From the IMG/VR virus record IMGVR_UViG_3300017989_000265, positions 1 through 34,820 of that record: a stretch of 34,820 nucleotides of DNA; one strand, written 5' to 3'. Positions 1 through 34,820 of the stretch are shown here, one piece after another. The position numbers and the translations under genes are program-made. Each line of letters opens with the position of its first letter. Within the stretch, counting starts at the first letter, position 1. This stretch comes from a virus. The notes under the pieces were generated by a model. It was given only the letters and a program-made list of their open reading frames with translations, was not told the origin of the DNA and ran no database searches.

Positions 1-138
1 TACAACAATAAATATAAGTAATGTGGCTTGCAAGTTGCCCCTACCGACTTGCCTCCGTGTTTGTTCGGCTGTTCTCTCAGCTTGGTAAGGTCTGTGGAGT
101 GCCACACTACTCATATTATTTTCCGTTGGCGGTAATAC
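1..138. repeat. Imperfect palindrome after the PAPS reductase-like gene (attC-like)
   Basis: The arms at 7-27 and 101-120 are near-perfect inverted copies (AATAAATATAAGTAATGTGGC against AATAATATGAGTAGTGTGGC), separated by about 70 bases. On the minus strand the octamer GCCAACGG (123-130) follows the stop codon of the gene by 8 bases. A CAAC lies at the outer side of both arms. The same gene-end octamer recurs after four more genes to the right. It could be a cassette recombination site, a terminator, or a host interspersed repeat. The left end of the window cuts the surroundings off. Confidence 0.5.
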
Positions 139-1020
139 TCAGTCCGTGCAAAATCCTGCTTGACATCCGCTACCAGTTCCAAAGGAAAATTCATTTTGCA
201 ATCCAATCTTTTTTGCACTTGAATAACTCATTTCTTTCTTCCATTGTCGTTTCATTTCCTTTTCCATTTCTGCAAACCATCTCATTTTTTGGGGTTCATC
301 ATCCCAATTTTTTCGCAACTGCTGAAAGGGCTTCCAAAAACACCCTACACAGTTAGAATCAGCAGGGAAATTCAGCCCGCTATTTTGCGCCCATCGGTAA
401 ACTTCGTAATGTGAAGTTTTACTATCAATCAAAGGAAAAAATAAAGTACGCCATTCAATTTCAGCCCATTTATTATTCCCATTTGGGTGTTTGCCTACCA
501 CTGTTTTAAAGTGAGTGTTTCCTTTGTTCCGTTCGCCTCGTTCCTTTTCATCGTATCTAAAGCCTACTTGCATTTTAACAATTTCACCAACTTCTTTTTG
601 GCAGTAATCAAAAATGGGCTTCATTTTCATTTCCGTTGTGCAAAATCGCCACATTTGATTGGGTATTGCTTTTTTCTTTCTAATTATTTCCTCAAACGTA
701 TCACCAACAACCCATTTAATTTCCCTACCTAATAACTGCTCTAAATCTCTAACCACTATTAAAGTTTTATCGCTTTCCGCAGTTGCTACAAAATCACGTC
801 CTATCTTGTCAGAAACGTATTTAACTAATCCCTTGTCTTTTGGTTTGCAGTATTCAGCTTCAATACATACAAGCGCAAAAAGCTCTATGTCGGCAGGATA
901 GTGATAAGCCATATAAGCGGATGTTTTACCACCAGAAACCGAGTTAACAGAAACCGTACTACCGCCAACACTGGGTGTAGTGCATGGCGGGTTTTGTGCT
1001 GTATTTAAAGTTTTGTTCAT
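139..1020 (-). CDS. PAPS reductase / CysH-like PP-loop protein
   Basis: 293 aa. A PP-loop SGGKTS at residues 29-34 marks the adenine-nucleotide alpha-hydrolase fold shared by PAPS reductases, DndC-type and related sulfur enzymes. Further family-like signatures follow in order: RFCTTEMKMKP, GFRYDEKER, FPLID, then NCVGC and a C-terminal GCQAGFC, so several cysteines could hold an Fe-S cluster. Known relatives reduce PAPS to sulfite, but distant phage members may activate other substrates, and DNA phosphorothioation cannot be excluded because no other dnd genes are visible. The gene is the last of the leftward operon, starts at an ATG, and is bounded by palindromic spacers. The region looks more A+T-rich than the rest by eye, suggesting transfer. 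Family assignment is good; substrate unknown. Confidence 0.8.
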   Translation of the reverse strand: MNKTLNTAQNPPCTTPSVGGSTVSVNSVSGGKTSAYMAYHYPADIELFALVCIEAEYCKPKDKGLVKYVSDKIGRDFVATAESDKTLIVVRDLEQLLGREIKWVVGDTFEEIIRKKKAIPNQMWRFCTTEMKMKPIFDYCQKEVGEIVKMQVGFRYDEKERGERNKGNTHFKTVVGKHPNGNNKWAEIEWRTLFFPLIDSKTSHYEVYRWAQNSGLNFPADSNCVGCFWKPFQQLRKNWDDEPQKMRWFAEMEKEMKRQWKKEMSYSSAKKIGLQNEFSFGTGSGCQAGFCTD

Positions 1021-1100
1021 TTATCTAAGTTTTGTGTTTATTCGACAGGTTCGTTCTTCTAATCCGCCACGACACCATACCCTTTACCGTTAGCGTGCAT
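1021..1100. repeat. Spacer with gene-end octamer GCTAACGG
   Basis: Read on the minus strand, the octamer GCTAACGG (1087-1094) begins 6 bases after the stop of the lipoprotein gene. It is a member of the G[C/G][C/T]AACGG series seen at gene ends in this region. A clear second palindrome arm was not found here, so this is a weaker member of the set than those at 1-138, 2340-2403 and 2645-2742. Confidence 0.35.
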
Positions 1101-1466
1101 TTAGTCAGCCTTAGTCTTGGTATTGTTGTTATCGCTAAAACTGCAATCATCGGTCTTTATCCAAGTGTCACCGTAATTTAATGCTTCATAACATTGTCGT
1201 GTTACATAAACATCTTCGTGGATCATCTTTCCGTCTTTTTCACCTTCAATGGTTATCACCCAATCTTCGTTATCGTAAATCCAATAATGTTGCATTATAG
1301 TCACTTTACCAACTCTCATTGGTATAAGCATTAAATTCCTATCGGCTTCTTCATATCTTTTACCAATTACAGTTCCATCATCAAGGTGGTTACAACTTGA
1401 AAGAAAAACGCACGCTAACACTGCATAAAGTGAATAGCGCAATTTGTTTTTTAATTGAAGTTTCAT
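1101..1466 (-). CDS. Small secreted lipoprotein
   Basis: 121 aa. The N-terminus is basic, followed by a hydrophobic stretch and the lipobox LSSC (Cys at residue 25), so it should be lipidated after export. The mature part is polar, with a pattern (GTVIGKRYEEAD, EDWVITIEGE, EDVYVTRQCYEAL, GDTWIKTDDCSFSD) reminiscent of small lipoproteins found in many phages. No enzymatic motif is seen. Possible roles are superinfection exclusion or host-surface modification; both are guesses. It sits between the methyltransferase and the PAPS reductase-like gene in the same direction, separated by about 80-90 base spacers. ATG start. Confidence 0.7.
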   Translation of the reverse strand: MKLQLKNKLRYSLYAVLACVFLSSCNHLDDGTVIGKRYEEADRNLMLIPMRVGKVTIMQHYWIYDNEDWVITIEGEKDGKMIHEDVYVTRQCYEALNYGDTWIKTDDCSFSDNNNTKTKAD

Positions 1467-1556
1467 ATTTATAAATTTAATTTGTTACTAATTTGAAAGT
1501 GTAGCTTTTCAAGTGCGCTACTCACCTTATACTCGTCCGTTACCAACAATATTCGC
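1467..1556. repeat. Spacer with gene-end octamer GGTAACGG and a short inverted repeat
   Basis: On the minus strand the octamer GGTAACGG (1537-1544) follows the methyltransferase stop by 12 bases and is preceded by TATTGTT. A short imperfect inverted repeat (AAGGTGAGTAGC with GCTACACTTT on the same strand) follows. It is structurally weaker than the other palindromic spacers but is placed the same way. Confidence 0.35.
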
Positions 1557-2255
1557 TTAGTCTGTACTATTAAATAAAGTCGGTGCTTCTAATTCTTTTT
1601 TATTTTCTTCCACCCTCTTTTTTGCTATCGCAAAATTGGATTCAACCATCTCTATACCTATAAAGTTTCTGTTCAATTTTTGGCAAGCTATTCCAGTTGT
1701 CCCACTTCCCATAAAAGGGTCAAATACTGTCATTCCTTCATCGCTACTATGTAATATTATTTTTTCAATCAACTCAACAGGCTTTTGTGTTTCGTGGTAT
1801 TCTTGTTTGCATTTTCCAATTTGCCAAACACTCCCGTCTCTTTTGCCTCTTATTTGGTGTTTGCCATTAGTAGCGTAAATTATACTTTCGTAATTAAAAG
1901 AGAAATTGCCTTTTAAATCACCCATTCCTCCACCACCTTTAAACCAAATTATCTGATTTTTAGTGTCAAAGTGGTTTTTCATCTTTAACCACCAATAAGG
2001 GTAAACATCAAATCTTGTAAAGATATAAACAGCCCCATTAGGTCGTAATATTCTATTAAAATCTTTCATTAATTCATCTACAAAAACCATAACCGAAAAC
2101 CCATCGTCTCCATGCACAAGCTCTTTACTTCCGCTTTTATATCCTTTAGTAAAATTAATACCATAAGGAGGGTCTGTTACTATCAAATCAACACTATTAT
2201 CTTCTAATTCTCTTATAGCTAAAAAGCTATCTTTGTTTATCAATTTTATATCCAT
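1557..2255 (-). CDS. DNA (N4/N6) methyltransferase, beta class
   Basis: 232 aa from the ATG at 2255; a GTG nine codons upstream would be in frame but is less likely. DPPY (motif IV) is at residues 28-31, and the S-adenosylmethionine motif I, FDPFMGSGTT, is at about 178-187. This IV-before-I order is that of beta-class adenine-N6/cytosine-N4 methyltransferases. The target recognition part lies between. The enzyme would methylate phage DNA, probably as protection against host restriction; no cognate endonuclease is next to it, so it looks like an orphan. A 36-aa ORF (2227-2337) overlaps its start. Specificity cannot be read from sequence. Confidence 0.9.
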   Translation of the reverse strand: MDIKLINKDSFLAIRELEDNSVDLIVTDPPYGINFTKGYKSGSKELVHGDDGFSVMVFVDELMKDFNRILRPNGAVYIFTRFDVYPYWWLKMKNHFDTKNQIIWFKGGGGMGDLKGNFSFNYESIIYATNGKHQIRGKRDGSVWQIGKCKQEYHETQKPVELIEKIILHSSDEGMTVFDPFMGSGTTGIACQKLNRNFIGIEMVESNFAIAKKRVEENKKELEAPTLFNSTD

Positions 2256-2337
2256 TTTGCTTCGCAATTTTTGCCACCGCACAAAATAAAAAAGGTGCAG
2301 TGCTGTTAATAATCATTTGTTCGTTTAAGTCGCTCAT
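2227..2337 (-). CDS. Possible 36-aa protein overlapping the methyltransferase start
   Basis: ATG at 2337 to TAG at 2227, beginning MSDLNEQMIINSTAP with a central hydrophobic stretch (FLFCAVAKIA). It overlaps the first nine codons of the methyltransferase in another frame, an arrangement that would allow translational coupling. Not recognised. It may be non-coding. Confidence 0.3.
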   Translation of the reverse strand: MSDLNEQMIINSTAPFLFCAVAKIAKQNGYKIDKQR

Positions 2338-2403
2338 ACAGTTGGTAACACGCAATATACCGCATTAAAACGACGGCATATTGCCAACCGTTGGCAGCAA
2401 TAA
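2338..2403. repeat. Palindromic attC-like spacer after the 75-aa gene
   Basis: Minus strand: GCCAACGG (2388-2395) follows the TAG stop by 8 bases, then comes an imperfect palindrome: CAATATGCCG (2374-2383) with CGGTATATTG (2353-2362), 9 of 10 paired, with an 11-base loop, and outer GTTGG/CCAAC bases (2341-2345 with 2384-2388). The symmetric core, bulge and conserved ends resemble folded cassette recombination sites. A terminator role is possible, but there is no T tract. Confidence 0.5.
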
Positions 2404-2631
2404 CTACTCAGCCACCCTTTCAACCGTAATCTTCCAATGTGTCTTGCCTTTTACCGCAAGTGTCCTTTGAAACTTCTCACCAACTTTAGGTAATACCCCT
2501 TCGTTTAGCCAAAGAAGCACCATCTGAATAAAGTTGCCTTTTGGTAAGTCCACTTGCTTACCCTTTCCGTCAATGTAAAATACAGTATCAGTCAAGCCAC
2601 TATACGCTAATGTTTTTTTGTCGTTTGTCAT
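2404..2631 (-). CDS. Small protein of unknown function
   Basis: 75 aa, ATG start. The sequence is a compact soluble domain: a GLTDTVFYIDGKGKQVDLPKGNF stretch, a helix FIQMVLLWLNEG, and a final strand WKITVERV. Not recognised beyond a feeling that it belongs to Bacteroidota mobile DNA. It lies between two palindromic spacers and is therefore a clean single-gene unit of the left-end array. No motif suggests an enzyme. Confidence 0.6.
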   Translation of the reverse strand: MTNDKKTLAYSGLTDTVFYIDGKGKQVDLPKGNFIQMVLLWLNEGVLPKVGEKFQRTLAVKGKTHWKITVERVAE

Positions 2632-2637
2632 TTTAAA

Positions 2638-2742
2638 TCCGTTACTGCTGCCAACAATGTATAAAAAACAGGCGCAGGCAGCGTTTACGCCTCTTTTCGT
2701 AGTTAGGGAGTTGCGCCCGATTTTTTATACTGAGCCGTTGCC
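2638..2742. repeat. Palindromic attC-like spacer after the spanin-like gene
   Basis: The arms at 2659-2676 (GTATAAAAAACAGGCGCA) and 2712-2730 (TGCGCCCGATTTTTTATAC) are inverted copies with a couple of changes, about 35 bases apart. On the minus strand GGCAACGG (2735-2742) abuts the stop codon, and TTGTTGGCAG lies at the far end, so CAAC flanks both arms. This is the clearest palindrome of the set. Confidence 0.55.
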
Positions 2743-3197
2743 TACCTAAACCAATACCCCAATCCCAACACAACACTAATCGCAATGAACACCAGAGCGA
2801 CAGTTCGCCACCTGTCCGTCTTTTGCCGCTGCTTTTCGGAAGGTTCGTAGCGGACAGGTTGGATGGTATCGCATGGCACTTGTACCGGAACGAACACCGT
2901 GTCGCATTCCGCGTCGATTAGTATGCTATTCCCTGGCAGCCGAACAATGCGAACGCGCAAATTGTCCCGATAAACTTCAACCGTGTCGGATTGCCACACA
3001 AAGGTCGTGTCGATGTGAACGCGGTTGGTGTGCAGCGTGTCGCGGATCGTGTCGGTTCGCACCAATTCGGGGTACTTCGCGGTGAGCTTTTCGAGCTTCT
3101 TTGTAGCGCGGTTCATTCGCCGCTCTTCTTTGGTGAGTTTGCACCCGCTAAGAAGTAGCGCGGCGAGGAGGATGTATAGGGTTGGTTTCATTCGCAT
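2742..3197 (-). CDS. Candidate unimolecular spanin (lipoprotein with C-terminal membrane segment)
   Basis: 151 aa from ATG 3197 (ATG 3191 is also possible). It begins with a lipoprotein signal ending in LLLSGC (Cys 19) and ends with one hydrophobic segment, TVALVFIAISVVLGLGYWF. The middle is polar, with a charged helix (KLEKLTAKYPELVRTDTIRD) and beta-prone repeats of the D-T-x-F type. N-terminal lipidation plus a C-terminal membrane anchor is the hallmark topology of u-spanins, which fuse outer and inner membranes in the last lysis step. No endolysin or holin is adjacent, so the role is inferred from topology only. It is first in the operon driven by the promoter near 3334-3400. Confidence 0.55.
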   Translation of the reverse strand: MRMKPTLYILLAALLLSGCKLTKEERRMNRATKKLEKLTAKYPELVRTDTIRDTLHTNRVHIDTTFVWQSDTVEVYRDNLRVRIVRLPGNSILIDAECDTVFVPVQVPCDTIQPVRYEPSEKQRQKTDRWRTVALVFIAISVVLGLGYWFR

Positions 3198-3251
3198 CAA
3201 TTTAAGTGTTGACTAAGTTACAATTTTGTCAGCTTATACCTTGACGATTAA

Positions 3252-3321
3252 CCCCCGCCGGATGGGAACTATTCCCGGTAATCCGTCAAAAAAACCGTCG
3301 TAGTTTATGGCCCGGCGGGGG
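3252..3321. repeat. GC-rich structured leader upstream of the spanin-like gene
   Basis: Perfect 10-bp inverted repeat: CCCCCGCCGG (3252-3261) and CCGGCGGGGG (3312-3321). Inside are GGGAACTATTCCC and two CCGTC copies around an A-run. It lies between the -7 box at 3334-3341 and the ATG at 3197, so it would sit in the 5' leader of the leftward transcript. It could be an attenuator, a terminator for upstream read-through, or a protein-binding site. Confidence 0.55.
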
Positions 3322-3333
3322 GTGTTGTTTACT

Positions 3334-3400
3334 CAAACATACAACTCCAAAACAATCACTTGCAAACTTATTCGACTAAACACCCGTATTTTTCGACGAA
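3334..3400 (-). promoter_or_regulatory. Leftward promoter with paired TTCGACGAA boxes (P3)
   Basis: Minus strand: -33 TTTG (3363-3366), 21-base spacer, -7 TATGTTTG (3334-3341), a full match to TAnnTTTG. Just upstream are TTCGACTAA (3371-3379, one mismatch) and TTCGACGAA (3392-3400), exactly 21 bp apart. The same arrangement is found at 8621-8687 and 11275-11341. It should drive the spanin, small protein, methyltransferase, lipoprotein and PAPS reductase-like genes. Confidence 0.7.
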
Positions 3401-3403
3401 TTT

Positions 3404-4795
3404 CTAAAAGGGTGGATCGTCAAAGTCTCGATTTGGTTCGATTCCTTTGTCGGGTGATTCCGGTGAAGTGTATTCGTTAAAGTCGCTAAAGCGTGTCGTT
3501 TCCGCGTGCCACCTTAGTTGCACCGTGTCGGTCATCCCTGCGCGGTTCTTTCCAATAATTATTTCGGCAATGCCTGCGGTGGGCGATCCATCGGCAAATT
3601 GTGTGATGCCATTCTGTTCGGGGCGGTTTACGAGTTCGATCACATCCGCATCCTGTTCAATCGCACCGCTATCCCTTAAATCGGAAACCATAGGGCGCTT
3701 ATCTCCACCGCGCTGCTCTACACCCCTATTGAGTTGAGACAATGCCACCACAGGCACGTCAAGCGCCTTAGCGAGTAGTTTTAGGCTTCGGCTAATGGTT
3801 GACACTCTGTCCTCTTTGTTGTAGCCGGATGACCCCACCAGTTGAATGTAGTCCAGGTAGATAATGTCGCACTTCTTTTGCATCTTCATTCGCCTTGCAA
3901 TCGTTAAGATGCTTGTAAGGTCAAATGCCTTGTCAAAAATATGAAGGTTGCTCTTTTCAAGTTTGCCGAGTGCGGTGTCAAACTTTGACCAGTCATCCGT
4001 TGACAGGTTCCCAAATTTAATCTTTGATGCGTTGACACCACTTTCTGCGGATGCAATTCTTTTTAGTAATTGCCCCGCTGACATTTCGAGGGAGAAAATC
4101 ACAGAGTGGTAGTGCTGCCACACGCTTTGTCGGTGCGCTTGTGATAGCACGTATGCAGTTTTACCCATAGCAGGCCGACCGCCTACAATGATTAAATCTG
4201 TTTGTTGCCTGCCACCGTAGATGTTGTCAAGGGTTGGCATTCCGGTTGGTATGCCTGTAATACCTTTTTGCTCGGATGCCCTTACAACTTCATCGCGGAT
4301 TTGCGCTGCGAGGTCTTTAATAGATGGTGCTTGATTTGACTTGATGTTAGACAGCATCTCCACCTGCATCTGAGTGATAAACTCGTCTATCTCAAAAGGG
4401 TCATCCCCTGCCTCTATGCTTTGCTGTATCTCTTGGGATAGTTTTAGTTGGGCGCGTTTAATGCGAAGTTCTTCGAGGATTCTCGCGTGGCGCTGTGCGT
4501 TGGCCGTTCCTGCGACTTTGTTTGTGAGTTGGCTGATGTAGTACACCCCATTTTCGCCATCTTGGTCGAGTGCTTCTAACTTGGATGTCTTTTTAAGTTG
4601 ATCCGTAACGGTTACAAGGTCGATAGATTCACCTGCTTCAACAAGTTGCTGAATGGCGTTAAATATTGTCCTGTTGCGGTACTCGTTGAATGATTGCGGC
4701 TGCAAGATGTCAACAACCGCGTAGCACGCATCGGGGCTGATAAGCATCTGCCCTAATACAATTCTTTCGAGGTCGCTGTCGGCGGGGTATTTCAT
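3404..4795 (-). CDS. dnaB: Replicative DNA helicase, DnaB type
   Basis: 463 aa from ATG 4795; a TTG seven codons upstream is in frame but lies inside the preceding gene's end. The N-terminal domain starts with DLERIVLGQMLISPD, as in DnaB. The RecA-like core has Walker A GGRPAMGKT, Walker B-type IIYLDYIQLV, the SQLNR motif and IIGKNRAG. It unwinds the fork 5'-3' during phage replication and would recruit primase. The preceding gene, 8 bases away, looks like the phage initiator/loader, matching a replication cassette. It is the last gene of its run; promoter P3 lies immediately downstream for the next operon. Confidence 0.95.
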   Translation of the reverse strand: MKYPADSDLERIVLGQMLISPDACYAVVDILQPQSFNEYRNRTIFNAIQQLVEAGESIDLVTVTDQLKKTSKLEALDQDGENGVYYISQLTNKVAGTANAQRHARILEELRIKRAQLKLSQEIQQSIEAGDDPFEIDEFITQMQVEMLSNIKSNQAPSIKDLAAQIRDEVVRASEQKGITGIPTGMPTLDNIYGGRQQTDLIIVGGRPAMGKTAYVLSQAHRQSVWQHYHSVIFSLEMSAGQLLKRIASAESGVNASKIKFGNLSTDDWSKFDTALGKLEKSNLHIFDKAFDLTSILTIARRMKMQKKCDIIYLDYIQLVGSSGYNKEDRVSTISRSLKLLAKALDVPVVALSQLNRGVEQRGGDKRPMVSDLRDSGAIEQDADVIELVNRPEQNGITQFADGSPTAGIAEIIIGKNRAGMTDTVQLRWHAETTRFSDFNEYTSPESPDKGIEPNRDFDDPPF

Positions 4796-4803
4796 GGTTT
4801 CAA

Positions 4804-5511
4804 TTATTCCCCCCAATGCGCCGCTTTGCCTTTACTCTTTAGCGGCGCAATTGCGGTGGGTGTTTCTTGTTTTGCTTTATCCTTTTCACTCCACTTCCGA
4901 AAGGTTAAGTTAGCAGATTTATTGTTCTTGCGAAGTGGCGCGTAATTTTCCATTGCCAAAAATTGATCTTTGACGTATTTGCGGTCGGGGTAATCCTGCA
5001 GCAGGCGCTTTGCCTCGTCGTTTGTAAGGGGTTGTTTCATCTTCATTACATCGGGGCAGTTTTCTTTTAGCCAAGTGATGAGAGGGTGATCGGGCGGCGG
5101 CGGAACTTTAGTCTTAGATGGTTTTTTGTTTTTTAAGGGTAAAAATGGATTAGGGTTTACCCCTCCTTTACCTTCTCCTTCTTCTTTCTCTTGTACTTGT
5201 CCTTTCTCTTGTTCGGTAGGTATGTTTTGCCCCCCTTCAGCACCCCCCTTCGGTAGGGGTTGATGTGTTTCTTTTTCAGGTGGTTGTAGTTTTTTATCCA
5301 TTTTATCCTCCCATCCTTTGATCTGTTGGTCGATCACTTGCTTTTGGCTTATGTACGCAAACTTTGCCTGGCCCGTCAATTCGGTTTCAACGCCTGTGAA
5401 TTGCCTATCCAAAACAGCCTTAATAAAGGCCAGTTTATCCTTATCCTTTTCGATCTCGTTGAACACCTCGTAAAAGGACAGGTAGAAGTTAAATGCTTTA
5501 CGCTCGCTCAT
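4804..5511 (-). CDS. Replication initiator / helicase-loader-like protein
   Basis: 235 aa from ATG 5511; the longer TTG start is less likely. The N-terminal part (KAFNFYLSFYEVFNEI, DKLAFIKAVLDRQFTG, YISQKQVIDQQIKGWEDK) resembles the DUF6291-type domain found in phage replication proteins. A low-complexity charged/proline linker follows (about residues 75-140). The C-terminal part (HPLITWLKENCPDV to RKWSEKDK) is the kind of region that contacts DNA or helicase. Position directly before DnaB supports an O/DnaA-like initiator or loader. The function is inferred from context. Confidence 0.6.
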   Translation of the reverse strand: MSERKAFNFYLSFYEVFNEIEKDKDKLAFIKAVLDRQFTGVETELTGQAKFAYISQKQVIDQQIKGWEDKMDKKLQPPEKETHQPLPKGGAEGGQNIPTEQEKGQVQEKEEGEGKGGVNPNPFLPLKNKKPSKTKVPPPPDHPLITWLKENCPDVMKMKQPLTNDEAKRLLQDYPDRKYVKDQFLAMENYAPLRKNNKSANLTFRKWSEKDKAKQETPTAIAPLKSKGKAAHWGE

Positions 5512-5621
5512 CTTAAAAAATACCGCAAGGGGAGGTCTTGACAAACCCTACTCAGCGCACCCACAGACAAGCGGCCTTTCGTTTTATCCCCTAAGCGGAT
5601 TTTTGTACGGTTGTAATTCAT
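5508..5621 (-). CDS. Possible 37-aa basic protein
   Basis: ATG 5621 to TGA 5508, with the stop overlapping the next gene's start as ATGA, typical of coupled phage genes. The peptide (MNYNRTKIRLGDKTKGRLSV...) is basic. It fills an otherwise empty 158-base gap. Not recognised; coding status rests on the overlap only. Confidence 0.4.
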   Translation of the reverse strand: MNYNRTKIRLGDKTKGRLSVGALSRVCQDLPLRYFLR

Positions 5622-5669
5622 TTTGTCTGTGTTTTTGTCGCGGGTGTCAAACCGGACGGGTTAAAGATA

Positions 5670-5969
5670 CTAAACTTTCACCAAATAAAGCCCCATAGCG
5701 CACGCCTTTTTAATCTCCTCCCTTTGCTTGGCATTCGCCTCAAATAACACCCTGTCGTGATCTGCTGCATTGTGTCCAACCTTCGGGGCGACATCCCTTA
5801 AACCCATCTTTTTAGGTGTATGTTCTATGATTGTGATGCTCATAGCGGTTCTGTTGCAGACCAAATAAAAGGTCTTTCCGTACCCCGCGTCTGAGGCAAT
5901 CGACCAGCGATAACCTTCCGGCAACTTATGGCGGGGAGTGCTAAGGGTTATTTGCTTGGGTTTTTTCAC
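5670..5969 (-). CDS. Hypothetical early protein
   Basis: 99 aa. It starts at a GTG that overlaps the upstream gene's stop (GTGA), so it is translationally coupled. The sequence is basic, with a predicted small alpha/beta domain (YRWSIASDAGYGKTFYLVCN; a lysine-rich helix near the end). The GYGKT piece is not a complete Walker A. Not recognised. Confidence 0.65.
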   Translation of the reverse strand: MKKPKQITLSTPRHKLPEGYRWSIASDAGYGKTFYLVCNRTAMSITIIEHTPKKMGLRDVAPKVGHNAADHDRVLFEANAKQREEIKKACAMGLYLVKV

Positions 5970-6190
5970 TTTAGCGCCTCCGCTATAATTTGCTTTTCCT
6001 TATCATAACCATCCACGCCGGACACCATCAGCAAAACCTTGTCGCGGTAAGCCGTGTAGAGTTCCTTTGTCGTGCGGTGTGGCGCGTGGAATTTCTTTGT
6101 CAGTCGCACCTGTTCCAAGATAGCAATGGCCTCGCTTGTCGGGGTGGGGTTTTCGTTGTATGCCTTCTCGGCGGCTTTGTATGCTTTCAT
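5966..6190 (-). CDS. Hypothetical early protein
   Basis: 74 aa, helical, basic (KAYKAAEKAYNENPTPTSEAIAILEQV). It overlaps both neighbours by 4 bases (ATG start at 6190). No motif recognised; the tight coupling argues that it is a real gene. Confidence 0.65.
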   Translation of the reverse strand: MKAYKAAEKAYNENPTPTSEAIAILEQVRLTKKFHAPHRTTKELYTAYRDKVLLMVSGVDGYDKEKQIIAEALK

Positions 6191-6396
6191 CTCAATTCGC
6201 TTTGGTAAATCTCTTTTGTCTTTTCAATTTTGTCGTAATTCGCCAGGTGCTGCTTCCGCATAAAGGCAATCTTATCGGTCAACACTTCTGCCTGCCTTCG
6301 GTACTCATTCCGCTCAGCTGACATTTGGTTGATTTCCTCGTCAAGTTCGCGCTGCTTTTCGATTAGCGAGGCGATAAATGCTTTAGGGTTGTTCAT
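6187..6396 (-). CDS. Small coiled-coil protein
   Basis: 69 aa, almost entirely charged helix with heptad-like spacing from residue 10 (IEKQRELDEEINQMSAERN) to the end. It overlaps the next gene by 4 bases and abuts the previous stop. It could be a small dimeric adaptor. Not recognised. Confidence 0.65.
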   Translation of the reverse strand: MNNPKAFIASLIEKQRELDEEINQMSAERNEYRRQAEVLTDKIAFMRKQHLANYDKIEKTKEIYQSELR

Positions 6397-6758
6397 TAGT
6401 CCAGCTTTTGTTTGTAGTGGTTAATGATCTTTTCGGTTTCGGTCTTATAGAAGTCTTTAAACTCGCCAACCCCGCCGCGCTTCTCCCAAAGGACATACAA
6501 CACGCCTCTTAGCCGCTGTGATTGCGTGCGCGGCGAATCGTAAACATCGACATCAATAGCGTCTATCTCGTCTAATTCTGCCTTGCTCAACTTCTCACCG
6601 CCCCGAAAGTACAACACCCCAAACTGATCTATCCGCGAGTGTATTTCCATCACCTTTTCGGGGGTGAGTTCCTGGGTAACGAATTTCACCGCCACAGTTT
6701 TATCCTTTCGGTTGGAATAGTTGTCGAGGATTGCTTGTAGTATGATTGGTGGTTTCAT
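6396..6758 (-). CDS. Conserved-looking phage protein of unknown function
   Basis: 120 aa. The C-terminal half (SPRTQSQRLRGVLYVLWEK, then FKDFYKTETEKIINHYKQKL) resembles a family met in many phage early regions, with a core of two or three helices. An acidic stretch precedes it (ELDEIDAIDVDVYD). No catalytic signature is seen. The ATG at 6758 overlaps the upstream stop by 4 bases. The role is unknown; it may aid replication or recombination given the SSB-like, nuclease and helicase genes in the same run. Confidence 0.65.
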   Translation of the reverse strand: MKPPIILQAILDNYSNRKDKTVAVKFVTQELTPEKVMEIHSRIDQFGVLYFRGGEKLSKAELDEIDAIDVDVYDSPRTQSQRLRGVLYVLWEKRGGVGEFKDFYKTETEKIINHYKQKLD

Positions 6759-7177
6759 TGTTGCACCTCATTAATAATTAAACTTGGTTTGCTGTATGTA
6801 ACCTTTGGCAGTTCTATTTCCACGCCATCCGCATCGGCGGCCATCGCTCCGGGGTTCGCATTGGCAAACTCCCAATTGCGCTTTAGCACAATTTCACGCT
6901 CTTTGAGTTGTTCCTTTACCTCAACCCATGAACGGCATTCTTTGAAGTCAAACGAGCGGCGCCCACTGTTTAAGGTGATCTTTAGGCCGTTCTGTTCAAA
7001 GGTCTTTTCAGGGTGTTTCTCAGCTTCTGTGACCGCTATATCGCGGATCTGATCGGCGCACTCTTTGGCGAGTTTGGCTATTTGAGTCAAATGGTGGTAG
7101 GCTTCAATTGGGTCGGCGTGTCCGTCTTCAACTGATTCAACTACCGCTGTTAGTTGTTCTTTTTCTTCTTGTGTCAT
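6755..7177 (-). CDS. Hypothetical early protein
   Basis: 140 aa. The N-terminal half is helical and acidic (EQLTAVVESVEDGHADPIEAYHHL), and the C-terminal half is beta-rich (GLKITLNSGRRSFDFKECRSW). The layout, with a helical hairpin followed by a small beta domain, recalls uncharacterised phage early proteins. It overlaps both neighbours by 4 bases. Unknown function. Confidence 0.65.
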   Translation of the reverse strand: MTQEEKEQLTAVVESVEDGHADPIEAYHHLTQIAKLAKECADQIRDIAVTEAEKHPEKTFEQNGLKITLNSGRRSFDFKECRSWVEVKEQLKEREIVLKRNWEFANANPGAMAADADGVEIELPKVTYSKPSLIINEVQQ

Positions 7178-7740
7178 GGCAATACGATTTTAACTTTTTT
7201 TCCGGTTTCACCCTCAAGGCGTTTCTTTGCCTCATCAAGTGTCATTTCAATATTGTCCTCAACGATGGTCGCCCATTTGCCGTCTCGGTAAATTTCCCAA
7301 CGATTCATGAGCAACAAATCACTTTCAATGGTGTATTCGAATAAGTTATACGTTCTGAACCCATTAGAAATTTTATCGGGAGTATCGTTATGCCAATAAG
7401 CCACAATAACACTCTCCATCGAATACCCCCTTCTCTCGGCCTCTTTAACAAGGTGCGCTTTGATTTCTTCGGTGGTGGCGTGGCGGAGGTGTTTAGGGCC
7501 CGCGCCATTATTTGCAACACCGTCTTGAAAATCACTATATAGGCATAAATCACCTTTTATCTCTAAAATTTTACGAGGTTCGAGTGGGCGTAAGGGTTTT
7601 TTTCCTATTACCCAATCCCCCACCTTAAACTCCTTTTCAAAGAGTTCCGGCAGTTCTTTCTCAATCATGGCTTGAGTTTCATCGTCCGAAAAGTCGTGTA
7701 GCATTCGGATGAAATCCTCTGATACTTCTATTTTTTTCAT
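7174..7740 (-). CDS. Hypothetical early protein with possible SH3-like N-terminal fold
   Basis: 188 aa. After a short helix, residues 40-85 read like a small beta-barrel (FKVGDWVIGKKP, RKILEIKGDLCLYSD), followed by HLRHATTEEIKAHLVKEAERRGY, a pattern met in Bacteroidota phage proteins. The C-terminal part carries beta strands (WEIYRDGKWATIVED). No enzyme motif. ATG start at 7740, 49 bases after the SSB-like gene. Function unknown. Confidence 0.65.
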   Translation of the reverse strand: MKKIEVSEDFIRMLHDFSDDETQAMIEKELPELFEKEFKVGDWVIGKKPLRPLEPRKILEIKGDLCLYSDFQDGVANNGAGPKHLRHATTEEIKAHLVKEAERRGYSMESVIVAYWHNDTPDKISNGFRTYNLFEYTIESDLLLMNRWEIYRDGKWATIVEDNIEMTLDEAKKRLEGETGKKVKIVLP

Positions 7741-7789
7741 GGTTCAATGTTTTTAAGGCGCGACCATTACAGCCGCCCCGTTGGTTAGT
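7741..7789 (-). terminator. Hairpin-containing spacer after the SSB-like gene
   Basis: Read leftward, the stop is followed by CCAACGGGGCGGC...GTCGCGCC, a GC-rich hairpin (GGCG with CGCC) with only a short AT tail. It contains CCAACGG, the same core as the gene-end octamers further left, though the first base differs. It may reduce read-through or be a degraded palindrome of that set. Confidence 0.3.
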
Positions 7790-8584
7790 TTAGAATGGCA
7801 CATCCTCGCTGTACCCTACGTCAGCAGGGCCTAAATCAATAGTTTCATCCGTGAAAGGGTCTTGCGTTACATTTGCCTGGCGCTTGGCAAATTCCGCCTG
7901 TGCCTCCATGTAATCTGCTTCTTTCGCGTTTTCGGGTTGCGGGTGCAGCGGTGCGTCCTCCCGCACTACTTTGTCGGCAAAATACACCTTAAAATAGCTT
8001 TGAAGGGTTTTGTCAAGGTCTTTGGCGGCGTTGTCCGTTTGGGGTGAAACCTTGCCCATTTTGAATTTAGGAACCTTAAAGGTAATGCTGCCCTTTTTGC
8101 CTTCTACAAAGTCGGTAACTGTTACCGCGCCTTCATATAGGCTGCTGACTTCTTTTTTAAAGTCCATCCAGGCGTTGACCGCTGCACCGGACAATTGAAG
8201 GTTGGCAATTTCGAGTTCATTCGTTTCGGGGTTCTTAACAGCGATATAAACAGACGAGGTAAATTTACCGCCTTCTGCCTTTACGCGATCTTTGATCTCG
8301 GAGTAAAAGCCTTGTGCAATTTGGCCGCCTTTAAATGCCTTTACGGTCATTATCTCTTTTTTGAGGTTGCGCACTTCATTGGAATAGATACCGCTTTCGC
8401 TTGAATCGTTCCATCCTTTGACCGTTGAAAGTTGATCGAGGACAAGGAATGTGAAAGGGAGTTTTACCTCGACATTCTTTTCCTGCATTTTGTCGTAATA
8501 GGTGAAACAGCCGTTTGAGCCGTTCCATTCATAGAACCGCTTTGCAGGGTTCTTTACTTCGTCTACTGGGTTACTTCTTGACAT
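7790..8584 (-). CDS. Single-stranded DNA-binding protein (SSB-like)
   Basis: 264 aa. The protein ends in SEDVPF after an acidic tail (DPFTDETIDLGPADVGYSEDVPF in outline), which matches the acidic tip with a terminal D-x-P-F by which bacterial SSB recruits replication partners. The body (residues 15-190) is beta-rich, consistent with an OB-like domain, but no residue-level family match can be shown here. It probably protects ssDNA during phage replication. It is first in the run driven by P2 at 8621-8687, upstream of initiator and helicase. It is longer than host SSB (about 170 aa). Confidence 0.6.
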   Translation of the reverse strand: MSRSNPVDEVKNPAKRFYEWNGSNGCFTYYDKMQEKNVEVKLPFTFLVLDQLSTVKGWNDSSESGIYSNEVRNLKKEIMTVKAFKGGQIAQGFYSEIKDRVKAEGGKFTSSVYIAVKNPETNELEIANLQLSGAAVNAWMDFKKEVSSLYEGAVTVTDFVEGKKGSITFKVPKFKMGKVSPQTDNAAKDLDKTLQSYFKVYFADKVVREDAPLHPQPENAKEADYMEAQAEFAKRQANVTQDPFTDETIDLGPADVGYSEDVPF

Positions 8585-8620
8585 AGGTATTTAGTTTAAA
8601 TGGTTACTTGTTTAGTGGTG

Positions 8621-8687
8621 CTAATGTACTTCGTTGGGGTATTCCAATGCAAATCTTTTCGACGAAACCCCTTGAAAATTCGACGAA
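8621..8687 (-). promoter_or_regulatory. Leftward promoter with paired TTCGACGAA boxes (P2)
   Basis: Minus strand: -33 TTTG (8650-8653), 21-base spacer, -7 TACATTAG (8621-8628; one change from TAnnTTTG). Boxes TTCGACGAA at 8658-8666 and 8679-8687 are both perfect and 21 bp apart. It should drive the SSB-like gene and those to its left as far as the helicase. Confidence 0.7.
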
Positions 8688-8688
8688 T

Positions 8689-9093
8689 TTAACCGAGCCA
8701 TTCGGTCATATCCCGATCAGCAAGGTAATTGTCAATGATTTCTTTGGTGCGGTCAAAGCCCCAGGAGAATAGCGCCAGATAACCGCGCTCATTCAGATCC
8801 TCAATAGTTGCCTTCTGACCGCGTAAATGCTCGGAGGACTTCAATTTGCCGTCTTTACGGTAGGGGGTGTCTGCTTTAAGCTCGATAAACAGCCCCCTGT
8901 AAACGCCTGCTGGTTCAAAGATAATCAGGTCGGGGCATTTAAAACCATCCTTTTGGATTGCCTTGTTTCGGACAGCCTGCGGAATTGTTAGCCGGACATT
9001 TGCAACGGTGTCAGACATGAATAGCACATCGGGGTGTTGCATTTCGAGCCATTGACAAATTTGCTTTTGCAGGTGGTACTCGCGGTGTTTCAT
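8689..9093 (-). CDS. VRR-NUC-type nuclease
   Basis: 134 aa, the usual size for stand-alone VRR-NUC proteins. It has an N-terminal helix with HLQKQICQWLE, then CPDLIIFEP and GLFIELKAD, which give the PD-(D/E)xK pattern (D, then E-x-K), followed by a helix with RGQKATIEDL. Family members are endonucleases, often acting on branched DNA; here it would process replication or recombination intermediates. The stop lies next to promoter P2. ATG start at 9093. Confidence 0.8.
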   Translation of the reverse strand: MKHREYHLQKQICQWLEMQHPDVLFMSDTVANVRLTIPQAVRNKAIQKDGFKCPDLIIFEPAGVYRGLFIELKADTPYRKDGKLKSSEHLRGQKATIEDLNERGYLALFSWGFDRTKEIIDNYLADRDMTEWLG

Positions 9094-9184
9094 TGCTGTT
9101 ATTGATAAGATGTTTTTCGGACGAAATGTGCGCTTTAAAAGTGTTCGTTATATGTTATTCGTAAAGTGGGGCTATTTTATCCAA

Positions 9185-9618
9185 TGTTAGCACCAATACT
9201 ACCAAGTGCGTATTGATGCCAATTCTCGTCTCTTAATGGAAGCCCTGCCATTTCCGACTAATTGCAAAACAGTTTCCCTGCAACTATCAGAGCAGTAATG
9301 CCTTTGCTTTTGATTTCCTCCGTAGTTAATCCAAAGCTTTTTGCCAATTTTCTGTTCAAAAACAGTTGAGCAAACAGAGCATTCACGAGTTACTATCGGT
9401 TTTTCAACAGGTTCACGCTTAATGTTTATTTGTGTTTCCAAATGCTTAATCTCGTAACCGATTCCAAGTAGTTTTTTATTGGTTGGCAAAAGCTTTTTTC
9501 CAAGCTGTTTTGCAATTGCCAGAAGCTCACCATTGGCATCTAAGTTGTCAGGTATTGTAATGTTTATCTTTTCCATTGTTTTGAAATTTTCGTTATTAAA
9601 TCCGTACTGGTGCTAACA
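9185..9618. repeat. 15-bp inverted repeats flanking the Zn-finger gene
   Basis: TGTTAGCACCAATAC (9185-9199) and GTACTGGTGCTAACA (9604-9618) are inverted copies with 14 of 15 matches. They bracket exactly one gene; the left copy includes the first base of its stop codon. This is the layout of a small mobile unit or of a cassette between two recombination sites. Confidence 0.55.
9199..9576 (-). CDS. Zn-finger protein in an apparent cassette
   Basis: 125 aa. Four cysteines in two pairs, CSVC (about 67-70) and YCSDSC (about 94-98), would bind zinc; around them is WINYGGNQKQRHYC. The N-terminal half is a helical region (LDANGELLAIAKQLGKKL). The arrangement recalls HNH-associated or transposase-type zinc ribbons, but no HNH motif is visible. 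The gene is bracketed by inverted repeats (9185-9199 and 9604-9618), lies between otherwise contiguous early genes, and looks A+T-rich, so it may be a late arrival. ATG start. Confidence 0.6.
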   Translation of the reverse strand: MEKINITIPDNLDANGELLAIAKQLGKKLLPTNKKLLGIGYEIKHLETQINIKREPVEKPIVTRECSVCSTVFEQKIGKKLWINYGGNQKQRHYCSDSCRETVLQLVGNGRASIKRRELASIRTW

Positions 9619-9673
9619 GCACCTAAAACGCCATGCCCTGCGGGACACAGGCGTTTAGCTGCATCCCGTTACC
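9619..9673. repeat. Stem-loop and octamer before the Zn-finger gene
   Basis: CTAAAACGCC (9623-9632) pairs with GGCGTTTAG (9650-9658), leaving one bulged A, around a loop with CCCTGCGGG. GGTAACGG (9666-9673, minus strand) contains the stop codon of the gene at 9669. This combination, an octamer at the gene end followed by a bulged stem, is the same as in the left-end array. Confidence 0.5.
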
Positions 9674-10070
9674 CGCACTCCGCTTCAAAGACATCTTTGC
9701 CGATGAAATCTCTGGCGCACACCTTTGAATGGTCTACCGCTTCAAAGATAGTTTTAAAGCGTTTGTTATCCGCGTGTCCGTCGTAAATGACTGTTTGGCG
9801 AAGTCCATTTCCGCATGGTTGAAACCTGACAGCCTTTGCCGTCCAAAAGCTGCCTGAGGGGTGATAGTCGGGAATTATTTCAATCTTGCCTTTGGTGTTA
9901 TCGCGCCAGCCAATTACCCGCAGGATATGGTCGCTGTCTATCTTATGTTTTGCGGCTATTTGCTTTAGCTTTTCGTGCTTCTTTGCAAAGGTTGTTAGGT
10001 GCTTAGTTCTGCGCAGCGTTTCCGCGCAGGCAGCCGCCACTACTTCGCTTGTCTCTCTTAGTGTTCGCAT
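9669..10070 (-). CDS. Hypothetical early protein
   Basis: 133 aa from ATG 10070, four bases after the previous stop; the in-frame TTG upstream is less likely. It is basic at the N-terminus, with a helix-rich piece (FAKKHEKLKQIAAKHKID) and then beta-prone C-terminal text (GSFWTAKAVRFQPCGNGLRQTVIYDGH). No domain recognised. Confidence 0.6.
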   Translation of the reverse strand: MRTLRETSEVVAAACAETLRRTKHLTTFAKKHEKLKQIAAKHKIDSDHILRVIGWRDNTKGKIEIIPDYHPSGSFWTAKAVRFQPCGNGLRQTVIYDGHADNKRFKTIFEAVDHSKVCARDFIGKDVFEAECG

Positions 10071-10074
10071 CGCT

Positions 10075-10275
10075 TTAAACTTCAAATGGATAATAGCTTT
10101 CGGTTACTTGTCGCCGTTTTGCCTTTAAACGTGAGTGCATAGAGGGCGGCACCTCAACGCCCCTGCTGTTGGCGTAGTTGTCCAAAAGGCGCTCTGCCGT
10201 GTCCACCTGTTGCGGTGTCAGGCAGCTTTTGATGACCTTAAATAGCCAGATAACAGTGTCGGTGTGTGTTCTCAT
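10075..10275 (-). CDS. Hypothetical small early protein
   Basis: 66 aa, helical, with TPQQVDTAERLLDNYANSRG in the middle and a basic end. The ATG overlaps the upstream stop by 4 bases. Not recognised. Confidence 0.6.
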   Translation of the reverse strand: MRTHTDTVIWLFKVIKSCLTPQQVDTAERLLDNYANSRGVEVPPSMHSRLKAKRRQVTESYYPFEV

Positions 10276-10832
10276 TGTTCGTCAATTTTAATTAGTGAAA
10301 CAGCGTTTCTATTTTCAGAATAGTCTTCGTGGAGCTGCCAGCGGTAGCCTTTTTGTGCTACAAGGACTTTCCAATTATCAGGATCATCGTGAATTGAATA
10401 GTGAACTGTGGCAACTCTTTTTCTTTCAGAATCAAATAAATCCTTGTCAAATTTCACCCGATTGTCAATTTCCGGCTTTGATTTGAGTCGTTTTAGTTCG
10501 GCTTTGAGCCTGGCGTTTTCTTCGCGGAGTTCACTTACCAAAGCCTTGTCAAATGTACTTTTCTCGTGCAACTCTTCCCAGCGCAGCGCATCGGGGAGGG
10601 TGAGTTCTTTTTGATGGTCGCGCAGTTTGTGTATATCGGTGTAGCTCTCCGTATTCGCGTAGTCTCGTATGTACTTACCTCCCACGCCTGCATAATAACA
10701 TAAAGGCGGCATCCCCTTCCTTTCAAAAAACGCCTCGACCTCTTTTCGCGGCCATTTATCCGCGTCAATGGCAATTTGGCTTAGTTCAATCTGCTTGAGT
10801 TGTTCGTCGGTGTGTAGTCTTTCTTGTGTCAT
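10272..10832 (-). CDS. Hypothetical early protein with coiled coil
   Basis: 186 aa. Residues about 95-120 (KALVSELREENARLKAELKRLK) form a clear leucine-zipper-like coiled coil, so it is probably dimeric. The C-terminal part (VATVHYSIHDDPDNWKVLVAQKGYRW) is a small beta domain. No DNA-binding motif could be assigned. It overlaps both neighbours by 4 bases. Confidence 0.65.
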   Translation of the reverse strand: MTQERLHTDEQLKQIELSQIAIDADKWPRKEVEAFFERKGMPPLCYYAGVGGKYIRDYANTESYTDIHKLRDHQKELTLPDALRWEELHEKSTFDKALVSELREENARLKAELKRLKSKPEIDNRVKFDKDLFDSERKRVATVHYSIHDDPDNWKVLVAQKGYRWQLHEDYSENRNAVSLIKIDEQ

Positions 10833-10996
10833 TGTTCGTAAGTTAAGGTAAATGATAGGTCAAATTTGTTGGGGTACTTAGGGTAGGTGTCAATCTTCAA
10901 AAGCACCCATCCTTGTTTGTGCATTGTGCGAATAGTGTTATCCACCTCGGTAACGCTGTTGCAGTCCACGTGCGCGGTAATTGTTTTGCTTTCCAT
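10829..10996 (-). CDS. Hypothetical small early protein
   Basis: 55 aa from ATG 10996, directly after the previous stop; an upstream TTG is possible. HVDCNSVTEVDNTIRTMHKQGW then LSFTLTYEQ suggests one helix packed on a small sheet, as in DUF4177-like proteins, but that is only a resemblance. Confidence 0.55.
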   Translation of the reverse strand: MESKTITAHVDCNSVTEVDNTIRTMHKQGWVLLKIDTYPKYPNKFDLSFTLTYEQ

Positions 10997-10997
10997 T

Positions 10998-11255
10998 TTA
11001 GTCGTTGTTTTTGTCAATGATTAGCTGTTTCAATTCGTCGAGCAGGCCAATTTCAGAAAAGAAATGGTAAAGGTCGATGTTGTAAAAGTCGCCTTCAACA
11101 TCCATCACGCGTATCTCCTCAATTTCCACATCGGGAGGGCTGCCAGGGTGTCCAGGGTCGCCGTTGGGGAGCGTCCATTGCATTTCCTCTCCTGCAAAGT
11201 ACTGATAATCGACTTGCAGTTCAAGTTCTTTAAAGGTGAGTTCTGTTGTGTTCAT
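10998..11255 (-). CDS. First gene of the leftward early operon, unknown function
   Basis: 85 aa from ATG 11255; the open frame extends to a GTG at 11300, but that codon is next to the -33 box of P1 and upstream of the transcript start. The pattern LPNGDPGHPGSPPDVEIEEIRV with a C-terminal helix (LLDELKQLI) is met in small Bacteroidota phage proteins. It should be the earliest expressed gene. Function unknown. Confidence 0.65.
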   Translation of the reverse strand: MNTTELTFKELELQVDYQYFAGEEMQWTLPNGDPGHPGSPPDVEIEEIRVMDVEGDFYNIDLYHFFSEIGLLDELKQLIIDKNND

Positions 11256-11274
11256 GGGTTTGGTTTTGTTGACA

Positions 11275-11341
11275 CAATGATACGCTTTTACCCCAATCAC
11301 TTCAAAATCTTTTCGACGAATCCCCTAAAATATTCGACGAA
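11275..11341 (-). promoter_or_regulatory. Leftward promoter with paired TTCGACGAA boxes (P1)
   Basis: Minus strand: -33 TTTG (11303-11306), 20-base spacer, -7 TATCATTG (11275-11282; one change from TAnnTTTG). TTCGACGAA boxes at 11312-11320 and 11333-11341, both perfect, 21 bp apart. The spacer and flanks (AAAGATTTTGAAGTGATTG) are shared in part with P3. It starts the early operon. Confidence 0.7.
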
Positions 11342-11383
11342 AAAAAATTTTGGTTGGTGCCGCGCGGGTATGGGTGAATGAAT

Positions 11384-11391
11384 TAACTTTG
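11384..11391 (+). promoter_or_regulatory. Rightward -7 box TAACTTTG
   Basis: A perfect TAnnTTTG box on the plus strand, with only a poorly spaced TTG (11354-11356) as -33. Transcription would start near 11398 and meet the terminator at 11484-11507, giving a transcript of about 115 bases. It is divergent from P1. Confidence 0.4.
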
Positions 11392-11396
11392 TCGGC

Positions 11397-11525
11397 ATGG
11401 GGAAAGTTACTAAAAGCATTCAAAAGTATTTCGCGGCAACGGCTGCGACTGTTTCTGCTTTCTCCATATCCGAAACATACTTAACCCCTGCCGTATTCGG
11501 TGGGGGTTTTGTGTTTTATGGGTAG
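11397..11525 (+). CDS. Possible 42-aa peptide in a short transcription unit
   Basis: ATG 11397 to TAG 11523-11525, beginning MGKVTKSIQKYF followed by an alanine/serine-rich hydrophobic part and GGGFVFYG. The ATG is only 6 bases past the -7 box, so it could be read only from a leaderless RNA; the terminator hairpin lies inside the frame. The unit may instead be a small RNA. Confidence 0.25.
   Translation: MGKVTKSIQKYFAATAATVSAFSISETYLTPAVFGGGFVFYG
11484..11512 (+). terminator. Rho-independent-type terminator
   Basis: ACCCCTGCCG (11484-11493) pairs with CGGTGGGGGT (11498-11507) around loop TATT, 10 pairs including two G-T, followed by TTTGTGTTTT. Confidence 0.6.
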
Positions 11526-12058
11526 AAGCATTCGTTGGGGGAGGGGATTAAAAGACAGTTGCCCCAACGTCTTAAAAAGACCTACAACGGGATGCCTGCA
11601 AGGTCAGCGTCAGCATAAAGGGAAAAGACGTAAGACAGGCACGGGGGCCGCATAACCCTGGTACAGTTGTTCCCAGACCGAAGATCAGCGGTGATACTTC
11701 GGGATTCAATCCGACGGGATGGCTCCGACGAGCAGAACCTAAGTCGGGAGAAAGATGCTGAACCACACCCTTTTTTTAGGGCTGGTATTAGGATATTCGC
11801 ATTCTTTCTCTCCTCAAGGAATCACCAACAAGCAGTAACACTACTAACAACAACTAATAAGCAGGTAGTGAGCAAAAAAAACAAACCCCTCCCGGCATGA
11901 TACCGAAAGGGGGCTGCTAACCAAACAATGAAAAAACATGAACCTGCGCAAGGTACAAAATTTGCCGCAACCATGTTTGATGAAATTCGTATATTTGGCT
12001 AAGGTTTATTTCAAACTAATCTTTTAGTTAACTAATTTAAACTTATTCTAAATAACAA
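11526..12058. other. Non-coding divergence region with strong hairpins (candidate cos/pac or structured RNA)
   Basis: No convincing gene in 533 bases. Hairpins on the plus strand include CGTTGGGG/CCCCAACG (11533-11540 with 11562-11569), TGCCTG/CAGGCA (11593-11598 with 11636-11641), CCGAAG-ATCA-GCGG-TGAT-a-CTTCGG (11678-11702), and CTCCGAC/GTCGGGAG (11723-11750). CAGCAT (11611-11616) could pair with ATGCTG (11755-11760). A further hairpin (CCCCT/AGGGG, 11886-11912) follows. A perfect -7 box TATATTTG is at 11990-11997. The position just before the small terminase gene is where cos or pac sites often lie. A short 24-codon frame (11928-12002) is probably not a gene. Confidence 0.5.
11990..11997 (+). 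promoter_or_regulatory. Late-operon -7 box TATATTTG
   Basis: A perfect TAnnTTTG 61 bases before the small terminase start. TTTG at 11961-11964 is the best -33, with a long 25-base spacer, so the match is imperfect. It may drive the rightward late genes. Confidence 0.45.
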
Positions 12059-12334
12059 GTGGCAGACGGGAGAAAAAATAACAAAGGTAAAAAGGGCAAC
12101 AGGGGAGGTAGACCATCTAAAGCCGAAGAACAAAAACTCATTGAGAAGTTAACCCCTTTAGAGCCTAAAGCGCACCAAGCCCTAAAGAATGCTATTGCAG
12201 CGGAAGAACAATGGGCGGTGAAACTTTTCTTTGAATATATGTACGGAAAGCCCCGACAGCAGCACGATGTTACAACAGGCGGCCAACCATTCCCAACCCC
12301 AATGATTATCGCGCCATCAATGGACGATGAATGA
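12059..12334 (+). CDS. Small terminase subunit
   Basis: 91 aa, from a GTG start. It has a basic, glycine-rich start (DGRKNNKGKKGNRGGRPSKAEEQKLIEKL), then EPKAHQALKNAIAAEEQWAVKLFFEYMYGKPRQQHDV, the typical helical core and tail of small terminases. It binds the packaging site and loads the large subunit. It overlaps the large subunit gene by 8 bases. It is on the short side for the family, and the start is uncertain because no in-frame ATG lies upstream. Confidence 0.75.
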   Translation: MADGRKNNKGKKGNRGGRPSKAEEQKLIEKLTPLEPKAHQALKNAIAAEEQWAVKLFFEYMYGKPRQQHDVTTGGQPFPTPMIIAPSMDDE

Positions 12335-13661
12335 GAATGCAATTCGGCTGTCTAAAAAGCAATGGCAGGCGTGGAATGCCCTTGAAAAGCCACACGTTGC
12401 GGAAGTCTTTGCCGGAGGTGGTGCAGGTGGGGGTAAATCCTACTTAGGCTGTCTTAGGCAGATATACCGAAGAACAACATACGCAGACACGCGCGGCTTT
12501 ATTGGTCGTGAAAGTTATACCGCCCTGCGGGACTCCACAATGAAGACATACTTTGCACTACTCGCAAAGATGGGATATGTGTCTGATGTTCACTATAAGT
12601 ACAACGCGCAAGAACACACCATTTATTTCAACAACGGCAGCGAACAGCACTTTAGGCACATGGCATGGCAGCCGTCCGACCCCGATTACAATAGATTTGG
12701 CTCAACAGAGTACACCGATGGCTTTGTCGATGAAGCGCCAGAAGTAGATGAACGCGCCTGCCAGGTGTTATTATCCCGGATGCGTTACAACCACCAAAAG
12801 CATGGCATCACAAAGGAACTGCTTTACACGGGCAATCCTGGGGAGAATTGGGTGAAGTATGCCTTTGTAATGGATGACCAGAATAGGCTTCTTGCTTTGC
12901 CACAACACCGCGAAAGGGTGCTATTTACCATATTTGACAACCCTGATGAGGAGTTGCGCGAATCATACCGCCAAACGCTTGAGCTGTTAGACGACTATGA
13001 CAAACAGCGTCTATTGTACGGTGATTGGACGGTGAACCCCAACATCGAACGCCCATTCGCATTTGCCTTTGAAGAAAGTAAGCACGTGTCAGCAGATGCC
13101 ATACAACGAGAAAACCTACCTATCAAAGTTAGTGTAGACTTCAACAGGCAGCCGTTCACCTGCATAATTGCGCACCTGTGGACTGACGAGCAAAGCCCAC
13201 ACCTGCACATCTTTAAAGAGATTGCCGTTGACAATGGCAGCATTGAAGAAATGGCCAGAAGGATTAAGGCAGTAGTGCAAAACCTTTTCAGCATTGAACT
13301 TACAGGTGATGCGATGGGGAACAATAAAACCGTCAAGGTGCGCGAAAGCGACAACAACACCATGTTTAGCGCGCTAAGGGATGCTTTGGGGATAACCGAA
13401 AAGCAGGTGCGTGTGGTGCGCAACCCATTCCACGTTGAAAGCAGGGAGCAATACAATTTAATGCTTGCAAGGCACCCTGACTTTAAAATACACCCATCCT
13501 GCACGGGGTTAATTCGAGATCACAAAATTGTTGAGGTTGACGAACATGGAAAGATTAAGAAGTCAGACCGCTCGCAGATAGCACAGCAGGCAGACTTCTT
13601 AGATTGTTCCCGCTATCTTTGCAACACCTTCTTAGCAAAGTACATCAACACGCTTAGGTAA
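12327..13661 (+). CDS. Large terminase subunit
   Basis: 444 aa. Walker A GGGAGGGKS at 30-38 and Walker B GFVDEAPE at 132-139 with its catalytic Glu give the packaging ATPase. The nuclease half has SVDFNRQP (about 270), LTGDAMGN (about 330) and a final ADFLDCSRY (about 425), the acidic residues of the RNase H-like fold. It pumps DNA into the prohead and cuts it. The family length is typical. It overlaps the small subunit gene by 8 bases. Confidence 0.95.
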   Translation: MNENAIRLSKKQWQAWNALEKPHVAEVFAGGGAGGGKSYLGCLRQIYRRTTYADTRGFIGRESYTALRDSTMKTYFALLAKMGYVSDVHYKYNAQEHTIYFNNGSEQHFRHMAWQPSDPDYNRFGSTEYTDGFVDEAPEVDERACQVLLSRMRYNHQKHGITKELLYTGNPGENWVKYAFVMDDQNRLLALPQHRERVLFTIFDNPDEELRESYRQTLELLDDYDKQRLLYGDWTVNPNIERPFAFAFEESKHVSADAIQRENLPIKVSVDFNRQPFTCIIAHLWTDEQSPHLHIFKEIAVDNGSIEEMARRIKAVVQNLFSIELTGDAMGNNKTVKVRESDNNTMFSALRDALGITEKQVRVVRNPFHVESREQYNLMLARHPDFKIHPSCTGLIRDHKIVEVDEHGKIKKSDRSQIAQQADFLDCSRYLCNTFLAKYINTLR

Positions 13662-13685
13662 CAGATAATTTACTAATTTAGACGC

Positions 13686-14324
13686 ATGGAGTTTCACCTG
13701 TCAATGACCACGTGCCCCCGAAAGGAAAGCACAATAGTTAGGTCAATTGAATCCCTGTGGGAGTCTGGTTACGATGGAACCATTTCGGTGCATGACGACG
13801 AAGACAAGTCACTCGGTTGCTTTAGGAACTTTCACAAGGCACTCACCGCAGCGATAGATTCGGGTGCAGACATTGTAGGGCAAATCCCTGACGATATGCT
13901 ATTTCAAAATGGATGGCAAAAGGATGTAGAAAAGCACTTGAAAGGCGACCTAATCGGCTACCTCGCGCTGTATGTCCCAAAGGGATTGGGTGAAAGGTAC
14001 AAATTCACAAAGGGGATCAACGAAATTAACGGCGGTTGGGCATCGAGTTGGGGAGGGTGCTACCTAATGCCCCGCGAAAGCGCAAAGCAACTTGTTAGCC
14101 ACACCTTCTACCAACGCCACCTGCACAACGACTTTTCGCGCGATGAACAGCGGAAGTTATACAACTATGCCCCCAACAAACGCATTGACCATGTTGTGCC
14201 ACACGTAATGCATACGCTTGGCCTTAAACAGCTTTATTATGTGCCTTCAGTATGCGAACATATTGGAATGAAAAGTACAATAGGCCATAAACACACGGAT
14301 GCCGAAACAGCATACCGACCATGA
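13686..14324 (+). CDS. Glycosyltransferase-like protein
   Basis: 212 aa. The N-terminal strand-helix pattern (MEFHLSMTTCPRKESTIVRSIESL, then GTISVHDDED, GCFRNFHKAL and DIVGQIPDDMLFQNGW) fits a GT-A glycosyltransferase fold. D69-D70 in the IPDDMLF segment could be the nucleotide-sugar/metal site. The C-terminal part carries conserved-looking histidines. It would transfer a sugar to a virion or host acceptor. It starts 24 bases after the terminase and ends in a 4-base overlap (ATGA) with the ATP-grasp gene. Confidence 0.6.
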   Translation: MEFHLSMTTCPRKESTIVRSIESLWESGYDGTISVHDDEDKSLGCFRNFHKALTAAIDSGADIVGQIPDDMLFQNGWQKDVEKHLKGDLIGYLALYVPKGLGERYKFTKGINEINGGWASSWGGCYLMPRESAKQLVSHTFYQRHLHNDFSRDEQRKLYNYAPNKRIDHVVPHVMHTLGLKQLYYVPSVCEHIGMKSTIGHKHTDAETAYRP

Positions 14325-14983
14325 AAGGCTTCTACCCGAATACCCCTAAGACATGGAACCGCATTTCATGGGTAATGCGAAAAGGCGGCTACAAACACGC
14401 GCTGCGCTTCTATTGGGAAATAGCGACCATCTGCAAATGCGATAACACTATTCCCGGCATTAATCAACATTGCCGCGATTTGTCAAAGTCAAACGTGGAA
14501 AGGTGCTTTAAAAAGGCATTCGGCTACGGTTCATTTGTCGATCCATCATCGACGGGAAAGGCTGTAATAAAATCAGAAACAAACGCCGCGCACGATGGGG
14601 CTGTTGTTAATCTACCTTTTAAACTTAAAGAGGGTCAGGTCTGTCAAAAGTATCTGCCCTCGACTGTCGAGCATCGGGTGTTAATCATTTGGGGTGAACC
14701 TGTATGCGTTCTCGTGAAGCATTTAGAGCGACAATTTGCCGACAAATGCCGAATGAAATACGCCGAGTTGGGTGAGATATTTAACAGCGAAACACGGCGA
14801 CAAATAACAACCTTTGCGGAGTGCTTGGGGATGGATTATGGGGAACTTGATTTAATAAAGCACGATGGTAAGTGGTACATTATTGACGCGAACCAATGCC
14901 CTGGGTATAACGCCTCGTTATTTGATATGCCAGAATCAGACCAAATGAAATTCGTAAATTCGCACAAATCATTATTTGAATGA
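14321..14983 (+). CDS. ATP-grasp-like ligase
   Basis: 220 aa. The C-terminal motif GELDLIKHDGKWYIIDANQ places D177, D189 and N191 in the Mg-ATP pattern of ATP-grasp enzymes (peptide and amino acid ligases, among others). GKAVIKSETNAAHDGAVV near residue 90 and the region QKYLPSTVEHRVLIIWG fit the earlier nucleotide-binding strands. Such enzymes join a carboxylate to an amine or similar via an acyl phosphate. The acceptor is unknown. It is coupled by 4-base overlaps to the genes on both sides. Confidence 0.6.
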   Translation: MKGFYPNTPKTWNRISWVMRKGGYKHALRFYWEIATICKCDNTIPGINQHCRDLSKSNVERCFKKAFGYGSFVDPSSTGKAVIKSETNAAHDGAVVNLPFKLKEGQVCQKYLPSTVEHRVLIIWGEPVCVLVKHLERQFADKCRMKYAELGEIFNSETRRQITTFAECLGMDYGELDLIKHDGKWYIIDANQCPGYNASLFDMPESDQMKFVNSHKSLFE

Positions 14984-15429
14984 AAGTAGTAGGAATAGGA
15001 TTGCCAAAGACAGGCACAACAACCTTAAAGAAGGCACTCGAAATACTTGGGGTTGAGCATGAAGTTGGCGATCACGTCCATCTATACAATGAAACCCCCA
15101 AAGCAGACATCTACATTCTGACCGTCCGAGAAAGCGTTGACACATGGTTTGACAGCGTAAAGCGGTGGGATAAGATAGTAGGAAACAGACCTGAAATAAG
15201 GGTGCAAAGGTTGCGGATGTATGGCAGCGACACGCCAAACGAATCATGGAAAAGTAAATACGAAAAGCACGCCCGCAAGTGGATGAAGTCAAAGGATAAA
15301 ACCGTTGAATTAATGTGCTGGGATTGCGGTCAAGGGTGGGAGGACTTGTGTGCAGTATTAGGTTTGCCAATTCCTAAAGTGCCATTCCCGCACGCTAACA
15401 AAAACACACGATATGCGAAAGGTGCTTAA
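14980..15429 (+). CDS. Sulfotransferase-like P-loop protein
   Basis: 149 aa. PKTGTTTL at 9-16 matches the 5'-phosphosulfate loop of PAPS-dependent sulfotransferases, and LTVRESVDTWFDSV (R50, S59) fits the 3'-phosphate-binding segment. The end has WEDLCAVLGLPIPKVPFPHANK, a common sulfotransferase C-terminal pattern. It is short for the family (usually 200-300 aa), so it may be a minimal or diverged member. It would move sulfate from PAPS to a hydroxyl, for instance on a sugar. Starts by 4-base overlap. Confidence 0.7.
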   Translation: MKVVGIGLPKTGTTTLKKALEILGVEHEVGDHVHLYNETPKADIYILTVRESVDTWFDSVKRWDKIVGNRPEIRVQRLRMYGSDTPNESWKSKYEKHARKWMKSKDKTVELMCWDCGQGWEDLCAVLGLPIPKVPFPHANKNTRYAKGA

Positions 15430-15730
15430 ATCGAAAGTAACTTGCAAGGTACACCGTGCTTCACTTGATTATGAAGGCAGCGTAACACTTCCAAAGGCAT
15501 TGTGCGACGACTTAAACATCAAAGCAGGTGAGTTTGTGGACATCAACAACAAGGTCAACGGCAACAGGATTAGCACGTATGTCATTTATGGGGATAGCGT
15601 GCAGATAAACGGCGCAGCGGCGCACCTGTTTGAGGATGGCGACATTATCCACATAAATTCGTACATTTGGACTAAGGCAGACCAATGGCCGGAGCCAATT
15701 ATTAAAGACCTGACAAATGCCACTACCTAA
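15413..15730 (+). CDS. Aspartate 1-decarboxylase (PanD)-like protein
   Basis: 105 aa (bacterial PanD is about 126). DYEGSVTL (19-26) contains the Gly-Ser pair (22-23) at which PanD cleaves itself to make its pyruvoyl group, with the preceding Tyr (20). GNRISTYVI (50-58) keeps the Arg, Thr and Tyr of the active site, and INGAAAH (65-71) matches the conserved NGAAA. GDIIHINSY (76-84) is the following strand. The catalytic Lys near the N-terminus may be K8 if one gap is allowed. PanD makes beta-alanine from aspartate. The C-terminus is shortened. It overlaps the sulfotransferase gene by 17 bases. Confidence 0.7.
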   Translation: MRKVLKSKVTCKVHRASLDYEGSVTLPKALCDDLNIKAGEFVDINNKVNGNRISTYVIYGDSVQINGAAAHLFEDGDIIHINSYIWTKADQWPEPIIKDLTNATT

Positions 15731-15854
15731 GCCCCGTGCAAACGAATCTAAAAGCAAATTCATCGACAGGTGTATGGATGATGCAAAGATGCGCGAAGAG
15801 TACACCGATGTAAAGCAGCGTTATGCAGTTTGTCAAAACCAATGGGATAAATGA
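15717..15854 (+). CDS. 45-aa protein with a prohead-protease-type N-terminal motif
   Basis: MPLPKPRANESKSKFIDRCM followed by EEYTDVKQRYAVCQNQW matches the N-terminal leader found on phage prohead protease and other head-maturation proteins (P-K-x-x-E-S-x-x-F-I-x-R-C-M ... AVCxxQW). Here only the leader exists as a free gene. It overlaps the PanD-like gene by 14 bases and the next start by 4 (ATGA), so it is coupled. Role unclear; perhaps a head-assembly or cargo peptide. Confidence 0.6.
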   Translation: MPLPKPRANESKSKFIDRCMDDAKMREEYTDVKQRYAVCQNQWDK

Positions 15855-16054
15855 AGCCTACCGTGAAACGATTTAAGTTAGGGGATTGCGTGTACCACGT
15901 AACCGACCCCGACCAATTGCAAATGATAGTTACAGGCATCCTCCACGAGCTTGGCGGCGGCATCTCTTACCGATGCTCTACAGGCGGTGATTTAGGCTAT
16001 TATTTTGCAGAAGAATTGACTAAAGAACGAGTTTACCGACCAGAATTAAACTGA
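15851..16054 (+). CDS. Hypothetical protein
   Basis: 67 aa, mostly beta. KFKLGDCVYHVTDPDQLQMIVTGI resembles a small SH3-like barrel of phage proteins, then SYRCSTGGDLGYYFAEELTKERV. No function can be given. It overlaps the preceding gene by 4 bases. Confidence 0.6.
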   Translation: MKPTVKRFKLGDCVYHVTDPDQLQMIVTGILHELGGGISYRCSTGGDLGYYFAEELTKERVYRPELN

Positions 16055-16055
16055 T

Positions 16056-16400
16056 ATGGCACAATGCAGCCCATGCGGGCAATTTAAAGACGTGTACCAA
16101 TGCGGTGCTGAACTAAACATCGGCACAGTACCCGCAGGAACTTACATTGTAATGATTACCGATCTAACGAGCGGCTTTAGGAGAATAGTTAGCAAGGTGC
16201 TTGCAAGCAAGGATGTAATAAGCGTAAACATCAGCGACCTTGCAACAGATCACACCTACCGGATAGAGGTTGAGGTGGCATCCACACAAGCAAACCAACC
16301 CTTTGACATTGACGGCACAGATTACACGTGTGGGGAGTTTGTGATACGGCAACTCGAAGGGGATGCGCCAGACGAACAGAACCTAATCCCTAAAGCATGA
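16056..16400 (+). CDS. Hypothetical beta-rich, possibly virion-associated protein
   Basis: 114 aa. The Cys-containing start (MAQCSPCGQFKDVYQCG) and later strands (GTYIVMITDLTSGFRR, TYRIEVEV, CGEFVIRQLEG) suggest a small beta-sandwich of the kind used as capsid or tail decoration. It sits in the late operon and overlaps the membrane protein gene by 4 bases. Not recognised as a family. Confidence 0.55.
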   Translation: MAQCSPCGQFKDVYQCGAELNIGTVPAGTYIVMITDLTSGFRRIVSKVLASKDVISVNISDLATDHTYRIEVEVASTQANQPFDIDGTDYTCGEFVIRQLEGDAPDEQNLIPKA

Positions 16401-16696
16401 CACTCCTTAAGATTGTCATAATGAGCCTGACCTGTTTTGGCGCATTGCGGGCTATCAACACATTTCTTTGGAAGATTAAAGGTGTAGGGTTAGATGACAT
16501 CGAGCCGGACTTTTCAAAGTGGGAGCAATTTATCCTATCCCCTGTACTCTTTTGCGTGTACTGCACAGCGAGCTTTTGGGGGTCTTTGGCATACCTGGGG
16601 ATGGCAGCCAGCGGTTACGGGTTTAGCCTATTCGAGTGGCTTATTTGCGTCATTGCAACCTGTGGATTAAATGAGATAATCGAACGCAACACATGA
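16397..16696 (+). CDS. Small membrane protein
   Basis: 99 aa with about three hydrophobic segments (near 2-18, 45-70 and 76-92). FCVYCTASFWGSLAYLG contains CxxC next to a membrane segment, reminiscent of small phage and bacterial membrane proteins with a C-x-x-C-x-x-x-W pattern. A holin role is possible but not supported by anything else here. It overlaps both neighbours by 4 bases. Confidence 0.6.
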   Translation: MTLLKIVIMSLTCFGALRAINTFLWKIKGVGLDDIEPDFSKWEQFILSPVLFCVYCTASFWGSLAYLGMAASGYGFSLFEWLICVIATCGLNEIIERNT

Positions 16697-17349
16697 ACCT
16701 TTTCTACAAACTATTTTACAAAGGCTTTCTAAAGTACCACGAGGGGCATAAGCTCACTAAAGACGATTTGGTATATGCCTTTACAGACTTTGAAGGCAAC
16801 CGCTACTTTACATGGTCTGACAAGGGGCAAATCCCAAAGGTGCGTTATGACCGCTTAATGGAACTTACTATTTGGTGGGAGGCGAGGGTTGCACCCGAAA
16901 CAGTTGACCGAATGGCAGACGGCATAATTGAGGCTGCTGAACTATCCCTAACAGGTGAAAAGCCAGAAGACCGCAGCAAGATGGTAAGCAAGGTTATTGT
17001 ACTGGCTAATGAGTTGAAGTTGCGCAAGGAGAATGGCTTGCCGCAGGTCATTGCAAACGAAATGGCGGCTGTTTGGGCAATCCGTGAGGATGAAGACCCC
17101 GAAGTGATTAACAACCAAATTCACGAGGAAAAGGTCGATATGTTTGCACATGAAACTGCAATGGGTCGCAACTTTTTTTTTCGGCTGCCGAGGCTGATGA
17201 AACATTTAGATTTGTGGCGGGTGTCCAGAAACGAATTGAGGAAACTGTTCGCGGAATCGGAGACAAAGGAAAAGCGGATGGACTTGGTGATGAAGCAAAT
17301 TTTGTCAGACTTCTCATCCGAAACTACCATAGGGGGCAGCGGTCAATAA
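16693..17349 (+). CDS. Tail assembly chaperone, zero-frame product
   Basis: 218 aa. It lies just upstream of the tape measure, the standard place for the G-type chaperone that coats the tape measure during tail assembly. The sequence is helical and charged (TKDDLVYAFTDFEGNRYFTWSDKGQ, then KMVSKVIVLANELKLRKENGL). A run of nine T's (17173-17181) read as TTT TTT TTT gives a classic T-TTT-TTT slip site; the overlapping -1 frame continues 105 codons to 17498. Function assigned by position and slip site. Confidence 0.65.
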   Translation: MNLFYKLFYKGFLKYHEGHKLTKDDLVYAFTDFEGNRYFTWSDKGQIPKVRYDRLMELTIWWEARVAPETVDRMADGIIEAAELSLTGEKPEDRSKMVSKVIVLANELKLRKENGLPQVIANEMAAVWAIREDEDPEVINNQIHEEKVDMFAHETAMGRNFFFRLPRLMKHLDLWRVSRNELRKLFAESETKEKRMDLVMKQILSDFSSETTIGGSGQ

Positions 17350-17498
17350 TTTCAGAAATAAGCGACGATATAGAGAAAACCTATCGTCAATCAATTTTGA
17401 ATTACTTATCTTTGTTGCGAAAATTCGCAAACCATGCCCGAAGACATCAGACAGCGGCTAATACTGGACGTTCAAAAAACAATCGACGATCTAAATAA
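16693..17498 (+). CDS. Tail assembly chaperone, predicted -1 frameshift product (gpGT-like)
   Basis: Joined frames: 163 codons to the slip at 17176-17181, then the -1 frame from TCG at 17181, about 268 aa in total. The extension begins SAAEADETFRFVAGVQ and is hydrophilic and helix-prone, as real protein should be, ending in a basic tail (RSKNNRRSK). It overlaps the tape measure start by 65 bases. In phage lambda the longer GT protein binds the tape measure. Not proven by sequence. Confidence 0.55.
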
Positions 17499-20400
17499 GA
17501 TTATCGGTAAGACTGAGCAGCTTGGCACAGAAGTCAAAGAAACAGGGCAGGATGGTAGTCGCGCGATGGGTGACTATGCTACGGCACTTCAAAAGGCAGA
17601 GCGTGCAAGCAGATCACTCGAAAAGACAATCAACGAACAGGAACGGCTGACGAATGAATGGCGGCAGGAGCTTGTTCAGGTTGAACAGCAGCAAAAGAAT
17701 GTAGGGCGTGGCAGCCGCGAATACTTCCGTTTGCAGAAAGCCCAAAAAGACCTCAACAGGGCAATCAAGGAGAATGTACGCGACATTAAAGGTCTGCGCT
17801 TAGACAAGCGTGCTATTGACAGCAACATCCGCGACCTAAAGCGACAGGGGAAAGCCTTTGATGACACCCGCAAAAAGACCAACGCATTTGGGCGCGCTGT
17901 TAAGAATGTCGGTCGGTTCTTGCTTGCTGCATTTGCTGTTGATAGAATTATCTCGTTTGTCCGTTCCACGGTGCGTGCCATCGAGGAGTACCAAAGCGCG
18001 GTATCTGAACTAAGGGGAATCACCCAGGCAACAGACGAGGAGATTGAAAGCCTGACAAAGACGGCGCGCGAATTTGCAAAGACATCACAGTTTACGGCCA
18101 CACAAGTTGTCAAAGCACAGACCGAGCTTGCAAAGTTAGGGCGAACAGTTGACCAAATTAACGCCACAACCGAAGCGGTATTACTTTTAGCAACAGCCGC
18201 CGGAACAGATGTAGCCAATGCCGCAGAAGTTGCCGCCCAGGTGATGAACCAATTCGGGATTGAAAGCGAAAAGGCAGGCGAAGTAACAGATGTTTTAGCG
18301 CGGTCATTCACCAGTTCAGCACTTACCATTGATCGCTTTCAGGGCGCATTTAAGCAGGTTGGTACAACAGCCAACACCGTGGGTGCATCACTTGAAGAAA
18401 CAACCGCGGCGATTAGCGCGCTTGTTGACGCTGGTATCCCTGCTGAAAAGGCAGGCACAGACCTTCGCAACATTTACATAGCACTTGCAGAGGAGGGGTT
18501 AAGCTGGAACGAGGCACAGGAATTGCTTTTAAACAGCACCGACAAACTTTCAACCGCAACGGATCTGTTTGGCCGCCGTTCCGGTGCAGCGGGTATTGTC
18601 TTGGCAGAGCAAGCGCAAAAGATAGCCGATTTAACGGTCGCATATCAGAATGCAGAAGGCGCAGCGTCAGACCTTTCAGAGGCACAGTTGGACAATCTGA
18701 AAGGGGATAGGCTCATTCTTGCATCCAATTGGGAGGAGTTTATTTTGAGTGTTGAGGAGGGGACGGGGGTAGTAAGTGGTTTTTTGCGAAAATTCACACA
18801 AGCAGAGACGGAGATAGTAAAAGGTCTTAAAAATGTCACGAGAAGTGTGGATGATGTTAATGAATCCTACTCGAAAGGCATACTGGGGCGGCTTGATGAG
18901 GCAAATGAAGAAAGTAATTTCTTTGTTCAGCAATTGAAGTATTTTAATCTTTTATCGGATGGCGTTGGTGTGGTAGCAGAAGGGGAGCAAATCGTTAGAA
19001 AGTTGGCAGGAGCAACGGTGGAGATAACTGATGATTTGTTGATTTTAAACAAAGGCACTTCTGAAGAGGTTAAAAATAGAATAGACCTGCTAACAACAGA
19101 GCAAGCAAGGCTTCAAACCATATTTGCTGAAAATGACAAAATTGTTGATTTAGAAGTTAGGAAACTATTCCTGCAAGGCGATATAACACAAAAGCAGCGA
19201 GACAACCTTTTAGCCGTAAGAGGCACACTCGAAGAGCGCAGAAAGCTGTTAGAACAAATTGAAAAGGAAAACGGCCAATACACTAAGCAGGTTAAAATAA
19301 CTAAGGAGCTGCTAAAAGTAGAAGCCGAAAGAGTTGGTTTAGGATTGGCTACCGCGGAGCGAAATGCCACAATACTACTCGATCAACTCCGTGCAGAGTT
19401 AAGCGCAACAGAAAAGGCATTAGCAGCAAAAGAGGCAGCCAATGATGCGGATGTGCGCGGAAGGGAGCGTCTAAAGAAACGCATTGAGGAAATCAATTTA
19501 GAGATTATCCGAAGCGAGTTACAAGTGGCGCAGGCTCGTGAGGATGCAAAGCGTGAAGAAATAGCCCTGTTGCAGCGCATCACAGATAAAACCCCTGCTA
19601 TCCGCGCCGAAATAATACAGGCACAGACGGAGCTTGTGGGGCTTTCTCGTGCGGTGGATGACTTGCTTTTGAAGTGGGCAGAGGGCAATATAACAGACAT
19701 AGCTCTTAACCCTAATTTGGCTGGTGAAATAAATTTCTCAGAGGGCATTGAAAGCGAGACAGAGCAGATAGAGGAGGCTGTTTTAGGAATGAATGAGAGG
19801 CTGCAAGTGTCTTATCGGGAGTGGGCAGATCGAGTTATCGAAATATACAATGAATTAAAAGACACTGGAATAACAACACAAGAGGCTATTGCGATGGCTA
19901 ACAAAGAGTATAGCGCACAGATACTCCAAAACACCTTAGCGACCGCATCGGCAACTTTAAGCGCATTTGGAAGCGTGTTTGGTGGTATAGGTCAATTGCT
20001 TGGCGAAAGTGCCAAACAAAGCAAGGAGTTAACCTTATTTCAAATACTTTTACAAACAGCGGCAGGTATTGCCAATGCAGTAGCGCAAGCGCAGACAATA
20101 CCGCCACCTGGTAACGTGGCTGCTGTTGCAACTGGTATAGCATCTGTGCTTAGCGGAATTGCGCAGGCCAGAAGCTATTTACAACCAACACCATCCTTTA
20201 GCAATCCCACCGTGCAGGGGTTCGCAGAAGGTACGCCATATTTAAAGCGTGCAGGCGCACCAAAAGGTAGAGATACTATACCTGCCATGCTCGATGAGGG
20301 GGAGGCTGTTATACCAACTAAGCGAAACAAAGAAGCGCCTGGACTTGCAGCGGCATGGATTAGCGGGAATTTAGATGAGTGGGTGAATAGTTACGGTTTT

Positions 20401-20574
20401 GAGCAGCGCGTGAACAATATGCGTGTTGTTCATGTATCCAACAACAGCAACACATCCGCTTTAGACGATCACAGAATGGTCAATAGGTTGAGCCGTTCGG
20501 TTGACTTGCAACGCGAAACACTATATGAAATTCGCAAATTCAATAAATTCTCATCACGTAAACGCGCAGGTTAG
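17434..20574 (+). CDS. Tape measure protein
   Basis: 1046 aa. The N-terminal ~130 residues form coiled coil. Residues about 210-400 hold the TP901-type tape measure core (TKTAREFAKTSQFTATQVV, TEAVLLLATAAGTDVA, LARSFTSSALTIDRFQGAF, AISALVDAGIPAEKAGTDLRN). A long helical region follows, with a hydrophobic AGIANAVAQAQTIPPPGNVAAVATGIASVLSG, and then the common AEGTPYLKR...DTIPAMLDEGEAVIP tail motif. It sets tail length: about 1.5 angstrom per residue would give roughly 150 nm. Start chosen at the ATG after the overlapping chaperone frame. Confidence 0.9.
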   Translation: MPEDIRQRLILDVQKTIDDLNKIIGKTEQLGTEVKETGQDGSRAMGDYATALQKAERASRSLEKTINEQERLTNEWRQELVQVEQQQKNVGRGSREYFRLQKAQKDLNRAIKENVRDIKGLRLDKRAIDSNIRDLKRQGKAFDDTRKKTNAFGRAVKNVGRFLLAAFAVDRIISFVRSTVRAIEEYQSAVSELRGITQATDEEIESLTKTAREFAKTSQFTATQVVKAQTELAKLGRTVDQINATTEAVLLLATAAGTDVANAAEVAAQVMNQFGIESEKAGEVTDVLARSFTSSALTIDRFQGAFKQVGTTANTVGASLEETTAAISALVDAGIPAEKAGTDLRNIYIALAEEGLSWNEAQELLLNSTDKLSTATDLFGRRSGAAGIVLAEQAQKIADLTVAYQNAEGAASDLSEAQLDNLKGDRLILASNWEEFILSVEEGTGVVSGFLRKFTQAETEIVKGLKNVTRSVDDVNESYSKGILGRLDEANEESNFFVQQLKYFNLLSDGVGVVAEGEQIVRKLAGATVEITDDLLILNKGTSEEVKNRIDLLTTEQARLQTIFAENDKIVDLEVRKLFLQGDITQKQRDNLLAVRGTLEERRKLLEQIEKENGQYTKQVKITKELLKVEAERVGLGLATAERNATILLDQLRAELSATEKALAAKEAANDADVRGRERLKKRIEEINLEIIRSELQVAQAREDAKREEIALLQRITDKTPAIRAEIIQAQTELVGLSRAVDDLLLKWAEGNITDIALNPNLAGEINFSEGIESETEQIEEAVLGMNERLQVSYREWADRVIEIYNELKDTGITTQEAIAMANKEYSAQILQNTLATASATLSAFGSVFGGIGQLLGESAKQSKELTLFQILLQTAAGIANAVAQAQTIPPPGNVAAVATGIASVLSGIAQARSYLQPTPSFSNPTVQGFAEGTPYLKRAGAPKGRDTIPAMLDEGEAVIPTKRNKEAPGLAAAWISGNLDEWVNSYGFEQRVNNMRVVHVSNNSNTSALDDHRMVNRLSRSVDLQRETLYEIRKFNKFSSRKRAG

Positions 20575-23255
20575 TGTTCAGATTCACTTTAAACGGAACC
20601 ATTTTAAGCGATGAGCCTGAAGGGATAAACGAATTTCAGGAGGCCATTGTACGGAATGAAGATTTGCGCGGAATAACCTTTGAATACGTTGGTGATTTAA
20701 CATTTCGCGGTGATGGCTACAAGATTATTGCTGACGCATGGCAGGAGGGCTTTTGCGATTACTTACCACTTGTTATTGAGCAAGATTGCGGTGGGGGTGT
20801 CTTTGAGGAGGTTGCAACCTTACGGGTGGTGTTGTCAGACATAGACGAAAACCTTGAAAAGTGCGAGGTTTCAGTTTCCCCGATAGATAACAGCTATTAC
20901 GCATTGATCCACAACAACAGGGATTTGAAAGTGGATATGCGGTCAACAAAGACTAAAAGCGGCGAATCAATGACCGCTTGTGATACAGTTGATGTTTCAT
21001 TCTTTTTGCCCGAACTAAATAGCGGTGATGTAGATTATGAGGCCGACACACGGCAATGTTATGAACATAAGGCAGCACTTGAACACGTCTTAACATATAT
21101 CACAGACGGCGAAATAGACACCGTAGAAAGCGATTACTTAGACGAATTGTACTGGTCATTGCCCCAGCAGCCAGACCCTACAATGTATGACTGCGAATCA
21201 TTTGATGCGGTAATTGTTACAGGGCTTGCAATGTCTGACTTGAATGGCATTTATGAGCGTAACGGAGATTACAACGGACAGCCATTCTACTTGCAAGAAG
21301 GAGCAACAGGTGAAGTGGGTGGACTGCCTGTACCTTCTTTTGTCTTAACTGTATTCACTGAAAGTCCATACCTTGCGCAATGGTCGTTGATATACGATAG
21401 CGGTGCCATATCTGCATCCAACAGCACCACACCGGAAAACCCGTGGGATGCTACATGGCCATCAGGAACCTTTGAGCAGTATTGCCCTAACCCTGAAATT
21501 GTAGATAGTAGCTTTTGCCTTTTGACTGGTGTTGAGTTAAGGCAACATACGGGTGATGCTGTTGCAGTGTCTTTTAAAGATTTACTGCAAACACTTTTCG
21601 CAACGCATAACCTATTTTGGGCAATAGAGGGTGGCACTTTCAGGATTGAACCATTTAGCTATTGGCTTGGGGATAATGGTCAAAATATCACAAAAATAGT
21701 TGACCTAAAGCGATCTGTTGATACATCGAAGCTGTACAGTCTAATAAAGGTGGGCAGCGAGACAAATGTAATTGACAGGGATTTGGTGTATAGCCTGCCC
21801 AACTACAAGTTAAGCGCACACGCTGTCCAGGAGTACCATTTGAGCGGTCAATGCAACACAGAATCACAACTAAACTTAATCAGCCCGCTTGTTTATGACA
21901 GCAACACCATCGAGAAGGTCATTGTAACGCAAAACGCAAACGAGGCGGCAGGTGATGATCCCGACACGACATACGATGAAAATATTTTTTACGTGCAATA
22001 CGGCACGGACAGCTTAGGCAATAACATAGCCGTTTATGACACCTCATTCCTTTTGCCAACATCGCCACCTAAAGGCGTTGTCTATAATCCATTCCTGTTT
22101 AACAACCGAGTTTTAGCTCGACACACCTACCACAGCGACATAGTGGTTTATGAAGGCGATGAGGATGACATTGTGAAGGCAACAGCGACGGATCCCGACA
22201 GCACCGTAACATACATCAATTACTCTTGGGCAACCACAACGCTATCCCCCGCCCAACAATCGGCTTTAAACTCGCTTTTTGGTGGTGCTTACCCATCTGG
22301 ATTGCCGCAGACATTCGAGTGGGGTGGTGAAACATTCCCTCCGGTACAATTTGACAATGATAGTACCGATGGCAATTATGACCCAAATGGCAATTGGTCA
22401 ACAACTGACTATTGGTATGAAGCACCGGAAAACGGCGTTTATGGGTTTAACTTTGCGGTTGCCATAAAGAAGGTCTACGACAAGGTGATGCTAATAGGTG
22501 ACACCACTTTTATCGACACCAATACGCACCCCAACCCCAACCAATACTACCTACAATCAATAGTTCCGTGCAGGTTTCGATTGTATATGGATGTGATTGA
22601 CGACAGTGGCGACCTTTACAATACAATACCGCTTTACGTGGAAATTGTAGAGGATAGCTATTACAATGAAATTAGCGGCACATTAGCGCAGTATGACAGC
22701 GTAATATTTAGCGCGCCAGACACGAATGGTTTTCAGCTTCAAAATGTGTTTAATACAGGAACGGGTGGGCTTGGTGATGGATATACCGCTGTGCAGGCGC
22801 AAAATATTGTTGGTGAATCAGGAAAGCTAAATCAGATAGCCGTACCAACACCGCAAAGCAGGATTAACGGAGTTGTGTATTTAGAAAGCGGGTGGAGGAT
22901 GCGATTGCGTGTAGACATTTTTGCACAGCAGTATTTCCCGAACCCAGCAACGGACGAACAAAGGCAGGTTAGGTTTGGTGTTGCGGAGGATAGCTTTGTA
23001 GAGACAACCTTTGTTCAGACTGGCGGGGGGATTGTGCCGGGTTACAGCAACGACGAACACGCGGCAATTCAATACATCTGCGATCACCCCATGACACTTG
23101 CATCTTGGAAGGCGTTAAAAGAAAACCCGCGAATGGCAATAGGTCTAAGCACAAAGCAACTCGAAATAGTTGACACCTACTTCTCACGCATTAGCCGCAA
23201 CTTTGAAACTGGGGAAGCGTCAATTGATAATATCACAACACGAAGCCGCTTATGA
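20574..23255 (+). CDS. Large tail / baseplate-type protein
   Basis: 893 aa from a GTG that shares its first base with the tape measure stop codon. Beta-rich and acidic. Repeated Y, D and N-rich text, with aromatic clusters, is typical of tail-tip and adsorption proteins of Bacteroidota phages. No hydrolase motif was seen. Position directly after the tape measure supports a tail-tip role, like distal tail or tail-associated proteins. It overlaps the next gene by 4 bases. Confidence 0.65.
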   Translation: MFRFTLNGTILSDEPEGINEFQEAIVRNEDLRGITFEYVGDLTFRGDGYKIIADAWQEGFCDYLPLVIEQDCGGGVFEEVATLRVVLSDIDENLEKCEVSVSPIDNSYYALIHNNRDLKVDMRSTKTKSGESMTACDTVDVSFFLPELNSGDVDYEADTRQCYEHKAALEHVLTYITDGEIDTVESDYLDELYWSLPQQPDPTMYDCESFDAVIVTGLAMSDLNGIYERNGDYNGQPFYLQEGATGEVGGLPVPSFVLTVFTESPYLAQWSLIYDSGAISASNSTTPENPWDATWPSGTFEQYCPNPEIVDSSFCLLTGVELRQHTGDAVAVSFKDLLQTLFATHNLFWAIEGGTFRIEPFSYWLGDNGQNITKIVDLKRSVDTSKLYSLIKVGSETNVIDRDLVYSLPNYKLSAHAVQEYHLSGQCNTESQLNLISPLVYDSNTIEKVIVTQNANEAAGDDPDTTYDENIFYVQYGTDSLGNNIAVYDTSFLLPTSPPKGVVYNPFLFNNRVLARHTYHSDIVVYEGDEDDIVKATATDPDSTVTYINYSWATTTLSPAQQSALNSLFGGAYPSGLPQTFEWGGETFPPVQFDNDSTDGNYDPNGNWSTTDYWYEAPENGVYGFNFAVAIKKVYDKVMLIGDTTFIDTNTHPNPNQYYLQSIVPCRFRLYMDVIDDSGDLYNTIPLYVEIVEDSYYNEISGTLAQYDSVIFSAPDTNGFQLQNVFNTGTGGLGDGYTAVQAQNIVGESGKLNQIAVPTPQSRINGVVYLESGWRMRLRVDIFAQQYFPNPATDEQRQVRFGVAEDSFVETTFVQTGGGIVPGYSNDEHAAIQYICDHPMTLASWKALKENPRMAIGLSTKQLEIVDTYFSRISRNFETGEASIDNITTRSRL

Positions 23256-24505
23256 GTACGCTAACACATAAAGACTTTCAACCGAAATACTTTGAACTTT
23301 ACGGCGCTACATCTGCCTGCACGAATTGCAATGACGACTGCTTTGGTATTGGTGGCACATGGCTGCACAAGGCTCAGGATGGCGACACGTTCAGCGCTCA
23401 ATTTGACATAGGGCTTTCCGATGGCGAAACCCAATTAATGACAAACCCAGAATTTACAACGGGTAGCGATAGCCTTGACGGATGGACGGTAACAGAGTTG
23501 AGCGGCGCAATTACACCAACTGTAAGTGATAACACGCTTTCAATAGCAACCTTTGCGGGAATTAAGCAATGTTCATTCACCCCAAACAGCAATTACCTTG
23601 TGGTGATAAACGTGGTAGGTATTATTGGCACAATGGTCATAAATGGGGTTGAAATAAGCGAAGCGGGACTACATGAAATAGTAGTTACTGCCGATTCATT
23701 AGGGTGCATTGGCATAAACCCCAATCAAGTTTATTTGGCAAATATCGAATACTTTGAAGCATACGATTGGGCAGATGTGGCGGACTTTACAGGTGAGTTA
23801 TATTTAATCGGTGAAAATCCGACTACCGCAACCCCAACTCACACCTTTGACGCATCTGTTTTTGACGTTTCAGACACATACTTGTCGATCAATTTCAACT
23901 GGGATGACTTAGGTGTTAATTACGGTAAGTATTTCGTGTCCATATCATACGACAATGGCGGCGACACCGATTACATGGTCAGCAATCCTATTGACTTTCA
24001 ACAGCAACATTGCGACAGCTTCCTTTTCTACGGGTGCTTAGGTGTTGACTCATTTGGCTTTTATGAAAACGCATTCTTTCCAAGCGAACGACTTTACGGA
24101 CGCTTTACCAACACCTATGACAGCGACAGACTTGTTTACAGAGATACGGGCGGCGGCATTAAGAACTACTTTTCGGACATCCGCAAGACGAAGACTTTTA
24201 GCGTAGAGGCAATACCGGAGTTTTTGCAGGATTGGATAGGAACATGGCTTGGCTATCAATCAATAGATGTTCTTAATCAGTCTTACGTTGTCGAGGGGGA
24301 TGACATTGACGCGGATAGCGTTTCGGAGGCCCCAACCTGGGCAACAATGGAAATAGAACTGCGCCGAAACAATTTAGCGTTAAGGCGGGAAATTTGTGAC
24401 GAATATCCGGCCTGCGTGCCACCGCCGCCTAACTGTTGGCTGTGGGAAGATGGTCAGGAAATAGATTGGGAAGCCACTATACGCGAATGCATACTTTACA
24501 ACTAA
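23252..24505 (+). CDS. Cys-rich tail-associated protein
   Basis: 417 aa, beta-rich. CTNCNDDCFGIGGTW near the N-terminus holds three cysteines, and CVPPPPNCWLW lies near the end. The middle (SDGETQLMTNPEFTTGSDSLDGWTV) recalls a carbohydrate-binding-type jelly-roll start. It is likely a tail-tip accessory protein with possible receptor or glycan binding; this is inferred from position and composition. Confidence 0.6.
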   Translation: MSTLTHKDFQPKYFELYGATSACTNCNDDCFGIGGTWLHKAQDGDTFSAQFDIGLSDGETQLMTNPEFTTGSDSLDGWTVTELSGAITPTVSDNTLSIATFAGIKQCSFTPNSNYLVVINVVGIIGTMVINGVEISEAGLHEIVVTADSLGCIGINPNQVYLANIEYFEAYDWADVADFTGELYLIGENPTTATPTHTFDASVFDVSDTYLSINFNWDDLGVNYGKYFVSISYDNGGDTDYMVSNPIDFQQQHCDSFLFYGCLGVDSFGFYENAFFPSERLYGRFTNTYDSDRLVYRDTGGGIKNYFSDIRKTKTFSVEAIPEFLQDWIGTWLGYQSIDVLNQSYVVEGDDIDADSVSEAPTWATMEIELRRNNLALRREICDEYPACVPPPPNCWLWEDGQEIDWEATIRECILYN

Positions 24506-24517
24506 AAAATTAATACA

Positions 24518-25372
24518 ATGGGAGTGAAAATTTCAGACGCAACACAATTTGGAAGCGCACAACTAAACGACCTGTTTGCAGCCGCACGCGGTAGCACAAG
24601 TGGGTCATTGAGTAATTCACAAATACTCGACTTAGCCGAAGATCAGCTATTTCAGAAGAACAGCGCAATAGAACTATTGACAATAAGCGGCGGTCAAATA
24701 ACGCCGGACTTAGCCGACAGTTACGTATTTTACACGCAATTCAACACAAGCGGTGCCGAGTTGCAATTGCCCGACAACCCGCCTTACAATGGCGTTCGTT
24801 TTACGGTGTTCATTTATGCGGGGGCATCTGCTGGCTCATTAACATTTGAAAGCGGTTACGTTCGGTTGGGCGGCGCAGAGGATGTTAGTTTGGTGAATGG
24901 CGATGTTTCACGGGTTGATATTTGGTACGTTGGGAGTGGTGAGGCGTACTACACAATCACCCCACCAGAAACGGCGGTGGGAGTGGTTCAAAATTTTGAT
25001 GTAACCATTGCGAGCGCAGATGTTCTCACGTCAAACGCAACACCTGTTGAAGTAATTGCAGCACCGGGAAGCGGTTACTTTATAGATGTTCAAAGTTGCT
25101 TTACTGGTTTGGTAGACGGCACATCGCTTTATACGTCAAACGTGAATGGATTTGTACTTCATTCAGGTCAGACAATAGGATCCTATGCTGTTGGAACGGC
25201 TAATTTAGGCAGCTTAATTGTTAGACAACAAGCAACGGTGAGTAGTGGTGTTTGTGATAGCTTGGCGAACATTGATAATGTCGCTGTGAACTACCAGACG
25301 ATAACAGGCAACCCCGCGACAGGCGACTATGATCTAAGAATTTGGGGTACATACATTGTTAGAACAATTTAA
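24518..25372 (+). CDS. Tail fibre / receptor-binding-type protein
   Basis: 284 aa. It begins MGVKISDATQFGSAQLNDLFAAARG, which resembles the attachment segment (KIS-x-L-x-A) of many phage fibres. The rest is glycine/threonine-rich beta text with repeating ~15-20 residue strands. It is the last gene before the terminator at 25,430, fitting the usual end-of-tail position. The tip may bind the host surface. Confidence 0.6.
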   Translation: MGVKISDATQFGSAQLNDLFAAARGSTSGSLSNSQILDLAEDQLFQKNSAIELLTISGGQITPDLADSYVFYTQFNTSGAELQLPDNPPYNGVRFTVFIYAGASAGSLTFESGYVRLGGAEDVSLVNGDVSRVDIWYVGSGEAYYTITPPETAVGVVQNFDVTIASADVLTSNATPVEVIAAPGSGYFIDVQSCFTGLVDGTSLYTSNVNGFVLHSGQTIGSYAVGTANLGSLIVRQQATVSSGVCDSLANIDNVAVNYQTITGNPATGDYDLRIWGTYIVRTI

Positions 25373-25429
25373 TCCCCTATATTTACCTTGCATTATTTCA
25401 TAATGATGGGTGATTTTTGATGAATGCAG

Positions 25430-25464
25430 ACCCTCGGCAAATTGTCGGGGGTTTGTTTTTTATT
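25430..25464 (+). terminator. Rho-independent terminator after the tail genes
   Basis: ACCCTCGGC (25430-25438), loop AAATT, GTCGGGGGT (25444-25452), 9 pairs including G-T, then TTGTTTTTTATT. It separates the tail-fibre transcript from the next unit. Confidence 0.75.
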
Positions 25465-25491
25465 CCATATCGCAATAAGGAATATCTATGC

Positions 25492-25524
25492 TTGGTGAAA
25501 TCAAATAGAAATTTATTATCTTTG
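25492..25524 (+). promoter_or_regulatory. Promoter for the tail-tube-like and head genes
   Basis: TTG (25492-25494), 22-base spacer, TATCTTTG (25517-25524; perfect TAnnTTTG). Placed after the terminator and 86 bases before the next ATG, so it can drive the gene at 25,611 separately and strongly. Confidence 0.7.
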
Positions 25525-25610
25525 AAGCACCTCTAACTCCATTCTTGCCACAACAACGGGCATTTAGAAGTTGTAAAATTCAATTAGTGTGAACTTTAAA
25601 CAACAAACAG

Positions 25611-26150
25611 ATGTCATCAATTCAATCCTGTGGCGAGTTTCTCGACTACGATGAGTCTAATGTTTGTACGGAATACACGGGTGGTAATGATGCGATGATC
25701 CTGGTGAAACAGGGTGTAACCATCAACGACACCACAAGTCAAACGGATGTTCAGAATGCTATTGATGCGGGCAATGCCAAATTGATTTCAGGCATTAAGG
25801 TTAGTATCGAGGCACCTGAACCTGTTCGTGTAGATAATTCGCGCGCTTGCAGTCCGCAGGCGGTGTTGACTTACAACCGTACAGCACAGATTATCGACGG
25901 CAAGGCAAACGCCACAAACATCGACTTTTGGAACGCGGTAGACGCTTCTCAAGGTGCAGTGTGGGGCATGGCTATCGTGCATAGCTGCGCACACGCTGAA
26001 CAGCTTATTATTAGCGGCAACATTCTTGTTTTGGGTGGGCTTATCAACCCCCTCTCTGACGAGGAGAGCCAACAAATTGAGCGATCACTTGAGTGGAAGT
26101 CTAAGAGCGACCCTCAAAAGGAGACTGAAAACCCAATTTTCAACGCTTAA
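25611..26150 (+). CDS. Probable abundant structural protein (tail-tube-like)
   Basis: 179 aa. It has its own promoter and lies between terminator and head genes, as expected for a highly made structural protein. The sequence is beta-prone (NDAMILVKQGVTINDTT, GKANATNIDFWNAVDASQ, then LEWKSKSDPQKETENP). The terminal EWKSKSDPQ resembles the ends of some tail tube proteins. Tail tube identity is a guess; a minor capsid protein is the alternative. Confidence 0.4.
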   Translation: MSSIQSCGEFLDYDESNVCTEYTGGNDAMILVKQGVTINDTTSQTDVQNAIDAGNAKLISGIKVSIEAPEPVRVDNSRACSPQAVLTYNRTAQIIDGKANATNIDFWNAVDASQGAVWGMAIVHSCAHAEQLIISGNILVLGGLINPLSDEESQQIERSLEWKSKSDPQKETENPIFNA

Positions 26151-26191
26151 ACCAAACGGGGGCAGTTTAACGGCTGCCCCTTAATTTGGCA

Positions 26192-27040
26192 ATGGAAAAG
26201 GGTGTACTGCTCATAGCATACGGCGCGGACAATTACGCGAAGATGGCCTATAATATGGCGCTATCCATTAAGCACTATTCGCCTAATGTGAAGGTGGCGA
26301 TGGTTGATGGCGGGTGCATGAAAAAAATTGAACACCTTCGACCAAACTGGCGTGAGTTGTTCGATCACATACAAACCTTCACCCCCGAAAAGGCAGGGCA
26401 GAATAAAGTGAAATTAGACCTTTACAGCCCATTTGAAAAGACATTGTACCTCGACATTGACGGCATAACGATTAAAAGCATTGAACCGCTTTTAGAAGGG
26501 TGTATCGCATCCGGCGCACCGCTTCTAACGCAAGTACACGGCAAAGGCGGTTTGGAGGACAGAATTAATTATGGTATTTGGGCAAAGAATGTAAGCGCAT
26601 GGGCGTGGTTCGACATTCCTTTTGACGCTACATTTCAAGCCACACAAACAAGCATAGTGTACTTCGACAAGTCGCAAAATATAACGGGAAAACTGTTTAA
26701 GAAGATGCGGGAAAAGTTTCATTTCCCGTCGGAACTACTTACGCACAATTGGGGCAACACAATCCCTGATGAGTTAATTTACAGTGGGTCGGCTGCACAT
26801 TACGGCATTGACCTCGACATTCGCCTTGTAACAGACACCCACCCTGTTTTCTTTGGCAACACCCGCGCGATGCGTTTCATGCTCAAAGACATTGAAAAGG
26901 CCAACTACGTGTTGTCATTCCCAGGGAGTGCGGCGCAACTAAAAGCAAAGTACTTAATGTTTGCGCAGAGTTTTTTAGACAGAATTAACCGCGATGCTTT
27001 CAAAGTAAAAGAAGTTTTTCACAAAAAATTTGCAGGGTAA
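26192..27040 (+). CDS. GT8-like glycosyltransferase
   Basis: 282 aa from ATG 26192; the TTG two codons upstream is unlikely. LLIAYGADNYAKMAYNMALSIK at the N-terminus and KTLYLDIDGI (DxD at 88-90) fit the GT-A fold of glycogenin/galactosyltransferase-like GT8 enzymes; a DELIYSGSAAHYG region follows. It would transfer a sugar from a nucleotide-sugar, metal-dependent. Its acceptor may be a virion protein or host surface. It lies between the tube-like gene and portal, ending in TAATG overlap. Confidence 0.75.
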   Translation: MEKGVLLIAYGADNYAKMAYNMALSIKHYSPNVKVAMVDGGCMKKIEHLRPNWRELFDHIQTFTPEKAGQNKVKLDLYSPFEKTLYLDIDGITIKSIEPLLEGCIASGAPLLTQVHGKGGLEDRINYGIWAKNVSAWAWFDIPFDATFQATQTSIVYFDKSQNITGKLFKKMREKFHFPSELLTHNWGNTIPDELIYSGSAAHYGIDLDIRLVTDTHPVFFGNTRAMRFMLKDIEKANYVLSFPGSAAQLKAKYLMFAQSFLDRINRDAFKVKEVFHKKFAG

Positions 27041-27108
27041 TGGGATGCAACTGTGGAAATAGACGGCCAAAACCTCGGCCAAAGACAAAGCCAAAACCGA
27101 AGAAATGA
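27040..27108 (+). CDS. 22-aa basic peptide MGCNCGNRRPK...
   Basis: ATG 27040 overlaps the GT stop (TAATG) and its TGA 27106-27108 overlaps the portal ATG (ATGA). The peptide begins MGCNCGNRR and continues in lysine/proline alternation. The two tight overlaps make translation plausible. Function unknown; possibly only a coupling device. Confidence 0.5.
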   Translation: MGCNCGNRRPKPRPKTKPKPKK

Positions 27109-28934
27109 CAGCACCGGAGCGCATACAGGCATTCATTGAGACGGCTAAAAAATACCACCTCGACAAAGGTGAATTTGAACCGTGGAAACTCCCTAATACA
27201 ACCAATGCGGAGCCGCTAAACTTATACCCCGGCTATGCGGATGCTGTGCGCCATTTACACCAAATTTCTATCCACTCCACCAAAGACAGTTTCCCCGAAA
27301 AGGAATTTAGGCGGTTGATGTCCAATATGGAAGAGCAAGGCATTGAGTGGTTAAAAGACAACTACCAACCGATCACTCACACCGTTTGGAACGAGTTTAT
27401 CAACACCGTTACCCGCGCCTGCTATAATGTAAGCTATGTAGATAAGAATGTGAGTGAAGATGTAATTGACTATTTGCGTGAAGAAATACCAAAGTACCAA
27501 AACCTATTTGCCTACTTTAAAAGCATTGCCCCAAAGTTGATCGCAAAGGATGCGATGAGCGTCTTTACGGTGCTGCCTGAAAGCCTCGAATTAGAAGTTG
27601 ACGAGGAGAATGAAGGCACAGCAGTAATTGCGGGGGATATTAACCCCATGCCGCAATACTTTGAATGCTGGCGGGTAATTCACTTTGAGCATGGCAGGGA
27701 GTGTTTGATATTGCGACCTGAAAAGTCGCCTGTAATGTATGGCAACAAGATGCACAATTACGGGCTTGTTTTCGAGTATTACAACCAAAATGTCATTGAG
27801 CGATATGTGCAGGTGGGTAAGCAAACCGAATACCAGTTTGCTTTAGAATGGGATTTCACCCATGAATTAGGCTATATGCCTGCATGGCGGTCGGGTGGTA
27901 TTGCTGAAATGATAGACAATGAAGTGGTTTACAAAAGCCACTTTTACGGCGCTGTGCCGCACCTTAACAATGCTATGGAGGATGCCATGCTGTTGAAAGC
28001 CGTCAAGTTTAAGTCTGCTTTCCCAACCGCTGTTATGGTTGTTGAGGATTGCGATTACGTCGCGCACAACGGCGCTACTTGCAACAATGGCTACATCAAA
28101 TACTTCGACAAGATTGAAGGCGAAGATATTGAAAAGGAATGCCCTCGCTGCGGTGGTACAGGCAAAAGCCAACGATTAAACCCATTTAGCACAATGTACG
28201 TGCCAGCGGCCAACCGCGAAAACCCTGAAAAGTACAGCGCAAGCGATGTCCTTAGTTATGTCTCCCCGCCAACGGCCACTATGGAGTTCATGCGAAAAGA
28301 AACGGATCTGAATTTATCGCGGGCAGCATCCGAAATAAAGATTGGCCGTACAATTAACCAAGAGGGCGACCATGTAACGGCAACCGAAAAAGGGATTGAC
28401 CAAAAAGCAACCTATGCCTTTATCTACTCCTTTTCAATGGTGTGGGCAAAGCTGTTTGATAATGTGCAGCGGGCTGTTGCGCAAATGAAGTGGGGCGACA
28501 TTCCAACCATTAAAGTTATCGAGCCGAAAGACTTCGACCTTATGACCGCCGATGACTATCTCGACAAGATCAAGCAAGCGCAGGATGCAGGCGTAGCGCC
28601 CGCCATACTTGCAAGCATTATCAGCGACTATATGTTCAGCGAAGTCGAAGGGAGTTATGCAGGCGAGCGAATGATCGAGACAATTATAGCCGCAGACCGC
28701 ATCTTCCAAATGGGGGGATTGGACGCGCTCACAATGGGCGACAAGCTGCAAAAATGGGAGTACACATTACACGTCAGTTCATATAACATCGTTTCAATGC
28801 TCATGGGGCGCGATGCGAATTGGATAGACAAAGAGTTGGCTGATCGCATTGCAGACGTTCAAGCAGAAGCCCAGGCATTAACACCAGAAACAACCAACGA
28901 GGCAGTTGATGCCCTCAATCAATTCGGCGCGTAA
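27105..28934 (+). CDS. Portal protein
   Basis: 609 aa, in the position before the MuF-like gene. It has an acidic/helical portal core, and near 316-349 four cysteines (C316, C326, C346, C349; CPRCGGTGKS at the end) that could bind Zn in a zinc-ribbon insertion. The region MEFMRKETDLNLSRAASEIKIG and the C-terminal helices fit the clip/stem and wing of portals. The portal forms the dodecameric DNA entry ring. No sequence-level match to a named portal family is shown. Confidence 0.75.
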   Translation: MTAPERIQAFIETAKKYHLDKGEFEPWKLPNTTNAEPLNLYPGYADAVRHLHQISIHSTKDSFPEKEFRRLMSNMEEQGIEWLKDNYQPITHTVWNEFINTVTRACYNVSYVDKNVSEDVIDYLREEIPKYQNLFAYFKSIAPKLIAKDAMSVFTVLPESLELEVDEENEGTAVIAGDINPMPQYFECWRVIHFEHGRECLILRPEKSPVMYGNKMHNYGLVFEYYNQNVIERYVQVGKQTEYQFALEWDFTHELGYMPAWRSGGIAEMIDNEVVYKSHFYGAVPHLNNAMEDAMLLKAVKFKSAFPTAVMVVEDCDYVAHNGATCNNGYIKYFDKIEGEDIEKECPRCGGTGKSQRLNPFSTMYVPAANRENPEKYSASDVLSYVSPPTATMEFMRKETDLNLSRAASEIKIGRTINQEGDHVTATEKGIDQKATYAFIYSFSMVWAKLFDNVQRAVAQMKWGDIPTIKVIEPKDFDLMTADDYLDKIKQAQDAGVAPAILASIISDYMFSEVEGSYAGERMIETIIAADRIFQMGGLDALTMGDKLQKWEYTLHVSSYNIVSMLMGRDANWIDKELADRIADVQAEAQALTPETTNEAVDALNQFGA

Positions 28935-29806
28935 TGGAAAAGCTGAACCGATTAGACACGGTTCCAAATCAATTCCTAAACGCCGTTGAGCGCATTCTAC
29001 CGGAGTTGTACGGCAATCTAATTAGCACCCTTAACCTGGAGCTGGAAAATGGAAGGGTTGCCCGCACACAAGCAAATATGCAGCGGGTGTTAACCGCTTT
29101 AGATGGCTTTAAGTCATATATACTAAACCCCGATCTAAGCCCCTACTTTCAGACGGTAAGCAACTTCATGGGTGAGTTTGACGTGCAAAAGGAGTTAAAC
29201 AACCAAATGTTAGCCGCTTTTGGTACAATTCCAACAGCAAGCGAAGTCGTATATGCTGCTTCACGCAGGCAAGCGGTAAATTTGCTTATAGGCGATCACA
29301 TGACCAGCCAATTTGTAGGGGCATTGCGTGAAACATTGATTGAAAGCGTAAGCACCCGCAGAAGTTATACCGATATGGTTGAGGCGCTGTCAGAAGTTGT
29401 TAATGGGAACGCGCAAAGGGATGGGCGGCTGTTAAACTGGACAAAGCAAGTGGCACACGATTCTTTTGCAATGACTGATGCAGCATATTCGTCAAGTGCC
29501 GCGCAGGAGTTGGGCGTAGAATGGTGGTCTTATATCGGCGGGTTGATCGACGACAGTAGGTGCTTTTGCGTGCAGCGCAACGGAGGCTACTACCACACCG
29601 ATGAAATTCGCCAATGGGGTAATTTAGAGGATATAGGTGCGTGTAGAACAGACAACGGATGGGCGGGGCGAATGCCTAACACGGACGCGGAAACAATCTT
29701 TGTAAAGCGCGGCGGGTATCGCTGCCAGCATTCATTTATTCCAGTGTCCGAAAGCGTAGTACCTCAAAGCGCAATTGATCGGTGGAAGGCTAAGTTTGGC
29801 AATTAG
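28934..29806 (+). CDS. MuF-like head morphogenesis protein
   Basis: 290 aa. The C-terminal part has GGLIDDSRCFCVQRNGGYY and later GYRCQHSFIPV, the gpF/MuF-type pattern with a D-S-R and Cys-Arg-His ending. The N-terminal half is helical. Family members sit in the head and associate with the portal. It overlaps the portal stop as TAATG. Confidence 0.85.
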   Translation: MEKLNRLDTVPNQFLNAVERILPELYGNLISTLNLELENGRVARTQANMQRVLTALDGFKSYILNPDLSPYFQTVSNFMGEFDVQKELNNQMLAAFGTIPTASEVVYAASRRQAVNLLIGDHMTSQFVGALRETLIESVSTRRSYTDMVEALSEVVNGNAQRDGRLLNWTKQVAHDSFAMTDAAYSSSAAQELGVEWWSYIGGLIDDSRCFCVQRNGGYYHTDEIRQWGNLEDIGACRTDNGWAGRMPNTDAETIFVKRGGYRCQHSFIPVSESVVPQSAIDRWKAKFGN

Positions 29807-29828
29807 TAGATGTTATTAAAAAAAGTTA

Positions 29829-29836
29829 TATCTTTG
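29829..29836 (+). promoter_or_regulatory. -7 box TATCTTTG before the HeH-domain gene
   Basis: Perfect TAnnTTTG in the 51-base gap before the ATG at 29,858. The only TTTG upstream (29795-29798) is 30 bases away, so the -33 is weak. It might boost scaffold and capsid transcripts. Confidence 0.5.
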
Positions 29837-29857
29837 AAAAAACAATAACTAAAACTT

Positions 29858-30271
29858 ATGGCAGAGTATAACGACAATGACCGCGTGCGGGTGTTCAACC
29901 GACAAACGGGCATTACATCTTACGTCCGTTGGGGATTTATCAAAGACCCGCAGCGGCGACTTCGCAATCAGTTGGAGCTTGTTGACGAGCCTGCACCCGC
30001 AGAAACAACCGAACAAACAAAGCGAAAGGTTGAAGAACTGAAAGCAAAGTTCAAAAGCCGACCCGCGAAAGTTGAGCCTGAAACCGTTGAAACGGCAACT
30101 GTAAAGGGTGAAAGTATTTCCGAAAGCGAAACAGCGCCAACGGAAGTTGAACCTTTCGATGCGACAGGCAAAAAGAAGGCCGAACTGGAAGCATACCTTG
30201 AAAGCAAAGGCGTGGAGATTCCTGACGGCGCAAAGAAGGCCGAACTAATTGAACTTATTGAAAATCTTTAA
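29858..30271 (+). CDS. Protein with C-terminal HeH/SAP-type domain
   Basis: 137 aa. The N-terminus reads as a small beta unit (NDRVRVFNRQTGITSYVRWGFIKDP). An acidic, low-complexity linker follows (about 45-95). The last 40 residues contain two KKAEL helices (TGKKKAELEAYLESKG, then GAKKAELIELIEN), a helix-extended-helix/SAP-like motif that often binds nucleic acid. It sits between head genes, so it may link capsid to DNA or scaffold. Function unproven. Confidence 0.6.
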   Translation: MAEYNDNDRVRVFNRQTGITSYVRWGFIKDPQRRLRNQLELVDEPAPAETTEQTKRKVEELKAKFKSRPAKVEPETVETATVKGESISESETAPTEVEPFDATGKKKAELEAYLESKGVEIPDGAKKAELIELIENL

Positions 30272-30280
30272 ATCACAATC

Positions 30281-31135
30281 ATGGCAGTAGAATTAAAGCA
30301 AATTGCAGAGTACCTTGACATAGACCCTGAAAAGGATTGGGATGAGGTAAAAGAGCAGATCGACAACGCATTTGTACGGGCAACACCTGATGCGGTAAAG
30401 TCTAACAAAAAGCTGTACGATGCTGTTTTAGGCGGCCTGAATGGCGCGGTAATTACCCGCATCAAACAAAAGGCAAAAGACTTGGGCGTTGAGCTTACAA
30501 AGGACGACATTGAAGGCGTAGATCAGACTATTGACCTAATTGATGTAATGGCAGAACGCACTTCTGAAAAGTTGAATCAATATCCGTCAAAGATTGAGGA
30601 GTTGACCGGGCAACTTGAAGAAGCCAAAAAGAAGGGAGCATCCGCCAAAGACGTTGAGGAGTTGACCGCCAAACTGCAATCTTACGAGCAGAAGTACAAA
30701 GATTTGGAAGACTTGCACAACAGCACCGTGCAGGACTTTGAAGGGTACAAGCAACAGGTGGGCGAAGAAAAGAAATCTTTTATCGTCAATACCTACAAGC
30801 AAAAGGCTCGTGAGTCTGTGAAGCTGAAAACCAAATCGGATTGGGAGCGCAAAGGCTTTTTAAACGACGTTGACAGCAAGTACAAGATTGACGTGGATGG
30901 TGATGAGCCTATTGTCCGCAATGCGGAGGGCGAGCGCGTTAAAAACCCTGACAAGGCAGGCGCGTTTATGACCTACGAGGAGGTTCTCAAAAAAGAGGCC
31001 AAAGATGCGGGGTTGTTAGACGACAGCCCTCACACGGGTAAAACGGTACGAACGAATGCTCCGGTAATTCATGCGCCGGATGACAAAGATAAACGGCCAG
31101 AGCGACAACCGCGAAAAAGTGCGGTACAGCTTTAG
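30281..31135 (+). CDS. Scaffold protein
   Basis: 284 aa, mostly charged helix, with a long coiled coil (about 105-175: SKIEELTGQLEEAKKKGASAK). It sits directly before the major capsid gene, the classical scaffold position. The C-terminal end is basic (DKDKRPERQPRKSAVQL), suited to contacting the capsid. It assembles the prohead and then leaves. Family assigned by composition and position. Confidence 0.75.
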   Translation: MAVELKQIAEYLDIDPEKDWDEVKEQIDNAFVRATPDAVKSNKKLYDAVLGGLNGAVITRIKQKAKDLGVELTKDDIEGVDQTIDLIDVMAERTSEKLNQYPSKIEELTGQLEEAKKKGASAKDVEELTAKLQSYEQKYKDLEDLHNSTVQDFEGYKQQVGEEKKSFIVNTYKQKARESVKLKTKSDWERKGFLNDVDSKYKIDVDGDEPIVRNAEGERVKNPDKAGAFMTYEEVLKKEAKDAGLLDDSPHTGKTVRTNAPVIHAPDDKDKRPERQPRKSAVQL

Positions 31136-31250
31136 GCTGCACAGTTAGAGGTAACTGACTTTTGCCTTAACGGAGGGCATTGAGATTCCGGTTTTGGTTG
31201 ATTTCCCGCCATAAATGGGAGTGATTTTTTTAACTCAAAACTGAATAACA

Positions 31251-32303
31251 ATGTCATACGTTGATAATGCGTTGGTTGCCTGTGCAAACCTGCAAACCAA
31301 CTTAGATAACGCCTTTACGACGGGCGAGCTTGTGCGCGACAAAATTCCCGCGCTCGAAGCAATTACGTCGTATCAACACCCTATGCGAATGCTCAACTCA
31401 CCTGGAGGTGGTAAAGAGCGTAAGGTAGAGGTGATTTACCAACAGCGACTTCAAGAAAGTTCTGTGGCAGAGGTTAATGAGCGCGGATGTACCGCGACGG
31501 CTAAGCCTGCTGAATTGTCTACTGTTTACGAAATGACCGGGCCAATTCAGGAGACAGCCACCCTGTTTACAGCTTCGCACTTGAAAGATTCTTGCCGCGA
31601 TAATGGCGAGGTATTCGCAACAGAGATTGCGCGAATGCTGAACGCTATGCGCCGCAAAATTGCCACACAAGTAACAGGCGAAGTTTCGCTTTTGTCTGGT
31701 AATTGGAGTACCGATGTAACTGTAAATGCTAACAACGCTTACGAGGTTGCAACGCAAAAGGCTAATGGCGACTGGGATCCCGAAGCACTCGTTGACATCA
31801 ACATCGCTGCACGCGATTTGACCGAGTACACTGGTGATTACATCGTCGTTGCAAACTCCGATATGTGGAAGTACTTGAAGATGATTGAAATCGGTTGCTG
31901 TGCAAACGATGGTATCGACCTTCGGGAGACTTTCGATATGTACGGACTTGCGGCCATGTACGACAGCCGAATGGCAACCGCTATGGCTGCTGTTGATGCG
32001 GATGCTTTCCTTATCAACATCGGATCGGTACAACTGCTGAACTATGTAGAAGCCCCTTGGTTGGATGGTACGCCTGTTGGCGAACCTTTCCGAGGTGCTA
32101 CATACATTTCGCAGGTGTTCACCGACCCTGTTACAGGTCTTTTGATGGAACTTACAGTGAAAGATGAGTGTCGCGGAAAAGCGCACGTAATTCTTAACGC
32201 ACAAGTTCAATCTAAGGCTTTGCCTTCTGACTTGTTTGCTTCTGGCGACAAATATGAAGGGGTGAATGGTATCAACAAGATTGCCATTTCTAACCCCTAC
32301 TAA
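31251..32303 (+). CDS. Major capsid protein
   Basis: 350 aa. An alpha/beta sequence without signal or membrane parts. It is preceded by the scaffold and portal genes and followed by a terminator-like hairpin, as expected for the abundant capsid subunit. The central region (EVATQKANGDWDPEALVDINIAARDLTEY) and the end (RGKAHVILNAQVQSKAL) fit the HK97-type capsid layout. The 115-base leader has no obvious promoter box. Confidence 0.85.
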   Translation: MSYVDNALVACANLQTNLDNAFTTGELVRDKIPALEAITSYQHPMRMLNSPGGGKERKVEVIYQQRLQESSVAEVNERGCTATAKPAELSTVYEMTGPIQETATLFTASHLKDSCRDNGEVFATEIARMLNAMRRKIATQVTGEVSLLSGNWSTDVTVNANNAYEVATQKANGDWDPEALVDINIAARDLTEYTGDYIVVANSDMWKYLKMIEIGCCANDGIDLRETFDMYGLAAMYDSRMATAMAAVDADAFLINIGSVQLLNYVEAPWLDGTPVGEPFRGATYISQVFTDPVTGLLMELTVKDECRGKAHVILNAQVQSKALPSDLFASGDKYEGVNGINKIAISNPY

Positions 32304-32338
32304 GTAGCTTTCTAAGCTGCCATGTGTTTAGAGATCAT

Positions 32339-32380
32339 GGGCGGTGCTGTGGCAAGTGCCGTGGTGCCGCCCTTGATTTT
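32339..32380 (+). terminator. Terminator-like hairpin after the capsid gene
   Basis: GGGCGG (32339-32344) pairs with CCGCCC (32367-32372), with a second small stem inside (GGC/GCC), followed by TTGATTTT. Partial termination could set the capsid-to-neck protein ratio. Confidence 0.55.
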
Positions 32381-32401
32381 AACAACTAAAAGCAAACAAG
32401 A

Positions 32402-33361
32402 ATGTGTCTAAGTAGATTGATAACAAGCGGTTTCTCATGCGCAGACGATGCGACATGGAGTTTAACAAAGGTTGGTGTTAGTGAGCAACTATTGACCAAA
32501 GTGATTGGCAGCGAGTACCCCAATGCGCAGGCACTTGTAGATGACAAAGTTTCCCATGCCGAGGCCAGCATTTACAACACCGCTGTATCGAAATTCAAGC
32601 CGACAAACTACCACAATTCAATTATCGACACGCGCGTTGTTGGCGACAAATATGACGGCATAAAAGCAGCCGTTTCAAAGTTTCAGGGGTTCATCTTTGA
32701 GACCGATCAAGATAGGGGCGACTTATCCGTTTCACTTCAAATAAACAGCGTGTCTATCCAAGTGGATTACACCGGAACAATCACCCTAAAGATTTACAAC
32801 CTGACCAACGGTGTTGAGGTGTTGTCGCAAGATGTATCTGTGACAGCGGGTGAACTTACCACAGTTAGTTTAGACACCACAATAACGGGTGCGGGAAGAC
32901 AATTAAAGGTGGCTGTTGGTTATGACCGAACGGGCGTTCCTGCTTACAATTACCGTCAATACCACGACTGTTTGGCGTGCAAAATTCCAAAGTGCGGACG
33001 GTATTTGTACGGCTATGGCGCAGAATGGGATGCTGGCTACACGAACATCCAGCGAACAGGACACATGGCAGGTCTGTCAATAGACTATTCATTGGTGTGC
33101 AATTACGAAAGTTTGGTGTGCGCCAACAAGCAACTGTTTGGCGAAGCATTCCTTTATCGCGTGGCAGCAGATTTAATGATGTACGGGCTAACTTCAATGC
33201 GGTGGAACGATACGGAAACTGAAAAGATGCAGCGCCAACTAAGCTACTTTGATGCCGAATACAACAGGCTAATGGATCAGGCTTTGAATGGCGTAAGATT
33301 GCCTAACAATGAATGCTACGGATGCAAGGCCAGATTTGGCACTAAAACTATGACCCCATGA
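32402..33361 (+). CDS. Cys-rich head/neck-associated protein
   Basis: 319 aa. The N-terminus resembles a helical connector, followed by beta-strand text (GDLSVSLQINSVSIQVDYTGTITLKIYN), then several cysteines (CLACKIPKCG and final CYGCKARFG). Position directly after the major capsid suggests a head-to-tail connector or decoration protein. Family not recognised. Overlaps the next gene by 4 bases. Confidence 0.6.
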   Translation: MCLSRLITSGFSCADDATWSLTKVGVSEQLLTKVIGSEYPNAQALVDDKVSHAEASIYNTAVSKFKPTNYHNSIIDTRVVGDKYDGIKAAVSKFQGFIFETDQDRGDLSVSLQINSVSIQVDYTGTITLKIYNLTNGVEVLSQDVSVTAGELTTVSLDTTITGAGRQLKVAVGYDRTGVPAYNYRQYHDCLACKIPKCGRYLYGYGAEWDAGYTNIQRTGHMAGLSIDYSLVCNYESLVCANKQLFGEAFLYRVAADLMMYGLTSMRWNDTETEKMQRQLSYFDAEYNRLMDQALNGVRLPNNECYGCKARFGTKTMTP

Positions 33362-33924
33362 ATTTAGACCAATGGGCAGACGACTTGAGGCGTAAGGCAG
33401 ATGCACTAAAAAATAGTGATCGCATCCTTGTATTGTCCGTTGGTAGCGCGCTTTCAAAGATGGGGCCGCGAATCTTTGAAAAGGGGCAGGATGTAAATGG
33501 CGGCACGCGCAATTACAACAATACCGACCCAATTTGGTTTCCCGACAGCAAAGCCCCGAAAGGTAGCCAGAACGACGGCAAAACGGGGCGTGCGCGCAAA
33601 ACAAGCTATTACAGTTCATACGAGCAGTTTCACATTCAGCAGGGGCGTGGCGGCAGCCCAATGAACTTTCGGCTAAACAACGACCTTCAAAGCGACCTGT
33701 TAAACTCATCTGTTGGCCGTACTGCTAATGTTGTTGCCACGCCAAAGGTTAAGAAGGTGAACAACCTGGAGGCGGTTATATCGCTAAACAGATCGGAAAA
33801 CGTGCAAAAGGCAAATGGACTTGAAAAGCGGTTCGGCGTTAAAATCTTTGAGCTGTCAAATAGTGAGATAGAAGTGTTTCGGGATGCTGCTGCATTTGAA
33901 TTTCGCAAACTGTTCAATCAATGA
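33358..33924 (+). CDS. Tail completion / HK97 gp10-like neck protein
   Basis: 188 aa. GPRIFEKGQDVNGGTRNYN, the KAPKGSQNDGKTGR stretch, SYEQFHIQQGRGGSPMNF and LNNDLQSDLLNS are of the type seen in gp10/virion morphogenesis neck proteins that close the head-tail joint. Soluble and basic. Overlaps the preceding gene by 4 bases and the next start by 4 (ATGA). Confidence 0.7.
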   Translation: MNLDQWADDLRRKADALKNSDRILVLSVGSALSKMGPRIFEKGQDVNGGTRNYNNTDPIWFPDSKAPKGSQNDGKTGRARKTSYYSSYEQFHIQQGRGGSPMNFRLNNDLQSDLLNSSVGRTANVVATPKVKKVNNLEAVISLNRSENVQKANGLEKRFGVKIFELSNSEIEVFRDAAAFEFRKLFNQ

Positions 33925-34820
33925 TAAACAACATTTTAAATACCATCAATGACACGCTAACAGGGTACACTAAACTGTACTGCCTGCTCGAACGGCGTGA
34001 AGGCGACACTATTGAGTACAGCGGTGGCGGTTCGTTCAGCACCATACCCTTTGATGAGTATGCAGTTGGTGGTTATTGGCGGCTAAGAAGTAGCGTAAAC
34101 ATTGAAGAGCGGGAAGGGTCTGTTGCTTGCAGTAAAAAGCAAATACTAACCTATCCGCTATACTTTGTGGTGTGGTTTAAGCGCGATGAGATAGACGAAA
34201 GCCCCGATGACTTTGTAAATTATACGGTAGGGGCTATTTCCAGTTTGCGCAGCAGCGAGAACCAGGTGCGCACCCGTGTAATGGGATGGGAGACAGACAA
34301 GCAAAAAGAAGAAAGCGGTAAAGATAATGATGCGTGGACGCTTGTGCGAATTAGCGTAGATGTCATTTTTACAAAGAATTGCCCGACAACTTGCAGCAAC
34401 ATTGTTGATATATGCCTTTTGAATGGGGCTATCAATGGCGAGGCAATAGGCGAATTTTTCAGCGACTTTAACATAACAGTTGAGGACAGCGATGGCAATG
34501 CCGTTGGTAGTTGGGATGGCGAAAAATGGGTTGTTCCCGCAGCGGTTGGCGGCGATGTCGTGTTGGATGTTAACGGCGTAGAGTTTACCACGATAACAGC
34601 CCCCGATACATTCGACCTGCCTGTAATTCAGGACGGTTCACCCGTTGGAAGCAAAGTTGGCAGCGATTGGGTTGTGCCGAGTTGCGCAGATGCAGATTGG
34701 ACTTTGAAGGACACATCCGGCGACACGCTTAACAGCGGTAGCATTGCGAGCGGTGGAAGCGAAGACATAACCGCACCGGATGCCAACTATTCACTCGACA
34801 ATACCGACGGAACCGAACTA
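33921..34820 (+). CDS. Neck/tail-connector protein with repeat modules, cut by the window edge
   Basis: Open for 300 codons from ATG 33921 with no stop, so it continues past the right end. Residues 1-~155 look like a tail-terminator-type domain (FVVWFKRDEIDESPDDFVNYTVG). The remainder carries short beta modules with internal similarity: AVGSWDGEKWVVPA and PVGSKVGSDWVVPS, and TTITAPDTFDL and EDITAPDANY. The modules resemble Ig-like or decoration repeats. Full length is unknown. Confidence 0.65.
   Translation, partial: MINNILNTINDTLTGYTKLYCLLERREGDTIEYSGGGSFSTIPFDEYAVGGYWRLRSSVNIEEREGSVACSKKQILTYPLYFVVWFKRDEIDESPDDFVNYTVGAISSLRSSENQVRTRVMGWETDKQKEESGKDNDAWTLVRISVDVIFTKNCPTTCSNIVDICLLNGAINGEAIGEFFSDFNITVEDSDGNAVGSWDGEKWVVPAAVGGDVVLDVNGVEFTTITAPDTFDLPVIQDGSPVGSKVGSDWVVPSCADADWTLKDTSGDTLNSGSIASGGSEDITAPDANYSLDNTDGTEL

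Follow-up and report, generated by a model that had tools for sequence, protein, structure and literature searches.

Cargo cassettes with which phages alter sugar polymers are already known, and the formation of amide bonds is established for the ATP-grasp ligase superfamily. The closest described counterparts of the genes examined here are bacterial PanD, of the aspartate 1-decarboxylase family (PF02261; E. coli 1ppy, M. tuberculosis 2c45), phage PanD (Gordonia phage Jace gp87, Achromobacter phage 2-1 and T4-like marine contigs), ligases of the RimK/GshB/Ddl type, the Sulfotransfer_4 family (PF17784; 9kf1, SgdX2 and the schistosome SULT) and the surface-polysaccharide clusters of Bacteroidota. 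Thr57 is required for activation of PanD (PMC3975893), and the residues strictly conserved in PanD include Lys9, His11, Tyr22, Arg54, Tyr58 and Ile86 (PMC3314653). In the schistosome enzyme SmSULT, Asp91 hydrogen-bonds the accepting hydroxyl (PMC4618941). No relevant paper on phage PanD or on a beta-alanine auxiliary metabolic gene was found in the literature searched.

The DNA analysed (the window) is the whole of IMG/VR record IMGVR_UViG_3300017989_000265 (34,820 bases), which carries the terminase, portal and tape measure genes of a tailed phage on the plus strand, and genes for a DnaB helicase and a DNA methylase together with small genes on the minus strand. The favoured explanation of the four genes described below, which has perhaps an even chance of being correct, is that they form a 'moron' cargo cassette in the late operon, in which a probable glycan-tailoring trio is accompanied by a captured PanD that evolves fast. 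The features of the region are as follows.

12327..13661, plus strand: TerL, left flank of the cassette (phrog_979 E 2e-27, PF04466 2.4e-8)
13686..14324, plus strand: putative GT-A-like glycosyltransferase, 212 aa (phrog_854 E 0.0099, PDD motif)
14321..14983, plus strand: predicted ATP-grasp-type ligase of an uncatalogued family, 220 aa (relatives, invariant residues, weak RimK/Ins134_P3_kin/Ddl matches)
14980..15429, plus strand: shortened Sulfotransfer_4-like protein, 149 aa (PF17784 E 3e-21)
15413..15730, plus strand: divergent PanD of the aspartate 1-decarboxylase family, 105 aa (PF02261 E 3.9e-24)
15476..15481, plus strand: Gly22-Ser23 codons in PanD, aligned with the self-cleavage pair Gly24-Ser25
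15717..15854, plus strand: 45-aa ORF, right boundary of the cassette (likeness by eye)
15851..16054, plus strand: 67-aa ORF without a family match
16056..16400, plus strand: 114-aa late gene (hhalign probability 66%, E 5.5e-5 against the L002, L008 and L009 counterparts)
16397..16696, plus strand: 99-aa membrane-like protein, conserved flank (L002 E 7e-4, L009 E 2e-6)
16693..17349, plus strand: 218-aa protein upstream of the tape measure gene, conserved flank (L008 1e-13, L009 2e-7, L002 3e-7)
17434..20574, plus strand: tape measure protein (phrog_1533 5e-52)

A four-gene insertion between the terminase and tape measure genes

The original prediction had placed four consecutive overlapping genes at 13686-15730, and these coordinates proved exact, with overlaps of 4, 4 and 17 bases in the order GT-like, ATP-grasp-like, sulfotransferase-like and PanD. 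All four are long ORFs running in one direction in the late operon, and for the predicted PanD and sulfotransferase-like proteins chance is excluded by their E-values. As PanD also shares 14 bases with the next small ORF (15717-15854), the coupling is a trait of the whole late operon and not of the four genes alone. The base and codon composition of the cassette was equal to that of the rest of the phage, indicating that it is not a recent graft. No mobile-element-type repeats were found bounding the cassette, no Rfam or tRNA genes were found in the window, and promoters of the Bacteroidota type were not enriched.

Relatives of the window TerL sharing 32-34% identity were found, using a two-sequence profile, in the phages L002, L008 and L009. 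The gene order in all three is TerL, a gene of ~120 aa, a membrane-like gene of ~100 aa, a gene of ~200 aa and the tape measure gene, and the same flank genes are present in the window. The 114-aa gene of the window matched L002 alone only weakly, whereas the profile comparison with L002, L008 and L009 reached the E-value listed above; its counterpart is directly after TerL in L002 and L008, and after one small ORF in L009. The distance from TerL to the ~200-aa gene is 3.0 kb in the window compared with 0.6-1.1 kb in these relatives, the extra DNA consisting of the four genes and two small ORFs. One of these, the 45-aa ORF, resembles in kind a 46-aa ORF found right after TerL in L011-L012, with a C..D...YA(V/I)C pattern recognised by eye and unscored. 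PanD and Sulfotransfer_4 were not found in the L002, L008 and L009 records in a search for which the window served as positive control. As three related phages keep TerL near the same downstream genes without the four, the four genes are a cargo cassette inserted between TerL and the genes that precede the tape measure gene.

In L008, different glycan-type genes (DUF6492-like, Methyltransf_24 and FkbM) are located directly upstream of TerL, suggesting that this neighbourhood accepts such cargo. The L008 set (L008:4925-7640) includes two GT-like ORFs, one of them DUF6492-like, and Methyltransf_24 and FkbM methyltransferases.

Elsewhere in the window, a gene at 142-1020 on the minus strand encodes a protein of the PAPS-reductase/PP-loop family (phrog_424, 7.4e-25) with an SGGKTS loop, and the region from this gene through its neighbours up to 2282 is AT-richer than the remaining phage (GC 0.33-0.385).

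A candidate glycan-tailoring trio

The first protein of the cassette gave one weak PHROG match (phrog_854, glucosyltransferase, E 0.0099, residues 39-207), and a PDD motif can be read from its sequence. No relatives were found in sequence searches, a single-sequence scan of IMG/VR among them, and an AF2 model built from the single sequence was of low confidence (pLDDT 39.7). The earlier assignment of this 212-aa protein as a GT-A-like transferase is, on this evidence, unproven.

For the protein originally predicted to be an ATP-grasp ligase, no single match exceeded a cut-off, the best matches to known families being at E 0.032 to 0.055 and the RimK and Ddl matches in PDB at E 0.14-0.7. However, all of the credible weak superfamily matches were to ATP-grasp proteins (including RimK, Ins134_P3_kin and Ddl), and one of its relatives matches RimK at 6.6e-4, so that identification of the 14321-14983 product as an ATP-grasp-type ligase is supported at the level of sequence. 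The family has relatives with about 30-37% identity (L174-L178 and L190-L193); by profile, five of the 395 Bacteroidota genomes searched carry them, as do four phages in IMG/VR, the phage relatives being detected with a profile to which the Bacteroidota relatives had been added. Residues K84, S85, N88, R119, E175, D177 and D189 are invariant in ten ATP-grasp-like sequences, and N191 is nearly so; by analogy, the conserved Lys and Arg columns, and the acidic/Asn columns as metal-binding positions, would fit the motifs of ATP-grasp enzymes. An AF2 model from a five-row alignment was of low confidence (pLDDT 43, pTM 0.32). The likeness to RimK/GshB/Ddl-type ligases lies in the Lys of the first strand, the Arg, the late acidic residues and D-x-N-x-x-P, but the window family passes no cut-off, has its own motif (KSxxNxxHDG) and is found beside glycosyltransferases.

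This ATP-grasp family is without a Pfam entry, and its full motif, KSxxNxxHDG ... DYGELD ... D-x-N-x-x-P, is common to phages and Bacteroidota polysaccharide loci.

The family is linked to GT clusters, in a small sample of four phage loci (two of them near-copies) and five cellular loci (two with Pfam-confirmed GTs). In phage L190, the ATP-grasp-like gene lies within 4 kb of GT2, DUF707 and DUF7164 genes, in the near-copies L192 and L193 it is found among GT9, Mannosyl_trans3 and GT8 genes, and in L191 an FkbM methyltransferase gene is about 2.3 kb away. Among the Bacteroidota loci, the gene overlaps a GT4 gene in L199 and in L201 is situated between GT4 and GT2 genes with two sulfotransferases upstream, the row there being two sulfotransferases, GT2, GT4, ATP-grasp and GT2 (the first GT2 read by eye). 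No sugar genes were found beside it in L200 and L203, and no GT near it was confirmed in L202. Bacteroidota surface-polysaccharide clusters such as L201 thus resemble the cassette in that this ATP-grasp is lined up with sulfotransferases, GT2 and GT4; however, they are larger and chromosomal, carry no PanD, and their sulfotransferases belong to other Pfam families.

The third gene product, given in the original prediction as a PAPS-type sulfotransferase, is a homologue of such enzymes (PF17784 E 3e-21, 76.7 bits against a cut-off of 22.8; PDB 9kf1 6e-12) but is internally shortened, with the acceptor-site segment missing. It shares with the Sulfotransfer_4 family the N-terminal KTGTTTL nucleotide loop, the RES motif and the C-terminal GW..LC...P..PFPHAN block, but covers only positions 1-29 and 94-213 of PF17784, whereas in relatives from G418, G375 and G162 the match extends over at least 1-212. 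The segment corresponding to positions 30-93 was likewise absent from the window protein on alignment with L181/L182, and in relatives this stretch holds a D-P motif that aligns near Asp91 of SmSULT. Judged by these alignments, the 149-aa protein could be altered, specialised or inactive. Two sulfotransferase relatives adjoin sugar-related genes, namely a GT-like gene (L204) and a UDP-glucose dehydrogenase gene (L206).

The best clue to function is that relatives of both the ATP-grasp and the sulfotransferase-like proteins are found beside polysaccharide-type genes, so that these two proteins and the GT-like one plausibly form a glycan-tailoring set. The cassette would be translated together with the late genes, and the trio would tailor a sugar polymer, presumably either a virion glycan or, late in infection, a polymer of the host envelope. 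The GT-like protein would transfer a sugar, the ATP-grasp protein would form an ATP-driven amide or peptide bond, presumably on an acidic or amino sugar, and the sulfotransferase-like protein would transfer sulfate or bind a sulfonucleotide, the substrates of all three being presumptive.

It is very improbable that the cassette acts instead on phage DNA, through hypermodification with sugar and amino acid, and not on a surface polymer. Such a role would be in keeping with the name of phrog_854, with the contact between the cassette and the terminase gene, and with the ParB- and GNAT-type neighbours of PanD (gp87) in Gordonia phage Jace. However, the only base-modification enzyme found in the scanned genes was an N6/N4 methylase, with no hydroxymethylase or base kinase, and the ATP-grasp relatives are located in polysaccharide clusters.

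A divergent PanD

The fourth gene product had been predicted to be a PanD homologue with a Gly-Ser self-cleavage pair, and this was borne out. The protein matches PF02261 over residues 2-91 (E 3.9e-24, 85.2 bits, cut-off 25) and E. coli PanD (1ppy/1pt1) at E about 5e-11, which makes its membership of the PanD family certain by sequence. As it scored 65.5 bits against the TIGR00223 equivalog model, below the cut-off of 106, it is a PanD homologue and not a safe equivalog. Its Gly22-Ser23 aligns with the E. coli cleavage pair, and K9, Y22, G24, S25, R54, T57, Y58, N72, G73 and A76 (E. coli numbers) are all kept, the Thr of an STY stretch aligning with Thr57.

Although homologous to bacterial PanD over its whole length, the 105-aa window protein sits in a phage late operon and differs at several positions. 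His11, found in every other PanD covering the site (80/80 cellular and 80/80 viral, 160/160 in all), has been lost through a one-residue deletion, a 4-aa deletion has occurred in the hairpin before N72, W47 is replaced by Asn and Ile86 by His. The terminal branch of the window PanD is the longest in the tree, at 3.06 against a median of 0.12. It is nearest by path to Bacteroidota PanDs, but the branch is too long for safe placement, and it stands apart from the other phage PanDs. From its sequence, the window PanD could be altered, specialised or inactive, and, as the sulfotransferase-like protein is without its acceptor-site segment and PanD without His11, either may be inactive.

These losses, together with the His at position 86, the shortened hairpin and the long PanD branch, would also suit a collection of hitchhikers, in which PanD and the sulfotransferase no longer catalyse, or are on the way to losing this activity, and are maybe kept as binding or structural proteins. 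This is nevertheless unlikely, as neutral decay at such divergence would not have left all four frames open and the self-cleavage residues exactly preserved. Under the favoured reading of a cargo cassette with a captured PanD, the gene would derive from a cellular, probably Bacteroidota-like, panD that has diverged fast while keeping its self-cleavage machinery, and the protein would most likely still form the pyruvoyl enzyme, its active site being altered or weakened.

PanD in other phages and its link to the cassette

Single-sequence scans of IMG/VR for relatives of PanD, the ATP-grasp protein and the GT-like protein returned nothing, whereas a profile scan found PanD in at least 97 viral contigs, of which 80 were kept. 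In about 37 loci from T4-like phages (most of L014-L055, for example L043:8001-8270 and L036:7998-8339), PanD is located in the baseplate operon between a tail protein gene with two small ORFs and the gp5 baseplate hub gene, and in about ten others, also T4-like (L079-L084 and L089-L093), it lies between the gp45 sliding clamp and gp44 clamp loader genes. A longer PanD of 170-197 aa occurs in L057-L074 and L086, in many cases near genes for a dihydroorotate dehydrogenase, a 145-aa protein and an AAA_5 ATPase, and further neighbourhoods include PhoH or GNAT/ParB genes. The catalytic residues are kept in viral PanDs wherever alignment columns exist, and dN/dS was about 0.1 in three viral groups. 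Phage PanD is a recurrent gene under purifying selection in several lineages, and its usual context differs from this cassette.

Most PanD matches in INPHARED were rejected as likely host contamination (e.g. L005, with panC beside panD), and the only named phage PanDs used were those of Jace and Achromobacter phage 2-1. Two large phage contigs, L039 and L054, carry a Bacteroidota-type PanD near a NUDIX-like gene, and in L054 the longest ORF joins PanD to a domain that precedes it. In L042 (3785-12698), the genes near PanD include PhoH, a GT8-like gene and, as judged by eye, AMP-ligase-like ORFs and an apparent carbamoyltransferase, and this neighbourhood is possibly another small-molecule decoration set.

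The phage PanDs resemble that of the window in being viral with the catalytic residues kept, but they retain His11, group apart from it, and occur in baseplate, clamp or metabolic contexts without GT, ATP-grasp or sulfotransferase genes. No relatives of the three other cassette genes were found in the PanD-bearing viruses examined, and Sulfotransfer_4 (PF17784) had no match in 49 virus records in a scan that had no positive control. Recurrence in several unrelated contexts without these partners, with catalytic residues kept and low dN/dS, is what would be expected if the window PanD were a stand-alone auxiliary metabolic gene raising the flow from beta-alanine through pantothenate to CoA, its adjacency to the trio being accidental. 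This reading is somewhat unlikely, as the window PanD does not group with phage PanDs, having a long branch nearest to Bacteroidota by path, it alone is without His11 and so may not make beta-alanine, and it is expressed with the late genes, at a stage when supplying a vitamin would be of little use.

The original prediction had further joined the four genes in a pathway. Beta-alanine produced by PanD would be attached by the ATP-grasp ligase, presumably to a glycan or peptide, and the GT and sulfotransferase would contribute sugar and sulfate. The overlapping adjacency of the genes, the amide chemistry of the ATP-grasp superfamily and the resemblance of the trio to a Bacteroidota cluster with sulfotransferase, GT and ATP-grasp genes all point towards it. 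However, PanD was present in none of the ATP-grasp-family loci examined, His11 and the sulfotransferase segment are lost, and a second phage with the four-gene set was not found in a thin coverage of related phages. Occurrence in unrelated contexts, which would count against the pathway, was seen for PanD but not for the ATP-grasp/GT part. As TerL relatives are without the four genes and no relative carries the set, the beta-alanine, ligase and sulfate pathway is unsupported as a unit and improbable. It is also decidedly improbable that PanD, as a specialised pyruvoyl decarboxylase whose active site has been remodelled, supplies a small amine, which the ATP-grasp protein would join to a transferase-built glycan while the mini-sulfotransferase adds or recognises sulfate. 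In the favoured cargo cassette, PanD may feed the ligase, feed CoA or be a rider, any link to the other three genes being conjectural.

If true, the amine, ligase and sulfate route would be a new kind of glycan decoration on the virion or host envelope. A pyruvoyl decarboxylase, an ATP-grasp ligase and a sulfotransferase in one cassette would point to phage or host surface chemistry not seen before, and the recurrent, selected phage PanD raises the question of whether it serves to supply beta-alanine for CoA or has another job.

What the first reader, a model, noticed from the sequence alone, without database searches (positions are those of the whole stretch)
17170..17498. Probable -1 frameshift at nine T's in the tail chaperone gene
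T(9) at 17173-17181, read in frame as TTT TTT TTT, precedes a -1 frame open for 105 codons with protein-like composition; the next gene is the tape measure. This is the gpG/gpGT layout, with a homopolymer slip site rather than the more usual mixed heptamer.
Basis: partly seen in the sequence, partly recalled or inferred. Interest (0 to 1): 0.5.

Follow-up and report, generated by a model that had tools for sequence, protein, structure and literature searches.

The report
Nine-T frameshift site before tape-measure gene
A phage gene next to its tail-length ruler carries a run of exactly nine T's that distant relatives all keep, which most likely lets one gene make two proteins with different ends, probably because the enzyme copying DNA into RNA stutters there.

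Summary
T9 (17173-17181) is read TTT TTT TTT in a 218-codon gene; the -1 frame stays open 105 codons past it; the next gene is a tape measure. The gene has no Pfam/PHROG name, so "tail chaperone" rests on place and layout.

It is not an error. All 13 homologous genes found (window included) carry exactly T9 at the same place, a 0-frame tail of 48-63 codons and a -1 frame open to about the tape-measure start, so the stretch is coded twice.

The run occurs in two codon phases (NNC TTT TTT TTT; NNT TTT TTT TTR), yet its length stays nine: probability about 9e-4 or less over six lineages even if a T_TTT_TTN heptamer is required. No consistent RNA stimulator was found. This fits RNA-polymerase slippage better than ribosomal slippage, which is not excluded because U_UUU_UUU is in phase in all 13. 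Programmed frameshift: about 0.95; transcriptional slippage as main mechanism: about 0.68. My literature searches listed no tail chaperone expressed that way.

The parts
16693..17349 (+). 0-frame product, 218 aa (gpG-like), directly before the tape measure
   Evidence: homologues in 12 other contigs; homology runs through the T run in frame 0 (tblastn E 2e-9 to L050)
17173..17181 (+). T9 slip site
   Evidence: exactly T9 in 13 of 13 members, two codon phases
17181..17498 (+). -1 frame extension, 105 codons (gpT-like tail)
   Evidence: open in 13 of 13; a profile of the other 12 -1 tails ranks this ORF first of 164 window ORFs, but only at E 0.072
17182..17349 (+). doubly coded stretch (0-frame tail of 55 codons and -1 frame)
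17434..20574 (+). tape measure protein, 1046 aa; its first 65 nt overlap the -1 frame

Best explanation
The gene at 16693-17349 makes two proteins. Most copies are the 218-aa 0-frame product; a minority share the first 163 residues and continue for 105 residues in the -1 frame, ending just inside the tape-measure gene. The switch is at the T9 run. The most likely mechanism is programmed transcriptional slippage: RNA polymerase adds one U (or drops two) while copying the nine T's, and ordinary translation of that mRNA yields the -1 product. By analogy with lambda gpG and gpGT the two proteins are inferred to be tail assembly chaperones acting on the tape measure, the run length setting their ratio. 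Shown here: the T9, its conservation, conservation of both frames, the position. Inferred: that both proteins are made, slippage by the polymerase, chaperone function.
For: 13 of 13 members keep exactly T9 although the window protein is only 11-25% identical to them. T9 occurs 14 times in 173,460 nt of these contigs, 13 of them here, against 3 T8 and 1 T10. The run sits in two codon phases, NNC TTT TTT TTT in 5 and NNT TTT TTT TTR in 8, and the wobble base before it is C in 5/5 and T in 8/8, which keeps the length at nine. Members that normally prefer TTC and CTN still use TTT TTT TTR here, e.g. L131. Probability of exactly nine: 1.8e-6 given amino acids alone, 9e-4 (T_TTT_TTY) or 4e-4 (T_TTT_TTN) if a ribosomal heptamer is required, over six lineages; 1.7e-6 and 5e-7 over nine. 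No consistent RNA stimulator: 2 of 13 downstream stretches have z of -2.5, the window 0.09. A-run examples from other tape-measure lineages vary in length from 6 to 9. [quoted passage not shown] a U run acts this way in Shigella mxiE, and in spa13 slippage gives a C-terminal extension that overlaps the start of the needle-length gene spa32 (PMC5009743, passages; PMC1088944).
Against: No RNA or protein data. U_UUU_UUU, an efficient -1 heptamer type in E. coli (PMC4066793, passages), is in phase in 13 of 13, so ribosomal slippage would also work. Slippage should also yield +1-frame mRNAs; +1 stops are near (7-28 nt) but no nearer than background (Fisher p 0.33). The upper bound (avoidance of T10) rests on C at the wobble in 5 sequences of 3 lineages and is weak alone. 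The window's own -1 tail is only weakly similar to the others. Chaperone function has no sequence or fold support.
Confidence: 0.68

Rival explanations
1. Programmed -1 ribosomal frameshifting at U_UUU_UUU within the T9, as in lambda gpG/gpGT.
For: The heptamer is in phase in 13 of 13; U_UUU_UUY motifs are efficient in E. coli (PMC4066793, passages); other lineages' tape-measure neighbours show heptamers such as A_AAA_AAC; lambda-type shifting is ribosomal (PMC5009743, passages).
Against: The two T's outside the heptamer are also kept (9e-4 or less under this model); codon phase moved while length did not; no consistent stimulator.
Confidence: 0.27
2. Indel artefact or a true frameshift mutation in a gene that is really one frame.
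For: Homopolymers are error-prone; codon usage switches frame at the run.
Against: 13 of 13 contigs have the same T9 and both frames; homology continues in frame 0 through the run.
Confidence: 0.01
3. Phase-variable contingency run, switched by DNA replication slippage.
For: A T9 run can mutate in length (general knowledge; no data here).
Against: No T8 or T10 form among 13; both frames are conserved together.
Confidence: 0.02
4. The -1 frame is not expressed; only the 218-aa protein is made and the overlap is chance.
For: The window's -1 tail is weakly similar to the others.
Against: -1 frame open in 13 of 13 up to near the tape-measure start; probability 0.02 or less in 12 of 13 given the 0-frame protein; after the 0-frame stop the differences of the closest pair follow the -1 codon (L124/L125: 1, 0, 6 at positions 1, 2, 3).
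Confidence: 0.02

Closest known systems
Lambda gpG/gpGT tail assembly chaperones (programmed -1 ribosomal frameshift)
   Same: Gene directly before the tape measure, -1 shift, longer product ending at about the tape-measure start.
   Different: T9 in place of GGGAAAG (lambda motif recalled, from no call); slip site 147-192 nt before the 0-frame stop with a conserved 0-frame tail; mechanism probably transcriptional; no sequence or fold match.
Shigella spa13 and mxiE transcriptional slippage (PMC5009743 passages; PMC1088944 passages)
   Same: Slippage in transcription gives a C-terminal extension; in spa13 it overlaps the start of a length-control gene; mxiE uses a U run.
   Different: Type III secretion genes of a bacterium, not a phage tail; no homology was tested.
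Thermus thermophilus dnaX (A9 transcriptional slippage; PMC1088944 passages)
   Same: A nine-base run sets the ratio of two products.
   Different: A run rather than T run; the shifted product is the shorter one.

Membership tests
gpG/gpGT-type frameshifted tail assembly chaperone | Gene lies directly upstream of the tape measure gene | tested here: met
gpG/gpGT-type frameshifted tail assembly chaperone | -1 frame opens at a slip site in the 0-frame gene and runs to near the tape-measure start | tested here: met
   13 of 13 open; in the 12 with a called tape-measure start the -1 frame ends from 28 nt before it to 65 nt inside it
gpG/gpGT-type frameshifted tail assembly chaperone | Sequence or fold relationship to a known tail chaperone | tested here: inconclusive
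   no family for the window protein, best E 0.0089 in one other member; no Foldseek match at E 0.001; helical-bundle level only
gpG/gpGT-type frameshifted tail assembly chaperone | Both products made; they bind the tape measure and tail tube protein | not testable with these tools
   Needs protein work
Programmed transcriptional slippage | A or T run of nine or more in the coding strand | tested here: met
Programmed transcriptional slippage | Run length conserved independently of codon phase | tested here: met
Programmed transcriptional slippage | mRNA of mixed run length | not testable with these tools
   No RNA data
Programmed -1 ribosomal frameshift | X_XXY_YYZ heptamer in the 0 frame | tested here: met
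   T_TTT_TTT in 13 of 13
Programmed -1 ribosomal frameshift | Conserved downstream RNA stimulator (usual, not required) | tested here: inconclusive
   2 of 13 with z near -2.5, the rest above -1.1; pseudoknots not searched

The most novel reading that the evidence does not exclude
A family of tailed phages makes its tail-chaperone pair by RNA-polymerase slippage at an exactly nine-base T run instead of by ribosomal frameshifting, and codes two alternative C-termini of that protein in the same DNA.
Probability: 0.65. Interest if true: 0.65.

Novelty: new variant of a known kind. Interest (0 to 1): 0.55.

Why it matters
Tail chaperone frameshifting is a textbook case of ribosomal recoding. A lineage that obtains the same two-product outcome from the polymerase, with the run length fixed at nine while the codon phase moves, would show that the ratio can be set at transcription, as in type III secretion needle-length genes. 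It could also be overlooked by tools built to score ribosomal slip motifs. A simple reporter and cDNA sequencing would decide it.

Tried and rejected
Direct searches for relatives of the gene, the tape measure, the distal tail protein, the 31251-32303 protein and the portal-like protein as single queries in viral contigs found none; the gene in genome contigs and in phage records found none (also 52 and 53 with relatives' proteins in phage records). A two-sequence tape-measure alignment worked, then A4 and A6. A profile of the 0-frame family found nothing in 395 Bacteroidota genomes (no positive control among them), so the host is not settled. Fold searches gave no usable match; the -1 tail model is poor (pLDDT 58.5, three helices). 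Enrichment of near +1-frame stops: null. Sequencing error, phase variation and chance overlap were rejected on the 13 of 13 conservation. One search printed shifted-frame ORFs in wrong frames; they were ignored and redone. Dropped rows: L115 and L121 (same contig as L050), L117 (L056), L118 (L059), L119 (L077); L126 starts downstream of the run, so it was not counted for T9.

Full report
WHAT IS THERE. The window is a 34,820-base virus record. T9 at 17173-17181 lies in frame as TTT TTT TTT in an ORF from ATG 16693 to 17349 (218 aa). The -1 frame is open from 17154 to 17498, 105 codons past the run. The next gene, 17434-20574, is a tape measure; its top matches in phage records include Flavobacterium, Bacteroides, Cellulophaga and Polaribacter phages. 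Neither the 218-aa protein nor the -1 tail matches Pfam or PHROGs.

CODING IN BOTH FRAMES. A codon-usage score trained on the other genes of the window changes from frame 0 to frame -1 at about 17170; after the run both frames are intermediate (0 frame -0.048, -1 frame +0.079; in-frame mean +0.18, out-of-frame -0.18).

RELATIVES. Single-protein searches found none (tape measure against phage records, found only distant ones). A tape-measure alignment with a Flavobacterium phage (A2) brought 80 viral loci, two of which encode a homologue of the 218-aa protein at E below 1e-3 (L050 2e-9, L056 2e-6), aligned straight through the run in frame 0. Two more scans and a profile search of stop-to-stop ORFs gave 13 distinct contigs, window included: W, L050, L116, L056, L059, L077 (cut at its 5' end), L124, L125, L131, L120, L123, L122, L127. 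Five further rows are second copies of these contigs. L126 has only a -1 tail and begins after the run.

THE RUN. All 13 have exactly T9 at the homologous place. In five (W, L124, L125, L123, L122) it reads NNC TTT TTT TTT; in eight NNT TTT TTT TTR. The 13 contigs (173,460 nt) hold 14 T9 runs, 13 of them this one; T7 11, T8 3, T10 1. Given the amino acids and each contig's codon usage, exactly nine has probability 1.8e-6 over six lineages; if a slippery heptamer T_TTT_TTY (or T_TTT_TTN) is required as well, 9e-4 (4e-4); treating as separate three further rows from pairs whose third positions differ by 0.63-0.66, 1.7e-6 (5e-7). The lineages are my grouping from protein similarity; trees place long branches such as W and L127 insecurely, and whether the phase changed once or more is open.

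THE -1 FRAME. It is open in 13 of 13, and where a tape-measure start could be called (12) it ends from 28 nt before that start to 65 nt inside it. The 0-frame stop lies 147-192 nt after the run. Randomising synonymous codons of the 0-frame tail leaves the -1 frame open with probability 0.02 or less in 12 of 13 (0.083 in L127); the reverse test gives 0.05 or less in 7 of 13 (range 0.005-0.50), so the evidence that the 0-frame tail is kept is uneven. Among 10 pairs compared, position differences go from 0-frame periodicity upstream to mixed in the shared stretch; after the 0-frame stop the -1 periodicity is clear in some pairs (L124/L125, L059/L131) and not in others (L050/L056). A profile of the other 12 -1 tails ranks the window's -1 ORF first of its 164 ORFs, but weakly (E 0.072).

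MECHANISM. A programmed -1 shift is well supported. Two routes fit: ribosomal slippage on U_UUU_UUU, in phase in 13 of 13, and polymerase slippage on T9. Length kept while codon phase moves, T's kept at synonymous sites outside the heptamer, and lack of a consistent downstream RNA structure (2 of 13 with z near -2.5) favour the polymerase. Null or contrary: +1-frame stops are not unusually near; U_UUU_UUY is efficient in E. coli (PMC4066793, passages). As comparison, 123 of 162 distinct loci have an overlapping frame pair before the tape measure, most in the -1 direction (some of these pairs are chance, and a few contigs appear twice); in 12 A-run examples that I picked the run is 6, 7, 8 or 9 bases and the 0-frame stop 3-40 nt after it.

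FUNCTION. Chaperone function is inferred from place and layout. A model of the 0-frame protein from A7 (pLDDT 77, pTM 0.71) is mostly helical and matches nothing usable.

LITERATURE. Lambda G-T shifting, its 30:1 ratio, and spa13/spa32: PMC5009743, passages. Nine-base threshold, dnaX and mxiE: PMC1088944, passages. Poly-A/T clusters, Tn n>8 for transcriptional realignment, and a 6-7% shift in an HK97-like tail chaperone: PMC3711429, passages. PRFect: PMC10885494, passages. Searches listed no paper that reports a tail chaperone expressed by transcriptional slippage (seen as listings and abstract openings, with passages of the papers named here and of PMC2853527, PMC6149199, PMC7660901, PMC10299305 and PMC4615864); the library lacks most subscription journals.

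VERDICT. Real, conserved, and a new variant of a known kind.

Noticed in passing
L023/L071 6433, L030 881, L052 6285: Other tape-measure lineages carry A9 runs at a -1 frame switch before the tape measure, e.g. AAT AAA AAA AAA TAA with the 0-frame stop right after the run; these may be separate slippage sites.
   Followed up: partly
window 14980-15429: A protein matching Pfam Sulfotransfer_4 (E 3e-21) between terminase and tail genes; unusual phage cargo.
   Followed up: no
window 12327-33924: Gene order is unusual: terminase and tail genes (tape measure 17434) come before the portal-like gene (27105).
   Followed up: no
window 16397-16696: 99-aa hydrophobic protein directly before the frameshift gene, with a homologue upstream of it in L050 (E 1.2e-7).
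   Followed up: no
L173 and L175, about 4475-4760: Other lineages with long (229-286 nt) -1 overlaps before the tape measure but no run longer than five.
   Followed up: no
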